Shown here: piece after piece, positions 1 through 64,000 of the stretch
Numbering within the stretch: position 1 is the stretch's first letter
How the letters are laid out: each line of letters starts with the position of its first letter
From: Piscinibacter sp.
GTDB taxonomy: Bacteria; Pseudomonadota; Gammaproteobacteria; Burkholderiales; Burkholderiaceae_C
Reading direction: 5' to 3'
NCBI GenBank assembly: GCA_017983795.1
Contig: JAGOAS010000021.1
Location: 1 to 64,000, forward strand
DNA: 64,000 nucleotides
The notes under the pieces: model-generated
What the model saw: the letters and a program-made list of their open reading frames with translations, nothing else
What the model was told of the DNA's origin: nothing
Database searches by the model: none
Position numbers and translations under genes: made by a program

Positions 1-218
1 CGAGATCGACTGCATCGCCTTCTGGCCTCTTTGCCGACAAGGAGCAGCCGCGTCGCAGCCAAGCTGCGACCATCCTCGCATTGCGATGGTCGGGTCGCGG
101 GAAGGCGTTTCGCTCACAGATTCTCAGTCAGGGCGCGCCAACCCTCCGCGACCCCGACCAAGCTTGACCCGCCTTTCGTTTGTGCGCACGACGCCACGTG
201 GGTCGGCCTCGCGGCGCA
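1..218. other. Left-end region without a supported gene
   Basis: No convincing coding sequence is seen on either strand up to the pilin terminator. The stretch is rich in short dyads. A perfect 8-bp hairpin lies at 52-70 (GTCGCAGC, loop CAA, GCTGCGAC). An 18-base inverted repeat with one mismatch pairs 170-187 with 214-231, and its right arm runs into the base of the pilin terminator. It could be the transcribed tail beyond the pilin terminator or the edge of a gene outside the window. Confidence 0.5.
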
Positions 219-250
219 CAAATGAAAGGCGCCCGCGTGACGCGGGCGCC
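219..250 (-). terminator. Intrinsic terminator of the pilin gene
   Basis: A perfect 10-bp GC-rich stem (228-237 with 241-250, 3-nt loop) lies 22 bases past the pilin stop. In the minus-strand direction it is followed by the T-rich TTTCATTTG. This is the standard layout of a Rho-independent terminator for the pilin transcript. Confidence 0.85.
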
Positions 251-272
251 TTGATGCAGACCGAAGCGCGTA

Positions 273-806
273 TCAGCGGCAGGCGGTCGGCGAGTACTTC
301 GCCAGCAGCGTGCCGGCAGCGGCCGCACCCATGCCCCCCGCGGTCGCCGTGGCGTTGCCGACACCGCGGCAGGCCCAATCCACCGCACCGGTATTGCCCG
401 CGCCGATGGCGGCGGCCAGCGTCTGCACGCCGCCAGCGGTCGACTTCACGAACGGGCTGATGATCAGTCGGTTCGCAGCGCCGATCGGGCCGACGTTCGT
501 CGCGTTGTAGTCGATGGTGATCACGCCCGTGCCAGCTGCAGCGCTGATGGCCGAGATGTACTTCGTCGGGTTGGCCGCGGCGACCGAGGCATTCGCCGCG
601 GCGACGTTGGCACCGAGTTCAACCATCGTAGTCGACTCAGCGATCTGGCTCTTGAAAGATTCGGCGATCACCATGCCTTCGCTGATCTTCGAGCGAATCG
701 TGTAGTCCTGGTAAGCCGGCAGCGCAACCGCGGCCAGGATGCCGATGATCGCCACGACGATCATCAGTTCGATGAGGGTGAAACCTTGTTGAATACGACG
801 CTTCAT
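273..806 (-). CDS. pilA: Type IV pilin (PilA-like major or minor pilin)
   Basis: Structural subunit of a type IV pilus, exported to the inner membrane, processed and methylated by the prepilin peptidase PilD, then assembled into the fibre. The 177-aa product has an 8-residue leader MKRRIQQG followed by [19 protein letters not shown], the classic class III signal: Gly at -1, Phe at +1, Glu at +5 of the mature protein, then a hydrophobic helix. Cys146 and Cys176 probably form the C-terminal disulfide-bonded D-region loop. The start chosen has AGGAGT just upstream; a start 10 codons earlier would add a non-pilin extension. It is monocistronic, with its own terminator and a sigma-54 promoter. Which pilin paralogue it is cannot be told here. 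Confidence 0.95.
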
Positions 807-848
807 GAGGACTCCTGAGAGGTTGGGGAGAGACACGGGCTTCTTCGA

Positions 849-865
849 TGCGAAGGCCGTGCCAT
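849..865 (-). promoter_or_regulatory. Sigma-54 promoter of the pilin gene
   Basis: On the minus strand the sequence reads TGGCAC, five bases GGCCT, then TCGCA. This matches the RpoN consensus TGGCAC-N5-TTGCA with one mismatch and keeps the obligatory GG-N10-GC spacing exactly. Transcription would start near 838, leaving about 30 nt of leader before the start codon. Pilin genes of Pseudomonas and relatives are known to be RpoN-dependent and activated by PilR. Confidence 0.75.
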
Positions 866-904
866 CGAAATCGGCGCGGATTTCCGTGAAATGCGGCCCA
901 GCCG

Positions 905-972
905 CTGACGCAAACGGTCACAGTCCATCGGGCCGTCGGGCCGCCTCCGTCAGGTCTGACGCAAATGGTCAC
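905..972. promoter_or_regulatory. Tandem upstream activator-like sites for the pilin promoter
   Basis: Two 17-base direct repeats, CTGACGCAAACGGTCAC at 905-921 and the same sequence with one change at 956-972, lie 51 bp apart (about five helical turns). They sit roughly 67-134 bp upstream of the inferred sigma-54 start site, where enhancer-binding proteins usually act. Each contains a TGAC-N7-GTCA dyad. I infer binding by a PilR-type activator; the sequence cannot show which protein binds. Confidence 0.5.
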
Positions 973-996
973 CATTTGTCGTCCCTCCCGCTCCAA

Positions 997-1026
997 CGAA
1001 AAACGGGCCTGCAGGCCCGTTTTTCG
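997..1026. terminator. Perfect bidirectional intrinsic terminator
   Basis: A 30-bp perfect palindrome: five A, a 7-bp GC stem (ACGGGCC), a TGCA loop, the complementary stem and five T. It would work as a Rho-independent terminator in both directions. No gene now ends next to it, because it lies between the divergent pilin and nucleotidyltransferase genes. It may once have terminated the phosphodiesterase operon that now ends at 3325, before the island was inserted. Confidence 0.75.
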
Positions 1027-1052
1027 CGGCCGGCACGGCATGCCTCTGATTC

Positions 1053-1132
1053 TTATACTGCAAACGAAAGTCGTCGCAGTATAAATTCACCCAGCGCGAG
1101 TTATACTGCGCCGACACGTTGAGGCAGTATAG
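1053..1132. promoter_or_regulatory. Duplicated inverted-repeat operator (TTATACTGC-N14-GCAGTATAA, two copies)
   Basis: Four copies of one 8-9 base half-site form two inverted repeats: TTATACTGC at 1053-1061 with GCAGTATAA at 1076-1084, and TTATACTGC at 1101-1109 with GCAGTATAG at 1124-1132. Both pairs have a 14-nt spacer and the pairs are offset by 48 bp. The half-sites contain TATACT and TATAAA, which resemble -10 boxes. The last half-site overlaps the GAGG ribosome-binding site and ends 5 nt before the ATG at 1138. This looks like an operator for cooperative repression of the downstream gene. The arrangement recalls the paired inverted repeats bound by AbiEi-type antitoxins, but no AbiEi gene is present. 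Confidence 0.65.
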
Positions 1133-1137
1133 ATCCC

Positions 1138-2223
1138 ATGCCTACCTCGGCCCAGCTCTTCACCGACCTGTCGGCGTCCGCGCAGACGAACTTCGCCGAG
1201 CTTTTCGAGCAGGTCCAGGCCGCTGCATTCCACCGATCGGTCCGGGATCTTCCCGGCTCCTTCAACAAGAAGCTCATCAAGGGCCGGGAGTATTGGTACT
1301 GGCAGGTTCGCGATCTGCAGGGTGTCAACCGGCAGGTCTACCTGGGCCCCGATGAGGAGCGTGTGCGCAAGCTCGTGCAAAGCCATCGTGACGAGGCGCC
1401 GCCGCAGGCTGCCGACCTGGCACCGCTCGCCGGCGCCTGCACCGCCCTCGGCTGCGCCACGGTGATTCCCCAGCACTTCGAGGTCATCAATCGAATGGCC
1501 GAGTACGGGTTCTTCCGCGCCGGAGGGGTCCTGATCGGCACGCACGCCTTCATCGCCACCGGCAACATGCTGGGTGTGCGGTGGAAGAGCGGCTGGCGAA
1601 CCAACGACGTCGACGTGGCGCACGCGGGCCGCAACGTCTCGCTGGCCTTGGCGGAAAACGCCAGGGCCGACATGCACGACGCCATCACGTCCCTGGAAAT
1701 GGGGCTGCTGCCGCAGCAGTCGCTCGTCTCGGGGCCCGGCGCCACCTACATCACGGCGAAGAAAGACATCCGCGTCGACCTCCTGACGACGGCAGGCCGA
1801 AAGGACGACGCCTATCTGTACGAGCCGCTCAACGTGCGCCTGCAGCCGCTCAAGTTCATGGAGTTCTCGCTGGAGCACACCACCCAGACGGCGCTCATTT
1901 CCGGTGAGCGGGCGGTGCTCGTGAACGTGCCCTCGCCGATGCGCTACGCCCTGCACAAGCTGGTGATCATGGGCGAGCGGGAAGAGGCCTTCCGCACCAA
2001 GATCCAGAAGGACGCTGGTCAGGTGGCGGCCTTGGTTGAATATGGGCTACTGCGCTCATCCAGCGCTCTCGAGGCCGCCGCGAAGGATCTGATGTCTCGC
2101 GGGCCGGGCTGGCGCAAGCGCGCAGCCGAGGGGCTGAAGTACGTGGCCGACTACCACCCGCAGATCGGCAAGCAGCTCGGAGAGGTTCTTCACCGAGCGG
2201 CACGGGCGACTGCCAAGAAATGA
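1138..2223 (+). CDS. GSU2403-like nucleotidyltransferase-fold protein (NTP_transf_8 type)
   Basis: A 361-aa protein resembling the GSU2403 family of nucleotidyltransferase-fold proteins (Pfam NTP_transf_8). Residues 1-90 hold a family-typical module with a GSFNKK...GREYWYWQ...RQVYLGP pattern. The central region has GTH (134-136), the usual first signature of the fold, and TNDVDVAH, whose Asp157 and Asp159 would bind metal. The C-terminal part is helical and basic. The substrate is unknown; relatives of this fold include tRNA-modifying toxins such as AbiEii and MenT. It stands alone behind a double inverted-repeat operator and 90 bp upstream of a toxin-antitoxin pair, so a defence or toxin role is plausible but inferred. 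No partner antitoxin of the AbiEi type is seen. Confidence 0.7.
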   Translation: MPTSAQLFTDLSASAQTNFAELFEQVQAAAFHRSVRDLPGSFNKKLIKGREYWYWQVRDLQGVNRQVYLGPDEERVRKLVQSHRDEAPPQAADLAPLAGACTALGCATVIPQHFEVINRMAEYGFFRAGGVLIGTHAFIATGNMLGVRWKSGWRTNDVDVAHAGRNVSLALAENARADMHDAITSLEMGLLPQQSLVSGPGATYITAKKDIRVDLLTTAGRKDDAYLYEPLNVRLQPLKFMEFSLEHTTQTALISGERAVLVNVPSPMRYALHKLVIMGEREEAFRTKIQKDAGQVAALVEYGLLRSSSALEAAAKDLMSRGPGWRKRAAEGLKYVADYHPQIGKQLGEVLHRAARATAKK

Positions 2224-2313
2224 ACGGCCTCGCCGTCGACGCGCCGCGCTTGCAGAGACACCCTCGCGCGGCGTACAGTCCACTTCAATGGTTCCATTAA
2301 CGGATAACGTAAC

Positions 2314-2607
2314 ATGGCTCTTCGCGCATCGGACGTCGTTCCCATCAGCGAAGCCCGGGCGCGGCTCACCGAGCTGTCCGAGGATGTCGTCGGCTCCGGT
2401 GCCGAGAAGGTTCTGACCAAGAACGGCGCCAGCTACGTGGCGCTCATCGACGCGCGCCGGCTCGACTACTACCACGCGCTCGAAGCCGAGCACGCCAAGC
2501 TTGTGCTCGCCGAAGACGCCCTCACCGGGCTGAGGGAGGCGCTGTCCGGGGAGTTCGCCAGCGACGACGAGCTCGATGAGGCCCTTGGCGTCAAGCCTGC
2601 CCGGTGA
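2314..2607 (+). CDS. Phd/YefM-family antitoxin
   Basis: A 97-aa protein whose first 55 residues follow the Phd/YefM pattern (short N-terminal strand, VVPISEARARLTELSEDV, then VLTKNGASYVALIDARRLDYY). This is the DNA-binding and dimerisation domain of type II antitoxins. The acidic C-terminal tail (EFASDDELDEALGV) would wrap and neutralise the toxin. The stop overlaps the GTG start of the next gene by 4 bases, the normal coupling of antitoxin and toxin. The gene starts at an ATG soon after an AT-rich stretch (2287-2313) that probably holds its own autoregulated promoter. Confidence 0.85.
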   Translation: MALRASDVVPISEARARLTELSEDVVGSGAEKVLTKNGASYVALIDARRLDYYHALEAEHAKLVLAEDALTGLREALSGEFASDDELDEALGVKPAR

Positions 2608-2987
2608 GCATTCCAGTCAACGCCAGGGTCAGGGCGGCACGGAATTTCCTGGCCTGTCTGCACGCCGCTCGGGCTTTCATGGTCGAGCAGGATGCCGCTT
2701 CCGCGCCACGGCGCTTCGAGAGGCTGCAGGCCGAGTTGGTCAAGGCTCGGGCGCTGCTGTCTTTCTCGCCCGCGAGCGGTCGCCCTGCCAGATTCCTCGA
2801 CGCCAATACCGGCTGGGGCCGGTTCCAGGCTCAACAAGCCCTCGAGCTCGCCCGCGCGGTCGGGATGCCCGAGCTCCGAGAGCTTGTGTTGGCCCACCAC
2901 GTCGTGCTCTACGCCCACTCCGAGCACGATGTGCTGCTGCTGTCCCTGCGTCAGGAGCGGCAGCTGGGGTACCGCCTGCCTGGATGA
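2604..2987 (+). CDS. RelE/ParE-family toxin
   Basis: A 127-aa protein starting with GTG, overlapping the antitoxin stop (GTGA). The C-terminal part, REL-VLAHHVVLYAHSEHDVLLLSLRQERQLGYRL, has the strand pattern and terminal Arg/Tyr arrangement of the ParE/RelE fold; RelE members cleave mRNA on ribosomes and ParE members poison gyrase. The N-terminal half is helical and somewhat longer than in minimal RelE toxins. The target cannot be told from sequence. Pairing with the preceding Phd-type gene supports the call. Together they would act as a maintenance or defence module of the island. Confidence 0.75.
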   Translation: MSIPVNARVRAARNFLACLHAARAFMVEQDAASAPRRFERLQAELVKARALLSFSPASGRPARFLDANTGWGRFQAQQALELARAVGMPELRELVLAHHVVLYAHSEHDVLLLSLRQERQLGYRLPG

Positions 2988-3011
2988 TGTCCGTCGCGCA
3001 GCGGTCCGGCG

Positions 3012-3160
3012 CTACGCTTCCCCAACCCGCATCGTCGGCCCCGCGCTCAACGCGCGGATGCGGTGGCTGCTAGCGAGCTTGCCCACCTCGCTCATCACCG
3101 CCTCGGCCTCGCCGGGCTTGATGTGCGTGATGTGCACTTCCACGCTGCCGGGCAACTGCG
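3012..3160 (-). pseudogene. Diverged duplicate of the 3' end of the phosphodiesterase gene
   Basis: Positions 3020-3160 match 3333-3473, the 3' end of the intact gene, with six differences in 141 bases and no indels, and a stop codon (TAG here, TGA there) sits at the same relative place. The fragment would encode about 48 C-terminal residues, with Ala for Thr, Pro for Gln, Val for Ile and Glu for Asp changes. It has no start and no N-terminal part. It looks like a gene end left at the edge of an inserted segment, coming from a related but not identical allele. Confidence 0.85.
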
Positions 3161-3161
3161 G

Positions 3162-3290
3162 TCAAGCGGCTTCGCGATCGTGACTCGCGAGGCGCTGTCG
3201 GATCTCGCCGGTATCCGCCTTCACGTCGGCAAGTTCGGCCCGGAGCGCTTTCAGGTGCTCGATGATGAGATTTTCGATGCTCTCGCTCAT
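3162..3290 (-). CDS. Small truncated coiled-coil-like protein (remnant)
   Basis: A 42-aa reading frame, MSESIENLIIEHLKALRAEL followed by a charged helical segment, ending two bases from the duplicated phosphodiesterase fragment. From memory, similar N-termini occur in small (about 80-90 aa) helical hypothetical proteins of Proteobacteria, so this copy is probably cut at the recombination junction. Nothing obviously ribosome-binding-like precedes the ATG. It may be a non-functional remnant. Confidence 0.5.
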   Translation of the reverse strand: MSESIENLIIEHLKALRAELADVKADTGEIRQRLASHDREAA

Positions 3291-3324
3291 GGTCAGGGCA
3301 GTGTAGGAGATCGGGGAGTCCCCG

Positions 3325-4110
3325 TCACGCGTCCCCGATCCGCATCGTCTGCCCCGCGCTCAACGCGCGGATGCGGTGGCTGCTGGCGAGCTTGCCCACC
3401 TCGCTCATCACCGCCTCGGTCTCGCCGGGCTTGATGTGCGTGATGTGCACTTCCACGCTGCCGGGCAGCTGCGCGAGTTCGTGGCCGAGCGCGGCCGGGC
3501 AGAGGTGGCGGCTGATGTAGGCGAGCTGACGCTCTTCGTCGCTGAAGGCCGTTTCGATCACCAGGTGCGCGATTCGCATGTGGCGCAGGCGGATCCACAG
3601 CGCCGGGTTGGGGCCGGTGTCGCCGGTGTAGACCCACCAACCCGCCTCGCCGCCGTCGACCGCGAAGCCGCAGGCCGGCACGGTGTGAGAAGCGGTGATC
3701 ACCTCGATGCGCTTGCCGGCCACTTCGATCTGGTTGCCGACGGCGAAGGGCACGAACTGCAGCACCGGTTGCTCGGCGCTGGGCAGGCGCGTGAAGTCGG
3801 GCCAGATCACGCCGTTGAAGATGTGCTCGCGCAGCGCGGCCAGCGTCTCGGGCAGCGCATGCACCTGGATCGGCCCGCGGCCGGCGGCGCGGCGCGCGCG
3901 CATCACGCTGTCGGCCAGCAGGCCGATGGCCAGCACGTGGTCGAGGTGCGAATGGCTGATGAAGATGTGGTCGATGCGCGCCAGCGCCTCCAGCGAGAGG
4001 TCGCCCACGCCGGTGCCGGCGTCGATGAGCACGTCGTCGTCGACGAGGAAGGACGTGGTCCTGCTGCCGGCCGCGATGGCGCCGGAACAGCCGAGGACTT
4101 GGACGATCAT
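3325..4110 (-). CDS. 3',5'-cyclic-nucleotide phosphodiesterase, metallo-beta-lactamase fold
   Basis: A 261-aa class II type cyclic-nucleotide phosphodiesterase, expected to hydrolyse cAMP and/or cGMP to the 5' monophosphate in the cytoplasm. The HSHLDH metal-binding motif follows FIS near residue 55, and TASHTVPACG and YTGDTGPN supply further ligands typical of the fold. The start overlaps the stop of the upstream cyclase by 4 bases (ATGA), so synthesis and breakdown of the same messenger are coupled. It is the last gene of the kinase/phosphatase/FHA/cyclase operon. Its 3' end is duplicated at 3012-3160. Other metallo-beta-lactamase hydrolase functions cannot be excluded, but the neighbour strongly favours this one. 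Confidence 0.82.
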   Translation of the reverse strand: MIVQVLGCSGAIAAGSRTTSFLVDDDVLIDAGTGVGDLSLEALARIDHIFISHSHLDHVLAIGLLADSVMRARRAAGRGPIQVHALPETLAALREHIFNGVIWPDFTRLPSAEQPVLQFVPFAVGNQIEVAGKRIEVITASHTVPACGFAVDGGEAGWWVYTGDTGPNPALWIRLRHMRIAHLVIETAFSDEERQLAYISRHLCPAALGHELAQLPGSVEVHITHIKPGETEAVMSEVGKLASSHRIRALSAGQTMRIGDA

Positions 4111-6230
4111 TTGCTGTCGAAGGTGCGGGTGCCGTCCCAGTCGGGCGGCTCGGGATGCTCGGGCCAGCGTGCGATGCGCTCGCCGAGCTGGCGGTACAGG
4201 CCACTCAACGCCGAATCGCCGAACTCGTCCCGCAAGACGGCCAGCGAAGTCAGCGCCTGCTCGGCATCCTGCCGGCGGTAGGCGGCCAAGGCAAGGTTCC
4301 AAAGTCGCACTTCCTCGCCATATCGCGGCTGCGCGGCGTGGGCCTGCAAAGGCGGCGTGAAAAGTGTCACGGCCTGCTGCTTGCCCTTGACGCGCACGCG
4401 GTCGACCTCGATCAGCGGCAGCCGCGCCGCGATGGCCTCGCGCGTGGCCTCGCCGACGAGCACGTCGACGCCGTAGACGCGCGTCAGCGCCTCGACGCGC
4501 GAGGCGAGGTTCACGGCGTCGCCCATCACGGTGTAGCTGCGGCGGATGTCGGAGCCCATGTCGCCCACGCAGACCAGGCCGGTGTTGATGCCGATGCCGA
4601 GCCCGATCTCCGGCAGGCCGCGCTCGCGCAGCTCGCGATTGAGCCCCTCCATGCGGCCCAGCATGGCCAGCGCCGCCTGCACGGCGTGCAGCGCATGGTC
4701 GGCGTCGGCCACCGGCGCACCCCAGAAGGCCATGATGGCGTCGCCGATGTACTTGTCGAGCGTGCCGCGGTGGGCGCGGATCTCCTCGGTCATCGCCGAG
4801 AAGAAGCGGTTGATGAGCGCGCGCAGCTCCTCGGGCGGCAGCGCCTCGGAGACGCGCGTGAAGTTGCGCATGTCGCAGAAGAGGATGGTGAGCACGCGGT
4901 TCTCGGCCTGCATGCCGTAGCGCTGCGGGTCGCGCGCCATCTGCGCGACAAGCTCGGGCGGCACATAGGTGCCGAACAGCCGCGCCAGCTCGCGCCGGCG
5001 TGCCCCTTCCAGCACCGTGCCCCAGCCGCTGATGCCGGCGTAGACCAGCGCGGTGAGCAGCAGCGCCGAGGCGAGCGGCAGGGCGAGGCCGTGCGCGCGG
5101 TACAGCCACTGGTCGAGCGCCACCAGGGCGAGCGCCAGCGCCAGCGTCGCGCCGATCGCGCGCGCCGGCCGCAGGCGCGGCAGCAGCAGCGCGAGCAAAG
5201 CGGCCACCATGAGCAACTGCGCCACCTCGTAGCCGCGTGACCAGTCGGGCGCCAGCGGCCCGCGGCCGTCGAGCAAGCCCGACAGCACGTTGGCGTGCAC
5301 CTCGACGCCGGGGTAGACCGCCGCCACCGGCGTGCTGCGCAGGTCGAAGACGCCGGCCGCGCTGGAGCCGACCAGCACCAGCTTGCCGGCCAGGGCGCCG
5401 GGGGGCAGCTTGCCCTCGAGCAGATCGGCGGCGCTGACGTAGTCGAACGAGCCGCCGCGCGGCCCGCCCGCCCCGCGGTAGGGCACGCGCAGTGCGCCGC
5501 GGGCATCGAGCGCGATGCGCAGGCGTTGATCGCCCTGGCGCAGCTCGATGCCGCCGGCCACCGGCACCGCGGCCGGCGCGCCGGCGTGCCGGCGCAGCAT
5601 CGCCAGCGCGAGCGACTCGCGCACGCCGCCGTCCACCTCGGCCAGCAGCGGCAGGCTGCGCACCACGCCGTCGACGTCGGGCAGGGCGTTGAAGAAGCCG
5701 GCCGCCGGCGCCGCCGCGGCGAGCGTGGCGACGCTGGCCGCGTAGCCGCTCCAGCGCGTCGCGGTAACGCCGCCGGCCCCGCCCGCGCCGGCGGCGAACA
5801 GCGGCGCGGGCAGCGTTCCGGCGCGCGGCGCCCCGGCGCCGTCGGCGAGGAAGTAGCCGAGCACGGCCGGCCGCCCTGCGAGCGCGCGCGCCAGCGCGGC
5901 ATCGCCGGCCTCGGACTCGGCGAATACCATGTCGAAGCCGACCAGCGCGGCGCGCTGGCGCGCGAACAGCTCCTCGGCCAGCGCGGCCAGGCGCTCGCGC
6001 GGCCAGGGCCAGCGGCCGATGCGCGCGAGGCTGGCGTCGTCGACGTCGACGATGACGATGCGCGTGTCCTTGCTGCCGGGCACCGTCGCGCGCAGGCGCG
6101 CGTCGTCGATGGCGAGGTCGAGCTGCTGGAGGAAGCGCAGCGGAGCGAGGCCGCTGGCGTGCATCAGGCAGACGGCGAGCGCGCCGCCCAGCAGGGCCCA
6201 GCGCAGCCAACGCAGCGCGCCGGCACTCAT
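4107..6230 (-). CDS. CHASE2-domain adenylate/guanylate cyclase
   Basis: A 707-aa membrane-bound class III nucleotide cyclase. One N-terminal membrane helix (about 10-30) is followed by a periplasmic CHASE2 sensory domain (about 35-330), then a cluster of membrane helices (about 335-410), and a cytoplasmic catalytic domain (about 445-620). The catalytic domain shows ILFCDMRNFT and KYIGDAIMAFWGAP with both metal-binding Asp residues, and YTVMGDAVNLASR with the Asn and Arg that handle the transition state. The lysine before GD and the Asp in VMGD favour ATP as substrate (family knowledge). It is coupled to the phosphodiesterase downstream and sits 25 bp after the FHA gene, suggesting control of cAMP by an envelope signal alongside Ser/Thr phosphorylation. 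Confidence 0.92.
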   Translation of the reverse strand: MSAGALRWLRWALLGGALAVCLMHASGLAPLRFLQQLDLAIDDARLRATVPGSKDTRIVIVDVDDASLARIGRWPWPRERLAALAEELFARQRAALVGFDMVFAESEAGDAALARALAGRPAVLGYFLADGAGAPRAGTLPAPLFAAGAGGAGGVTATRWSGYAASVATLAAAAPAAGFFNALPDVDGVVRSLPLLAEVDGGVRESLALAMLRRHAGAPAAVPVAGGIELRQGDQRLRIALDARGALRVPYRGAGGPRGGSFDYVSAADLLEGKLPPGALAGKLVLVGSSAAGVFDLRSTPVAAVYPGVEVHANVLSGLLDGRGPLAPDWSRGYEVAQLLMVAALLALLLPRLRPARAIGATLALALALVALDQWLYRAHGLALPLASALLLTALVYAGISGWGTVLEGARRRELARLFGTYVPPELVAQMARDPQRYGMQAENRVLTILFCDMRNFTRVSEALPPEELRALINRFFSAMTEEIRAHRGTLDKYIGDAIMAFWGAPVADADHALHAVQAALAMLGRMEGLNRELRERGLPEIGLGIGINTGLVCVGDMGSDIRRSYTVMGDAVNLASRVEALTRVYGVDVLVGEATREAIAARLPLIEVDRVRVKGKQQAVTLFTPPLQAHAAQPRYGEEVRLWNLALAAYRRQDAEQALTSLAVLRDEFGDSALSGLYRQLGERIARWPEHPEPPDWDGTRTFDSK

Positions 6231-6255
6231 GCGCGCGGCGCGCAGGCCCGCAGGT

Positions 6256-6945
6256 TCAGACCTGCACGAACTGCATCTGCGTGCCGGCCAGCTCGACGAC
6301 GTCGCCGTTCTTGAGCTGCACGGTCTCGCCGGTCACCGGGCTGCCGTTGACGGTCGGGCGCAGGGCGCCTTCGACGTGGGCGAGCACGTAGCCGCCCGGG
6401 CGCTTGGTGATCGAGGCCACCTGCACGCCGGGCTTGCCGACGGTGGTGACCACCTTGGTGAGCATCACTTCGCGGCCGGCCGCCGCGCCGTTGAGCACCT
6501 TGATCGAGGCCGGGCCGGAGCTACCGCCGGCGCCCAGCGAGCCGAAGCCGGAGGCGCCGAAGCCCTGCGTCGGCTGGTAGCCCTGCGCGCCCGCGCTGGC
6601 CGGCGCCGCGGCCGCCGCGCCGGGCTTCATGATCATGGTCTTCTCGTAGTCGGTGCCGTCCTCGACCAGGTATTTGATCTTGTACTTGCCGATCTCGACC
6701 GTGTCGTTGTGGCTGAGCAGCTGCTTCTTGATCGCCTTGCCGTTGATGTAGGTGCCGTTGGTGCTGTTGAGGTCTTCGATGAAGACGTCGGCGCCCACCA
6801 TCTGCAGCACGGCGTGTTCGCCGCTGACCGCGAGGTTGTCGATCACGATGTCGTTGTAGGGCCGGCGACCGAGGGTGGTCTTGTCCTTGGTGATCTGAAC
6901 CTCCTTGATCACCACGCCGTCCAGTGATACGACCAGCTTGCCCAT
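6256..6945 (-). CDS. FHA-domain protein (two FHA-like domains)
   Basis: A 229-aa phosphothreonine-binding adaptor. The N-terminal FHA domain (about 25-95) shows LGRRPYNDIVIDNLAVSGEHA and LNSTNGTYING, the core residues that bind phosphothreonine. A Thr in YEKTMIMKP (about 105) is a likely phospho-site. After an Ala/Gly-rich linker a second, degenerate FHA-like domain (about 145-229) follows, with VGKPG, LRPTVNG and LKNGDVVELAG. The start chosen has GAGGAC upstream and fits the domain; a longer frame exists 25 codons earlier. It lies between the phosphatase and the cyclase, so it probably links kinase output to the cyclase or another client. Confidence 0.9.
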   Translation of the reverse strand: MGKLVVSLDGVVIKEVQITKDKTTLGRRPYNDIVIDNLAVSGEHAVLQMVGADVFIEDLNSTNGTYINGKAIKKQLLSHNDTVEIGKYKIKYLVEDGTDYEKTMIMKPGAAAAAPASAGAQGYQPTQGFGASGFGSLGAGGSSGPASIKVLNGAAAGREVMLTKVVTTVGKPGVQVASITKRPGGYVLAHVEGALRPTVNGSPVTGETVQLKNGDVVELAGTQMQFVQV

Positions 6946-6998
6946 GCTCGTTGTCCTCGTGATCTCTGTCTTATGAGTTCTGTCCGTCCCTGGCGGCA

Positions 6999-7808
6999 TC
7001 ACCGCCGGAAGGGCCACCACGATCGCGCCGGACCCGCCGGGCCGCGTACTCTCGCAAGTACCACCGAGATATTATCCTTTCCGCCTGCGTCATTGGCGGC
7101 GTCTACCAGGGCGGCTGCGACTTCCGTCAGCGCGTCGCTGCTCTGCAACAACTGGGCGATGCTTTCGTCGTCGAGCATGTCGGACAGGCCATCCGAGCAC
7201 AGCAGGTAGGTGTCGCCGGGCAGCACGTCGTGCAGGTGGGTCTCCAGCAGCACCGTGTCCTCGACGCCGACGGCGCGCGTGACGAGGTTCTTGTTGGCCG
7301 AGAACGCGGCCTGCTCGGCGGTGATCAGGCCGGAGTCGATCTGCTCCTGCAACAGCGAATGATCATGGGTGATCTGCGCCAGCCGGCCGCCGCGCAGGCG
7401 GTAGCCGCGCGAGTCGCCGACGTGGCCCATCAGCAGCCGGCCATCGCGGAACACGCCCACCACCAGCGTGGTGCCCATGCCGGCGTACTGCGGATTCGAG
7501 TTGGCAGCGTTGAAGATCGCGCGGTTGGCGTTGTCCACGCAGATGTCCATCGCGCGGCGCACGTCGGTATCGGAGGCGTTGTCGGAGGCTTCGGCCAGCC
7601 AGCGCCCGAGCTCGGTCTTGATGAATGATGTGGCCATGCCGCTGGCCACTTCGCCGGCGTTGTAGCCGCCCATGCCGTCGGCCAGCACGACCAGGTGCGA
7701 GGTTTCGTCGACCGCCACCGAATCCTCGTTGTTGTTGCGCGCCCGGCCCGTGTCGGTGGCACTGAAGTACTCCAGGGTCATGTTCGGGTCGGCGTCGGGC
7801 AGCGGCAT
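6999..7808 (-). CDS. PP2C-family Ser/Thr protein phosphatase (Stp1/PrpC-like)
   Basis: A 269-aa metal-dependent phosphatase that would reverse the neighbouring kinase. It carries the full set of PP2C motifs: GRARNNNEDS, VVLADGMGGYNAGEVAS, GMGTTLVV, GHVGDSRGYRLR, LLCSDGLSDML and GGKDNISVVLARV, with the Asp residues for the two metal ions. The product is soluble. The start is uncertain: ATG at 7808 is annotated, ATG at 7781 (MTLEYFSATDTG) is equally possible, and neither has a good Shine-Dalgarno sequence. It follows the kinase gene by 40 bp in the same operon. A longer frame that would overlap the kinase gene is unlikely. Confidence 0.92.
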   Translation of the reverse strand: MPLPDADPNMTLEYFSATDTGRARNNNEDSVAVDETSHLVVLADGMGGYNAGEVASGMATSFIKTELGRWLAEASDNASDTDVRRAMDICVDNANRAIFNAANSNPQYAGMGTTLVVGVFRDGRLLMGHVGDSRGYRLRGGRLAQITHDHSLLQEQIDSGLITAEQAAFSANKNLVTRAVGVEDTVLLETHLHDVLPGDTYLLCSDGLSDMLDDESIAQLLQSSDALTEVAAALVDAANDAGGKDNISVVLARVRGPAGPARSWWPFRR

Positions 7809-7848
7809 GGGACGGGACGGCCGGGAGGCGCATGCCCGGCTCAGGCTC

Positions 7849-9087
7849 TCATGAAGCGGAATTGTGCCTTGGTTCGATGCGCGCAAACGTCACGGTTTTC
7901 TCGAACGCGTCTTCCTGCACGGCTTGCGGCGGCTCCGGCGCGAGCATGGCCGCGGCCACGGCGCGCAGATCCTGCGCCATCTGCACGCCGTCGGCGTAGC
8001 GCACCTCGGGGCGTTTCTCCAGCGCCAGGGCAACGACGTCGGCCAGCGCCTGCGGCAGCTCCGGGCGCAGGCCGCGCACATCGGGCGCGGGCTCGTTGAC
8101 GATGCGCCGCATCAGCTCGGCCATGCTGCCGCCCTCGAACGGGAGCGTGCCGGTGAGCAGCTGGAACAGCATCACGCCCAGCGAGTAGAGGTCGCTGCGG
8201 CCGTCGGTGCGGCGCCCCGACATCTGCTCGGGCGACATGAACGAGGGCGTGCCCAGCACGATGCCGGTGCGGGTGCGGCTGGCGTCGTCGACACGCGCGA
8301 CGCCGAAATCCATCACCTTCACCGAGCTGCCCTCGGTGTCGACCATCACGTTGGCCGGCTTGATGTCACGGTGCACCACGCCCTGCGAGTGCGCGTAGGA
8401 CAGCGCCTCGGCCACGCGCGCGACGATCTCCAGCACCTGCGGCGCCGGCAGCAAGCGGCCCGGCACGGTGAAGCGCTGCAGGTCACCGCCCTTGACGTAT
8501 TCCATCGCGATCCAGGCGAGCTCGCCAGCCTCGCCGGCGTCGAAGATGGTCACGATGTCCGGGTGCTGCAGCCGCCCGGCGGTCTCGGCTTCGCGGAAGA
8601 AGCGCTCGCGCGCCTCGACCAGCTTGTCGGCGCCGAACTCGCGGCCGAGGGCGAGCGTCTTGATCGCGACCTGGCGACCGATCTGCGGGTCGCGCCCGAG
8701 GTAGACGGCGCCCATCGAGCCGCGTCCGATCTCGCTCTCGATGCGGTAGCGGCCGAGCGTGGCCGGGCGCGCGGCCGTGGCCTCGTCGCGCGGCGGCGCC
8801 GATGCGGCGGCGGGTGGCGTCGCGGGCGCCGGCACCACGTCGGCTCTGCGGGCGCGCGCTGCGCCGAGTTCATGGCCGGCGTGGCCGAACAGCAGGGCCA
8901 GCGCCGCAGGCAGCGGCCAGAGCACGCCGGCGACGGCCGCACCGAGGAGCGCGGCCAACGCCGCCGTCCCGGTCAGCGCCCAGGCCCAGCGCGCACTCAG
9001 GCGCGGCAGGCCCCAGAGCAGATGCACGAGCGCGAACGCCAGCGACAGCGCCAGGCCCAGCCCGCCGAGCACCGTTGCCTGGTTCAT
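7849..9087 (-). CDS. Hanks-type Ser/Thr protein kinase with N-terminal membrane region
   Basis: A 412-aa kinase. The first 85 residues contain two or three hydrophobic helices, then an Ala/Pro-rich linker, then a kinase domain (about 105-380). Visible motifs are the GRGSMGAVYLG glycine loop, VAIK with the ATP-positioning Lys, HRDIKPANVM with the catalytic Asp, DFGVAR with the metal-binding Asp, GTPSFMSPEQ in the activation segment and DLYSLGVMLFQLLTG. All catalytic residues are present, so it should be active. Unlike PknB, the membrane helices are N-terminal and there is no large periplasmic sensor. It opens the operon with phosphatase, FHA protein, cyclase and phosphodiesterase. Confidence 0.93.
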   Translation of the reverse strand: MNQATVLGGLGLALSLAFALVHLLWGLPRLSARWAWALTGTAALAALLGAAVAGVLWPLPAALALLFGHAGHELGAARARRADVVPAPATPPAAASAPPRDEATAARPATLGRYRIESEIGRGSMGAVYLGRDPQIGRQVAIKTLALGREFGADKLVEARERFFREAETAGRLQHPDIVTIFDAGEAGELAWIAMEYVKGGDLQRFTVPGRLLPAPQVLEIVARVAEALSYAHSQGVVHRDIKPANVMVDTEGSSVKVMDFGVARVDDASRTRTGIVLGTPSFMSPEQMSGRRTDGRSDLYSLGVMLFQLLTGTLPFEGGSMAELMRRIVNEPAPDVRGLRPELPQALADVVALALEKRPEVRYADGVQMAQDLRAVAAAMLAPEPPQAVQEDAFEKTVTFARIEPRHNSAS

Positions 9088-9181
9088 GCCGCCTGCTCTC
9101 CGCAGCGGCGTGTGTTCTCACGCCCTTGATGCGCGCCCATCGTGGCGCGAAGTTAGCACACGGCGCGGGCGCGCCGCGCGC

Positions 9182-9631
9182 TCAATCGGCCAGCGTCAGC
9201 AGCGCACTCAGCCCGGCGGTGGCCGCCACCGGATAGGCCCAGGGGCTGCGCTCGGCCTCGGGCTGACCGGCACTGACCGGCTCGTCGGCCTTGCCGAGCT
9301 TCGGGCGGCGCGCGTCGAGGAAACGCAGCGTGCCCAGGCGCGCACGCAACCGCTCGCTGACCTCGACCAGCGGGCGCTTGACCATCATCTTCTCGACCTT
9401 GCTGCCCGGCACCTCGCGCAGCACCGGCTCCAGCCGCCCGAACAGTTCGGCGCTCCAGCGCTCCAGCCATTGCTGGCGCGCCGAGTGCGACACCCAGCGG
9501 CCGATGTGGCGCGTCAGCGTGGGCGGCGTCGCGACGATGATCCAGTGGGTCGGCGCGGCATTGCGCAGCATCGGTTGGACGATGTGCAGGGCATGCTCCG
9601 CATCGTTGACGAACACGGCGATCTTTTCCAT
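9182..9631 (-). CDS. Conserved hypothetical protein downstream of TerC
   Basis: A 149-aa protein I cannot assign. It starts MEKIAVFVNDAEHALHIVQP, which looks like a small alpha/beta nucleotide- or ligand-binding fold. A basic central region contains HIGRWVSHSARQQWLERW, and a short hydrophobic stretch (about 133-147, YPVAATAGLSALLTL) near the C-terminus could touch the membrane. AAGGAG upstream supports the ATG. It follows the manganese-riboswitch-controlled terC gene by 32 bp and is probably co-transcribed with it, hinting at a role in metal or stress response. Confidence 0.65.
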   Translation of the reverse strand: MEKIAVFVNDAEHALHIVQPMLRNAAPTHWIIVATPPTLTRHIGRWVSHSARQQWLERWSAELFGRLEPVLREVPGSKVEKMMVKRPLVEVSERLRARLGTLRFLDARRPKLGKADEPVSAGQPEAERSPWAYPVAATAGLSALLTLAD

Positions 9632-9663
9632 CTCGGGGCTCCTTGGGTTCGGGCGTTGCGGTT

Positions 9664-10356
9664 TCAGGTGGCCGACGCCGTGGCGCGGGCCTCGGCGCGG
9701 CGCGTGGACCACCAGCCGGCGGCCAGCACGCCGACGATCAGCACGGCGTAGGTGGCGAGGCGGCCGAGCAGGCTCGGGTCGTAGACCGCGTCGAGCAGCG
9801 GCTCGCTGACGATCATGTGGCCGGCGGTGTAGGCCAGCACGCCGGCGCCGGCGTAGGTGATGATCGGGAAGCGCTCGACCAGCTTGAGCACCAGGGTGCT
9901 GCCCCAGACCACGATGGGCACGCTGATCAGCAGGCCCAGCACGACCAGGTCGAAGCTGCCCTTGGCGGCGCCGGCGACGCCCAGCACGTTGTCGACGCCC
10001 ATCAGCGCGTCGGCGACGATGATGGTCTTCATCGCGCCCCAGAAGGTGTTGGCCTGCGGCGCGTGCTCGTCGCCGCCCTCGCTGGGCACGAGCAGCTTGT
10101 AGGCGATCCACACCAGGCCCAGGCCGCCGACCAGCATCAGGCCGGGGATCTTGAGCAGCCAGACGACGCCGATGGTCATGGTGCTGCGCACGACCACGGC
10201 GCCGACGGTGCCCCAGACGATGGCGCGCTTCTGCAGATGGGCAGGCAGGCTGCGGGCGGCCAGCGCGATGACGATGGCGTTGTCGCCGGCCAGCACGAGG
10301 TCGATGAGGACGATGGCCAGCAGCGCTGACCACCAGGGGGCGGAGAAGAGTTCCAT
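9664..10356 (-). CDS. TerC/Alx-family membrane protein, probable manganese exporter
   Basis: A 230-aa integral membrane protein with about seven helices. The repeated signature LVLAGDNAIVIALAAR (about 20-35) and ADALMGVDNVLGVAGAAKG (about 115-135) carries the paired Asp-Asn motifs typical of TerC. Members of the family export Mn2+ or protect metalloproteins being secreted. The leader carries a yybP-ykoY-like riboswitch, which senses Mn2+ in known cases, and this supports the manganese role. It is 43% or so similar by eye to the second TerC protein just upstream, suggesting an old duplication. Confidence 0.88.
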   Translation of the reverse strand: MELFSAPWWSALLAIVLIDLVLAGDNAIVIALAARSLPAHLQKRAIVWGTVGAVVVRSTMTIGVVWLLKIPGLMLVGGLGLVWIAYKLLVPSEGGDEHAPQANTFWGAMKTIIVADALMGVDNVLGVAGAAKGSFDLVVLGLLISVPIVVWGSTLVLKLVERFPIITYAGAGVLAYTAGHMIVSEPLLDAVYDPSLLGRLATYAVLIVGVLAAGWWSTRRAEARATASAT

Positions 10357-10439
10357 GACGGCTCCAGACGGGTTTGCACGACGAACGGTGCAAGCCGTGG
10401 GAGCACAGGAACGAAGGACGGGAACCCGAGGCGGGTCAG

Positions 10440-10612
10440 ACGGCTTCGATCCTGCCGCTCACGCGGCTTGCATCGAAGGTCTTGCTCGGCTGAAGTCGTT
10501 TGTTGTTGCCCGACAGACCGGAAGCCGGAGCTTCGGATTGACGATCTGCCGACACTTTGGCGCAGGGCCTCGCGGCGCACTGCGGTGGAGTTGAGCTACT
10601 CCCCTTCTGGCG
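10440..10612 (-). ncRNA. yybP-ykoY-type (manganese) riboswitch
   Basis: The 306-bp gap between the two terC genes holds, on the minus strand, the hallmark AAGGGGAGTAGC (10595-10606) of the yybP-ykoY class. Later come TCGTCAATCC and GAGCAAGACCTTCGAT, followed by a hairpin pairing 10444-10450 with 10472-10478. These elements match the two conserved Mn2+-binding loops of the class as I remember them. The element ends about 85 nt before the terC start, leaving room for an expression platform. It would turn on the downstream gene when Mn2+ is high. Confidence 0.8.
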
Positions 10613-10662
10613 CGAAGTATAGGTGGCCGCCGAAAAGCGGCGCAAGTGAGGAAATACCGGGG

Positions 10663-11361
10663 TCAGGCCTGCTCGGCCGCGTCGGCGCGCGCCCGCGCGC
10701 GGCGCTGCAGCCACATCCCGACGCCCACCACCAGCACCGCGCCCACCGCGCCGGCGCCGTTGACGACCTCGTGCGAGAGCTCGCCGAAGCGCGTCGTCAC
10801 GGCCGGGTCGGTGAGCAGCATCTCGCCGGCCAGGAAGCCCAGCAGCGCGGCGCCCAGCGTGATGATGATCGGGAAGCGCTCCATCACCTTGAGCAGCAGC
10901 GTGCTGCCGAAGATGATCAGCGGGATGCTGACCGCCAGGCCGATCACCAGCAGCGCGGTGTCGCCCTTGGCGGCGGCGGCCACCGCGAGCACATTGTCCA
11001 GGCTCATCACCAGATCGGCGACGAGGATGGTGCGGATCGCGGCCATCATGCCGCCCGACTCGTGGCCGCCCTCGCCTTCGCCCTCGTCCTCCAGCAGCAG
11101 CGACACGCCGATATAGACCAGCAGCAGCGCGCCCACCACCTTCAGCCAGGGCCACTTGAGCATCTCGACGGCGATCAAGGTCAGCACGATGCGCATGACG
11201 ATGGCCGCGCCGCTGCCCCAGAAGATCGCCTTCTTCTGCTGCTGCGGCGGCAGCGAGCGCGCGGCCAGGGCGATCACCACGGCGTTGTCGCCGGAGAGCA
11301 CCACGTTGGCGAGGATGATCGAGCCGAGGGCGGCCCAGAAGGCGCCGGAAGTGAGGTCCAT
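10663..11361 (-). CDS. TerC-family membrane protein (second copy)
   Basis: A 232-aa protein with about seven membrane helices and the TerC signatures VVLSGDNAVVIALAAR (about 20-35) and ADLVMSLDNVLAVAAAAKG (about 113-131). An acidic, His-containing loop EDEGEGEGGHESGG (about 90-104) lies between helices and could bind metal. It sits 127 bp after sucD in the same direction and before the riboswitch-bearing terC. No GGGGAGTAG element is seen ahead of it, so the two copies are likely regulated differently. Confidence 0.87.
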   Translation of the reverse strand: MDLTSGAFWAALGSIILANVVLSGDNAVVIALAARSLPPQQQKKAIFWGSGAAIVMRIVLTLIAVEMLKWPWLKVVGALLLVYIGVSLLLEDEGEGEGGHESGGMMAAIRTILVADLVMSLDNVLAVAAAAKGDTALLVIGLAVSIPLIIFGSTLLLKVMERFPIIITLGAALLGFLAGEMLLTDPAVTTRFGELSHEVVNGAGAVGAVLVVGVGMWLQRRARARADAAEQA

Positions 11362-11390
11362 GGCAGCGAGCCCGATTGTCGGAATGGAAC

Positions 11391-11411
11391 GGAGGGCCGC
11401 AAGGGCCCTCC
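11391..11411. terminator. Hairpin between sucD and terC
   Basis: A perfect 8-bp stem GGAGGGCC/GGCCCTCC (11391-11398 with 11404-11411). On the minus strand it lies 78 bases past the sucD stop and about 30 before the terC start. The following T-run is weak (GTTCC), so it is either a poor terminator or a leader hairpin for the terC gene. It also hides an AAGGAGG sequence that is too far from the terC start to act as its ribosome-binding site. Confidence 0.4.
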
Positions 11412-11488
11412 TTTGTAGCGAGCTGCCGCGATTCTAGGCAGCCCTTCCGACCGGGCGCGTTCGTACAACTACGAACGCGGCTCGCGGC

Positions 11489-12382
11489 TCAGAGCAGCGA
11501 CTTGAGCAGCCGGCCCATCTCCGACGGGTTGCGCGTCACCTTGAAGCCGCACTCCTCCATGATGGCGAGCTTGGCATCGGCGGTATCGGCGCCGCCCGAG
11601 ATCAGCGCGCCGGCGTGGCCCATGCGCTTGCCCGGAGGGGCGGTGACGCCGGCGATGAAGCCGACGATCGGCTTCTTCATGTTGGCCTTGCACCAGCGCG
11701 CCGCGTCGGCTTCGTCGGGGCCGCCGATCTCGCCGATCATGATCACCGCGTCGGTGTCCGGATCGTCGTTGAAGGCCTTCATCACGTCGATATGCTTGAG
11801 GCCGTTGATCGGATCGCCGCCGATGCCGACCGCGCTGCTCTGGCCGAGGCCGATCTCGGTGAGCTGCGCCACCGCTTCGTAGGTCAGCGTGCCCGAGCGC
11901 GAGACCACGCCGATGCGGCCCTTCTTGTGGATGTGGCCGGGCATGATGCCGATCTTGATCTCGTCGGGCGTGATCAGGCCGGGGCAGTTGGGGCCGAGCA
12001 GCAGCGTCTTCTTGCCGCCCTGGACTTCCTTCTGCTTCATCTTGTTGCGCACCATCAGCATGTCGCGGATGGGAATGCCCTCGGTGATGCAGATCACCAG
12101 GTCGAGGTCGGCCTGCACGGCTTCCCAGATCGCGTCGGCGGCGCCCGCCGGCGGCACGTAGATCACGCTGACGGTCGCGCCGGTGGCCTTCTTGGCGTCG
12201 GCAACGCTGGCGTGGATGGGAATGCCCTCGAAGCTCTCGCCGGCCTTCTTCGGGTTGACGCCGGCGACGAAGCAGTTCTTGCCGTTCGCGTAGGCCTGGC
12301 AGCCCTTGGTGTGGAACTGGCCGGTCTTGCCCGTGATGCCCTGGGTGATGACCTTGGTGTCCTTGTTGATGAGGATGCTCAT
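11489..12382 (-). CDS. sucD: Succinyl-CoA synthetase alpha subunit
   Basis: A 297-aa subunit that binds CoA and carries the phosphohistidine in the TCA-cycle step from succinyl-CoA to succinate with ATP or GTP formation. It begins [21 protein letters not shown], the Rossmann CoA-binding domain. [14 protein letters not shown] and the C-terminal [10 protein letters not shown] (the active-site His region near 246) are intact. Length is normal for the family. It follows sucC by 25 bases on the same strand and forms the alpha2beta2 complex with it. Confidence 0.97.
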
Positions 12383-12407
12383 GTCGGTTCTTCCTGCGGG
12401 CTTGCGG

Positions 12408-13568
12408 TTACTTGACGGCGGCGACGATCTTGGTCGCGGCTTCGGCCATGGTGTCGGCACTGATGATGGGCAGGCCGGATTCCTTGAGCATCTTCTTGCC
12501 CAGTTCCTCGTTGGTGCCCTTCATGCGCACCACCAGCGGCACCTTCAGGTTGACCGCCTTGCACGCGGCGATCACGCCCTCGGCGATGGTGTCGCAGCGC
12601 ATGATGCCGCCGAAGATGTTGACCAGGATGGCCTTCACCTTGGGCGAGGACAGCATGATCTTGAAGGCCTCGGTGACCTTCTCGGCGGTGGCGCCGCCGC
12701 CGACGTCGAGGAAGTTGGCCGGCTCGCCGCCGAACAGCTTGATGGTGTCCATGGTCGCCATCGCGAGGCCGGCGCCGTTGACCAGGCAGCCGATGTTGCC
12801 GTCGAGCTGGATGTAGGCGAGGTCGAACTTGCTCGCTTCGATCTCGGCCGGATCCTCTTCGTCGAGGTCACGGTAGGCGACGATCTCGGGGTGGCGGAAC
12901 AGCGCGTTGGAGTCGAAGTTGAACTTCGCGTCCAGCGCGATCAGGTTGCCCTTGCTGTCGCAGTTGAGCGGGTTGATCTCGACCAGCGAGGCGTCCGTCT
13001 CCATGTAGCAGCGGTACAGGTTCTTGAACAGCGTCACCGCCTGGGCGTGCGAGCCTTCGGGCAGGCCGATCGCCGCGGCGATCTTCCTGGCCTGCGCGTC
13101 GCCCAGGCCGGTGAGCGGATCGATCACCTCGGTGATGATCTTCTCGGGCGTGCTGTGCGCCACTTCCTCGATGTCCATGCCGCCTTCGCTGGAGGCGATG
13201 AAGGCGACCTTCTGCGTCGCGCGGTCGGTGACCAGCGAGACGTAGTACTCCTTCTTGATGTCCGCGCCTTCTTCGATGTAGAGGCGGCGCACCTTCTGGC
13301 CCTCGGGGCCGGTCTGGTGCGTCTTGAGCTGCATGCCCAGGATCTGGCCGGCCAGCGTCTTCAGGTCGTCCAGCGTCTTGGCGACCTTCACGCCGCCGCC
13401 CTTGCCGCGGCCGCCGGCGTGGATCTGCGCCTTCACCACCCAGACCGGGCCGCCCAGCTTCTGCGCCGCTTCGGTGGCTTCGTGCACGCTGAAGGCCGGG
13501 TAGCCGCGCGGCACCGGCACGGAAAACTGACGCAGGATTTCCTTGCCCTGGTACTCGTGGATCTTCAT
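12408..13568 (-). CDS. sucC: Succinyl-CoA synthetase beta subunit
   Basis: A 386-aa subunit, the normal length, providing the nucleotide-binding ATP-grasp domain and succinate site. It begins [15 protein letters not shown]. Landmarks are [42 protein letters not shown] and [10 protein letters not shown], and the C-terminal [11 protein letters not shown] interaction region is complete. The start codon overlaps the stop of the DUF2889 gene by 4 bases (ATGA), so the two are translationally coupled, and sucD follows. Confidence 0.97.
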
Positions 13569-14167
13569 GGGAGTGTCTCGCTTGCTCGGGTTGCAGAGGG
13601 GAGGGAAGCGGCCGCGGGGTCTTGGGCGCCCCGGTACCAACGCGGATAGAACAGTTTTACGGCCGCGCCGTCGGTGCGCAAGGCGTGGCAGCGGTCGAGC
13701 TGGAAGGGCTTGTGCTCGCCGTCCTCGCGGGTGTCGATCACCTCGCCGGCGAAAGCCTGGATCACCGCGGTGGGCAGCACCTGGGTGAGTTCGGTCAGAT
13801 GGGTGCAGCCGAGGCTGCCGCCGAGGCGTTCCTTGACGGCGGCACGGAAGCCCTTGAGCAGGTTCAGGCCGGCGAGCGCCTGGTAGGCGTCGCCGTGATC
13901 GTCGCAGTGGCCGGGGTAGGGCATCCAGCGCGTCTCGGAGCCCGCCTCGACGATGTTGAGCTGCTCGTCGACGACCAGGCGCAGCAGCATGTCGTGGATG
14001 GGGTCGCCTGCCTTGCGCAGTCCGCCGGCGAGCTTGGCATCGCGCGTCTTGATGTCGCGGATCTCGGCATCGACCTCCCACAGCCCGTTGCCGCGCGCAT
14101 AGACGTGGACGTCGATGCTGCGGCGGTGCTTGAGCTGACGCTCGGGCGCGGCAGGCGGCAGGGCCAT
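13565..14167 (-). CDS. DUF2889-domain protein
   Basis: A 200-aa protein of the DUF2889 family, which is widespread in Betaproteobacteria and has no known function. The conserved core includes [45 protein letters not shown] and a basic C-terminal region ending in FYPRWYRG. The ATG at 14167 begins [16 protein letters not shown]; a longer frame adds only 14 residues. It is coupled to sucC by a 4-base overlap and sits between recX and sucC. Confidence 0.85.
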
Positions 14168-14278
14168 GGAGACGGACCGGTGGGTGCTGTGGCGAAACGG
14201 GCGCGGCAATGTAGCATGCTGCGTTGCATCAAAGCTGACAATCCGCTGGCAGCGCCGGCAGCCGCCAGCCTGGCCGGA

Positions 14279-14808
14279 TCAGTCCTCGTCCGGGCCCGCG
14301 CCCGCTTGGCGCAGCACGCGCCGCACCGTCTCGGCCGAGAAGCCGCGGCTGACGAGAAAGCGCGCCTGCCGGGCGCGGCCGGCCGCATCTGCCGCCGGCG
14401 CGGCGAACTTGCGGCTCCAGACCTCGCGGGCGCGGTCGAACTCGCTGGCCTTGAGCGCCTGCGCTGATTCGGCGTCGAGCACGACGCCGTGCTGGGCGAG
14501 TTCCTGCTGGATGCGCAGGTTGCCGTGGCGCGCCGCCCGCGCGTGGATGCGCGACTCGGCGAAGCGCTGCTGGGAGAGGTACTGGTGGGCCTCCAGCCAG
14601 TCGAGCACCTCGACCACCTTGGCCATCACCTCGCCCGGCTCGGGTGCCTCGACGGCTTGCGCCGACGCCCCCGCCTGGGCCTGGGCCTGCGCCACCAGGG
14701 CGCGCGCGTGCGGCAGCAGCTTGCGCTGCATCTCCGCACGGCTGTGCTCACGTTGCGCCAGCCACTGCAGCGCCCGCCCTTTCAGCGAGCGCGGCGGGCG
14801 CGCCGGTT

Positions 14809-14812
<4 letters not shown>
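14279..14812 (-). CDS. recX: Regulatory protein RecX
   Basis: A 177-aa RecA modulator that limits RecA filament growth. It shows RecX three-helix repeats: [20 protein letters not shown] near 10-29, [20 protein letters not shown] in the middle, and [21 protein letters not shown] near the end. An Ala/Gln-rich insert lies around 45-60. It starts with GTG overlapping the recA stop (GTGA), so it is co-translated with recA and shares its SOS control. Confidence 0.93.
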
Positions 14813-15852
<1,040 letters not shown>

Positions 15853-15893
15853 GCGGCGTTCTCCTGGAAAGTGGCGGCACTGTAGCTCAAAAG

Positions 15894-15909
15894 CTGGATG
15901 TTTGTACAG
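15894..15909 (-). promoter_or_regulatory. SOS box (LexA operator) of recA
   Basis: On the minus strand CTGTACAAACATCCAG matches the CTGT-N8-ACAG LexA consensus with one mismatch in the right half, and it is flanked by TA on the left. It lies 42 bp before the recA start, the expected place. The divergent response-regulator gene starts 77 bp away on the other side. Confidence 0.85.
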
Positions 15910-15985
15910 TAGCCGCGGCGTCGCTTTCCGCCCATCCCTACAATGCGGGCGACGGCCCCGCGAGAGCCGGTGAGGAGACCCAACC

Positions 15986-16657
15986 ATGCGCATCCTTGTC
16001 GCCGAAGACGATCAGGTGCTGGCCGACGGGCTGTTGCGCTCGCTGCGCAATGCCGGCTATGCGGTCGATCGCGTCAGCAGCGGCACCGAGGCCGATGCCG
16101 CGCTCGCCTCGCACGAGTTCGACCTGCTCATCCTCGATCTGGGCCTGCCCAAGCTGCACGGCCTGGAGGTGCTGCGCAAGCTGCGCGCGCGCGGCTCCTC
16201 GGTGCCGGTGCTGATCCTCACCGCGGCCGACAGCGTCGAGCAGCGCGTCAAGGGCCTGGATCTCGGCGCCGACGACTACATGGCCAAGCCCTTCTCGCTG
16301 CAGGAGCTGGAGGCGCGCGTGCGCGCGCTGACGCGCCGCGGCCTGGGCACCGCCTCGTCGGTGATCAAGCACGGGCCGCTGACCTTCGACGCCACCGGGC
16401 GCGTGGCCTACATCAACGACCAGATGATCGAGCTCTCGGCGCGCGAGCTGTCGCTGCTGGAGGTGCTGCTGCAGCGCGCCGGGCGGCTGGTCAGCAAGGA
16501 CCAGCTGGTCGAGCGGCTGTGCGAGTGGGGCGAGGAAGTCAGCAACAACGCCATCGAGGTCTACATCCACCGCCTGCGCAAGAAGATCGAGCAAGGGCCG
16601 GTGCGCATCGCCACGGTGCGCGGCCTGGGCTATTGCCTGGAAAAGATCGCAGCGTGA
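15986..16657 (+). CDS. OmpR/PhoB-family response regulator (TctD/QseB-like)
   Basis: A 223-aa DNA-binding response regulator. The receiver domain (1-115) has the acidic pocket EDD (7-9), the phospho-acceptor in [13 protein letters not shown] (Asp at about 51), the switch Thr in ILTAAD and Lys in MAKPF. The winged-helix domain (about 125-220) shows [25 protein letters not shown] and [17 protein letters not shown]. It is followed five bases later by its sensor kinase gene. The target genes are not evident nearby. Confidence 0.94.
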
Positions 16658-16662
16658 GCTGA

Positions 16663-18213
16663 GTGCCGCACACCAAGGAACAGCGCTCCCTGTTCGGGGA
16701 GATCCTCGACTGGATGCTCGCGCCGCTGCTGCTGCTGTGGCCGATGAGCGTCGCGCTGACCTGGCTGGTGGCGCAGAACATCGCCAACAAGCCCTTCGAC
16801 CGCGAGCTCGGCGAGATGACGCGCGTGCTCGCCAAGCAGGTGGTGCTGCTGGAGACGGTCGACGGCGAGGCCACGGCCAACTTCACGCTGCCCAGCGGCG
16901 CCTCCGAGATCCTGCACACCGACCAGGACGACGAGATCTACTACCAGGTGCTCGGCCTGCGCGGCGAGCTGCTCGGCGGCGAGCTCGGCCTGCCGCTGCC
17001 GCCCGACGAGGAGCCCAAGGTGCCGGGCGAGACGCACTTCCGCGACGGCGAGCTGCACAACAGCGACCTGCGCATCGGCTACGTCTGGGTGGCGATGCCG
17101 GGCTACAGCGCCGAGACGCGCATGGCGCTGGTGCAGGTGGGCGAGACGCTGGGCAAGCGCTCGCGCCTGGCCACCGAGATCATCAAGGGCGTGATCCTGC
17201 CGCAGTTCGTGATCCTGCCGCTGGCCGTGCTGCTGGTCTGGCTGGCGCTGGTGCGCGGCATCGCGCCGCTCAACGAGCTGCAGCGGCGCATCCGCCGCCG
17301 CGACAGCAGCGACCTCTCGCCGATCGACACGCGTGACGCGCCGGAGGAGGTGTCGCCGCTGGTGCGCGCCATCAACGACCTGCTGGCGCGGCTCGACCAG
17401 TCGATCGGCGCGCAGAAGCACTTCCTCGCCGACGCGGCGCACCAGCTGAAGACGCCGCTGGCCGGGCTGCGCACCCAGGCCGAGCTGGCGCAGCGCGAGA
17501 TCGACGCCGGCCAGCGCGACCCGAAGGAGCTGAAGAAGTCGCTGCAGCAGATCGCCCACTCCAGCCAGAGCGCGGCGCACATGGTCAACCAGCTGCTGGC
17601 GATGGCGCGCGCCGAGAACCAGGAGCAGCAGGCGCAGCGGCAGGCCGTCAACCTGGCGCGGCTGGCCACCGAGACGGTGCACGACTTCGTGCCGCGCGCG
17701 CTGGAGAAGCGCATCGACCTCGGCTACGAAGGGCCCGAGACCGGCCGCGGCGCGCCCGATGGCCGGCGCCCGCTGGTCAGCGGCAATGCGCTGCTGCTGC
17801 GCGAGCTGATCCGCAACCTGGTCGACAACGCGCTGCAGTACACGCCCGCCGGCGGCACGGTGACGGTGCGCATCGTCGACGATCCGTTCGGCCAGGTGGT
17901 GGTGCTGCAGGTCGAGGACTCCGGCCCCGGCATCCCGGCGCCCGAGCGCGAGCGCGTCTTCCAACCCTTCTACCGCGCCCTCGGCACCGAGGTCGACGGC
18001 AGCGGCCTGGGCCTGGCGATCGTGCGCGAGATCGCCGTGCAGCACGGTGCGCAGATCCAGCTGGAAGACGCCAACCTGCGCCACCGCCCGGGCCTGAGCG
18101 ACCAGGGCGGCGCCGCCTTCGGGCCGGGCGCGCGCTTCACGCTGCGCTTCCCGGCCGCGCAGGCCGAGCCCGGCAGCGAAGCCGCGCCGGCGCCCGGCTC
18201 AGCGCCGGCGTAG
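16663..18213 (+). CDS. Sensor histidine kinase (TctE/QseC-like)
   Basis: A 516-aa inner-membrane sensor kinase starting with GTG. It has one membrane helix at about 22-42, a periplasmic domain of the two-component sensor N-terminal type (about 45-165), a second helix at about 178-202 and a HAMP-like linker. The HisKA region has ADAAHQLKTPLAGLRTQAE with the phosphorylated His near 262. The ATPase domain has ELIRNLVDNALQYTP, VEDSGPGIP and GSGLGLAIV. All catalytic motifs are intact. The signal is unknown; TctE proteins respond to tricarboxylates, but that is only analogy. The 3' end overlaps the convergent dehydrogenase gene by 15 bases. Confidence 0.92.
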   Translation: MPHTKEQRSLFGEILDWMLAPLLLLWPMSVALTWLVAQNIANKPFDRELGEMTRVLAKQVVLLETVDGEATANFTLPSGASEILHTDQDDEIYYQVLGLRGELLGGELGLPLPPDEEPKVPGETHFRDGELHNSDLRIGYVWVAMPGYSAETRMALVQVGETLGKRSRLATEIIKGVILPQFVILPLAVLLVWLALVRGIAPLNELQRRIRRRDSSDLSPIDTRDAPEEVSPLVRAINDLLARLDQSIGAQKHFLADAAHQLKTPLAGLRTQAELAQREIDAGQRDPKELKKSLQQIAHSSQSAAHMVNQLLAMARAENQEQQAQRQAVNLARLATETVHDFVPRALEKRIDLGYEGPETGRGAPDGRRPLVSGNALLLRELIRNLVDNALQYTPAGGTVTVRIVDDPFGQVVVLQVEDSGPGIPAPERERVFQPFYRALGTEVDGSGLGLAIVREIAVQHGAQIQLEDANLRHRPGLSDQGGAAFGPGARFTLRFPAAQAEPGSEAAPAPGSAPA

Positions 18214-19071
18214 CAGCTCGAAGAGGCTGGCGTCGTCGAGCGCCGCGAAGCCGCTCTCGCAGGCGCGCGCGAACAGCGCCGCGGCATGCTCGCCCACCGG
18301 CGTGGCCAGGCCCAGGCGCTGCGCCATCGCCAGCGCGAGATGGGTGTCCTTGTTCAAGAGCGTGGTGTGGGCGCGCGGCGCGAGGTCGCCGGCGATGGCG
18401 CGGCGCATGCGGTCGGAGGCGATCCAGCTCTGCCCGCTGGAGCGCTCGATCACGTCCAGCGCCAGCGCCGGGTCGAGCCCGGCGCGTTCGGCCAGGGCCA
18501 GCACCTCGGCCGCGCCGGCCAGGTTGATGCCGGCCAGCAGGTTGTTGACGAGCTTCATGCGCGCACCGTCGCCGGGGCGTTCGCCGAGGCGGAATACCGC
18601 GCCGGAGAGCGCCTCGATGAGATCGCGCTGGCGCTCGAAGCTCGACGCCGCGCAGGCCACCATCAGGCTCATCGTGCCCTCGCGGGCGCGCAGCGGGCCG
18701 CCGGACATCGGCGCGTCGATGGCCTCGAGGCCGGCCTCGGCCAGGCGCGCCGCGAAACGCTCGGTGTCGTGCGGTGCGATGGTCGGGCACAGCAGCACCG
18801 CGGCGCCGCGCGGCAGCGCCGCGGCGAGGCCTTGCGCGCCGAACAGCACGTCTTCGGTCTGCGCCGCATCGACCACGGCGACGATCGCGGCGCGCGCGCC
18901 TTCAGCGGCCGCAGCCGGGGAGTCGCACACCGCCAGCCCTTCGGCATGCGCCAGCGCCTCGCGCGCCGGGGCGATGTCGCGCACCGCCACCGCGAAGCCG
19001 CGATCGCGCAGGCGCAGCGCCATCGCCAGGCCCATGTTGCCGATGCCGACGACCGCGATGCGGCCGCTCAT
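18199..19071 (-). CDS. NAD(P)-dependent beta-hydroxyacid dehydrogenase family protein
   Basis: A 290-aa member of the 3-hydroxyisobutyrate/tartronate-semialdehyde dehydrogenase family. The Rossmann motif VVGIGNMGLAMALRLRDRG is at 6-24. The substrate loop DAPMSGGPLRAREGTMSLMV lies around 122-141, and the catalytic Lys is expected in MKLVNNLLAGINLAG near 172. STLLNKDTHLAL-type helices complete the C-terminal dimer domain. The start overlaps the rodA stop by 4 bases, so this metabolic gene is coupled to the cell-shape operon, an odd placement. The exact substrate cannot be told. Confidence 0.88.
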   Translation of the reverse strand: MSGRIAVVGIGNMGLAMALRLRDRGFAVAVRDIAPAREALAHAEGLAVCDSPAAAAEGARAAIVAVVDAAQTEDVLFGAQGLAAALPRGAAVLLCPTIAPHDTERFAARLAEAGLEAIDAPMSGGPLRAREGTMSLMVACAASSFERQRDLIEALSGAVFRLGERPGDGARMKLVNNLLAGINLAGAAEVLALAERAGLDPALALDVIERSSGQSWIASDRMRRAIAGDLAPRAHTTLLNKDTHLALAMAQRLGLATPVGEHAAALFARACESGFAALDDASLFELLRRR

Positions 19072-20249
19072 GTCTGCACCAGGCGCCGGCTCTTGGAGAT
19101 CGACATCAGGATGCCCAGCCCCAGCCCCAGCGTCACCATCGCCGTGCCGCCGTAGCTGATGAAGGGCAACGGCACGCCCACCACCGGCAGGATGCCGCTG
19201 ACCATGCCCATGTTGACGAAGGCATAGGTGAAGAAGCTCAGCGTGATCGCGCCGGCCAGCAGCCGGCTGAAGACGGTGGGCGCTTCCGAGGCGATCATCA
19301 GCCCGCGGAAGATCAGGAAGGTGAAGCCGAGCACCAGGCCGATGCAGCCGACCAGCCCGAACTCCTCGGAGAAGGCGGCGAAGACGAAGTCGGTGGTGCG
19401 CTCGGGAATGAACTCCAGGTGCGTCTGCGTGCCCTTCATGAAGCCCTTGCCCTCGACGCCGCCGGAGCCGATGGCGATCATGCCCTGCAGCGTGTGGAAG
19501 CCCTTGCCGAGCGGATCCTTCGACGGGTCGAGCAGCGTGCAGACGCGGTGCTTCTGGTAGTCGCGCAGGCCCGGCCATTTCACGTCGGGCTCGCAGATCG
19601 CGTCGCCCGACATCACCAGCGCCGTGATCGCTACCGCGCCGGTGAGCAGCACCGGGATGATCAGCTTCCACGACAGCCCGGCGAAGAAGATCACGTACAG
19701 GCCGGCCGACAGCACCAGGATCGCGGTGCCGAGGTCGGGCTGCTTGATGATCAGGGCCACCGGCACCACCAGCAGCGCGCCGGCGGCGAGGAAGTCGGGC
19801 ACGCGCAGCTGCCCTTCGCGGCGCTGGAACCACCAGGCCAGCATCAGCGGCACGGCGATCTTGAGCATCTCGCTGGGCTGGATCACCACGCCGACGTTGA
19901 GCCAGCGCGTCGCGCCCTTCTTGGTGACGCCGGCGAACTCCACCGCCACCAGCAGGATCACGCCGATCACGTACAGCGGCACGGCCAGCGACATCAGCCG
20001 CTGCGGCGGGATCTGCGCCACCAGGAACAGGATGCCGAAGGCGATCAGCATGTTGCGGCCGTGGTCGACGAAGCGCGTGCCGCTGTCGAAGCCGGCCGAG
20101 TACATCGTCACCATGCCGGCGGCGGCCAGCAGCAGGATGGCCAGCGACAGCGGCCCGTCGAAGCCGGTGAACACCGGCACGATGCGCTGCCAGATCGAGG
20201 GCCGCTCGAAGGCCACGTTCATGGGCGCGGGGCGGTTGCCGGCGTTCAC
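19068..20249 (-). CDS. rodA: Rod-shape peptidoglycan glycosyltransferase RodA
   Basis: A 393-aa SEDS-family polymerase that makes glycan strands with PBP2 in the elongasome. About ten membrane helices are visible, with SEDS signatures GATRWLNVGVVIQPSEMLKI, KQPDLGTA and GVPLPFISYGGTAM. The catalytic Asp region is IPERTTDFVFAAFSEEFG. GTG at 20249 is chosen because AGGGAG precedes it at good spacing and it overlaps the mrdA stop (GTGA). An ATG nine codons later at 20222 lacks a ribosome-binding site. Confidence 0.95.
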   Translation of the reverse strand: MNAGNRPAPMNVAFERPSIWQRIVPVFTGFDGPLSLAILLLAAAGMVTMYSAGFDSGTRFVDHGRNMLIAFGILFLVAQIPPQRLMSLAVPLYVIGVILLVAVEFAGVTKKGATRWLNVGVVIQPSEMLKIAVPLMLAWWFQRREGQLRVPDFLAAGALLVVPVALIIKQPDLGTAILVLSAGLYVIFFAGLSWKLIIPVLLTGAVAITALVMSGDAICEPDVKWPGLRDYQKHRVCTLLDPSKDPLGKGFHTLQGMIAIGSGGVEGKGFMKGTQTHLEFIPERTTDFVFAAFSEEFGLVGCIGLVLGFTFLIFRGLMIASEAPTVFSRLLAGAITLSFFTYAFVNMGMVSGILPVVGVPLPFISYGGTAMVTLGLGLGILMSISKSRRLVQT

Positions 20250-22264
20250 CGTGCGCTCCCTGCGTCGGCGCCCTGGGCCAGCTTCTGCGCGCTCGCGCCG
20301 GCCACCGCGGGCAGGATGGTGATGGCGCCCGGCAGCGGCACGTCGGAGGCCTGGCGCTGCTTGCCCACCGGCGCGCCGGACTTGCCCTCGCGCGTCAGCG
20401 CGATGTCTTCCTCGCTCGGCCACAGGCCGGCGATCACGTAGTCGAATACGCGGCGCGAGATCGGCGCGGCCGCCTCGGAGCCGAAGCCGGCGTTCTCGAC
20501 CACGATGGCCAGCGCGATGGTCGGCGCCTCCAGCGGCGCGAACGCCATGTACAGCGAATGGTCGCGCTTGTGCTCTTCGAGCTTGGCGGCGTTGTACTTC
20601 TCGTTGGCGCGGATGCTCACGGCCTGGGCCGTGCCGGTCTTGCCGCCGGTCTTGTAGGGCGCGCCGAGGTAGGAGCGCACCGAGGTGCCTTCCTGCGTGA
20701 CGCCGTACAGCGCGCGCGTGATCAGCTCGACGTGCTCGGGCTTGAGCGGCAGCGGCGGCAGCGCCGCATGCGCCATGGGGCGGCGCTCGCCGGTCGTCAC
20801 GTCCTCGATCTCGCGCACCAGGCGCGGCTTGTAGCGCTGCCCGCCCGACACCAGCGTGGCGGTGGCGCTGGACAGCTGCAGCATGGTGAAGTTGTTGTAG
20901 CCCTGGCCGATGCCCAGCGAGATGGTCTCGCCGGCGTACCACTTCTGCAGCTCGGGCTTCTTGTAGGCCTTGCGCTTCCACTCCGTGGACGGCAGCAGGC
21001 CGGTGACCTCGCCTTCCACGTCGATGCCGGTCTTGCGGCCGAAGCCGAAGGGTTCGAGCTGGTCGTGCATCAGGTCCACGCCCAGCTCGTTGGCCAGCGA
21101 GTAGTAGTAGACGTTGCTCGACTTGACGATGCTGCGCACCATGTCCACCGGCCCGAGGCCGGTGTCGCCGTGGCTGCGGAAGGTGTGGTTGCCGAACTGG
21201 AAGGTGCCGCCGTCGTAGATGATCTGCGACGGGCTGCGCTTGCCGGTGTTGAGCGCCGCCATCGCCATGAAGGGCTTGAAGGTCGAGCCCGGCGGGTACG
21301 TTCCCCGGAGGGCCCGATTCAGCAGCGGCTTGTCGATCGACTCGTTGAGCTCCTTCCAGCTCTCGTGGTCGATGCCGTCGACGAACAGGTTGGGGTCGAA
21401 GGTCGGCTTGCTGACGAAGGCCAGCACCTCGCCGTTGCGCGGATCGAGCGCCACCAGCGCGCCGCGCCGCTCGCCGAACAGCCGCTCGACCAGCGCCTGC
21501 AGCTTGATGTCCACCGACAGCACCACCTTGTTGCCGGGCGTCGCCGGGTTGCTCTTGAGGCGCCGCACCGGCCGGCCGCCGGCGCTGGTCTCGACCTCCT
21601 CGAAGCCGGTCTGGCCGTGCAGCTCGGCCTCGTAGCTCTGCTCGACGCCCAGCTTGCCGATGTACTCGGTGCCGCGGTAGTTGGCGGCGTCCTCGGTCTC
21701 CTCGATGGCTTCCTTCTCGGCCTGGTTGATGCGTCCGATGTAGCCGAGCAGGTGGCTGCCGATCTCGCCGAGCGGGTAGTTGCGGAACAGGCGCGCCTTG
21801 ATGTCCACGCCGGGAAAGCGGAAGCGCTGCGCGGTGAAGCGCGCCACCTCCTCGTCGGAGAGCTTGGTGCGGATCGGCAGCGACTCGAAGCTCTTGCTCT
21901 CCTCCAGTAGGCGCTTGAGGCGCTTGCGGTCGCGCGTCTGGATCTCGACCACCTCGGCGAGCCGGTCGATCAGCGGCTCGAGCTCGCCGGCCTTGGACGG
22001 CGTGATCTCCAGCGTGTAGGCCGAGTAGTTGTTGGCCAGCACGACGCCGTTGCGGTCGACGATCAGGCCGCGGTTGGGCACGATGGGCACCACCGCGATG
22101 CGGTTGTTCTCCGCCTGCGTGGCCAGCTCCTCGTGCTTGACGATCTGCAGGTGCACGAGGCGCGCGCCGAGCAGGCCGAAGCCGAACAGCACGAACGCCG
22201 CAGCCGCCAGCAGCCGCGTGTTGAAACGCGACAGCTCCTGCTCGACGTTCTTGAGTTCAGTCAC
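20246..22264 (-). CDS. mrdA: Penicillin-binding protein 2 (elongasome transpeptidase)
   Basis: A 672-aa peptidoglycan D,D-transpeptidase with a short cytoplasmic tail, one membrane helix (about 18-40), a dimerisation domain (about 60-250) and a transpeptidase domain (about 265-620). Catalytic motifs are PPGSTFKPF with the active-site Ser near 325, SSN in IVKSSNVYYY, and GGKTGTAQ. Partners are RodA and MreCD. The start overlaps the mreD stop by 4 bases, and the stop overlaps the rodA start. Confidence 0.97.
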   Translation of the reverse strand: MTELKNVEQELSRFNTRLLAAAAFVLFGFGLLGARLVHLQIVKHEELATQAENNRIAVVPIVPNRGLIVDRNGVVLANNYSAYTLEITPSKAGELEPLIDRLAEVVEIQTRDRKRLKRLLEESKSFESLPIRTKLSDEEVARFTAQRFRFPGVDIKARLFRNYPLGEIGSHLLGYIGRINQAEKEAIEETEDAANYRGTEYIGKLGVEQSYEAELHGQTGFEEVETSAGGRPVRRLKSNPATPGNKVVLSVDIKLQALVERLFGERRGALVALDPRNGEVLAFVSKPTFDPNLFVDGIDHESWKELNESIDKPLLNRALRGTYPPGSTFKPFMAMAALNTGKRSPSQIIYDGGTFQFGNHTFRSHGDTGLGPVDMVRSIVKSSNVYYYSLANELGVDLMHDQLEPFGFGRKTGIDVEGEVTGLLPSTEWKRKAYKKPELQKWYAGETISLGIGQGYNNFTMLQLSSATATLVSGGQRYKPRLVREIEDVTTGERRPMAHAALPPLPLKPEHVELITRALYGVTQEGTSVRSYLGAPYKTGGKTGTAQAVSIRANEKYNAAKLEEHKRDHSLYMAFAPLEAPTIALAIVVENAGFGSEAAAPISRRVFDYVIAGLWPSEEDIALTREGKSGAPVGKQRQASDVPLPGAITILPAVAGASAQKLAQGADAGSAR

Positions 22265-22779
22265 AAGGGTCGATTTTCATCGGGGTCCGGCGGTCTGCGC
22301 TGCGGCGCCAGCAGTACCCATGTGACCAGCGGCCACAGCAGCGCCTCCAGCACCGGCGCGAGCAGCAGATCCCAGCCCGGGAACATGCCGCCGGCGATCA
22401 TGCGCACCACCAGCGAGACCAGGTGGGCGGCGAAGAACAGCGGCAGGATCTGCACCGCCTGCGACGGCACCGTGAACCACAGCAGCCGGCGGTGGATGGT
22501 GGTGGCGAAGAAGGCCAGCAGCGTGTAGGCGAGCGCGTGCTGGCCGAGCACGGCGGCGTCGTGCACGTCCATCGCCAGGCCGAACAGGAATGCGATGCCG
22601 ATGCCGACGCGGCGCGACTGGTGCACGTTCCAGAACACCAGCACCACGGCCAGGAAGTCCGGCATCGCCGGCATGCGGCCGAGCGGCACCAGGTTGAGCA
22701 GGAAGGCCAGCACCAGGGTCAGCCAGACGAACAGCGGGTTGGCCGGCAGCAGCAGCGCATCGCCGCGGGGCAGGATCAT
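22261..22779 (-). CDS. mreD: Rod-shape determining protein MreD
   Basis: A 172-aa inner-membrane protein with five to six predicted helices and almost no soluble domain, as usual for MreD. It starts MILPRGDALLLPANPLFVWL and includes the family-typical PDFLAVVLVFWNVHQSRRVGIGIAFLFGLAMDVHD. It works with MreC to connect MreB filaments to PBP2 and RodA. It overlaps both mreC and mrdA by 4 bases. Confidence 0.93.
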   Translation of the reverse strand: MILPRGDALLLPANPLFVWLTLVLAFLLNLVPLGRMPAMPDFLAVVLVFWNVHQSRRVGIGIAFLFGLAMDVHDAAVLGQHALAYTLLAFFATTIHRRLLWFTVPSQAVQILPLFFAAHLVSLVVRMIAGGMFPGWDLLLAPVLEALLWPLVTWVLLAPQRRPPDPDENRPL

Positions 22780-23693
22780 CGCCGCCCTCCCTTCTTCGAC
22801 GTCGGCGCGCTGGCCGCGGCCGCCGCAGCCTCCGGCTTGGCCGGCATCTGCACCCCCACCGGCTCGAGCACCAGCACGTGGCGCACCGCGTCGGGCGAGG
22901 CGACCGGCTGCAGCAGGATGCGCGCGAAGCTGGTGTCGATCTTGCGATCCACCACGGTCACCTTCGCCACCGGCAGGCCGGGCGGGTAGATGCCGTCCAC
23001 GCCCGAGGTGGTGAGCAGGTCGCCCACCTGCACGTCGGCATTGCCGGCCATGAAGCGCAGCTCCATGCCGTTGCGCGCGCCGAAGGCGGCGCTGCGCAGC
23101 TGGTTGCGCGCGTTGAGCACGGGAATCGCGGCGTCCTTGTCGGCCAGCAGCGTCACCTCGGAGGACAGCGGGTAGACCCGCGTCACCTGGCCGAGCACGC
23201 CGGCGTCGTTGATCACCGGCGAGGCCAGGGCCACGCCCTGCGTGGCGCCGCGGTCGATGACGACCTTGCGCGAGTACGGATCGGGCGCGTCGTAGAGCAC
23301 CTCGGCGGCCATGCTGCGCACGGTGAGCGCCGGGCGCAGGCCGATCAGCGCACGCAGCCTGTCGTTCTCCGCCTGCAGCTGCTCGACGCGGGCGGCGCGC
23401 TCGGCCTGGCGGGCGAGGCGGACTTTCGCCTCCTCTTCCTTGGCGAGCGCGTGCTGCAGGCCCATCAGGTAGTCGCTGCCGCCTTCCCAGGCCGCCACCG
23501 GCACGAGCAGCATGCGCTCGATCGGGTGCAGCACGGTGGCGATGGCCGCGCGCAGCGGGCGCGTGATCTCGAAGCGCGTGTCGGCCACCATCAGGAACAG
23601 CGCCAGCGCGGAGAAGATGGTCAGGCGCGTCAGCGCCGACGGTCCCTGGCGGAAGAACGGCGGCGGGGTGCGGTCGAGGGTGCCGAGAGGCAT
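22776..23693 (-). CDS. mreC: Rod-shape determining protein MreC
   Basis: A 305-aa bitopic protein with a membrane helix at about 22-40, a coiled coil (about 70-105, rich in Glu/Lys/Ala/Arg) and a periplasmic beta domain (about 110-275) with VVIDRGATQGV, GVLGQVTRVYPLSSEVTLLAD and DLLTTSGVDGIYPPGLPVA. It activates PBP2. A low-complexity Ala/Lys/Pro tail ends the protein. It follows mreB by 32 bp and overlaps mreD by 4 bases. Confidence 0.95.
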   Translation of the reverse strand: MPLGTLDRTPPPFFRQGPSALTRLTIFSALALFLMVADTRFEITRPLRAAIATVLHPIERMLLVPVAAWEGGSDYLMGLQHALAKEEEAKVRLARQAERAARVEQLQAENDRLRALIGLRPALTVRSMAAEVLYDAPDPYSRKVVIDRGATQGVALASPVINDAGVLGQVTRVYPLSSEVTLLADKDAAIPVLNARNQLRSAAFGARNGMELRFMAGNADVQVGDLLTTSGVDGIYPPGLPVAKVTVVDRKIDTSFARILLQPVASPDAVRHVLVLEPVGVQMPAKPEAAAAAASAPTSKKGGRR

Positions 23694-23725
23694 GGCCGCC
23701 TACTGCCGGCGCGCGGCGATGCGCG

Positions 23726-24892
<1,167 letters not shown>

Positions 24893-24917
24893 TCACCCTG
24901 TTTCCGCCTGCCTTCCC

Positions 24918-25217
24918 ATGGCCCTCACCCCCCAGGACGTGAGCCGCATCGCCCACCTCGCGCGGCTGGAGCTTTCCGCCGCCGAGCAGGCCTCGCTGCT
25001 CGCCCAGCTCAACGGCTTCTTCGGCATCGTCGAGCAGATGAGCGCGGTCGACACCTCGGGCGTCGAGCCGCTGTACACGCCGCTGTCGGCGGTGCAGCAG
25101 GTCAGCCTGCGCCTGCGCGACGACGCCGTCAGCGAAACCGACCAGCGCACGCTCAACCAGCGCAGCGCGCCGGCGGTGGAAGACGGGCTGTTCCTGGTGC
25201 CCAAGGTCATCGAATGA
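24918..25217 (+). CDS. gatC: Asp-tRNA(Asn)/Glu-tRNA(Gln) amidotransferase subunit C
   Basis: A 99-aa small subunit that holds GatA and GatB together. It begins [20 protein letters not shown], the typical GatC helix, and ends with the conserved LRDD...[16 protein letters not shown] region. The ATG at 24918 is chosen on family length; an upstream in-frame ATG at 24876 would add 14 unrelated residues. It is the first gene of gatCAB and overlaps gatA by 4 bases. Confidence 0.95.
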
Positions 25218-26701
25218 AACAGATCCACGAGATGGGCGTGGCCGAACTGGCGCGCGCGCTGGGCTCGCGCGAGGTGTCGAGCGTCGAGGCCACCGGCGCG
25301 CTGCTCGAGCGCATGGCGCAGCACGCGTCGCTCGGCGCCGTGCTGGCGAGCGACCGCGCGCTGGCACTGGCCCAGGCGCAGGCCGCCGACGCGCGCCGCG
25401 CGGCCGGCGAAACGAACCCGCTGCTGGGCGTGCCGATCGCGCACAAGGACATCTTCGTCAGCGCCGAGCTGCCCACCACCGCCGGCTCGAAGATGCTGGA
25501 GGGCTACCGCAGCCCCTTCGACGCCACCGTCGTCGCACGTCTCGGCCAGGCCGGCACGGTGACGCTGGCCAAGCTCAACTGCGACGAGTTCGCGATGGGC
25601 TCGGCCAACGAGAACTCGGCCTACGGCCCGGCGCGCAACCCCTGGGACATCACCCGCGTGCCGGGCGGCTCCTCGGGCGGCTCGGCGGCCGCCGTCGCCG
25701 CGCGCCTGGTGCCCGCCGCCACCGGCACCGACACCGGCGGCTCGATCCGCCAGCCGGCCAGCTTCTCCGGCATCACCGGCATCAAGCCGACCTACGGCGT
25801 GTGCTCGCGTTACGGCATGGTCGCCTTCGCCTCCAGCCTCGACCAGGCCGGCCCGATGGCACGCTCGGCCGAGGATTGCGCCTTGCTGCTGTCGGCGATG
25901 AGCGGCTTCGACGAGCGCGATTCCACCAGCGCCGAGCGCCCGCCGCAGGACTTCGTCGCCCAGATGCTGGCGCCGCGCGCGGACGCGCCGGCCGCCCGGC
26001 CGCTGGCCGGCCTGCGCATCGGCCTGCCGCGCGAGTTCTTCCCCGCCGCGCTGGCCGCCGACGTGAACGGCACGGTGCGCGCCGCGCTGGCCGAGTTCGA
26101 GAAGCTCGGCGCGACGCTGGTCGACGTCAGCCTGCCGCGCACCGAACTCTCCATCCCCGTCTACTACATCATCGCGCCGGCCGAGGCGAGCTCGAACCTG
26201 TCGCGCTTCGACGGCGTGCGCTACGGGCATCGCGCCGAGAAATATGTCGACCTGCTCGACATGTACAAGAAGAGCCGCAGCGAAGGCTTCGGCCCCGAGG
26301 TCAAGCGCCGCATCATGATCGGCACCTACGTGCTCTCGCACGGCTACTACGACGCCTACTACCTGCAGGCGCAGAAGCTGCGCCGCATGATCGCCGACGA
26401 CTTCCAGCGCTGCTTCACGCAGTGCGACCTGATCGCCGGCCCGGTGGCGCCGAGCGTCGCCTGGAAGATCGGCGCGCAGGGCGACGATCCGGTCGCCGCC
26501 TACCTCGCCGACATCTTCACCCTGCCGGCCAGCCTGGCCGGCCTGCCCGGCATGAGCGTTCCGGCCGGCTTCGGCGAGGCGAGCATGCCGGTCGGCCTGC
26601 AGCTGATCGGCAACTACTTCCAGGAAGGCGCGCTGCTGCACGCCGCGCACGCCTTCCAGCAGGCCACCGACTGGCACGCGCGCGCGCCGGCCGGCTTCTG
26701 A
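25214..26701 (+). CDS. gatA: Asp-tRNA(Asn)/Glu-tRNA(Gln) amidotransferase subunit A
   Basis: A 495-aa glutaminase subunit of the amidase-signature family. It releases ammonia from glutamine to convert misacylated Glu-tRNA(Gln) or Asp-tRNA(Asn). The catalytic triad is visible: Lys in IAHKDIF (about 77), Ser in [14 protein letters not shown] (about 152) and the nucleophile Ser in [14 protein letters not shown] (about 176). Length is normal. It overlaps gatC by 4 bases and precedes gatB by 8. Confidence 0.97.
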
Positions 26702-26709
26702 ACAGCAGC

Positions 26710-28158
26710 ATGAGCAGCCCCCAACTCATCCGCGGCTACGAGGTCGTCATCGGCATCGAGACGCACGCCCAGCTCTCCACGCGCTCGAAGATCTTCAGCG
26801 GCTCGAGCACGCAGTTCGGCGCCGCGCCGAACACGCAGGCTTCGCCGGTGGACCTGGCGCTGCCCGGCACGCTGCCGGTGATGAACCGCGGTGCGGTCGA
26901 GCGTGCCATCCGCTTCGGCCTGGCGGTCGGCGCCACGGTCGCGCCGCTGTCGATCTTCGCGCGCAAGAACTACTTCTACCCCGACCTGCCCAAGGGCTAC
27001 CAGATCAGCCAGTACGAGATCCCGGTCGTGCAGGGCGGCGAGGTGGAGTTCTTCATCGGCGAGCAGCGCCATGTCGTGCACCTGACGCGCGCCCACCTCG
27101 AGGAAGACGCCGGCAAGTCGCTGCACGAGGACTACCACGGCCAGACCGGCATCGACCTGAACCGCGCCGGCACGCCGCTGCTGGAGATCGTCACCGAGCC
27201 CGACATGCGCAGCAGCGCGGAGGCCGCCGCCTACGCGCGCGCGCTGCACGCGCTGGTGGTGTGGCTGGAGATCTGCGACGGCAACATGCAGGAAGGCTCG
27301 TTCCGCTGCGACGCCAACGTGTCGGTGCGCAAGCCCGGTGCGCCCTTCGGCACGCGGCGCGAGATCAAGAACCTGAACAGCTTCAAGTTCCTGCAGCAGG
27401 CGATCGACTTCGAGGTGCAGTGGCAGATCGACCTGATCGAGGACGGCGGCAAGGTCGAGCAGGCCACCGTGCTGTTCGACCCCGACAGCGGCGAGACGCG
27501 CGCCATGCGCAGCAAGGAAGACGCGCACGACTACCGCTACTTCCCCGACCCCGACCTGCCGCCGCTCGTGATCGCGCCCGAGTGGGTGGCGCGTGTGAAG
27601 GCCGACATGCCCGAGCTGCCGCGCGCCATGGGCGAGCGTTTCCAGCGCGATTACGGCCTGCCCGCCTACGACGCGGCGATGATGACGCAGGGCAAGGCCA
27701 TGGGCGCCTTCTTCGAAGCCGCGGCCAAGGCCTGCGGCCAACCCAAGCTGGTGGCCAACTGGCTGATGGGCGAGGTGTCGCGGCGCCTCAACGCCGAAGA
27801 CCGGTTGATCGAGGCCAGCCCGGTGAGCGCGGCGCAGCTGGCCGCGATGATCGGCCGCATCGCCGACGGCACGATCTCCAACAACGGCGCGAAGCAGGTC
27901 TTCGACGCGCTCTGGACCGGCCAGGGCAGCGAGGTCGATGCGGTCATCGAGGCCAAGGGCCTGAAGCAGATGTCCGACAGCGGCGAGCTGGAACGCATCC
28001 TCGACGAGGTGCTCGCGGCCAACGCCAAGTCGGTGGAGGAATACCGCGCCGGCAAGGACAAGGCCTTCAACGCCCTGGTCGGCCAGGCCATGAAGGCGAC
28101 CAAGGGCAAGGCCAACCCGGCCCAGGTCAACGAGCTGCTGAAGAAGAAGCTCGGCTGA
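26710..28158 (+). CDS. gatB: Asp-tRNA(Asn)/Glu-tRNA(Gln) amidotransferase subunit B
   Basis: A 482-aa kinase and amide-transfer subunit. It starts [22 protein letters not shown] with the family signature [59 protein letters not shown] and the [12 protein letters not shown] segment are all intact. The C-terminal YqeY-like domain (about 335-482) binds the tRNA elbow. It completes gatCAB. Confidence 0.97.
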
Positions 28159-28167
28159 TCGCGGCCC

Positions 28168-28884
28168 TTACGGCTTGGCCGTCTTGGGCTTGGCCGGCGC
28201 CGAAGCCGGCGCCTCCGCGCTGGCGATGATGCCCATCGAGCCGGGCTGGGCGCCCGACCACAGCTTGCGCAGCCGTTCGAGTTCCTCGTCGTACAGCTTG
28301 GTGACGCGCACCATCTCGGCCTTCTGGTTGGCCACGAGGCTGCGCTGCGCCTCGGTGGTGGCGTCGTTCGCGTCGATCTGCTGCTTGAGCTTGGCCGGCA
28401 GCGGCTTGCCGACGTAGAACTCGGTCTCGTCCATCAGCGGCTTGCGCTCCTTCTCCAGGGCGGCCAGGCGCTGTTCGGACGCCTTGATGCCGGTGCGCAG
28501 GCTGTCCAGCGCCGCTTCACGCGCCTTGTCGTGCGCCTTCTGGTTCGGGAATCGCGCCAGCAGGTTGCGGTCGCGCCGGATCGCCTCGCGCTGCTGGGCG
28601 CGCGCCAGCGCTTCCTCCTGCTGCTTCGCTTCCATCGCGGCGCGCTCGTCGGAGGTCAGCTCGGGCGTACGCAGGCCGCGCGTCGAGCCGTCGGAGTTCA
28701 GGATGCGCTGCTCTTTCGAGGCGCACTCCGGAATCGGGCGATCCAGCACGACGGTGCGGCCGTTGACCACGCAGCTGTAGATCGCCCCCGGCTTCTTCTG
28801 CTCCTGCGCCAGCGCTGCGGCGGGCGCAGCCGCGATCGCCGCCGCGAGGGGCGTGGCTGCCAGCAGTCGGGCCAGGGCGTGCAC
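28168..28884 (-). CDS. Secreted DUF4124-like coiled-coil protein
   Basis: A 238-aa exported protein of unknown role. After a signal peptide (cleavage expected after AAPAAALAQ), a short DUF4124-like segment has IYSCVVNGRTVVLDRPIPEC with two Cys residues. It is followed by long charged helices (about 75-215) and an Ala/Pro/Lys tail. GTG at 28884 is chosen: GGAG precedes it, it lies one base after the pyrE stop, and it starts exactly at the signal peptide. Frames starting earlier would overlap pyrE. Confidence 0.75.
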   Translation of the reverse strand: MHALARLLAATPLAAAIAAAPAAALAQEQKKPGAIYSCVVNGRTVVLDRPIPECASKEQRILNSDGSTRGLRTPELTSDERAAMEAKQQEEALARAQQREAIRRDRNLLARFPNQKAHDKAREAALDSLRTGIKASEQRLAALEKERKPLMDETEFYVGKPLPAKLKQQIDANDATTEAQRSLVANQKAEMVRVTKLYDEELERLRKLWSGAQPGSMGIIASAEAPASAPAKPKTAKP

Positions 28885-28885
28885 G

Positions 28886-29563
28886 TCAGACTCCGTAGCG
28901 TTCTCGGTAGGCGGAAACCGCCGCGACATGGGCCTGGAGGCCGGCGTCGGCGGTTGAATTCAAGTATTGCAGCAAGTCGGCGAGCGTCGCGATCGCCGCC
29001 ACCGGCAGGGCAAGCTTTTGCTGGACATACTGCACGGCCGACCAGGGCGCGTCAGCGCCGTTCTCGGTGGCCTTCTCCTGCCGATCCAGCGCGATGGCCA
29101 CGCCGCAGGGCGTGGCGCCCGCCGCCTGGATCATCGAGATGGATTCGCGCACCGAGGTTCCTGCCGAGATGACGTCATCGACGATGAGAACGCGGCCGGC
29201 CACCTTCGCGCCGACCAGCGTGCCGCCCTCGCCGTGATCTTTGGCTTCCTTGCGGTTGTAGGCGAAGGGCACGTTGCGGCCGAGCCGCGCCAGCTCGATG
29301 GCCACCGCCGCCGCCAGCGTGATGCCCTTGTAGGCCGGGCCGAACAGCATGTCGAAGGGCAGCCCGGACGCCAGCAGGCGGCGTGCATAGAATTCCGCGA
29401 GGCGGCCGAGCTTGGCGCCGTCGTCGAACAGGCCGGCATTGAAGAAGTAGGGCGACAGCCGGCCGGCCTTGGTCTTGAATTCGCCGAAGCGCAGCACGCC
29501 GGCATCGACCGCAAACCTCACGAAGTCCTGGGCCAGGGGATCGGTGGCGGGGCTCGTCGTCAT
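28886..29563 (-). CDS. pyrE: Orotate phosphoribosyltransferase
   Basis: A 225-aa enzyme making orotidine 5'-phosphate from orotate and PRPP in pyrimidine synthesis. It shows [18 protein letters not shown] near the N-terminus, the PRPP-binding motif [18 protein letters not shown] and the flexible-loop region [13 protein letters not shown]. Length is normal for proteobacterial PyrE. Its start lies only 13 bp from the divergent exonuclease start. No clear ribosome-binding site is seen, so it may be leaderless or nearly so. Confidence 0.96.
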
Positions 29564-29576
29564 CGGAGGGTTTCTC

Positions 29577-30362
29577 GTGTTCCGTCTCGTCACGCTCAAT
29601 CTGAACGGCATCCGCTCGGCAGCGACCAAGGGCTTCGAGGCCTGGGCCGAAGGCGTGGCGGCCGATTGTATGGGGGTGCAGGAGGTCAAGGCGCAGGCCG
29701 CCGACGTGGCCGGCCGCTTCGAGAGCGTGGCCGGCCTTGCCGGGCACTTCCACTTCGCCGACAAGAAGGGCTACTCGGGCGTGGGCCTGTATACGCGCAA
29801 GAAACCCAGCGCGGTGATCACCGGCATCGGCAACCCCGAGTTCGACGCCGAGGGCCGCTACGTCGAGGCGCGCTACGACAACGCGCGGCGCAAGCTGTCC
29901 ATCATCAGCTGCTACTTCCCGAGCGGCTCCAGCGGCGAGGAGCGCCAGCAGGCCAAGTTCCGCTTCCTCGCCCTGATGGCGCCGCACCTCGTCAAGCTCA
30001 AGGCCGAGCGCGAGTTCATCCTGGTCGGCGACGTCAACATCGCCCACAAGGAGATCGACCTCAAGAACTGGAAGAGCAACCAGAAGAACAGCGGCTTCCT
30101 GCCCGAGGAGCGCGCCTGGATGAGCGAGCTGCTCGACGGCATCGGCCTGGTGGACGTCTTCCGCACGCTCAACCCGCACCCCGAGCAGTACACGTGGTGG
30201 AGCAACCGCGGCCAGGCCTGGGCGAAGAACGTGGGCTGGCGGCTCGACTACCACCTCGCCACGCCGGCGATCGCCGCCAAGGCACGCAGCGAGCACATCT
30301 ACCTCGAGCAGCGTTTCTCCGACCACGCGCCGCTGGTGATCGACTACGACTTCACACTCTGA
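29577..30362 (+). CDS. xth: Exodeoxyribonuclease III
   Basis: A 261-aa AP endonuclease and 3'-5' exonuclease of the EEP fold, acting in base excision repair. Visible are [19 protein letters not shown] with the metal-binding Glu, [15 protein letters not shown] with catalytic Asp and Asn, WRLDYHLAT and the terminal catalytic [13 protein letters not shown] at 29577 is chosen because GGAGGG precedes it and it matches the family N-terminus; an upstream in-frame start would run into pyrE on the other strand. Confidence 0.94.
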
Positions 30363-30434
30363 GTTCGCGTTGCGCTCCGTCAACGCCGCGCGCGCCCGGC
30401 CCCCTAGGCTCGCGCGACGGGATCCGGACCGCTC

Positions 30435-32510
30435 ATGGACATCACGCGCTCAGCGCAACTCCGCTCATGGCTTGCGCTGTTGCCGCCGCTGGCGGCGCTG
30501 GCGGTGCAGCTGCTGCTGTGGTCGCTGATCCAGCCCTACGTCTGGTTTCTCTTCTACCCCGCGGTGTTCATCAGCTCGTGGATCGGCGGGTTCCGTGCCG
30601 GCCTGGGTGCCACCGCCCTGTCGACGCTGATCGTGCTGTGGTTCTTCGTGCCGCCGACCCACGCACTGCTCAAGGGCGAACCGCGGGCCTGGTTTCCGAC
30701 CGTGGTCTTCGTGGCCATGGGCGTGCTGTTCAGCATCTTCCATGAACGGCTGCGGCGCAGCGAGCGCCGTTCGCGCGACAGCGAGGCGCAGGCGCGCTCC
30801 ATGCTCGAAAGCGTGCGCCAGGGTGCCACGGTCTTCGAGGCCACCAACGAGGCCATCACGGTGACCGACACGGCGGCGCGGATCGTCGCCGTCAACGCCG
30901 CCTTCAGCACCATCACCGGCTTCGCGGCCGGCGAGGCGCTCGGCGCGACGCCGCGCATCCACCGTTCCGGCCGCCAGGACAAGGACTTCTACGAGCGCAT
31001 GTGGCACAGCCTGCAGACCACGGGGCAGTGGCAGGGCGAGATCTGGAACCGGCGCAAGAACGGCGAGACCTACCCGGCGTGGGAGAACATCAGCGCGGTG
31101 CGCGACGCCGACGGCACGGTCAGCCACTACGTGTCGATGCTGTCGGACATCACCGCCCTCAAGCAGGCCGAGGAACAGCTGCGCCACATGGCCTTGCACG
31201 ACGTGCTCACCGGGCTGCCCAACCGCCGCCTGCTCGCCGAGAACCTCGAGAGCGCCCTGGCGCGCGCCCAGCGGCACGGACACCGGCTGGCGCTGCTGTT
31301 CCTGGATCTCGATCGCTTCAAGCTGGTGAACGACACGCTGGGCCACGCCGCCGGGGACGAGCTGCTCGGGGAGGTCGCGCGCCGCCTGCGCGCCGCCGTG
31401 CGGCAGGAGGACCTGATCGCACGCCTGGGCGGCGACGAGTTCACCGTGGTGCTCGAGGAACTGCAGCACCCCGACAACGCCGCCCACCTGGCCAGGAAGC
31501 TGATCGAGGCCGTGGCGCGGCCGATGCAGCTGTGCGGGCGCGAGCTGACGCCGTCGACCAGCGTGGGCATCGCCATCTATCCGGACGACGCCCGCTCGGC
31601 CGCCGATCTGAGCAAGGCGGCCGACGCCGCGATGTACCGCGCCAAGCAGCGCGGCCGGCACACCTTCGAGTTCTATACGCCCGAGATCACGGCGGAGGCC
31701 ATGGAGCGGCTGGCCATCGAGAACGACCTGCGCCGCGCGCTGGCCCGCGGCGAGCTGCTGCTGTACTTCCAGCCGCAGGTGGCCTTGCGCAGCGGCCGCA
31801 TCCTCGGCTTCGAGGCGCTGCTGCGCTGGAATCATCCCGAGCGCGGCCTGCTGCTGCCGGACCAGTTCATCCCGATCGCCGAGGAATGCGGCCTGATCCA
31901 TGCCCTGGGCGGCTGGGCCATCGACGCGGCCTGCGCGCAGGCACGCCGCTGGGCGGACGCCGGACTGAACCCGCAGCGCATCGCCGTGAACGTGTCGGGC
32001 AGCCAGCTGCTGCACAAGCACCTGATCGAGACGGTGCGCGCCGCGATGGCCGAGCATCGCATCACGCCCGGCGAGCTGGACCTCGAACTCGAGATCACCG
32101 AGAGCGTCCTGCAGTCGGCCTCGCGCAGCGCGCCGGTGCTGAGGCAGCTGCGCGAGCTGGGCGTGCGCATCGCGATCGACGACTTCGGCACCGGCTATTC
32201 CTCGCTGGGCGTGCTGAAGCACATGCCCATCGACACCCTGAAGATCGACCGGCTGTTCATCCGCAACGCACCCGACGACAGCGACGCACAGGCCATCGCC
32301 AAGGCCATGATCGTGATGGCGCACGGGCTGGGGCTGCACGTGGTGGCCGAAGGCGTGGAGACGCCCGCGCAGTGCCGCTTCCTGCTGGAGCAGGGCTGCG
32401 ACGAAGTGCAGGGCCACCTGTATTCCCCGGCCCTGCCCGGCGACGAGGTGCCGGCCCTGATGGCGCACCACGCGGCAGGGTTGCCCTGGCCCGACACGAC
32501 GCACCACTGA
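30435..32510 (+). CDS. Membrane PAS-GGDEF-EAL protein (cyclic-di-GMP turnover)
   Basis: A 691-aa protein that makes and/or breaks cyclic di-GMP. Four membrane helices (about 10-105) resemble the KdpD/DUF4118 type. A PAS domain (about 125-235) is followed by a GGDEF domain (about 250-415) with an intact LGGDEF near 330 and an intact RxxD inhibitory site (RQED) five residues before it. The EAL domain (about 430-680) has GFEALLRW, NVSGSQL, ELEITES, DDFGTGYSSL, LKIDRLFI and AEGVE, all catalytic residues present. Both activities should work; which dominates cannot be read from the sequence. It is monocistronic. Confidence 0.95.
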   Translation: MDITRSAQLRSWLALLPPLAALAVQLLLWSLIQPYVWFLFYPAVFISSWIGGFRAGLGATALSTLIVLWFFVPPTHALLKGEPRAWFPTVVFVAMGVLFSIFHERLRRSERRSRDSEAQARSMLESVRQGATVFEATNEAITVTDTAARIVAVNAAFSTITGFAAGEALGATPRIHRSGRQDKDFYERMWHSLQTTGQWQGEIWNRRKNGETYPAWENISAVRDADGTVSHYVSMLSDITALKQAEEQLRHMALHDVLTGLPNRRLLAENLESALARAQRHGHRLALLFLDLDRFKLVNDTLGHAAGDELLGEVARRLRAAVRQEDLIARLGGDEFTVVLEELQHPDNAAHLARKLIEAVARPMQLCGRELTPSTSVGIAIYPDDARSAADLSKAADAAMYRAKQRGRHTFEFYTPEITAEAMERLAIENDLRRALARGELLLYFQPQVALRSGRILGFEALLRWNHPERGLLLPDQFIPIAEECGLIHALGGWAIDAACAQARRWADAGLNPQRIAVNVSGSQLLHKHLIETVRAAMAEHRITPGELDLELEITESVLQSASRSAPVLRQLRELGVRIAIDDFGTGYSSLGVLKHMPIDTLKIDRLFIRNAPDDSDAQAIAKAMIVMAHGLGLHVVAEGVETPAQCRFLLEQGCDEVQGHLYSPALPGDEVPALMAHHAAGLPWPDTTHH

Positions 32511-32608
32511 AGTGCACGCAGACGCACCAGCATTGGCATCAAGCACCAAGTAAGGTCGCAAAACAGATAATTTGGGGCATTCCCACCCCTCCAACCCCCG
32601 CCAGACCC

Positions 32609-33955
<1,347 letters not shown>

Positions 33956-33961
33956 GGCCGC

Positions 33962-34645
33962 TCACGGCAGCGCGCCGAGCACGCGCAGCAGCCACTGGTT
34001 GAGCGCGCCGATCTCGTCGGGGCACACCGAGTGCTCCATCGGGTACTCGTGCCACTCGACCGCGTGGCCGAGCGCCGCCAGCGCATCGCGCGAGGCGCGG
34101 CCGCGCGCCGGCGCGACGATCTCGTCCTCGCTGCCGTGCGCCAGGAAGATGGGCACGTCACGGTTCGCTTCGCTGCGCTCGGCCGCGGTGCTGTCGGCCA
34201 GCGGCAGGTAGCCCGACATGCCCGCCAGCCCGGCCAGGCGCTCGGGGTAGCGCAGCCCGGTCAGCAGCGTCATCGCGCAGCCCTGCGAGAAGCCGGCCAG
34301 CGCGATGCGATGGGCGGCGATGCCGCGTTCGCGCTCGCGGTCGATCAGCGCGGCGATCGCCTGCGCCGATTCGCGCAGGCCGGCTTCGTCTTCGCGGCGC
34401 TGCAGATCGGCGCCGAGGATGTCGTACCAGGCGCGCATGCGGTAGCCGCCGTTGATCGTCACCGGCCGCACCGGCGCGTGCGGGAAGACGAAGCGCACCG
34501 CGCCGACGGCCGAGAGGTCGAGCGCCTCGGCCACCGGCACGAAGTCGCTGCCGTCGGCGCCCAGGCCGTGCAGCACGATCACGCTGGCCACCGGGTGCTC
34601 GCCGGTGGCGCCTTCCAGGGTTTCGAGTTCGGGGCTGATGGTCAT
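33962..34645 (-). CDS. Alpha/beta hydrolase (carboxylesterase/phospholipase family)
   Basis: A 227-aa serine hydrolase of the phospholipase/carboxylesterase (Abhydrolase_2) family. It shows VIVLHGLGADGSDF, where the HG lies in the oxyanion region, the nucleophile elbow GFSQGCAM with Ser near 119, and the later Asp (HGSEDEIV) and His (MEHSVCPDE) of the triad. It is likely cytoplasmic, acting on short esters or lysophospholipids. It may be independent of the monooxygenase gene 43 bp upstream. Confidence 0.92.
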   Translation of the reverse strand: MTISPELETLEGATGEHPVASVIVLHGLGADGSDFVPVAEALDLSAVGAVRFVFPHAPVRPVTINGGYRMRAWYDILGADLQRREDEAGLRESAQAIAALIDRERERGIAAHRIALAGFSQGCAMTLLTGLRYPERLAGLAGMSGYLPLADSTAAERSEANRDVPIFLAHGSEDEIVAPARGRASRDALAALGHAVEWHEYPMEHSVCPDEIGALNQWLLRVLGALP

Positions 34646-34688
34646 GGCGCCATTCTGACCGCTGCCCGAGGGCTGCAGCGCCCGCCGC

Positions 34689-36596
34689 TCAGCCGCGCAC
34701 GCGCAGGATGGCGCCGAAGTAGGCCGTCAGTTCGTCGCGCGAGTGCAGCGGCAGCACGTGGCCGACATACTGGTCGGGCCGCACGATGACCACGCAGCCG
34801 GCGGCGCGATCGATGCCGCGCATCGCGAAGATGTCCTCGCCGCGCTTGAGGTCCGCGCAGAAGATCTTCTCGTAGTCGGTGAGCCCGTAGCGGCCCACCG
34901 CCGGGCGCAGCAGCGTGGGCATCGCCGCGTGGTCGAGCTCGCGGAAGCCCTGCTGGAAGACGGCGCGGGTGTCGATCACCGCGTCGATGTCCTCGCCCGC
35001 CACGGTGTGGCGGCGCAGCGGCGAGGCCCGGTCGTGCTCGAGCCAGTCGCACAGATTGGCGACGGCGCCGCCCGGCGTGCCCGCATCGCCGGCCGGCGCG
35101 AAGATGAAGAGGCGGAAACGCGCGTCGGCCGCTATGCAGTGGCCCAGGTGCATGGGCTTGGCGTCGGCCAGGCGCACCACCGGCGCCGAGTGGAAGCGCT
35201 TGCCGATGTCGAAGCCCGTGGCGAGCCGCTGGTGCGTGGGCGCGCCCGTCAACGCACTGCGCTCGTACTGGATGGTCAGCCCGCAGGTGAAAGGCAGGTT
35301 GGCGACGAACTCGCGCGCCACGCGCGGCAGGCCGTCTGCGCCGTCGTCCGCGGCGCGGGCGCCGACCACGCGCGCCCACTTGTGGTCGAACTCCACCAGG
35401 CCCTTGGCCGCGGCGCGCCGCTCGCCGGAGTAGCTGTGCAGCAGCGCCGGCTCGGCGCGGCCGGTCAGCACCGCGATCAGCTTCCAGCCGAGGTTGAAGG
35501 TGTCACCCATCGACACGTTCATGCCCTGCCCGGCCTTGGGGCTGTGGGTGTGGCAGGCGTCACCGGCCAGCATCACGCGCGGCGCGCGCGTCGCCACCTG
35601 CGCCTCGGGCACGTCGTCGAACTTGTCGGTCAGGCGGTGGCCGATCTCGTAGATCGACCACCAGACCACTTCCTTCACGTCGAGCGCGAACGGCCGGAAG
35701 ATGCGCTGCGCACGGGCGATGATGTCGGCGGCACCCATGCCGCGCTCGGCCACGCGCTCGTGCTCGCCCAAGGCGTCGAGCTCGACGTACAGGCGCACCA
35801 GATGCCCGCCCTCGCGCGGCAGCACCATCAGGATGCCCTCGTCCTTGGAGCGCACGAAGGACTTCATGCGCCAGTCGGGGAAGTCGGTGGTGGCCAGCAC
35901 ATCCATCACGCCCCAGGCCTGGTGCGCCGCATCGCCGTGCAGCGCGCCGCCGATGGCCGCGCGCACGTTGGAGCGCGCGCCGTCGCAGCCGATCACATAG
36001 TTGGCGCGCACGGTCGCCGTCTGGCCCTCGCGGCCGGGCGCGGTGTGCTCCAGCGTGACGGTCACCGGGTACTCGGCGGCGGCCGGGTCGATGCGCAGGT
36101 CGGCCACCTTCAGGCCGTAGTCGGGCTCGAGCCGCGTCGGCGAGTGGCGCATCACGTCGAGGAACATGTCGTGCACGCGCGCCTGGTTGATCAGCACGTG
36201 CGGCATCTCGGAGATGCCGTCGGGCACGTCCTGCACGCGCGCGACGCGCGTCAGCGGATCGCTGCCGCCGGGCGCCCAGAAGGTGGTCTCGTTGATCCAC
36301 ACCGACTCGCGCGCCACCTTCTCGCCGAAGCCGAAGGCCTGGAACATCTCCATCGAGCGCACGCTGATGCCGTCGGCCTGGCCCTTCTCCATGGGCCCGA
36401 GCTTGGGCTCGACCAGCAGGGTGCGGATCCGCGGCACGCGCGCCAGCTGCGCGGCCAGGCACAGGCCGGCCGGGCCCGAGCCGGCGATCAGCACGTCGAC
36501 CGTCTGCGGCAGGGGGTCGCCGGCGCGGCGGCAGCCCGGCGCCGCCGGCAGGACATCGGGATCGCCGGGATGGAAGCCGTTGGTGTGGAATTGCAT
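34689..36596 (-). CDS. mobA: FAD-dependent aromatic monooxygenase, 3-hydroxybenzoate 4-monooxygenase-like (MobA)
   Basis: A 635-aa flavoprotein hydroxylase. It resembles the Comamonas 3-hydroxybenzoate 4-hydroxylase in length and in its start (MQFHTNGFHPGDPDV against MQFHLNGF in that enzyme, from memory). FAD motifs are VLIAGSGPAGLCLAAQL (about 36-52), the NAD(P)H-linked GCDGARSNVR (about 208) and AGDACHTHSPKAGQGMN (about 342). The C-terminal thioredoxin-like domain ends in VVIVRPDQYVGHVLPL. The product would be protocatechuate if the substrate is 3-hydroxybenzoate; phenol-type substrates are an alternative. A MarR regulator is divergent, as with mobR. Confidence 0.85.
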   Translation of the reverse strand: MQFHTNGFHPGDPDVLPAAPGCRRAGDPLPQTVDVLIAGSGPAGLCLAAQLARVPRIRTLLVEPKLGPMEKGQADGISVRSMEMFQAFGFGEKVARESVWINETTFWAPGGSDPLTRVARVQDVPDGISEMPHVLINQARVHDMFLDVMRHSPTRLEPDYGLKVADLRIDPAAAEYPVTVTLEHTAPGREGQTATVRANYVIGCDGARSNVRAAIGGALHGDAAHQAWGVMDVLATTDFPDWRMKSFVRSKDEGILMVLPREGGHLVRLYVELDALGEHERVAERGMGAADIIARAQRIFRPFALDVKEVVWWSIYEIGHRLTDKFDDVPEAQVATRAPRVMLAGDACHTHSPKAGQGMNVSMGDTFNLGWKLIAVLTGRAEPALLHSYSGERRAAAKGLVEFDHKWARVVGARAADDGADGLPRVAREFVANLPFTCGLTIQYERSALTGAPTHQRLATGFDIGKRFHSAPVVRLADAKPMHLGHCIAADARFRLFIFAPAGDAGTPGGAVANLCDWLEHDRASPLRRHTVAGEDIDAVIDTRAVFQQGFRELDHAAMPTLLRPAVGRYGLTDYEKIFCADLKRGEDIFAMRGIDRAAGCVVIVRPDQYVGHVLPLHSRDELTAYFGAILRVRG

Positions 36597-36624
36597 GCTG
36601 GTCCTCGAGGTGCCGTCCGGCTAC

Positions 36625-36654
36625 GATACGCATGCATATGGTAAGCATACATAC
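36625..36654. promoter_or_regulatory. Inverted-repeat operator between mobA and its MarR regulator
   Basis: An imperfect inverted repeat pairs GATACGCATGC (36625-36635) with GCATACATACT (36644-36654), matching at 7 of 11 positions around an AT-rich 8-nt centre. It fills the short divergent promoter region and overlaps the first codons of the MarR gene if that gene starts at 36632. MarR proteins usually bind such palindromes in divergent intergenic regions, so this is the probable operator. Confidence 0.5.
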
Positions 36655-37093
36655 TAAAGCCGTCAAAGGCAGGGATCCGACCGAGATGGCCGGCCACCTG
36701 ATCCGGCGGCTGCACCAGCAGTCGACCCAGGTCTTCCAGGCGCGCACGCAGGCCGCCGGCTTCGACCTCACCTCGGTGCAGTTCGCGGCGCTCGACGGCA
36801 TCGAGCGACAGCCCGGCATCGACCAGGCCAGCCTGGCCGCGGCCATCAGCTTCGACCGCGCCACCATCGGCGGCGTGATCGACCGGCTGGAGCAGAAGGG
36901 CCTGGTGGAGCGCGCGGTCAGCGCCCAGGATCGGCGCGCGCGCCAGCTGCAGCTGACGGCCGCAGGCGTGCAGCTGCTGGCCGCCTGCCGGCCGGTGGTC
37001 GAGGCCCTGCAGGCCGAGATCCTGGCGCCGCTCTCGGCGGCCGAGCGCAAGAGCTTGCTGGCGCTGGCGCGCAAGGCACTCGGGCTGGGCTGA
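36632..37093 (+). CDS. MarR-family transcriptional regulator (MobR-like)
   Basis: A 153-aa winged-helix regulator. The first helix (HLIRRLHQQSTQVFQA) and the DNA-recognition region (PGIDQASLAAAISFDRATIGGVIDRLEQKGLVER) followed by the wing (SAQDRRARQLQL) are typical. It is divergent from the mobA-like gene, so by analogy with MobR it should repress that gene until the aromatic substrate binds. The start is uncertain: ATGs at 36632, 36638 and 36686 are in frame, none with a strong ribosome-binding site. Residues RDPTEM before 36686 look conserved in relatives, favouring an early start. Confidence 0.88.
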   Translation: MHMVSIHTKAVKGRDPTEMAGHLIRRLHQQSTQVFQARTQAAGFDLTSVQFAALDGIERQPGIDQASLAAAISFDRATIGGVIDRLEQKGLVERAVSAQDRRARQLQLTAAGVQLLAACRPVVEALQAEILAPLSAAERKSLLALARKALGLG

Positions 37094-37116
37094 GGCCGGC
37101 CCTACCATTGGCGGCC

Positions 37117-37758
37117 ATGAGCTTCCGCCACCGCACCATCCCCGTCACACCCTTCCAGCAAAACTGCTCGCTGGTGTGGGACGACGCCACGCACCAGGCC
37201 GCCGTCATCGACCCCGGCGGCGACATCGAGGTGCTGCTCGCCGCCGTGAAGGAGCTCGGCCTCACGCTCGAGCAGATCTGGCTCACGCACGCGCACATCG
37301 ACCACGCCGGCGCCACCGGCACGCTGGCGCGCACGCTCGGCCTGCCCATCGAAGGCCCGCACGAGGCCGACCAGTTCTGGATCGACGCGCTGCCGCAGCA
37401 GAGCCGCATGTTCGGCTTCCCCGAAGCCGAACCCTTCACGCCGACGCGCTGGCTGCACGACGGCGACACGGTGAAGATCGGCGGCTGCGAACTGCAGGTG
37501 CGCCACTGCCCCGGCCACACGCCGGGCCACGTGGTGTTCTTCGAGCCGGGCACGAAGCACGCCTTCGTCGGCGACGTGCTGTTCGCCGGCAGCATCGGCC
37601 GCACCGACTTCCCGCAGGGCGACTTCGACGCCCTGGTGCGCTCCATCACCACGCGGCTGTGGCCGCTCGGTGACGAGGTGCGCTTCACGCCAGGGCACGG
37701 GCCGCAGAGCACGTTCGGCCACGAGCGGCGCAGCAATCCCTTCGTCGGCGGGACTTGA
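37117..37758 (+). CDS. Metallo-beta-lactamase-fold hydrolase, glyoxalase II-like (YcbL type)
   Basis: A 213-aa hydrolase of the hydroxyacylglutathione hydrolase family. The metal site is complete: THAHIDHAG (about 55-63), CPGHTPGHVVF (about 131-141), FVGDVLFAGSIGRTDFP with the bridging Asp, and the final His in TPGHGPQSTFGHER. Small YcbL-type members lack the C-terminal glutathione-binding domain of GloB, as here. It lies 23 bp after the MarR gene in the same direction and may share its transcript. Confidence 0.9.
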   Translation: MSFRHRTIPVTPFQQNCSLVWDDATHQAAVIDPGGDIEVLLAAVKELGLTLEQIWLTHAHIDHAGATGTLARTLGLPIEGPHEADQFWIDALPQQSRMFGFPEAEPFTPTRWLHDGDTVKIGGCELQVRHCPGHTPGHVVFFEPGTKHAFVGDVLFAGSIGRTDFPQGDFDALVRSITTRLWPLGDEVRFTPGHGPQSTFGHERRSNPFVGGT

Positions 37759-37786
37759 GGGCACTTGCGATCGGGTCGCATGGATC

Positions 37787-37857
37787 CCGTTCGGGCTGAG
37801 CCTGTCGAAGCCCCACCGAGCCACTCGCTGGCCCTTCGACAGGCTCAGGGCGAACGG
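37787..37857. repeat. REP-like inverted repeat between convergent genes
   Basis: Two 24-base arms, CCGTTCGGGCTGAGCCTGTC (first 20 bases of 37787-37810) and the nearly complementary 37834-37857, pair at 22 of 24 positions around a 23-nt spacer. They fill the gap between the convergent hydrolase and M48 protease genes, where the hairpin could stop transcription from both sides. A single arm with one change recurs at 42378-42403. Motifs of this CCCTTCGACAGGCTCAGG type are dispersed in many high-GC betaproteobacterial genomes. Confidence 0.8.
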
Positions 37858-37874
37858 AAATCCTCCCGCCTGCG

Positions 37875-38786
37875 TCAGCTCTGCCTGGGCGGCGGCTCGT
37901 AGCGTCGCGGCGGCTTGGGCGCGCGCTCGTAGAGCGGCTTCACCTTGGGCAGGTTGGCCTCGATGTCGTGGATGCGCGTCGGGCCCGAGGGGTGGGTGCT
38001 CATGAACTGCGGCGGCGCGCCCTTGGCGGCCTGCGCCATCTTCTGCCACAGCGTCACGCCGGCGCCGGGGTCGTAGCCGGCGCGCGCGGCGAGCTCGATG
38101 CCGATCAGGTCGGCCTCGGATTCGTCTTCGCGGCTGAACCTGAGCGTCAGCAGGTTGCCGCCGATGTCGGCCGCGGCGCGCCCCATGTTGCCGAGCCCGA
38201 AGATGGCCGAGCCGATCTCGATGGCGCCGCGCGTGGCCATGGTCTTGCCCATGCGCTCGCGCGCGTGCTCGCGCAGCGCGTGCGCCGCCTCGTGGCCCAT
38301 GATCATGGCCACCTCGTCGTCGGTGAGCTGCAGCTGCTGCAGGATGCCGTAGTAGAAGGCGATCTTGCCGCCCGGCATGCAGAAGGCGTTGAGCTCCTTG
38401 CTGCCGATGACGTTGACCTCCCACTTCCAGCCCTGCGCGCGCGGGTTCCACTCGTAGGTGAAGGGAATGATGCGCTGCGCGATGGCGCGCAGGCGGATCA
38501 CCTGCGGGTGGTTGTCGGGCGCGAGCGCGTTCTTGGACGCGGCCTCCTGGCGCAGCTGCTGGTAGTTGCCCACGGCCGCCTTCTCCACCTGCTCGGCCGA
38601 CACCAGCTTGGTGAAGCTCGAGCGCGGGCCCACGTCCACGCCCTCGCGCGCCAGCGCCGGCAGCGCGGCGGCGGCGAGCAGGCCGCCGGTGAACAGGCGT
38701 CGCGAGTGCAGCGCGCAGCGGCAGCCGCGCGCGTGGACAAACGCGGGCAGGGCAATGTCGGCGTCGGTGCGGAAGCAGTCGTTCAT
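37875..38786 (-). CDS. M48-family metalloprotease
   Basis: A 303-aa exported zinc protease (LoiP/YcaL/BepA-like class). Residues 28-46 (SRRLFTGGLLAAAALPALA) form a twin-arginine-like export signal preceded by a 27-residue Cys-containing extension. The catalytic motif is GHEAAHALREHARERMG near 164. The third zinc ligand is the Glu in DESEADLIGIELAARAGYDP. THPSGPTRIHDIEANLP near the C-terminus is typical of the family. It probably degrades damaged envelope proteins. It follows ampG by 21 bp. Confidence 0.9.
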   Translation of the reverse strand: MNDCFRTDADIALPAFVHARGCRCALHSRRLFTGGLLAAAALPALAREGVDVGPRSSFTKLVSAEQVEKAAVGNYQQLRQEAASKNALAPDNHPQVIRLRAIAQRIIPFTYEWNPRAQGWKWEVNVIGSKELNAFCMPGGKIAFYYGILQQLQLTDDEVAMIMGHEAAHALREHARERMGKTMATRGAIEIGSAIFGLGNMGRAAADIGGNLLTLRFSREDESEADLIGIELAARAGYDPGAGVTLWQKMAQAAKGAPPQFMSTHPSGPTRIHDIEANLPKVKPLYERAPKPPRRYEPPPRQS

Positions 38787-38807
38787 GGCGCGGAATCTAA
38801 GCCAATC

Positions 38808-40367
38808 TCAATCGTCGGCCGCGCGTGCGGCTTTCGGGTCGACTTCGAGTGCCCGCACGGGGCCGCGCAGCCGCCAGAGCATCCACAACGCCGGCACGGC
38901 GGCCAGCGTCGACACGAGGAAGAACGGCGGCCAGCCGATCGCCTCGGCCAGCACGCCGGCCAGCGGCCCCACCCACACGCGGCCCACCGAGGCGAAGGCC
39001 GACAGCAGCGCGAACTGCGTGGCGGTGAAGCGCTGGTTGCACAGGCTCATCAGGAAGGCCACGAAGGCCGCCGTGCCCATGCCGCCGGAGAGGTTCTCGA
39101 AGGCGATCACCATGAGCAGCCCGCCGTCCACCGGCGTGGCCGCGGCGAGCTTGACGAAGCCCCAGTCGAAGGCGGGAATCGTGAGGCCGGGCAGCACGCC
39201 CTTGCCGTTCACCGCCAGCCACCAGAAGCCGAGGTTGCTGGCCATCTGCAGCAGCCCGAAGAGAAACAGCGAGCGCCACAGGCCGAGCTTGAGCATCAGC
39301 GCGCCGCCGACCAGCGCGCCGCCGATGGTGAGCCACAGGCCGATCACCTTGTTGACCACGCCGACCTCGGCCGGCGCGTAGGCCATGCTCTTGAGCAGGA
39401 AGGGCGTCATCAGCGAGCCGGCGAAGGCGTCGCCGAGCTTGTAGAGCACGATGAAGGCGAGGAAGGCCGCGGCGCCCGGCTGCGCGAAGTAGTTCGCCAG
39501 GCCCGACAGCAGCGTCTCGAAGCGCGCGCGGCGCGCGGCGAAGGCGGCCAGCGGCAGCGTGATGGCGATGCCGGCGAGCAGCGCCAGCAGGTCGGCCCAC
39601 TTGGGCGCAGCGGGCAGCAGCGCACGCGCCAGCGGCGTGATGGCGCGGTCGGTGAGCAGCGCGCCCACGGCCACCGCGGCGAGCAGGGCGAAGAAGCCGA
39701 TCAGGTCGTGGCGCGCGTCGGTCTTCGCCACGGCGGCGTTCGTATTCGTCAGGCGCGGCAGCAGCAGCGCCGACACCACGGCGGCCGCCACCATCACGCC
39801 GGCCATGAAGCGGTAGACCTCGGGCCAGCTCCAGCCGCCGCCTTGCTGCGGGTCGGTCCAGATGAGCGCCAGGCCGCCGGAGACGATCATCGCCAGGCGG
39901 TAGCCCAGCACGTTCAGCGACGAGCCCAGGCCGCGCTCGGCGGCCGGCAGCAGGTCGGTGCGGTAGGCGTCGATCACCACGTCCTGCGAGGCCGAGACGA
40001 AGGCCACGCCCACCGCCAGCAGCGCGAAGGCGCGCGTCGCCTCGGTGGGCGAGGTTCCCGCCATGGCCAGCAGCGCGCCGGCCAGCGCGAGCTGCGTGAT
40101 CACCAGCCAGCCGCGCCGGCGGCCCAGCCAGGGCAGCTCGAAGCGGTCCATCAGCGGCGCCCACAGGAACTTGAAGGTGTAGGGCAGGCCCACCAGGCTG
40201 AGGAAGCCGATGGTGGCCACGTCCAGCCCCTCCATGCTCAGCCAGGCCTGCATGGCCTGGCCGGTGAGCGCGAGCGGCAGGCCGCTGGCAAAGCCGAGCA
40301 GGACGACGACGAGGAGGCGGTGCCCCGCAGCCAGGCGCTGCGCGACGGTGCGGTGTTCGGTGGGCAC
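38808..40367 (-). CDS. ampG: AmpG-like muropeptide permease (MFS)
   Basis: A 519-aa major-facilitator protein with 12-14 membrane helices. AmpG-type landmarks are LLGFASGLPLALTGQAMQAWL, GLPYTFKFLWAPLMDRF, SQDVVIDAYRTDLL, LGSSLNVLGYRLAMI and FENLSGGMGTAAFVAFLMSL. It imports GlcNAc-anhydroMurNAc peptides for peptidoglycan recycling. The M48 protease gene follows, which suggests an envelope-maintenance unit. Confidence 0.92.
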   Translation of the reverse strand: MPTEHRTVAQRLAAGHRLLVVVLLGFASGLPLALTGQAMQAWLSMEGLDVATIGFLSLVGLPYTFKFLWAPLMDRFELPWLGRRRGWLVITQLALAGALLAMAGTSPTEATRAFALLAVGVAFVSASQDVVIDAYRTDLLPAAERGLGSSLNVLGYRLAMIVSGGLALIWTDPQQGGGWSWPEVYRFMAGVMVAAAVVSALLLPRLTNTNAAVAKTDARHDLIGFFALLAAVAVGALLTDRAITPLARALLPAAPKWADLLALLAGIAITLPLAAFAARRARFETLLSGLANYFAQPGAAAFLAFIVLYKLGDAFAGSLMTPFLLKSMAYAPAEVGVVNKVIGLWLTIGGALVGGALMLKLGLWRSLFLFGLLQMASNLGFWWLAVNGKGVLPGLTIPAFDWGFVKLAAATPVDGGLLMVIAFENLSGGMGTAAFVAFLMSLCNQRFTATQFALLSAFASVGRVWVGPLAGVLAEAIGWPPFFLVSTLAAVPALWMLWRLRGPVRALEVDPKAARAADD

Positions 40368-40374
40368 CGGGGGA

Positions 40375-41223
40375 TTATCCCGGTGCGCCCGCCTCGCCGC
40401 CCTGCCGCTCGATCGCCTGCGCCAGCGCCAGCAGGCGCTCCTTGGGCAGTTCGCCGACGATGGCGTAGCCGCAGGGCGGCTGGCCCGCTCTCGCGCCCTC
40501 GACCCAGTAGAACAGCCCGGCGGCGCCCTGCTGCTCGTAGCGGAACGCGGCCGGCGTGCCGTCTTCCGGCTTGCGCAGGTAGACCGTCACGCGCAGCGGC
40601 GCCTGGCCGGCCGGCGGCTCGCCGATGGCCTGGTACATGAGCTGCGCGCTCGGCCCCTTGGCATCGGGCAGCAGGCGCCCGCCGACCAGCTCGAAGCCCT
40701 GCGCACGCAGGTCGAACAGCTTGACCGGCATCTCCAGCCGCTTGGTCAGCCAGCGCGCGAGGTGTTCCTCCTGTGCCTTCACCTCGACCGGGTGGCGCAC
40801 TTCGGGCACGTAGACGCTGTGCGCCACCGCGGCGCGCTGCACCCAGCCCTGGCCGTTGGCCTGCGCGGCAGCCTGCAGCACCGCGGGGCGTTCGGCGCGC
40901 CACACCAGGCCGGCGCCCACGACACCACCGAGCGCGAAGACCGCCAGCGCCGCCGCCCAGCGCTGCCAGCCAGCGAAGGCGCTGCCGGCGCGCGCCGGGC
41001 CGCGCCGCCACAGCGCCTGTTCGAGGCGCGCCGGCACGGGCTCGGCGAGCACGGCGTCGAGTCGCGTACGCAGCGCTTCGGCATCGGCGGCCCACAGGCG
41101 CACGCGCGCGGCGTCTTCGGGATGCTCGCGCAGCCAGGCGTCGACGCGGGCGCGCTCGTCGGCCTCGAGCTGGTCGTCCAGCCAGGCGCTGAGTTGGGAG
41201 TCGGAGATCGTCGGGGCGTTCAT
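40375..41223 (-). CDS. Transmembrane anti-sigma factor
   Basis: A 282-aa protein. The N-terminal cytoplasmic part (about 1-85) has the anti-sigma signature LSAWLDDQLEADERARVDAWLREHP. One membrane helix (about 90-112, WAAALAVFALGGVVGAGLVW) is followed by a periplasmic domain with KRLEMPVKLFDLRAQGFELVGGRLLP, as in many anti-sigma factors of this type. It lies 19 bp after the ECF sigma gene and should hold that sigma factor inactive until an envelope signal arrives. Confidence 0.88.
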   Translation of the reverse strand: MNAPTISDSQLSAWLDDQLEADERARVDAWLREHPEDAARVRLWAADAEALRTRLDAVLAEPVPARLEQALWRRGPARAGSAFAGWQRWAAALAVFALGGVVGAGLVWRAERPAVLQAAAQANGQGWVQRAAVAHSVYVPEVRHPVEVKAQEEHLARWLTKRLEMPVKLFDLRAQGFELVGGRLLPDAKGPSAQLMYQAIGEPPAGQAPLRVTVYLRKPEDGTPAAFRYEQQGAAGLFYWVEGARAGQPPCGYAIVGELPKERLLALAQAIERQGGEAGAPG

Positions 41224-41242
41224 GGCGGTTCGGTTCGGGCGC

Positions 41243-41770
41243 TCACACCACGCGGCGCAGGCCGCGCGCGTTCGCGGGGGCGCGGCCGTCGAGCAGGTCG
41301 CGCAGCGCCGTGCGCGCGCGCGAGATGCGCGACATCACCGTGCCCACCGGGATGCGCAGCACTTCGGCGCACTCGGCGTAGCTGAGCTGTTCGAGGGTGA
41401 CGAGCAGCAGCGGCTGGCGCTGCTCGACGGGCAGTCTGGCGAGCGCGGCCAGCAGGTCCATGCGCAGGCCGAGGTCGTTGCCGACGGCGGGCAGCGCGTC
41501 GATCACGTCGTCGGCATCGACCCAGCTGGCGCGCTTGTCGCGCCGGCGCTCGTCCATGAAGGCGTTGTGGGCGATGGCCAGCGTCCAGACCAGGATGTCG
41601 CGCCGCTGGTCGAACTGGTGCCAGTGGGCGAGCGCCCGCTCGAGCGTGGTCTGCACCAGATCGTCGGCGGCGCTGGTGTCGAAGACCAGCGAGCGCGCAT
41701 AGCGCCGCAGCCGCGGGATGGTGCCCAGCAGCTGCTGGCGGAAGGCGGTCGGTGCGTCCACGCGGGGCAT
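41243..41770 (-). CDS. ECF-type RNA polymerase sigma factor
   Basis: A 175-aa sigma-70 family factor with only regions 2 and 4. Region 2 includes LRRYARSLVFDTSAADDLVQTTLERAL and WTLAIAHNAFMDERRR. Region 4 includes LPVEQRQPLLLVTLEQLSYAECAEVLRIPVGTVMSRISRART, the helix-turn-helix for -35 recognition. It is paired with the anti-sigma gene downstream. The target regulon is not visible, though autoregulation is usual. Confidence 0.93.
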   Translation of the reverse strand: MPRVDAPTAFRQQLLGTIPRLRRYARSLVFDTSAADDLVQTTLERALAHWHQFDQRRDILVWTLAIAHNAFMDERRRDKRASWVDADDVIDALPAVGNDLGLRMDLLAALARLPVEQRQPLLLVTLEQLSYAECAEVLRIPVGTVMSRISRARTALRDLLDGRAPANARGLRRVV

Positions 41771-41848
41771 ACGGCGGGGGGTGGCGAATTATTCCGTTCA
41801 TTGCCCCGCCGCGCGGCAAGGCCGCGGCCGCTCGGCGAGAATTCACGC

Positions 41849-42370
41849 ATGACGCCGCCGTCACAGGCCGCCGCCCGGGCGCGCTCTCCCTCCTTCTCGT
41901 CTGTCGAGTTCCGCGCGGCGCTGGGCATGTTCGCCACCGGCGTGACCATCGTCACCGCGCGCGGCGCCGACGGCACGCTGGTCGGCCTGACGGCCAACTC
42001 CTTCAACTCGGTCTCGCTGAGCCCGCCACTGGTGCTGTGGAGCCTGGCGCGCCGCGCCGGCTCGATGCCGGCCTTTCGCGCCGGCTCGCACTACGCGATC
42101 AACATCCTCGCCGCCGATCAGCACGCACTGGCCGAGCGCTTCGCCAGCAAGGTCGGCGACCGCTTCGCCGGCGTCGCTTGGCGCGAAGGCACGGCCGGCG
42201 CACCGCTGATCGAAGGCGCGGCGGCGGTATTCGAGTGCTTCAACCGCAGCCGCTACGAGGAGGGCGACCACGTCATCTTCGTCGGCGAGGTGGAGCGCTG
42301 CACGCACCGCGCCGGCGCGCAGCCGCTGATCTTCCACGGCGGGCGCTACTACACCGAGCTGCCGCTGTAG
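41849..42370 (+). CDS. Flavin reductase family protein
   Basis: A 173-aa FMN-binding split-barrel flavin reductase. It shows FRAALGMFATGVTIVTARGADG, GLTANSFNSVSLSPPLVLWSLAR, FAINILA-type YAINILAADQ and a C-terminal HVIFVGEVE...PLIFHGGRYYTEL. Such proteins supply reduced flavin to two-component monooxygenases or act on small flavin substrates; no partner oxygenase lies next to it. The ATG at 41849 gives the usual length. Confidence 0.92.
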   Translation: MTPPSQAAARARSPSFSSVEFRAALGMFATGVTIVTARGADGTLVGLTANSFNSVSLSPPLVLWSLARRAGSMPAFRAGSHYAINILAADQHALAERFASKVGDRFAGVAWREGTAGAPLIEGAAAVFECFNRSRYEEGDHVIFVGEVERCTHRAGAQPLIFHGGRYYTELPL

Positions 42371-42377
42371 CGCGGAG

Positions 42378-42403
42378 CCCTTCGACAAGCTCAGGGCGAA
42401 CGG
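42378..42403. repeat. Single arm of the REP-like repeat
   Basis: CCCTTCGACAAGCTCAGGGC and the next six bases match the right arm of the element at 37787-37857 with one change. It again sits between convergent genes (flavin reductase and the protein at 42422-43477), here followed by a short partly complementary segment (GTTCGGGC). It is a dispersed repeat, possibly with terminator function. Confidence 0.7.
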
Positions 42404-42421
42404 AGTTCGGGCGACTTCGTC

Positions 42422-43477
42422 TCAGCCGGCCAGACCGGCGTAAGCCGCGTCGAGCTCCTGCGTGACCGCCGGCACCAGCGTGCGCGCGAGGTCGTGGCGG
42501 CCGATGCGCGCGGCGCGCCCGCTGCCGGGCAGCGAAAGCGCGAAGGCGCTGTCGTCGTCGACCAGCTCGACCACGCGCAGGCGTGGCTGCACGGCGCGCA
42601 ACTCCTCGATCAGCGCGGCGCACTCGCCGCGGTCGGAGGGCAGGCCGGTGACGAGCAGTTCGGGCCGGCGCTCGTGCAGCGCGGCGCGCGCCTGTTCGAG
42701 CGAGGCCGCCACGTCGACGCGCAGGCCGGCGCGGCGCAGCAGGTCGAGCGCCAGCACGCGCGGCCGCTCCAGCGGTTCGAGCAGCAGCACCTGGCGGCGC
42801 GCCACGTCCATGCGCGTGCGCGGCAGGCCGGTGAGCGGCGCCACCGGTGCGGCATCGGCGCCGCCGGGTTCGCCGAGGTCGAGCATCAGCGTCACGCTGT
42901 CGCCCGCCGCCACGCGGTAGGGCGTCATGCCGCGCGCGCGGGCGAGCAGCTCGCACAGCAGCCAGTGCACTTCGTCGACGCCGTCGGCGGCGCGCCCGCC
43001 TTCGCGGCGCACGCGCAGCACCAGCATGGGCCGGGCGGCCTCGCCGTGGCGTTCGAGCGCGCACTGCACCTCGTCGCCCAGGCGCGTGGCGTGGTCGAGC
43101 AGCAGTTCGATCAGCTGGTCGAGCACGCCGGCCACGGCGCGCACCGCGAAGGCCTCGCCACGCGGCGGCGGCCCGGCGAGGCGCGCGCCGCGGCGCCGGG
43201 CCGCGGCCTGCCAGCCGGCGCAGGCCTGCACGAGCGCCTCGCGCAGATCGATGGTCTCGGTGGCCGGTTTGCCCTCGGCGGCGAGCACGCGGGCCAGCTC
43301 CTGCAACTGGATGGCGAGATGGCGCAGCCGCTCGACGCCGGCACGCACGGCCTCGCTGTCGGCGGGCGACGCCTGCGGTGCGGCAAGACGGCGCTGCAGC
43401 GCATCGAGCGAGACCGCGAAGGCCTCGCCGACCTTGCCCAGCACCTCGGGGGGAACGGTGATGTCGCTCATGGTCAT
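42422..43477 (-). CDS. Degenerate histidine-kinase/receiver-like protein coupled to GspE
   Basis: A 351-aa protein not recognised as any named family. Residues about 20-90 form two helices like a dimerisation domain (ERLRHLAIQLQELARVLAAEG) without a convincing phospho-His motif. Residues about 90-225 resemble a worn ATPase domain (VLDQLIELLLDHATRLGDEVQ, then LVLRVRREGG). Residues about 235-345 have the beta-alpha pattern of a receiver domain (RRQVLLLEPLERPRVLALDLLRRAGLRVDVA), but the phospho-acceptor place reads LLVTGLPSD and an acidic pocket is missing. The start overlaps the GspE gene stop by 4 bases, suggesting it regulates or scaffolds that ATPase. Confidence 0.6.
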   Translation of the reverse strand: MTMSDITVPPEVLGKVGEAFAVSLDALQRRLAAPQASPADSEAVRAGVERLRHLAIQLQELARVLAAEGKPATETIDLREALVQACAGWQAAARRRGARLAGPPPRGEAFAVRAVAGVLDQLIELLLDHATRLGDEVQCALERHGEAARPMLVLRVRREGGRAADGVDEVHWLLCELLARARGMTPYRVAAGDSVTLMLDLGEPGGADAAPVAPLTGLPRTRMDVARRQVLLLEPLERPRVLALDLLRRAGLRVDVAASLEQARAALHERRPELLVTGLPSDRGECAALIEELRAVQPRLRVVELVDDDSAFALSLPGSGRAARIGRHDLARTLVPAVTQELDAAYAGLAG

Positions 43478-45462
43478 GCGTTGGTGGCGGCCAGCACTTC
43501 GGCCAGGTCGGTGCGCCCGGCCAGCACCTTGGCGATGCCGTCCTGGCGCAGCGTCTTCATGCCGGCGGCGAGCGCCGCGGCCTGCAGCGCGCCGGCATCG
43601 TCGCGGTGGCGGATCAGGCGGCGCACGGCGTCGTCGGCCAGCATCAGCTCGTGGATGCCCATGCGGCCGTGGTAGCCGGTGCCGCCGCAATGGTCGCAGC
43701 CGCGCCGGCGCTGCAGCCGGATGCGGCCGCGCGCATCGCCGTGCAAGGCGCGCCAGCGTTCGCGCAGGGCGGCGTGCGCCGCGCCGCGCGCGCACGCGCT
43801 GCCCGAGCCGAGGTATTGCGCGGCCAGCGCATCGAGTTCGTCCTCGCCGGCGATCTCGCTCTCGCAGCAGTGCGGGCACAGCGTGCGCACCAGCCGCTGC
43901 GCCAGGATGGCCAGCAGCGAATCGGAGAAGTTGTACGGGTCGAGCCCGATCTCGAGCAGCCGCGCGATGCTCTCCGGCGCCGAGTTGGTGTGCAGCGTCG
44001 AGAGCACGAGGTGGCCGGTCAGCGAGGCCTCGACGGCGATGCGCGCGGTCTCCTCGTCGCGCATCTCGCCGATCATGATCACGTCGGGGTCGGCGCGCAG
44101 GAAGGTGCGCATCGCCGCCGCGAACGTCCAGCCAATGCGCGCATTGACCTGCACCTGGCGCAGCCCGTCCTGCGTGATCTCGACCGGATCCTCGGCCGTC
44201 CAGATCTTGCGGCCGACGGTGTTGATGTCGCGCAGCACCGAGTGCAGCGTGGTGGTCTTGCCGCAGCCGGTGGGGCCGCAGATGAGGATCAGGCCGTAGG
44301 GCTTGGCGATCACCGAGCGCAGCGCGGCCAGGCTCTCGTCGGCCAGGCCGATCTGCTCCAGCGCCATCGGCTTGCGGCCGCCGAGCAGGCGCAGCACCAC
44401 GTCTTCGAGCCCGCGCGCGGTCGGCACGGTGACCACGCGCAGCTCGACCGCCGGCCCGCCGAAGCGCGCGAAGTCGATCTTGCCGTCCTGCGGCTTGCGG
44501 TGCTCGGAGATATCGAGCTCGGCCATGATCTTGATGCGCGCGACGATGGCGAAGCGCAGCCGCGCCGGCACTTCCAGCACCGGCACCAGCTCGCCGTCGA
44601 CGCGCATGCGCACCTGCACCTGGCGCGGCTCGTCGGCGGTCTCGATGTGGATGTCGGAGGCGTTGCGGCGCACCGCCTCCTCGATCAGCGAGTTGATCAG
44701 GCGCACCAGCGTGTTGTCCGACTCCGAGACCATCTCGGCCTCGACCGGCAGCGTGGCATCGGCCGCACTGCGCAGCTGCGCGGCCAGCTCCTGCAGGCTG
44801 TTGCGCGCCGGGCTGCTGCCGGCCGTGTCGGCCCGCACGGCCGCCGCATAGGCGCGGTGCACCGCCGGCATCAGGCTGCCCGGCAGCGCCATCAGCGGGC
44901 GGATGCGCCGCTGCGTGGCGAAGCGCAGCTGGTCGAGCAGCGCGTGGTCCCAGGGGTCGGCCACCAGCACGACGAGCGCGTCGCCGTCCATCAGCAGCGG
45001 CAGCACGCCGTCGCGTTCGGCCAGCGCGCGCGGCACGGCGGCGAGCACGTTGGCATCGGGCTGGAGCTCGTGCGGATCGATCACGCGCACGCCCTGCCAC
45101 TCGGCCAGCGCCATGCGCAGGCGCAGCTCGGAGAGCGCGCCGATGTCGACGAGGATGCGGCCCAGCGCGCGGTGCGCTCCGGGGCGTGCCTGCAGCGCGA
45201 GCGCGCGTTGCAGCGTGGCGGGGTCGATCAGCCCGGCCTGCAGCAGCGCCTCGCCCAGGTGCGGCGCGGCGTGGTGCAGCTCCGGCAGCTCGTGCAGCGC
45301 GGCGCGCAGCGCCTCGCAGCCGGCCGGGCGCAGCGCCTGCGGGCCGGGGCGCGCGTTCGCGTCGTCGGCGGCGAGCGGAATCGGGTGCGTCGGCAGGTCG
45401 GCCAGCTCCTGCGCGGCCCGTTCGGGCGCCGGAGCATGGAAGAAGCGCGGGTCGAGGTTCAT
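43474..45462 (-). CDS. GspE/PilB-family secretion or pilus ATPase
   Basis: A 662-aa hexameric ATPase of the type II secretion/type IV pilus extension class. An MshEN-like N-terminal domain (about 85-200, ALGRILVDIGALSELRLRMALAEWQG) binds cyclic di-GMP in known relatives. The core (about 250-560) has GPTGCGKTTT (Walker A), the Asp box and EDPVEI, IMIGEMRDEETA (Walker B) and SLTGHLVLSTLHTNSA. A zinc-binding insert CPHC...CDHC follows. No gspF, pilC or pseudopilin gene is adjacent, so it is a solitary ATPase here with only a degenerate regulator-like partner. Confidence 0.9.
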   Translation of the reverse strand: MNLDPRFFHAPAPERAAQELADLPTHPIPLAADDANARPGPQALRPAGCEALRAALHELPELHHAAPHLGEALLQAGLIDPATLQRALALQARPGAHRALGRILVDIGALSELRLRMALAEWQGVRVIDPHELQPDANVLAAVPRALAERDGVLPLLMDGDALVVLVADPWDHALLDQLRFATQRRIRPLMALPGSLMPAVHRAYAAAVRADTAGSSPARNSLQELAAQLRSAADATLPVEAEMVSESDNTLVRLINSLIEEAVRRNASDIHIETADEPRQVQVRMRVDGELVPVLEVPARLRFAIVARIKIMAELDISEHRKPQDGKIDFARFGGPAVELRVVTVPTARGLEDVVLRLLGGRKPMALEQIGLADESLAALRSVIAKPYGLILICGPTGCGKTTTLHSVLRDINTVGRKIWTAEDPVEITQDGLRQVQVNARIGWTFAAAMRTFLRADPDVIMIGEMRDEETARIAVEASLTGHLVLSTLHTNSAPESIARLLEIGLDPYNFSDSLLAILAQRLVRTLCPHCCESEIAGEDELDALAAQYLGSGSACARGAAHAALRERWRALHGDARGRIRLQRRRGCDHCGGTGYHGRMGIHELMLADDAVRRLIRHRDDAGALQAAALAAGMKTLRQDGIAKVLAGRTDLAEVLAATNA

Positions 45463-45558
45463 GCGGTTCCCGGTGATACCCCCTATGGTGCCCGCTTGAA
45501 TCCGCGCGCGACGCCGCCATGTGCCCTGCAGTGCAGCATTCCGCGGGAGAAAGTCACC

Positions 45559-45972
45559 ATGCACGTCGTCTGCAGCCACTGCCGTACTGTCAATCGCGTG
45601 CCCGACGAGCGCGCCGGCCAGGATCCGGTGTGCGGCCAGTGCGGCCGCGCGCTGCTCGATGGCCACCCGGTCGAATTGACGGACGACAACTTCGACGCGG
45701 TGATCAGCCGCACGGATCTGCCCATCGTGGTCGACTTCTGGGCCGCCTGGTGCGGCCCCTGCCGCATGATGGCGCCGCAGTTCGAGCAGGCGGCGCGCGC
45801 GCTCAAGGGCCGCGCGCTGCTGGCCAAGGTCGACACCGATGCCAGCCCGCTGGTGGCAGGGCGCTTCGGCATCCGCAGCATCCCGACGCTGGTGAAGCTG
45901 CAGGGCGGCCGCGAGCTCGATCGTGTCTCGGGCGCGATGCAGGCGGCGCAGATCCTCAGCTGGGTGAAGTGA
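45559..45972 (+). CDS. trxC: Thioredoxin 2 (TrxC)
   Basis: A 137-aa cytoplasmic disulfide reductase. The N-terminal zinc-binding domain has two CxxC pairs (CSHC near 5 and CGQC near 25). The thioredoxin fold follows with VVDFWAAWCGPCRMMAPQF (active-site Cys about 64 and 67) and the cis-Pro in IRSIPTLVKL. The zinc domain distinguishes TrxC from TrxA, and TrxC is commonly oxidative-stress induced. The 3' end overlaps the convergent acetoacetyl-CoA synthetase gene by 17 bases. Confidence 0.95.
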   Translation: MHVVCSHCRTVNRVPDERAGQDPVCGQCGRALLDGHPVELTDDNFDAVISRTDLPIVVDFWAAWCGPCRMMAPQFEQAARALKGRALLAKVDTDASPLVAGRFGIRSIPTLVKLQGGRELDRVSGAMQAAQILSWVK

Positions 45973-48001
45973 CCCGTCTGGCTGCGAAGTCCACGAACCA
46001 GGGCACGCAATCGGCATTGGCCATCGCGTCGAGCTTGAACACCTGTTCGGCCGGCGTGCCCAGCAGCAGCTTCTTGACCGGCAGTTCCATCTTCTTGCCC
46101 GAGAGCGTGCGCGGGATCGCGCTCACCTGGAAGATCTCGTTGGGCACATGGCGCGCCGAGAGCGCTTCCTTGATCGCCTGCTTCAAGCGCTTCACCAGCG
46201 CCTCGTCCAGCGTGAGGCCCTCGCGCAGCACCACGAACAGCGGCATGTAGCTCTCGCGCCCGAGGTATTCGAGGTCGACCACCAGGCTGTCGATCACCTC
46301 GGGCTGCGCCTCCACCGCGCGGTACAGCTCGGCCGTGCCCATGCGGATGCCGTGGCGGTTGATGGTCGCATCGCTGCGGCCGTAGATGATCGCGCCACCG
46401 CGCGGCGTGATGCGGATCCAGTCCCCGTGCCGCCACACGCCGGGGTACATGTCGAAGTACGAGTCGAGGTAGCGCTTGTTGCCCGCATCGTTCCAGAAGC
46501 GCAGCGGCATCGAGGGCATGGGCTTCACGCACACCAGCTCGCCGACCTCGTCGACCAGCGAGCGCCCGCGGCCGCTCGCATCCGCCTCGCTCCAGGCCTC
46601 CACCGCCGCGCCCAGGCAACGCACCTGCATCTCGCCTTCGACCACCGGCAGCGTGATCAGCCCGCCGACGAAGGCGCCGGCGAAGTCGGTGCCGCCCGCG
46701 ATCGGCGTGAGCCAGATGCGCTGGCCGTCCACCTGGGGCATCTGCTCCCACACCCAGCGGTAGCCGTCCACCGCCAGCGGCGAGCCGGTGGAGCCGATGG
46801 CGCGCAACTTCGACAGGTCGGCCACCTTGGCGGGCTGGATGCCGGCTTTCAGGCAGTTCGCATAGAAGGCCGCGCCGGCGCCGAAGAAGGTGGCGCCGGC
46901 GTCGGCGGCGAACTGCCAGATGGTGTTGAGGTCGGGCGATGCGATACGTCCGCCGGGGTTGCCGTCGAAGGTGCACACCGTGGTGCCGCCCAGCAGCGCA
47001 CCGGGCTGGGTGTTCCACATGATCCAGCCGGTCGAGCTGTACCAGTGGTAGCGGTCGCCCGTCTCGACGCTGGCGCCGACGTTGTTGTGCAGCGCGCCCA
47101 TCTTCAGCGACTCCAGCACGATGCCGCCATGGCCGTGCACGATGGGCTTGGGCAGGCCGGTGGTGCCGCTCGAATAAACAACCCATAGCGGGTGGTCGAA
47201 GGGCAGCCACTCGGGTGCGAACTCGGCCTCGCCCGCCACCAGCGCGGCGAAGTCGTGCAGGCCACGGCCGGGGGCGGCGAGCACCGAGGCATCCGCGTTC
47301 TCGTCGCGGTAGCGCAGCAGCACCGCGTGCCGCACGCTGGGCAGCTCGGCGAGCAGCTGGCGCAGCACCGCCATGCGGTCGTGCGCTACGCCGCCGTAGA
47401 CGTAGCCGTCCACGCCGATCAGCACCTTGGGCTCGATCTGGCGGAAGCGGTCGAGCACCGCCAGCGGGCCCATGTCGGGCGAGCACACCGACCAGATCGC
47501 GCCCAGGCTGGCAGCGGCGAGGAAGGCAACGATGGCATGCGGCGTGTTGGGCAGGAAGGCGCAGACGCGGTCGCCGCGCTGCACGCCCATGCCGCGCAGC
47601 GCCGCCGCCAGCGAGGCCACCTGGCGGCGCAGCTCCGGCCACGAGAGCTGCTGCATCTGGCCGCGCTCGCGCATGCGCTCGTTCTGGAACACGATGGCCG
47701 GGTGCCCGGCCGCGTGCGCCGCGTCGGCATGGCGCAGCACCTGGCGCGCGTAGTTCAGCTGCGCGCCCTCGAACCAGCGCGCGCCGGGCATCACCGCTTC
47801 GGCGAGCACGCGCTCGTGGCGTGTCGGCGACTCGATGGCGAAGTAGTCCCAGATCGCGCCCCAGAAGGCCTCGAGATCGCTCACCGACCAGCGCCACATC
47901 GCGTCGTAGCCCTCGACCGTCGTCGGGTCGAACTGCAGGCCGCGGGTCTCGTTCAACCAGCGCGTGAACTTCAGGATGCGCGGCTCCGGCAAAGTGCTCA
48001 T
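45956..48001 (-). CDS. Acetoacetate--CoA ligase
   Basis: A 681-aa adenylate-forming enzyme of the acetoacetyl-CoA synthetase type, which activates acetoacetate with ATP and CoA. The N-terminal ACS segment FWGAIWDYF is at about 45-53. The AMP-binding motif is VYSSGTTGLPKPIVHGHGG, followed by YHWYSSTGWIMWN, the A5/A7-like GTDFAG and WRHGDWI, and the catalytic Lys in SGKKMELPVKKLL. Its start overlaps the stop of the last solute-binding-protein gene by 4 bases, so it is translated with the transporter receptors, an uncommon partner for a peptide-type ABC system. Confidence 0.9.
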   Translation of the reverse strand: MSTLPEPRILKFTRWLNETRGLQFDPTTVEGYDAMWRWSVSDLEAFWGAIWDYFAIESPTRHERVLAEAVMPGARWFEGAQLNYARQVLRHADAAHAAGHPAIVFQNERMRERGQMQQLSWPELRRQVASLAAALRGMGVQRGDRVCAFLPNTPHAIVAFLAAASLGAIWSVCSPDMGPLAVLDRFRQIEPKVLIGVDGYVYGGVAHDRMAVLRQLLAELPSVRHAVLLRYRDENADASVLAAPGRGLHDFAALVAGEAEFAPEWLPFDHPLWVVYSSGTTGLPKPIVHGHGGIVLESLKMGALHNNVGASVETGDRYHWYSSTGWIMWNTQPGALLGGTTVCTFDGNPGGRIASPDLNTIWQFAADAGATFFGAGAAFYANCLKAGIQPAKVADLSKLRAIGSTGSPLAVDGYRWVWEQMPQVDGQRIWLTPIAGGTDFAGAFVGGLITLPVVEGEMQVRCLGAAVEAWSEADASGRGRSLVDEVGELVCVKPMPSMPLRFWNDAGNKRYLDSYFDMYPGVWRHGDWIRITPRGGAIIYGRSDATINRHGIRMGTAELYRAVEAQPEVIDSLVVDLEYLGRESYMPLFVVLREGLTLDEALVKRLKQAIKEALSARHVPNEIFQVSAIPRTLSGKKMELPVKKLLLGTPAEQVFKLDAMANADCVPWFVDFAARRVTSPS

Positions 48002-49788
48002 GACGATGTCTCCATGTCGACCCCGGTGTAGACCCAGGTGTCGCGTGCAAAGGGATGCCGCCACCAGCCGCGCACGCGCGGCTGCAGCAGGTCGTTGGTG
48101 ATGGTGTGCACATGCGCCTTGTACGGCATGTGCGCGGCCAGCATGTTCTTGCCCTCGCGCATCAGCGCGAGGCGCTCGGCGCCGTCGGGCAGCACGCTCT
48201 GGCGCTCGAACAGGCGGTCGAAGGCGGGCAGCGCGAAGCGCGCGTCGTTCGATTCGCCCGAGTTCGGCCCGTAGGCGATGCCGAGGAAGAAGCCGCCGTC
48301 GGGCGACTGCGCCACCCAGCCGTAGCCCCACATCATCAGCGTGGCGTTGCGGCTGCGCTTGAGCAGATCCGGCCAGGTGGCGACGTCGAACTCGATGCGC
48401 AGGCCCACGCGCGCCAGGTGCTTGCGCCACAGCTCGTTGCCGCGCCGCGAGATCTGGCTGCTGGTGGACGACAGGCGCAGCACCAGCGGCGAGCCGTCGG
48501 GCAGCTCGCGCCAGCCGTCGCCGTTGCGGTCGAGGTAGCCGTAGAGATCGAGCAGGGCCATGGCGCGTGCCGGGTCGTGCGCGCTCATCTCGCTGCGGTA
48601 GCCGCTCTCGTAGCCCGAGGTGAAGGGCGGGATGGTCGATTGCGCCGCGATGCCCTGGCCGTTGCGCAGCGCACGCAGCTCCTCGTCGTTGTCGTAGGCC
48701 AGCGCGATGGCGCGGCGCAGCGCCACCTTCTCCGGCGCGTAGCCGCCCACCAGCGGGTGCAGCATGTTGAAGTAGGTCATCACCATGTCGGGCTGCGGCA
48801 CGCGCTGCAGCCGCACGCCGCGCCTGGCGAGATGAGGCGCGAGCGCGCCGCCGGGCACGGCCACCGGTGCGAAATCCACCGGCAGCTCGATCTGGTCGAG
48901 CGAGCCGTCGAGAAAGGCCAGCCAGCGCGGCTGCGATTCCTCGATCACGCTGATCTCGACGCGCTCGGCCAGCGGCAGGCGCCGCCCCGCCAGCGCGCGC
49001 GCGATCGCCTGCGCCTGCGCGTCGCCCGGCGCCGGCGTGGCCTCGAAGATGCGCTCGCGGTAGCGCGGGTTGCGAACAAGCTCGATGCGCGAGCTGCGCC
49101 GCCAGGCGGCGAGCACGTAGGGCCCGGTGCCCACCGGGTGCGCGGCGATGTCGGCGCCATAGGCCTCGACCACCTCGCGTGCGATCGCGCCGGCCAGGCC
49201 GGTCTGCGCGAAGAGGAATGCGAAGCGCGGCCCCGGCTTCGCCAGGCGTACGGAAAACGTGTAGCGATCGAGCGCGCGGATGCCTTCGACCGTCGCGTCG
49301 TAGTCGAAGGGCTTCTTCTCCTTCAGGGCGCGCTCGCGCAGCTCGGTCAGGCCGAGCACGCCGGCGTTCTCCCACAGGTAGAGCAGCTCGCTGTTGTTGC
49401 GCGGGTCGTAGTAGCGCTTGATGGCGTAGACGTAGTCCTGCGCCACCAGCTCGCGCGGCCGGCCCTGGAACACCGGGTCGTCGGCGAAGAAGATGCCCGG
49501 CCGGATGCGGAAGGTGAAGCTGCGGAAATCGTCCGCCACCTCGGGCAGCGCCTCGGCGGTGAGCGGCTGCATCGCCACCGGCCGGGCCAGGTGGTCGTAG
49601 GTCAGCGGCGACTCGAAGATGCAGGCGGCGACGCGATTCGAGTTCTCGTCGCCGATGGCGACCGGGTCGAAGCCGGTCTCGGCGACGCGGAAGGCGACGC
49701 GCAGGGTGTTGTCGCGCGCCGCGGCTGGCGCGAGCCGCGGCGCCGCGAGCAGCGCCGCCGACGCGCCGAGCCAGTGGCGCCGCCGCAT
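47998..49788 (-). CDS. ABC transporter solute-binding protein, family 5 (third in row)
   Basis: A 596-aa periplasmic receptor of the oligopeptide/dipeptide class. The N-terminus MRRRHWLGASAALLAAPRLA is a signal peptide with a twin-arginine flavour. The core starts LRVAFRVAETGFDPVAIGD and contains FRSFTFRIRPGIFFADDPVF, HPVGTGPYVLAAWRRSS, ALRRAIALAYDNDEE and MALLDLYGYLDRNGDGWRELPDG, shared with the two upstream paralogues. It follows the second paralogue by 10 bp and overlaps the acetoacetate ligase gene by 4. The ligand is unknown. Confidence 0.9.
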   Translation of the reverse strand: MRRRHWLGASAALLAAPRLAPAAARDNTLRVAFRVAETGFDPVAIGDENSNRVAACIFESPLTYDHLARPVAMQPLTAEALPEVADDFRSFTFRIRPGIFFADDPVFQGRPRELVAQDYVYAIKRYYDPRNNSELLYLWENAGVLGLTELRERALKEKKPFDYDATVEGIRALDRYTFSVRLAKPGPRFAFLFAQTGLAGAIAREVVEAYGADIAAHPVGTGPYVLAAWRRSSRIELVRNPRYRERIFEATPAPGDAQAQAIARALAGRRLPLAERVEISVIEESQPRWLAFLDGSLDQIELPVDFAPVAVPGGALAPHLARRGVRLQRVPQPDMVMTYFNMLHPLVGGYAPEKVALRRAIALAYDNDEELRALRNGQGIAAQSTIPPFTSGYESGYRSEMSAHDPARAMALLDLYGYLDRNGDGWRELPDGSPLVLRLSSTSSQISRRGNELWRKHLARVGLRIEFDVATWPDLLKRSRNATLMMWGYGWVAQSPDGGFFLGIAYGPNSGESNDARFALPAFDRLFERQSVLPDGAERLALMREGKNMLAAHMPYKAHVHTITNDLLQPRVRGWWRHPFARDTWVYTGVDMETSS

Positions 49789-49798
49789 CGCGCCGGCC

Positions 49799-51619
49799 CT
49801 AGCGCGGGCGCGGCTGGCGCGCCGCGTCGATGTCGATGTATTGCCAGAAGCGGTTGCCGTAGAGCGGCCGGCGGAAGCCGCTGAGCCAGGGCTGGGTGAG
49901 GTCGTTGACGATGCGGTGCACGTTGTACTTGTGCGGCGCCAGCGCGGTGATGATCTTCTGCGCCTCGCGCAGCAGGCCCAAGCGCTCCGGCCCGTCGGGC
50001 AGCGACTGCATGCGCACGTAGATCTCGTCGAAGCGCGCGTTGTGGAAGCGCGCCAGGTTCTGCCCGCCCGCCGCCGGGCCGTAGAGGATCTGCAGCGCGT
50101 CCTGCACGTCGGGGCTGCCGGCCGAGTAGCCGAGCTGCCAGATCATCAGCTGCCCGGCGCGCGCCATCTTGAGCTGCTCGGGCCACTGGCCCTTGAGAAC
50201 CTTCAGGCGCACGCCGATGCGGTCGAGGTTGCGCTTCCACAGCTCGTCGAACTGGCGCGAGAGGTCGTCGGGCTGGGTGGCGTACTCGATCGTGAGCGGC
50301 GAACCGTCGGGCCGCTCGCGCCAGCCGTCGCCGTCGCGGTCGAGGTAGCCGTACAGGTCGAGCAGCGCCATCGCGCGCGCCGGGTCGTAGTCGCCGCCTT
50401 CGAGCTTGAGCTGCGGGTCGTAGCCCCAGGTGCCCGGCGCCACCAGCGACTGCGCGGGAATCGCCTGGCCGCGGCGTATGCCGTTGATCTCGCGGTTCAC
50501 GTCGGTGGCCAGCGCGATGGCGCGCCGCAGCGCCACCTTCTCCGGCGTGTAGCCGCCGACCACCGGGTCTTCCATGTTGAAGTAGAAGAGCGTGCGGTCG
50601 GGGTTGACGATGCGATGCAGCGCGATGCCGCGCTTGGCGAGGTTGGGCGCGAGCTTGCCGTTCGGCAGGGCCGCGCCGGCGAACTCCAGCGGCACGGTCA
50701 CGAGGTCGAACTGCTGGTTGAGGAAGGCCAGCCAGCGCGGCTGGCCGACCTCGATGATGCTGACCTCGACACGGTCGATCATCGGCAGCGTGCGGCCGGA
50801 AAAGCGCGCCAGCAGCGCCTGGCCTTCGGCATCGTCGGGCGCGGGCGAGACCACGTCTTCGTAGCGCACGCTGCGATAGCCCGGGTTGCGCTCCAGCACG
50901 ATCAGCGAGCTGCGCCGCCACTGCGCCAGCTTGAAGGGCCCGGTGCCCACCGGGTGGGCCATGATCTGGTCGCCGTAGAACTCCACCACCTCGCGCGCCA
51001 CCGCGCCGATCAGGTCGCTCTGCGCGAGCGTGTAGAGGAAGCGCGGGCGCGGCTGCTCGAGGCGGAACTGCAGCGTGTGGCGGTCCAGCACGCGCAGGCC
51101 CTCGACGGGCGCGTCGTAGTCGAGGGGCTTCTTGTCCTTGAGCGCACGCTCGCGCAGTTCGCTCACGCCGAGCACGCGCTCCTCCTCGAAGCCGGCCACA
51201 TTCGGGCTCTTGGTGGCCGGGTCGAAGTGGCGCTTCCAGGCGTAGGCGAAATCGGCCGCCACCAGCTCGCGCCGCTGCCCCTTGAAGGCCGGGTCGTCGG
51301 CGAAGTAGATGCCCGGCTTGACGCGGATCGTCCAGGTGCGGAAATCCGCGCTGACCTCCGGCATGCCCTCGGCGACGTTGGGCCGCACGAGGAAGGGCCG
51401 CGCCAGATGGTCGTACATGTACAGCGCATCGAAGATGTGCGCGGCGACGGTGCGCGAATACAGGTCGGCGATCTGCGCCGGGTCGAAGCCGGTCTCGGCG
51501 ATCGGGAAGGCGTAGCGCAGCACCTTGGCGCGCTGCGGCTCCTCGGCCTGCACCGCCCAGGGCGCCGCCAGGCCGGCGGCGGCGAGTGCGGCGAATTCGC
51601 GCCGGCGCAGGCGGCTCAC
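49799..51619 (-). CDS. ABC transporter solute-binding protein, family 5 (second in row)
   Basis: A 606-aa paralogue starting with GTG, which overlaps the stop of the first receptor gene (GTGA). The signal peptide MSRLRRREFAALAAAGLAAP carries RRREF, compatible with Tat export. The core has VLRYAFPIAETGFDPAQIADLYSR, WTIRVKPGIYFADDPAFKG, HPVGTGPFKLAQWRRSS, TPEKVALRRAIALATDVNRE and LLDLYGYLDRDGDGWRERPDG. High similarity to both neighbours shows tandem duplication followed by divergence, presumably toward different ligands of one transporter. Confidence 0.9.
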   Translation of the reverse strand: MSRLRRREFAALAAAGLAAPWAVQAEEPQRAKVLRYAFPIAETGFDPAQIADLYSRTVAAHIFDALYMYDHLARPFLVRPNVAEGMPEVSADFRTWTIRVKPGIYFADDPAFKGQRRELVAADFAYAWKRHFDPATKSPNVAGFEEERVLGVSELRERALKDKKPLDYDAPVEGLRVLDRHTLQFRLEQPRPRFLYTLAQSDLIGAVAREVVEFYGDQIMAHPVGTGPFKLAQWRRSSLIVLERNPGYRSVRYEDVVSPAPDDAEGQALLARFSGRTLPMIDRVEVSIIEVGQPRWLAFLNQQFDLVTVPLEFAGAALPNGKLAPNLAKRGIALHRIVNPDRTLFYFNMEDPVVGGYTPEKVALRRAIALATDVNREINGIRRGQAIPAQSLVAPGTWGYDPQLKLEGGDYDPARAMALLDLYGYLDRDGDGWRERPDGSPLTIEYATQPDDLSRQFDELWKRNLDRIGVRLKVLKGQWPEQLKMARAGQLMIWQLGYSAGSPDVQDALQILYGPAAGGQNLARFHNARFDEIYVRMQSLPDGPERLGLLREAQKIITALAPHKYNVHRIVNDLTQPWLSGFRRPLYGNRFWQYIDIDAARQPRPR

Positions 51620-53427
51620 TTCGCCTCCTTCGCGCGCAGCGCCGGGTCGACGTCGAGAAACTTGTAGAACTCGCGCACGAAGGGGTTGCGCCGAAAGCCC
51701 AAGACCCAGGGCTGCATCAGGTCGGTGGCGATGCGGTGGCAGCTCAGCTTGTAGGGCACGTAGGCCACCATCAGCTTGCTCGCTTCCGCTATCACCCGCT
51801 CGCGCTCGGGGCCGTCGGGCAGCACCTTCTGCTTGTCGTAGAGCGCATCGAAGGCCGGCAGCGCGAAGCGCGCGTGGTTGGCGCCGCCCTTGTTGGGGCC
51901 GTAGGCGAGCGCGAGGAAGGTGTCGGCATCCGGCGTGGTGGCCGACCAGGCCACGCCCCACATCATCAGCTTGCCGGCGCGCGAGGCTTTCAGGTTCTCC
52001 GGCCACTTGGCCACCTTGAAGACGATCTTCAGGCCGACCGCCTTCATGCTCTTTTCCCACAGCTCGGCGAGCTGGCGGCTGGCCTGGTCGGGCTGGGTCG
52101 CGTACTCCAGCACCAGCGCCGAGCCGTCGGGTCGATCGCGCCAGCCGTCGCCGTCGCGGTCGACATAACCGTAGAGATCGAGCAGCGCGCGGGCACGCGC
52201 CGGATCGTGGTCGCTCATGCTCGTCTTGAGCGCGGGGTTGTAGCCGAAGGCCAGCGGCGCCACGGCGGTCTGCGCTGGCACCGCCTGCGCCTTGCGCACC
52301 AGGCGGATCTCCTGCTCGCTGTTGTAGGCCAGCGCGATGGCGCGGCGCAGCGCCACCTTCTCGGGCGTGTAGCCGCCCACCACCGGGTTGTCCTGGTTGA
52401 ACAGCGCGGCCAGCGTGATGTCGACCATCGGCGCGCGGTCCATGCTGATGCCGCGCTTGGCGAGGTTGGGCGCGAGCTTGTCGTTCGGAATCACCACCGG
52501 CGCAAACTCGTTGGGCAGGCGCTCCATCAGGTCGGTCTGCTCGTTCAGGAAGGACAGCCAGCGCGGCTGCGACTCCTCGATGATGGCGATCTCCACGCGG
52601 TCGAGCATGGGCATGCGGCGGCCCTTGAGCTGCGCGGCGATGGCCTGCGAGCGCGCATCGTCGGCCGGCGCCTCTTCGTCGTAGAACACCTCGCGGTAGC
52701 CGGGGTTGCGCTCGAGCACGATGCGCGAACTGCGCCGCCATTCGGCGAGGCGGAAGGGGCCGGTGCCCACCGGGTGCTCCATGATCTTCTCGCCGTAGGC
52801 CTCGACCACCTCGCGCGCCAGCGCGCCGAAGTTGCCGGCGTCGGTCATCACGTCCTGGTGGAAGCGCGGCGAGGGTTCGGCCAGCCGCACCTGGAAGGTG
52901 TAGCGATCGAGCGCGCGCAGGCCCTCGACCTCCTGCCCGTAGGGGAAGGGCTTCTTGTCCTTCAGCACCTGCTGTCGCAGCTCCGACAGGCCGAGGATCT
53001 TGGCCGCCTCCAGCCGGTAGAGGTTGGGGCTGTTCCAGCGCGGGTCGTAGTGGCGCTTGAGGCTGTAGACGTAATCCTCGGCGACCAGCTCGCGCTTCCT
53101 GCCCCTGAAGGCCGGGTCGTCGGCGAAGTAGATGCCGGGCTTGATGCGGAAGGTGAAGGTGCGGAAGTCGGCGCTGATCTGCGGCATCTCGGCCGCGGTA
53201 TTCGGCTTGAGCTTGAAGGGCCGCGCGAGGAAGTCGAAGGCCAGCGGCGTCTCGATGATGCCGGCCATCACGGTGCGCGAATACAGGTCGGAGATCTGCG
53301 CCGGGTCGAAGCCGGTCTCGGCGATCGGGAAGGCGTAGCGCAGCACGCGCGGCGCGGCATCGGCCGCAGCGGCACCGCCATGGAGGAGCGAAAAGATCAG
53401 GGCGGCAGCGAGGGCGCGAACAGACAT
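51616..53427 (-). CDS. ABC transporter solute-binding protein, family 5 (first in row)
   Basis: A 603-aa receptor with a Sec-type signal peptide (MSVRALAAALIFSLLHGGAA, cut before ADAAP). It has the same architecture as the two downstream paralogues, including VLRYAFPIAETGFDPAQISD, FTFRIKPGIYFADDPAFRG, HPVGTGPFRLAEWRRSS and LDLYGYVDRDGDGWRDRPDG. The ATG at 53427 fits the signal peptide; an earlier in-frame ATG at 53493 would collide with the divergent permease start. It opens the receptor operon, divergent from the permease operon across 64 bp, so both are likely controlled from one promoter region. Confidence 0.9.
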   Translation of the reverse strand: MSVRALAAALIFSLLHGGAAAADAAPRVLRYAFPIAETGFDPAQISDLYSRTVMAGIIETPLAFDFLARPFKLKPNTAAEMPQISADFRTFTFRIKPGIYFADDPAFRGRKRELVAEDYVYSLKRHYDPRWNSPNLYRLEAAKILGLSELRQQVLKDKKPFPYGQEVEGLRALDRYTFQVRLAEPSPRFHQDVMTDAGNFGALAREVVEAYGEKIMEHPVGTGPFRLAEWRRSSRIVLERNPGYREVFYDEEAPADDARSQAIAAQLKGRRMPMLDRVEIAIIEESQPRWLSFLNEQTDLMERLPNEFAPVVIPNDKLAPNLAKRGISMDRAPMVDITLAALFNQDNPVVGGYTPEKVALRRAIALAYNSEQEIRLVRKAQAVPAQTAVAPLAFGYNPALKTSMSDHDPARARALLDLYGYVDRDGDGWRDRPDGSALVLEYATQPDQASRQLAELWEKSMKAVGLKIVFKVAKWPENLKASRAGKLMMWGVAWSATTPDADTFLALAYGPNKGGANHARFALPAFDALYDKQKVLPDGPERERVIAEASKLMVAYVPYKLSCHRIATDLMQPWVLGFRRNPFVREFYKFLDVDPALRAKEAK

Positions 53428-53491
53428 CACGGGAATTCTCGGGGTCTCCTGCACGCCGAGTCTATCGGCGCAGGCCCTAGACTCGCGCCTC

Positions 53492-54430
53492 ATGGCCGCT
53501 TACCTGATCCGCCGCCTGTGGCAGATGATCCCGACGCTCGCCGGCGTCGTGCTGCTGGTGTTCTTCCTCTTCAAGGCTTTCGGCGGCGATCCGGCCGAGA
53601 TCCTCGGCGGGCTGTCGGCCTCGCCCGAGCAGATCGAGGCGATCCGCCAGCAGCTCGGCCTCGACAAGCCGTGGTGGACGCAGCTGGGCATCTTCCTGAA
53701 GCAGATCGTCAGCTTCGACTGGGGCCGCAGCTGGGCCACCAACGAATCCGTGGCCAACCTGTTCGCCACGCGGCTGCCGGCCACGCTGACGGTGATGGTG
53801 CCCATCCTCATCCTCGACACCCTGCTGGCGATTCCGATCGCGCTGCTGGTGGCCTACCTGCGCGGCTCGCTGACCGACCGCACGATCATGGTGGCCACCA
53901 CCATCGCGCTGTCGATCTCCTTCCTCGTCTACGTGATCATCGGCCAGTATCTGTTCGCCTTCCAGCTCGGCTGGTTCCCGGTGCAGGGTTGGACGGACAG
54001 CGTGGCCACCAACCTGCTCGTCTATACGCCGCTGCCCGTGCTGCTGGCGGTGATGGTGGGCCTGGCGCCGCAGACGCGCCTGTATCGCACCTTCTTCCTC
54101 GACGAGATCGGCCAAGACTACGTGCGCACCGCGCGCGCCAAGGGCCTCACCGAGCCGCGCATCCTGCTCACGCACGTGATGCGCAACGCGCTCATCCCCA
54201 TCCTCACCAACGTGGCGGTATCGCTGCCGGGCATCTTCGTGGGCTCCTTCCTGATCGAGGTGTTCTTCTCCATCCCCGGCCTGGGCCGCGAGGTGCTGCT
54301 GGCGGTAAACCGCAGCGACTACCCGGTGATCCAGGCGGTGACGATCTACCTGGCGGTGATCACCATGGTGGTGAATCTCGCCACCGACGTGCTCTACAAG
54401 CTGGTCGACCCGCGGGTGGTGCTGAAATGA
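53492..54430 (+). CDS. ABC transporter permease (DppB/OppB type)
   Basis: A 312-aa inner-membrane permease with six helices. It starts MAAYLIRRLWQMIPTLAGVVLLVFF, the standard N-terminus of OppB-type subunits. The cytoplasmic EAA-like loop is LDEIGQDYVRTARAKGLTEPRILLTHVMRNALIP, which docks on the ATPase. It pairs with the permease at 54681 and the fused ATPase. It is divergent from the three receptor genes. Confidence 0.94.
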   Translation: MAAYLIRRLWQMIPTLAGVVLLVFFLFKAFGGDPAEILGGLSASPEQIEAIRQQLGLDKPWWTQLGIFLKQIVSFDWGRSWATNESVANLFATRLPATLTVMVPILILDTLLAIPIALLVAYLRGSLTDRTIMVATTIALSISFLVYVIIGQYLFAFQLGWFPVQGWTDSVATNLLVYTPLPVLLAVMVGLAPQTRLYRTFFLDEIGQDYVRTARAKGLTEPRILLTHVMRNALIPILTNVAVSLPGIFVGSFLIEVFFSIPGLGREVLLAVNRSDYPVIQAVTIYLAVITMVVNLATDVLYKLVDPRVVLK

Positions 54431-54468
54431 GCTTGCCTTTGATGAGGGTCGCCGAACAGACGTTGGCG

Positions 54469-54545
54469 CACGGCGCGGGTCGGGCGGGCTGGGCTGTGCG
54501 CGGCCCGATATCCGTGCTCGCCCAGCCCGCCCGACCCGCGCCGTG
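54469..54545. repeat. Long hairpin A with conserved loop
   Basis: A perfect 25-bp stem pairs 54469-54493 with 54521-54545 (arm begins CACGGCGCGGGTCGGGCGGG). The 27-nt loop (54494-54520) begins CTGTGCGCGGCCC and ends CCGTGCTCG. The identical loop sequence occurs in opposite orientation in hairpin B, but the stems of A and B are unrelated. The element lies 38 bp after the first permease gene and inside its operon, so it would be transcribed. Confidence 0.9.
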
Positions 54546-54586
54546 TCACCGCTCGCTGACTCAGCGCGCGCCCCTGGTTGCCGCTT

Positions 54587-54659
54587 CGGCGAGGCCGGGG
54601 CCTGCCGGTCGAGCACGGATATCGGGCCGCGCACAGGCCGGCAGGCCCCGGCCTCGCCG
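54587..54659. repeat. Long hairpin B with the same loop inverted
   Basis: A perfect 22-bp stem pairs 54587-54608 with 54638-54659 (arm begins CGGCGAGGCCGGGGCCTGCC). Its 29-nt loop (54609-54637) contains the exact reverse complement of the 27-nt loop of hairpin A. It ends 21 bp before the second permease start. In one RNA the two loops could pair with each other over 27 bases. It could separate expression of the two permeases or stabilise the upstream part of the mRNA. Confidence 0.9.
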
Positions 54660-54680
54660 TGCTCGGTGGTGGAGCCGGAC

Positions 54681-55724
54681 ATGAGCGCCGTCCTCACGAT
54701 CAACGGCGCCACCGCGCGCTCCGAAGGCGTGTGGGCCGCGGCCTGGCGCCGCTTCAAGGGCGACCGCGTCGGCATGGTGTCGTTGGGCCTGGTCGCCGCC
54801 TTCGTGCTGCTGATGCTGGCCGCGGCGCTCAAGCTGGTGGCCGGCGACTGGCAGCGCGAGATCGGCGTGCCCGACGCGCCGCCCACTTTCATGGGCCCGG
54901 CGAAGAAGGAAGCCGCGAGCGCGATCCCCGTGCCCACCGGCCCGAACGTCGACATCTCGGCGGTCGACCCGCTCGCGCCGCGTTATGCCGAGTGGGCCGA
55001 GCTGGCCAAGAAGTACGAGACCGCGCAGGAGATCAGACACGAGACCCTGCCCTTCGGCGGCGACCGCCTCGGCCGCGACGTGCTCGCCAAGGCCATCAAG
55101 GGCGCGCAGATCTCGGTATTCGTCGGCGTGGCCGCGGCGCTGGTGGCCACGCTGATCGGCACCGTGCTGGGCGCGCTGGCCGGCTTCTTCGGCGGCCGCA
55201 TCGGCGACTTCCTCGAGTGGCTCTACAACGTCTTCACGTCCATCCCCGGCATCCTGCTGATCTTCGCCTTCGCGGCGGTGGCCGGGCGCGGCGTGCAGTC
55301 GGTGGTGCTGATCCTCGGGCTGACCGGCTGGACGGGCATCTACCGCCTGGTGCGCGCCGAATTCCTCAAGCATTCGGTGCGCGAGTATGTGCGCGCCGCC
55401 GAGGCGATCGGCGCGAGCGCGCTGTCGCGCATCTTCCGCCACATCCTGCCCAACGTGAGCCACGTGATCCTGGTGCAGCTGTCGATCCTGGTGGTCGGCT
55501 TCATCAAGGCCGAGGTGATCCTCTCCTACCTCGGGCTGGGCGTGAGCGTCGACCAGGTCAGCTGGGGCACCATGCTCGCCGAGGCGCAGAGCGAGCTCAT
55601 CCTCGGACACTGGTGGCAGCTCGCCGCGGCGACGGCCTTCATGGCTGTGTTCGTCACCGCCTTCTCGCTGATGACCGACGCGCTGCGCGACGCGCTCGAT
55701 CCCAAGCTGCGCGGAGCCGAATGA
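54681..55724 (+). CDS. ABC transporter permease (DppC/OppC type)
   Basis: A 347-aa permease with an N-terminal OppC-like segment (AAAWRRFKGDRVGMVSLGLVAAFVLLM). A soluble periplasmic loop of about 110 residues follows, then five helices. The motif FGGDRLGRDVLAKAIKGAQIS and the EAA-type loop REYVRAAEAIGASALSRIFRHILPN are typical. The ATG at 54681 is chosen on family pattern; the longer frame upstream reads through hairpin B and is not protein-like. Its stop overlaps the ATPase start by 4 bases. Confidence 0.93.
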   Translation: MSAVLTINGATARSEGVWAAAWRRFKGDRVGMVSLGLVAAFVLLMLAAALKLVAGDWQREIGVPDAPPTFMGPAKKEAASAIPVPTGPNVDISAVDPLAPRYAEWAELAKKYETAQEIRHETLPFGGDRLGRDVLAKAIKGAQISVFVGVAAALVATLIGTVLGALAGFFGGRIGDFLEWLYNVFTSIPGILLIFAFAAVAGRGVQSVVLILGLTGWTGIYRLVRAEFLKHSVREYVRAAEAIGASALSRIFRHILPNVSHVILVQLSILVVGFIKAEVILSYLGLGVSVDQVSWGTMLAEAQSELILGHWWQLAAATAFMAVFVTAFSLMTDALRDALDPKLRGAE

Positions 55725-57427
55725 TGTTGCTGAGCATCCAGGATCTTCGCGTGCGCTTCCGCATGGGGCGCGGGCCGAACGTGGCGTATGCCGAAGCCGT
55801 CGGCCGCGGCGACGCCGGCGTGAGCTTCGAGGTGCCCGAGAACGGCACCGTGGCGCTGGTGGGCGAGTCGGGCTCGGGCAAGAGCGTCACCGCCATGTCC
55901 ATCCTCAACCTGCTGCCGGAGAACGCCGAGCGCCAGGGCACGATCCGCTTCCAGGGCCGTGACCTGCTCGCCGCCTCGCTGGCCGAGCTGCAGGCGCTGC
56001 GCGGCAAGGACATCGCCTGCGTGTTCCAGGACCCGATGACCTCGCTGAACCCGGTGTTCACGATCGGCCACCAGCTGTGCGAGCCGATGCAGCGGCACCT
56101 GGGCCTCACGCGCCGCCAGGCGATGGAGAAAGCCGAGGCGCTGCTCGCCGAGGTGGGCCTGCCCGAGCCGAAGCGGCGCCTCGCGGCGCACCCGCACGAG
56201 CTCTCCGGCGGCCAGCAGCAGCGCGTGATGATCGCGATGGCGCTGGCCTGCGAGCCGCGCCTGCTGATCGCCGACGAGCCGACCACCGCGCTGGACGTGA
56301 CCATCCAGCGCCAGATCATCGAGCTGCTCGCGAGGCTGAAGGACAAGCACCGCATGAGCATGCTGTTCATCAGCCACGACCTCGGCCTGGTCGGCGAGAT
56401 CGCCGACCGCGTGGTGGTGATGCGCCAGGGCACGGTGCGCGAGCAAGGCGCGGTGGCCGACATCTTCGCGCGCCCGCAGGACGCCTATACGAAGGCGCTG
56501 CTGGCCTGCCGGCCGACGCTCGATCAGCGCGGCGCGCGGCTGATGGTGATCGACGACCACATCGCCGGCAACGGCGCGGCCGCCGAGCGCGTCGCCAAGG
56601 CGAAGGATCCCGAAGCGCCGGTGGTGCTGCAGGCCAGCGACGTCACCAAGAGCTTCTGGATCCGCAGCGGCGTATTCGGGCGGCGCGAGTTCCAGGCCGT
56701 CAGGGGCGCGAGCTTCACGCTGCGGCGCGGCCACACGCTGGGCATCGTCGGCGAATCGGGCTCGGGCAAGACCACGCTGGGCCTCACGCTGCTGCGCCTG
56801 CACGAGCCCGCCGGCGGCCCGGCGGGCGGCAAGGCAGTATTCGATGGCCGCGATCTGCTCGCGCTCAGCCGCGAGCAAATGCTGCCCATGCGCCGGCGCA
56901 TCCAGGTGGTGTTCCAGAACCCCTACGCCTCGCTCAACCCGCGCTTCACCGTGGCGCAGACGCTCACCGAGCCGATGGCCATCCACGGCATCGCCGCAAG
57001 CGACGCCGAACGCACGCAGCGCGCGCGGGCGCTGCTCGCCAAGGTCGGCCTCGACGAGGGCGCGCTCAACAAATATCCGCACGAGTTCTCCGGCGGCCAG
57101 CGCCAGCGCATCGCGATCGCGCGCTGCCTGACGCTGGAGCCCGAGGTGCTGGTGCTCGACGAGGCGGTGAGCGCGCTCGACGTCTCGGTACAGGCGCAGG
57201 TGCTCAATCTCCTGAAGGACCTGCAGGACGAACTCGGCCTCGCCTACATCTTCATCAGCCACGACCTCGCGGTGGTGCGCTTCATGGCCGATGAGGTGCT
57301 GGTGATGAAGGACGGCCAGGTGGTGGAGCAGGCCGGCGTCGAGCAGATCCTGGCGGCGCCGCGCGAGGAGTACACGAAGCGGCTGCTGGGGGCGGTGCCG
57401 CGGGGGTACGTGGCGGCAACGGCTTGA
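55721..57427 (+). CDS. ABC transporter ATPase, fused DppD-DppF type
   Basis: A 568-aa protein with two complete ATPase domains in one chain, the YejF/GsiA arrangement. Domain 1 (about 1-265) has [25 protein letters not shown] and [14 protein letters not shown]. Domain 2 (about 310-555) has [26 protein letters not shown] and [14 protein letters not shown]. Each has the H-loop His in ISHDL. The domain-2 Walker B Glu is followed by Ala rather than Pro, a common variant. It powers the two permeases above and ends the operon. Confidence 0.95.
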
Positions 57428-57476
57428 AGCCTCGTCACCCACACGCGCTGGCCGGGCATTTGCCCCGCGAACGGCG

Positions 57477-57496
57477 ATGTAGTAACGTGCCTACAT
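57477..57496. promoter_or_regulatory. Inverted-repeat operator of the Phd-VapC pair
   Basis: ATGTAG (57477-57482) and CTACAT (57491-57496) form a perfect 6-bp dyad with an 8-nt spacer, 24 bp before the antitoxin start. Antitoxins of this class repress their own operon by binding such palindromes, so this is the likely operator. Confidence 0.55.
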
Positions 57497-57520
57497 TGTT
57501 TGTTCGCTAAGGAGCCGCCC

Positions 57521-57775
57521 ATGACCATCACGACGCTGTCCAGCCGGGAACTGAACCAGGATGTGAGTCGGGCCAAGAAGGCAACCCGCAACGGCCCTGT
57601 GTTCATCACGGATCGCGGCAAGCCTGCGCACGTGCTGTTGAGCTTCGAGGACTACCAGCGGCTGACGAAGCAGCGGCGCAACGTTGCCGATGCGCTGGCG
57701 ATGCCCGGCATTGCCGAGATCGAATTCGAGCCGCCGCGCGCGCGCGTCGCCGTCCGACCGACCGATCTTTCGTGA
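57521..57775 (+). CDS. Phd/YefM-family antitoxin
   Basis: An 84-aa antitoxin with MTITTLSSRELNQDVSRAKK and VFITDRGKPAHVLLSFEDYQRL, the Phd DNA-binding domain, and a C-terminal tail ending IEFEPPRARVAVRP. AAGGAG lies at ideal distance from the ATG. Its stop overlaps the toxin start region. It is unrelated in detail to the antitoxin at 2314, which has a longer acidic tail. Confidence 0.92.
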   Translation: MTITTLSSRELNQDVSRAKKATRNGPVFITDRGKPAHVLLSFEDYQRLTKQRRNVADALAMPGIAEIEFEPPRARVAVRPTDLS

Positions 57776-58209
57776 TGTACCTGCTCGACACCAACGTGCT
57801 TTCCGAGTTGCGCAAGGTGCGGCTCGGCAAGGCCGATGCGAACCTGGCGGCATGGGCGGAAAGCGTCGATGCCGCCGAGCTCTTCGTGTCGGCCATCACC
57901 ATCATGGAGTTGGAACTCGGCGTGCTGGCTATCGAGCGCAAGGACACCCCCCAGGGAGCCATGCTGCGCGCGTGGCTGGAACAGCATGTTCTGCCCGAGT
58001 TCGCCGGCCGCACGCTGCCCGTCGACACCGCAGTGGCGCAACGCTGTGCCCGGCTACATGTGCCCGACAAGCGCGGCGAGCGTGACGCGCTCATCGCGGC
58101 GACAGCGCTAGTGCATGGCATGGCAGTGGTCACGCGAAACGTGGCGGACTTCGAGCCCACGGGTGTGGCCATCGTCAATCCATGGGAGGCCGTAGCTCGC
58201 GACGAATAG
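57775..58209 (+). CDS. PIN-domain VapC/FitB-family toxin
   Basis: A 144-aa PIN nuclease, expected to cut RNA (often tRNA or rRNA). Catalytic acidic residues are visible: Asp in MYLLDTNVLSELRK, Glu in ITIMELELGVL, Asp in KRGERDALIAATA and Asp in VVTRNVADFEPTG. ATG at 57775 shares one base with the antitoxin stop; a GTG one codon earlier is also possible. It forms a complete type II module with the preceding gene. Confidence 0.93.
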   Translation: MYLLDTNVLSELRKVRLGKADANLAAWAESVDAAELFVSAITIMELELGVLAIERKDTPQGAMLRAWLEQHVLPEFAGRTLPVDTAVAQRCARLHVPDKRGERDALIAATALVHGMAVVTRNVADFEPTGVAIVNPWEAVARDE

Positions 58210-58419
58210 CGTCGGCCTTGTATCGAAGCACTTACATTTCAGCCCGTTTTCGCCCGCACCCCCGTGGCGCCGCTGCCAAGCGCGGTCTCTTTTCGTGACT
58301 TTCCGCACGGCACTTGTTCCGCGCAGGGATGGCACGGACGATGCGTTGGCAAGTGCACACGCCCGGTGATCGTCACCCACGCCGCCGGGACGCAAGACCT
58401 ACCGGACGTCGTTGACACC

Positions 58420-58641
58420 ATGCCGCAGACCCGCTCACCGTTCGCTCCCGCCTCGCGCCGCCTGCGCCCGGCCGGCCCGCATTGCCACGGTGGCGCGTCG
58501 TCGCTGCTGCGCCTGTCGAATGCCGCGGCGCCGCGCCTGCCCACGGCGCCGGCCCTGGCCGACTGGGTGCAGCGCGCCGCCGGCGTGCTCGGCCTGAAGC
58601 AGGACGGCCCGGCCTTCGCGGCCAGCGAGTTCCTGCGCTGA
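58420..58641 (+). CDS. Small hypothetical protein
   Basis: A 73-aa basic, Ala/Arg/Pro-rich frame starting MPQTRSPFAPASRRLRPAGP and ending LGLKQDGPAFAASEFLR. It resembles no family I know. It follows a 210-bp stretch without other genes and precedes another tiny frame by 25 bp. A sigma-54-like sequence, TGGCACGGACGATGCG at 58330-58345, has the right GG-N10-GC spacing and lies 75 bp upstream. Support for coding is modest, because random long frames are common at this GC content. Confidence 0.4.
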   Translation: MPQTRSPFAPASRRLRPAGPHCHGGASSLLRLSNAAAPRLPTAPALADWVQRAAGVLGLKQDGPAFAASEFLR

Positions 58642-58666
58642 TCGCCTGGCCGAAGGAGCGCACACC

Positions 58667-58831
58667 ATGCCCCCGATCGCACTGACCCCCGCGCCCCGGC
58701 TCGCCGCCGCGCAACCGGTGCGCCCCAGCACCGTCCGGCCGGTGGTGGCGTCGCGCCAGACCCAGGTTCTGAGCTCGGGCCGCGAGCCGGCCCAGCTGTC
58801 CTTGTTCCCGCGCCCGAGCGGCGCGCGCTGA
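58667..58831 (+). CDS. Small hypothetical protein
   Basis: A 54-aa frame with a good ribosome-binding site (GAAGGAG, 8 nt before the ATG). It reads MPPIALTPAPRLAAAQPVRP and ends REPAQLSLFPRPSGAR. It is Pro/Arg/Ala-rich, with no membrane segment and no known motif. The QLSLFPRP segment recalls short beta-clamp-binding peptides (QLxLF), which is only a suggestion. A run of five T follows the stop, after a short GC hairpin. It may be co-transcribed with the 73-aa frame upstream. Confidence 0.5.
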   Translation: MPPIALTPAPRLAAAQPVRPSTVRPVVASRQTQVLSSGREPAQLSLFPRPSGAR

Positions 58832-59079
58832 GTTTTTCCTGCGTGTTTCGAGTGAGAGTCGAGTGAGAGGTTGAGAGGAAGTTTTTTCGCGGACTGACAC
58901 CTGTCCACCAAGGGAAGCGGGCGACTCCGGGGAGGTTGAGAGCGAGCCTCGGAAACTTTGTCCCGCTTCCCTCTCTTTTTTCCCGCCTCCGCCTGCTCCC
59001 GGGTTCCACCCCTGACACCGCTTCCCCCGGCCGCGTGACACTGCGGGTTCCGCTTCGAGAACCTGCGAGGATCCCCGTC
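58832..59079. other. Intergenic region before the Bug receptor gene
   Basis: No gene is seen. The stretch is purine-rich on the left, with short direct repeats (GAGTGAGAGTCGAGTGAGAG at about 58849-58868) and a pyrimidine-rich tract near 58965-58990. It presumably holds the promoter of the receptor-transporter pair, but no clear -35/-10 pair stands out. Confidence 0.4.
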
Positions 59080-60072
59080 ATGCGCCGCCTCATTCGCCGC
59101 CGCCTCCTGATCACGGCCGCGGCCGTCACCTTCGCCCCCCTGCCCGTGCTCGCGCAGAGCGCCTGGCCGAGCAAGCCGGTGCGCATCGTCGTGCCCTTCG
59201 CGCCGGCCGGCACCACCGACATCCTCGCCCGCGCGCTGGCGCCCGAACTGAGCCGCGCCTTCGGCCAGCCCTTCGTCATCGAGAACAAGCCCGGCGCGGG
59301 CGGCAATGTGGGTGCCGACCTGGTGGCCAAGTCCAGCGACGGTCACACGCTGCTGATGGGCACGGTGGGCACGCACGCCATCAACCCGGCGCTCTACGCC
59401 AGGATGCCCTATGACCACGTGAAGGACTTCGTGCCGGTCACGCTGGTGGCCGGCGTGCCCAACGTGCTGGTGATGAACCCGGCCAAGGCCGAGGCGATGG
59501 GCATCAAGGGCGTGCCCGACCTGATCCGCGTCGCGAAGGCCAACCCCGGCAAGCTGAACATGGCCAGCAGCGGCAACGGCACCTCGATCCACCTCGCCGG
59601 CGAACTCTTCAAGACCATGACCGGCACCTACATGGTCCACTTCCCCTACCGCGGCTCGGGCCCGGCGCTGCTCGACCTGATGGGCGGCAACATGGACCTG
59701 ATGTTCGACAACCTGCCCTCGGCGATGCCGCACATCAAGGCCGGCAAGCTCAAGGCGCTGGCGGTCACCAGCGCCGAGCGCAGCAGCGCGCTGCCGGATC
59801 TGCCCACGGTGGCCGAGGCCGGCCCGCTCAAGGGCTTCGAGGCGAGCTCGTGGTTCGGCCTGCTGGCGCCGGCGGGCACCGCGCCCGAGGTGGTCAACCG
59901 CCTGCAGCAGGAAACCGCCAAGGCGCTGGCCACGCCGGCGCTGAAGGAGCGGCTGCAGGCGCAGGGCGCGATCCCGAGCGGCATGAGCCCGGCCGACTTC
60001 GCCAAGTTCATCGCCGCCGAGACGAAGAAGTGGGCCACGGTCGTGAAGGCGTCGGGCGCTACAGTGGACTGA
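59080..60072 (+). CDS. Bug-family (TctC) tripartite tricarboxylate receptor
   Basis: A 330-aa periplasmic binding protein. After a signal peptide ending PLPVLAQSA, the mature protein starts [23 protein letters not shown], the Bug signature. [41 protein letters not shown] and [27 protein letters not shown] are all typical. Bug proteins bind carboxylates or other small acids and often have no dedicated transporter nearby. Here no tctAB genes follow; the stop abuts a SulP transporter with no gap. Confidence 0.94.
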
Positions 60073-61761
60073 ATGAGTTCGCGATGGCAGACCTACCGGC
60101 GTGATGCACTGCGCGACGACCTCGTCGCCGCGTTCATCGTCGCCATCCTGCTGATCCCGCAAAGCCTCGCCTACGCGCTGCTGGCCGGCCTGCCGCCGCA
60201 GGTGGGCGTGTACGCCAGCCTGCTGCCGATGGCCGCCTATGCGCTGCTCGGCTCCTCGAGCGTCAACTCGGTGGGGCCGGTGGCGGTGGTGGCGCTGCTC
60301 ACCGCGCAGGCCATCGCGCCGGCGCTGGCCGACGGCACGCCGGCCACCGCGGCGGCACTGGTGCTGGCCGCCGAGGCCGGGCTGCTGCTGGCGGCGGCCG
60401 CGCTGTTCCGCCTCGATGCGCTGGCGGCGCTGCTGTCCACGCCGGTGCTGCACGGCTTTTCCACCGGCGCGGCGCTGGCGATCACGCTGTCGCAACTGCC
60501 GGCGCTGCTGGGCAGCCCGGCGCGCGGCTTCACCGCGCCGGCGCTGATCCGCTCGTGGTGGGCGAGCGGCGTGGCCGGCCATGCGCTCACCGCCGCGTTC
60601 GGCCTCGCCGCGCTGGCGCTGCTGTGGTGGTCGCGCCGCTCCGCGCGCGCCCTGCTGGCACGCTGGCTGCCGCCGCACAACGCCTCGCTGCTGGCACGCT
60701 GCGCGCCGCTCGCGGTGGTGACGCTGGGCATCGCGCTGGCCTGGGCCTCGGGCGCCGATGCGCGCGGCGTGGCGCTGGTCGGCACGCTGCCGGCCTTCGC
60801 GCTGCCGCTGGCGCTGCCGCCGCTCGATCCGGCCCTGTGGTGGCGCCTGCTGCCCAGCGCCGCGCCGCTGGCGCTGGTGACCTTCGTCAGCAGCCTGGCG
60901 GTCTCCGAAGGCCTGGCGCTGCGCCGCCGCGAGCAGGTCGACGCGCGCCGCGAGCTCACCGGCCTGGCCGCGGCCGACCTGGTGGCGGCCTGCTCGGCCG
61001 GCATGCCCATCGGCGGCAGCTTCTCGCGCGGCGCGCTCAACGCCGAGGCCGGCGCGCGCACGCGTGCCTCGGGCGGCTGGGCGGCGCTGCTGATGGCGCT
61101 GGCCATGCTGCTGCTCACCGCGCCGCTGGCCTGGCTGCCGCGCGCGGTGCTGGCGGCCAGCATCGTGCTGGCCGTGATGGGCGTGGTCGAGTGGCGCGCC
61201 TTCGCCGAGGCCTGGCGTTATTCGCGCGCGGAGTTTCTGGTGATGGTGCTGGTCGGCGCGCTGACGCTGTTCGTCGGCTCCGAGGCGGCGCTGGCCGCCG
61301 GCGTGGCGCTGTCGATCGCGCTGCTGCTGCAGCGCAGCGCCAACCCGCACGTGGCGCGCATCGGCCGCGTCGGCGACACCGAGCACTACCGCAACGTCGA
61401 CCGCCACGCGGCGCGCAGCACGCCCGGCGTGCTGGCGCTGCGCATCGACGAGAGCCTGGTGTTCACCAACGCGCGCCAGCTCGTCAACGTGGTCGACCGC
61501 CACCTCGCCGCGCTGCCCGACACGCGCCGCGTGGTGCTGCTGATGTCACCCGTCAACGCGATCGACTACAGCGCGCTGGAGGCGCTGCGCGCGCTGCACG
61601 ATCTGCTCGCCGAGCGCGGCATCCGCCTCGACTTCACCGAGGTGAAAGGCCCGGTGCTCGACCGGCTGCGCGCCGGCGGCTGGGCGCAGTGGTTCCGCGG
61701 CCGCGTGTTCCTCAGCCACCACCAGGGCATGCTGGACGAAGGCGGCCAGGGCGCCGCCTGA
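60073..61761 (+). CDS. SulP-family anion transporter with STAS domain
   Basis: A 562-aa SLC26/SulP permease. About 11-12 membrane helices (about 15-420) include the signature ILLIPQSLAYALLAGLPPQVGVYASLLPM and ASAGMP-like CSAGMPIGGSFSRGALNAEAGAR. The C-terminal STAS domain (about 445-545) has VLALRIDESLVFTNARQL and VLLMSPVNAIDYSALEALRALH. It would transport sulfate, bicarbonate or dicarboxylates; the ligand cannot be chosen from sequence. The ATG begins directly after the stop of the Bug gene, implying joint translation. Confidence 0.93.
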   Translation: MSSRWQTYRRDALRDDLVAAFIVAILLIPQSLAYALLAGLPPQVGVYASLLPMAAYALLGSSSVNSVGPVAVVALLTAQAIAPALADGTPATAAALVLAAEAGLLLAAAALFRLDALAALLSTPVLHGFSTGAALAITLSQLPALLGSPARGFTAPALIRSWWASGVAGHALTAAFGLAALALLWWSRRSARALLARWLPPHNASLLARCAPLAVVTLGIALAWASGADARGVALVGTLPAFALPLALPPLDPALWWRLLPSAAPLALVTFVSSLAVSEGLALRRREQVDARRELTGLAAADLVAACSAGMPIGGSFSRGALNAEAGARTRASGGWAALLMALAMLLLTAPLAWLPRAVLAASIVLAVMGVVEWRAFAEAWRYSRAEFLVMVLVGALTLFVGSEAALAAGVALSIALLLQRSANPHVARIGRVGDTEHYRNVDRHAARSTPGVLALRIDESLVFTNARQLVNVVDRHLAALPDTRRVVLLMSPVNAIDYSALEALRALHDLLAERGIRLDFTEVKGPVLDRLRAGGWAQWFRGRVFLSHHQGMLDEGGQGAA

Positions 61762-61764
61762 AAC

Positions 61765-63450
61765 TCAGCCCAGCTCCCAGATCACCTTGCGCCGCGCCGC
61801 CACCCAGCCCTCGTAGCGCGGCGCGTAGACCTCTTCGATGCGGTTGCGCCGCACCTTGAAGGTGGGCGTGATGAAGCCGTTGTCGACCGTCCAGGGCGTG
61901 CTCACCACCACCAGGCAGTCGAGCTGCTCGTGCGGGTCGAGCGGCGCGTTCACCGCCGCGAGGTGCTCGGCCAGCGTGGCCTCCATCGCCGTGCGCCGCG
62001 CCGCATCACGCGCCTGCTGCGCGGCCTCGGCGTTGAGCATCACGATGCCGACCGGCTGGCCGAGGTTGGCGCCGGTGACGACGCAGGCCTCCACGCTGGC
62101 GTGCATGACGAGGCGATCCTCGATCGGCGCGGGCGCGACGTACTTGCCCTTGCTGGTCTTGAACAGGTCCTTCACGCGGCCGGTGATGCGCAGATAGCCG
62201 TCGCTCTCGAGGCTGCCCTTGTCGCCGGTGTGCAGCCAGCCATCGGGCGTGAAGGTCTGGCGCGTCAGCGCCTCCTCCTTGTAGTAGCCCAGCATCAGCC
62301 CCGGGCTCTTCACCTGGATCTCGCCGTTGGCCGGATCGAGCCGGCTGCCCACGCCCTCGTAGGGCAGCCCGACGGTGCCGGGGCGCTGCACGCCGGGCAC
62401 CGTAGCGTGCGAGACGCCGCAGTTCTCGGTCATGCCGTAGACCTCGATGATGGGCAGGCCGAGCCGGGCATACCAGCCGAGCAATTCGGGCGGCATGGGC
62501 GCGGCGCCGCCGGCGGCGAAGCGGCACTGGTCGAGCCCGAGCGCGCCGAGGATCTTCTTCTTCACGATGCCGCGCAGCAGCGGGATCTTCAGCAGCCGCT
62601 CCAGCTTGGCCGGCGGCATCTTGGCGAATACGCCCTGCTGGAACTTCACCCACAGGCGCGGCACCGAGAAGAACACGGTCGGCCGCGCGCGCTGCAGGTC
62701 GGCCGTGAAGGTGTCCAGGCTCTCGGCGAAGAACACCTCCATGCCGGTGGCCAGCAGCCCGTGCTCGACCAGCGTGCGCTCGGCCACGTGGGCCAGCGGC
62801 AGGTAGCTCAGCATGCGCGAGTTCGTGTCGATGGGCACGCGCTTCAGGCCGGCCTGGATGGACCAGGCGAAGGTCGCGAAGCTGTGCATCACGCCCTTCG
62901 GACTCCCGGTGGTGCCCGAGGTGTACATGATGGTGGAGAGCTCGTCGCCGTCGCGCAGCGGCTCGCCTTGCAGCGGCGGCGTGCGCTTGACGATCTCGTC
63001 CCAGCCCGGGTAGTCGGTGGGCGGCGCGAGCGGGTAGGCGATGCAGGGCAGGCCGGCGGGCACGCCCGGCTTCATCGCCTCCCAGCCGTCGAGCTTGCCG
63101 ACGAACAGCAGCTTCGCTTCGCTGTGCTGCAGGATCTGCCGGATCGTGTCGGCAGCGAGCGTCGGGTACAGCGGCACCGACACGTGGCCGGCCATCCAGA
63201 TCGCCCAGTCGCTCATCAGCCAGTGGGCGCAGTTCTTCGACAGGATGGCGATGCGGCTGCCCGGCGCGAAGCCGTAGGACTGCAGGTGCGCGGCCATGCG
63301 CCGCGTCTCGTCCATCAGCTCGCGCCAGTTCATCGTGCGCAGCACGCCGCCGCCCAGGGGCTGGGTAAAGACGCGCCGCTCGGGCGCGCTCTTCTCCCAG
63401 TGATAGAGACGCTGCAGGGCCAGGTGCTCGGGCGCGATCGCGGCGGTCAT
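61765..63450 (-). CDS. Long-chain acyl-CoA synthetase (AMP-binding)
   Basis: A 561-aa adenylate-forming ligase of the long-chain fatty acyl type. The P-loop STIMYTSGTTGSPKGVMHS (about 175-193) and SYLPLAHVAERTL are followed by IIEVYGMTENCGVSH, GWLHTGDKGSLESDGYLRITGRVKDLFKTSKGKYVAP, and the catalytic-Lys region NGFITPTFKVRRNRIEEVY. AGGAG precedes the ATG. The 3' end lies 3 bp from the end of the SulP gene, convergent. It activates fatty acids for degradation or lipid synthesis. Confidence 0.93.
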   Translation of the reverse strand: MTAAIAPEHLALQRLYHWEKSAPERRVFTQPLGGGVLRTMNWRELMDETRRMAAHLQSYGFAPGSRIAILSKNCAHWLMSDWAIWMAGHVSVPLYPTLAADTIRQILQHSEAKLLFVGKLDGWEAMKPGVPAGLPCIAYPLAPPTDYPGWDEIVKRTPPLQGEPLRDGDELSTIMYTSGTTGSPKGVMHSFATFAWSIQAGLKRVPIDTNSRMLSYLPLAHVAERTLVEHGLLATGMEVFFAESLDTFTADLQRARPTVFFSVPRLWVKFQQGVFAKMPPAKLERLLKIPLLRGIVKKKILGALGLDQCRFAAGGAAPMPPELLGWYARLGLPIIEVYGMTENCGVSHATVPGVQRPGTVGLPYEGVGSRLDPANGEIQVKSPGLMLGYYKEEALTRQTFTPDGWLHTGDKGSLESDGYLRITGRVKDLFKTSKGKYVAPAPIEDRLVMHASVEACVVTGANLGQPVGIVMLNAEAAQQARDAARRTAMEATLAEHLAAVNAPLDPHEQLDCLVVVSTPWTVDNGFITPTFKVRRNRIEEVYAPRYEGWVAARRKVIWELG

Positions 63451-63518
63451 GGGGGCTCCTCGTTCCGGCGCGCCACCGTAGTGGATGCCGGCCGCGCCGC
63501 CATCGGGATTCACCCGCC

Positions 63519-64000
63519 TCAGGCGCGCTCGCGCTCCACCGCGTTCTCGATCTGCTCCTGCACCTTGCGCGCGCCGCGGATCACCAGCGTCGGCTCGAGC
63601 TCGGCCTGCGGCGCCACCTTGGCGGCCACCACGTCGAGCGTGGCGGGGTCGCGCATCATCGCGTTGGCGATCGCCGAGATCGCGCAGATGGCGCGCCGCT
63701 GCACCTGCATCGGCAGCTGCAGCGTGGCGTTGACCATCACATGGAAGCGCACGCTGTGCACCGCCGCGGGCGCCAGGCCCCAGGTCTCGCACAGCGCGGC
63801 GCCGAGCGCGTCGTGGCTGACGCCGAATTCGTCGTGTTCGAGCAGCAGCAGATCCTCGTCGTTCTCGGCGGCGCGCAGCAGCGGCTTGTAGCGCTGCGGC
63901 GCGTGGCGGAACAGCACCGCCTTGCCGCATTCCTCGAACAGCCCGGCCGAATGCGCCGCCCAGGGGTCGACGCCGATCGCCTGGCCGATGCGGCCCATCA
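63519..64000 (-). CDS. HDOD-domain protein, 3' part (runs off the window)
   Basis: The C-terminal 160 or so residues of an HDOD signalling protein. FEECGKAVLFRHAPQRYKPLL matches the HDOD helix where true HD proteins have metal ligands, and EHDEFGVSHDALGAALCETWGLAPAAVHSVRFH is the following family core. The frame stays open to the right edge, so the gene begins outside the window; the ATG at 63998 is probably internal. HDOD proteins act in regulatory complexes, often with cyclic-di-GMP or two-component partners. It ends 69 bp after the start of the acyl-CoA synthetase gene, in the same direction. Confidence 0.85.
   Translation of the reverse strand, partial: MGRIGQAIGVDPWAAHSAGLFEECGKAVLFRHAPQRYKPLLRAAENDEDLLLLEHDEFGVSHDALGAALCETWGLAPAAVHSVRFHVMVNATLQLPMQVQRRAICAISAIANAMMRDPATLDVVAAKVAPQAELEPTLVIRGARKVQEQIENAVERERA

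Follow-up and report, generated by a model that had tools for sequence, protein, structure and literature searches.

What is a pair of hairpins that have different, perfectly paired stems and one and the same loop in opposite orientation doing between two permease genes? The question was raised by a sequence-only reading of the window, by which we mean the whole 64,000-nt stretch of Piscinibacter sp. DNA analysed here. The placement between two permease genes is correct, as both neighbours on the forward strand are ABC permeases matching the Pfam family BPD_transp_1. The top NCBIfam matches of the upstream gene (53492..54430) are B-type permeases of Opp/Dpp/Nik, all under the cut-off, and the start of the downstream gene (54681..55724), the ATG at 54681, was placed from relatives. 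The TGA of the upstream permease (54428-54430) overlaps an ATG (54427-54429), and the same overlap is present in relatives. A spacer (54431..54468, forward strand) leads from this stop codon to hairpin A (54469..54545, forward strand), whose arms at 54469-54494 and 54520-54545 are 100% complementary; the stem is thus perfect as described earlier, with a length of 26 bp rather than 25 bp. Above it are the bulges TGT and TC, an upper 6-bp helix (54498-54503/54512-54517) and the apex CCCGATAT at 54504-54511. An inter-hairpin spacer assigned to neither strand (54546..54586), weakly conserved across copies, is followed by hairpin B (54587..54659, reverse strand), for which the 22-bp perfect stem was confirmed (arms 54587-54608 and 54638-54659, 100% complementary) and whose loop is that of hairpin A inverted, with the apex at 54619-54626 reading CCCGATAT on the minus strand. 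The stretch 3' of hairpin B (54660..54672, forward strand) is TGCTCGGTGGTGG, of which CTCGGTGGTGG is found again in copy L002; the end of the element is approximate.

The inverted loop sequence shared by the two hairpins is exact over 26 nt, at 54495-54520 on the forward and 54610-54635 on the reverse strand, and reaches the 27 nt originally claimed when one further shared base is counted. With up to 3 mismatches allowed, it had no match in 100 shuffles. Hairpins A and B together make up a single imperfect inverted repeat with arms of 76 nt (79%), and the opposite orientation of the loops follows from their being the halves of this repeat. Each loop folds internally into the bulge TGT, a 6-bp helix GCGCGG/CCGTGC with one G-U pair, an 8-nt tip and the bulge TC, so that what the hairpins share is the apex CCCGATAT with an invariant 8-nt tip rather than an open 27-nt loop. 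The proposed 27-bp kissing contact is therefore unlikely, because the internal fold leaves 8 complementary tip bases. The 261-nt region 54425-54685 has a predicted fold of -186.3 kcal/mol (z -9.4), which was equalled by none of 200 shuffles. Between 54300 and 54800 no sigma-70-like promoter was found, and a scan for intrinsic terminators with loops of 3-8 gave no site; inspection by eye showed no T run after either of the hairpins. Rfam returned for 53000-56000 only two microRNA-precursor matches, with 30 and 28 bits against gathering thresholds of 83 and 78.

The loop is not confined to the window, and a search of this genome and its relatives gave a multi-copy family. Eleven distinct sites were counted in the own genome (4.24 Mb in 45 contigs), with both hairpins in eight copies (L001-L008) and partial copies in three (L009, L012, L015). 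Piscinibacter aquaticus (G005) has four sites (L035, L040, L041, L042), and the pairs L009/L042 and L012/L035 are orthologous between the two genomes, which leaves 13 independent sites. In L015 the left half of hairpin A is fused via one loop to the apparent right half of hairpin B; the copy is likely a recombination product. Copy L008 has an N in its downstream gene, and the gene start is called about 230 bases past the first copy, which suggests an assembly gap. The exact core of the element is found in 2 of 8 genomes of the genus. A covariance model, run with stricter filters, matched 1 of 200 genomes of the bacterial family, namely the own genome, in a sample that evidently did not include G005. 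An exact-pattern search of genome contigs gave P. aquaticus only (4 stretches), with the own and near genomes possibly outside the search, and a DNA search of 40 relatives matched six, i.e. G000, G005 and four with one short match each (27-45 bases). The exact core was absent from viral contigs, and plasmids gave no match to the element. A literature search with few subscription journals in its scope returned no description of such a twin-hairpin element, which is apparently an undescribed small dispersed repeat of two related bacteria.

The element is present in 0 of 62 homologous junctions, and the loop core is missing from all 62 stretches. Of these, 14 correspond to the site in the window and to livH/livM, with seven relatives for either, and 48, of about 225 bases each, to the other sites. 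Not all 62 are clean empty sites: among the 48, the next gene differs in at least four (L152, L153, L159, L187), L170 is a second, paralogous match, and L156, L170, L173 and L178 contain other insertions. L176 and L177 are the own genome's element-free counterparts of G005 sites. Since none of the 62 homologous junctions holds the element, its copies are insertions, and the suggestion of a mobile palindromic element is supported by both the dispersed copies and the element-free junctions.

The flanking genes were named by Pfam (gene labels such as dppB, dppC, liv and ugp are used here as shorthand, not as curated assignments). They are branched-chain-type permease pairs (L002, L015), NnrS and SirB (L003), an acyltransferase and a cytidylyltransferase (L004), an AMP-ligase and a phosphorylase (L005), a hydrolase and a PHA-granule protein (L006), QueF and an aminotransferase (L008), oxidoreductase parts (L009), an amidase and an unmatched protein (L012), two ABC ATPases (L040) and two permeases (L041); neither flanking protein of L007 had a Pfam match. 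At 11 of the 13 independent sites the genes are co-directional and, in at least one relative, overlapping or no more than 20 nt apart. The exceptions are L005, with co-directional genes, a wider gap and the element reversed, and L006, with convergent genes. Of the 53 neighbouring pairs that a crude gene caller gives for the window, 20 are co-directional and at most 20 nt apart (binomial p 0.0007 for 11/13 versus 20/53). Among the 12 sites with co-directional genes, hairpin A precedes hairpin B along the genes in 11 (one-sided p 0.003). The element has been dispersed by insertion, with a preference for junctions and a prevailing orientation relative to transcription.

The 24-bp stem of hairpin A lies 27-43 nt past the upstream stop (11 copies measured), and the next ATG lies 18-39 nt past the stem of hairpin B (9 copies retaining hairpin B). 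Eleven copies were tested for a leftover start codon, of which L009 and L042 represent one orthologous site; in 9 of them a start codon persists at the upstream stop or a few bases from it, and the downstream gene starts at a separate ATG beyond the element. This implies that insertion duplicated at least the start codon. By eye, the upstream spacers resembled degenerated versions of the start of the following gene. A longer target-site duplication is not supported (permutation p 0.69 with 11 copies; tighter test p 0.27-0.51 with 9 copies).

The conserved loop with freely varying, compensated stems had been taken as a signature of a structured element under selection or of a mobile palindromic element. 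The invariant apex and the two-sided changes stand; the stems do not vary freely and fall into two classes, A type and B type. Pairs were counted in 24 of 27 hairpins, leaving out L012B, L015A and L042A; these are rearranged or less well paired, and their inclusion would lower the pairing. Of 720 pair cells 96.5% are paired, compared to 31-42% in slid versions, and none of the five pairing measures was reached in any of 500 shuffles. The stems of the copies are not identical: two-sided change is seen at 16 of 30 pairs, a contrast that is largely one of A type versus B type and, the copies being related, represents fewer events than cells. Within types, two-sided differences outnumber one-sided ones (231 versus 139 for A and 199 versus 56 for B, as pairwise sums). 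One pair of the upper helix varies two-sidedly (15 GC, 8 CG), and the 8-nt tip does not differ among the 24 aligned hairpins.

If the twin hairpins were a cis-acting RNA element under selection at junctions of operons, their location would be a mark of their function; the complementary tips CCCGAUAU and AUAUCGGG would kiss, and the compact double hairpin so formed would uncouple translation or make the upstream message more stable. The junction and strand preference, the identical tips, the strong fold and a region 54300-54800 with no sigma-70-like promoter or terminator-like site are all consistent with this. The mismatches of the stems argue against it. Selection on the transcript only should leave more G-U intermediates, and of 576 stem cells on the strand reading CCCGATAT, 553 are Watson-Crick, 14 A-C, 2 G-T and 7 other (A-C excess p 0.004 with related copies counted as independent), and on the A-to-B strand there are 11 A-C and 5 G-U, with no lean to G-U on the transcript strand (p 0.21). 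This scarcity argues against RNA selection as the only cause of the matched arms, and for this element the compensated stems are poor evidence of such selection. Also against an RNA element, just two sites are common to both host genomes, it splits permease pairs expected at 1:1, and 3 of the 11 own-genome copies (the partial ones) lack two intact hairpins. Taken together, we consider an RNA element unlikely as the primary explanation. Template switching between arms has been proposed to yield both two-sided changes and loop inversions (PMC8794818), and it fits the matched arms better than transcript-only selection.

Random insertion with survival at junctions alone, because genes or promoters break elsewhere, would explain the placement in so far as a tight junction presumably tolerates an insert when stop and start are both retained. 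However, only 50 of the 4961 intergenic bases in the window lie in junctions of at most 20 nt (crude gene caller), the looser intergenic space should tolerate inserts too, and the orientation is left unexplained, which makes this account quite improbable. Local duplication or a chance palindrome, which the single imperfect inverted repeat might bring to mind, can practically be dismissed in view of the dispersed copies and the zero loop matches in shuffles.

The twin hairpins are thus, in our judgement, probably a non-autonomous mobile palindromic element of about 200 bp that has spread in its own species and in P. aquaticus, in which template switching keeps the arms matched and any effect on the transcript is secondary; the multiple copies, the invariant structured apex and the matched stem arms are observed. 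Each hairpin, folded as single-strand DNA, would be the substrate of the mobilising enzyme, which may recognise the fixed apex and bulges and require of the stem merely that it pairs. The arms would stay matched largely through template switching between them in replication. Insertion would duplicate at least the start codon, such that neither gene is lost. At the level of the transcript, the hairpins would set apart genes that once adjoined, ending stop/start coupling, and would probably slow exonucleases from the 3' side.

As for the enzyme, the Y1 transposase family PF01797 had no member in the own genome and none in G005 (77% complete), and mobilisation by a resident Y1 enzyme was set aside because neither host gave a match; one of the 8 genus genomes (G004) has PF01797, and the element core is absent from it. 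The outer end CCACCGAGCGCGGC had 86 matches with at most 1 mismatch, compared to 30 for a reversed control, and by eye no partner element sharing this end was seen in six loci (L223, L225, L234, L236, L237, L246) read from the 86 matches in addition to known copies.

Among known systems, REPINs, or REP doublets (BIMEs), are likewise small, extragenic inverted doublets of palindromes, and REP hairpins with compensatory changes are described as being moved in trans (PMC3116915, PMC2817692). The present element differs from REPINs in that it conserves an invariant tip as well as a foot; a GTAG-like head is absent (GTAG in 0 of 24 aligned units), and 14 of the 24 units have exactly GAGCGCGGC as their foot. 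REPs are given as usually having more than 100 copies (PMC2817692), compared to 11 sites here, and PF01797 gave no cognate RAYT, a Y1 tyrosine transposase, in the two host genomes; a RAYT may have been lost after the element spread. The YPAL or RU-2 element of Yersinia, described as 168 bp long with internal inverted repeats, not A+T-rich, and compared at empty and filled sites (PMC2229807), is alike in these internal repeats, base composition and empty and filled sites, the likeness being one of description. YPAL target duplications are reported as 3-26 bp (PMC2229807), whereas here only the start codon appears twice and anything longer is not significant. By analogy, the element may work like REPINs or YPAL, although a defining REPIN feature was looked for and not found. 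ERIC/IRU and the Correia/NEMIS MITEs are also small inverted-repeat elements, and ERIC is described as co-transcribed with its neighbours and linked to mRNA stability (PMC2229807). Most MITE-type small elements are characterised there by TA ends and A+T-richness (PMC2229807); in contrast to the ERIC, RUP and Correia type, the present element is G+C-rich. No TA ends were seen by eye, the exact ends of the element being approximate. The Efa-1 and Pae-1 families of other species likewise have an adjacent stem-loop pair (PMC2267715) and are likened by description. The element resembles these small palindromic elements, but its stop/start placement is unusually consistent.

Other palindromes were seen in and around such junctions. 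A second, unrelated hairpin family with the core TCACTGCGTTCGCTGCCCCC has 11 exact matches (L210-L220) in 4 of 8 congeneric genomes, and occurs in L173, L178, L095 and L082. A TGA, counted regardless of frame, lies within 30 bases upstream of 10 of the 11. Related copies are found at junctions treated above, namely the window site in G002, livH/M in G007, livG/F in G003 and ugpA/E in G001, several of them flanked by TGA/ATG on both sides. Repeats similar to this family presumably occur in Comamonadaceae. In L213 and L215 the right arm of the last hairpin adjoins the downstream ATG and the left arm is its inverse, as if one of the two arms had been copied from the target. At two homologous junctions of G003 (L156 and L170), other insertions or unrelated sequence directly follow the start codon. 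The window also contains at 37787-37857 a 34-nt inverted repeat (85%) of the type CCGTTCGGGCTGAGCCTGTCGAAG, and a similar stretch lies at the window junction in G007 (L077).

A tentative possibility, which we regard as short of likely, is that small palindromic elements target stop/start junctions of operons as their niche. Both families would then enter at or beside TGA/ATG, often with a start codon remaining on either side, and split coupled genes without damage to them, the apex being read by an undescribed non-Y1 enzyme. Two-sided changes in stems are commonly accepted as proof of RNA selection; the twin hairpins provide a case with element-free sites in which such changes need not mean RNA selection. 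If junction targeting is real, these elements would act as naturally occurring uncouplers of genes linked in translation, with which the value of coupling could be tested simply.
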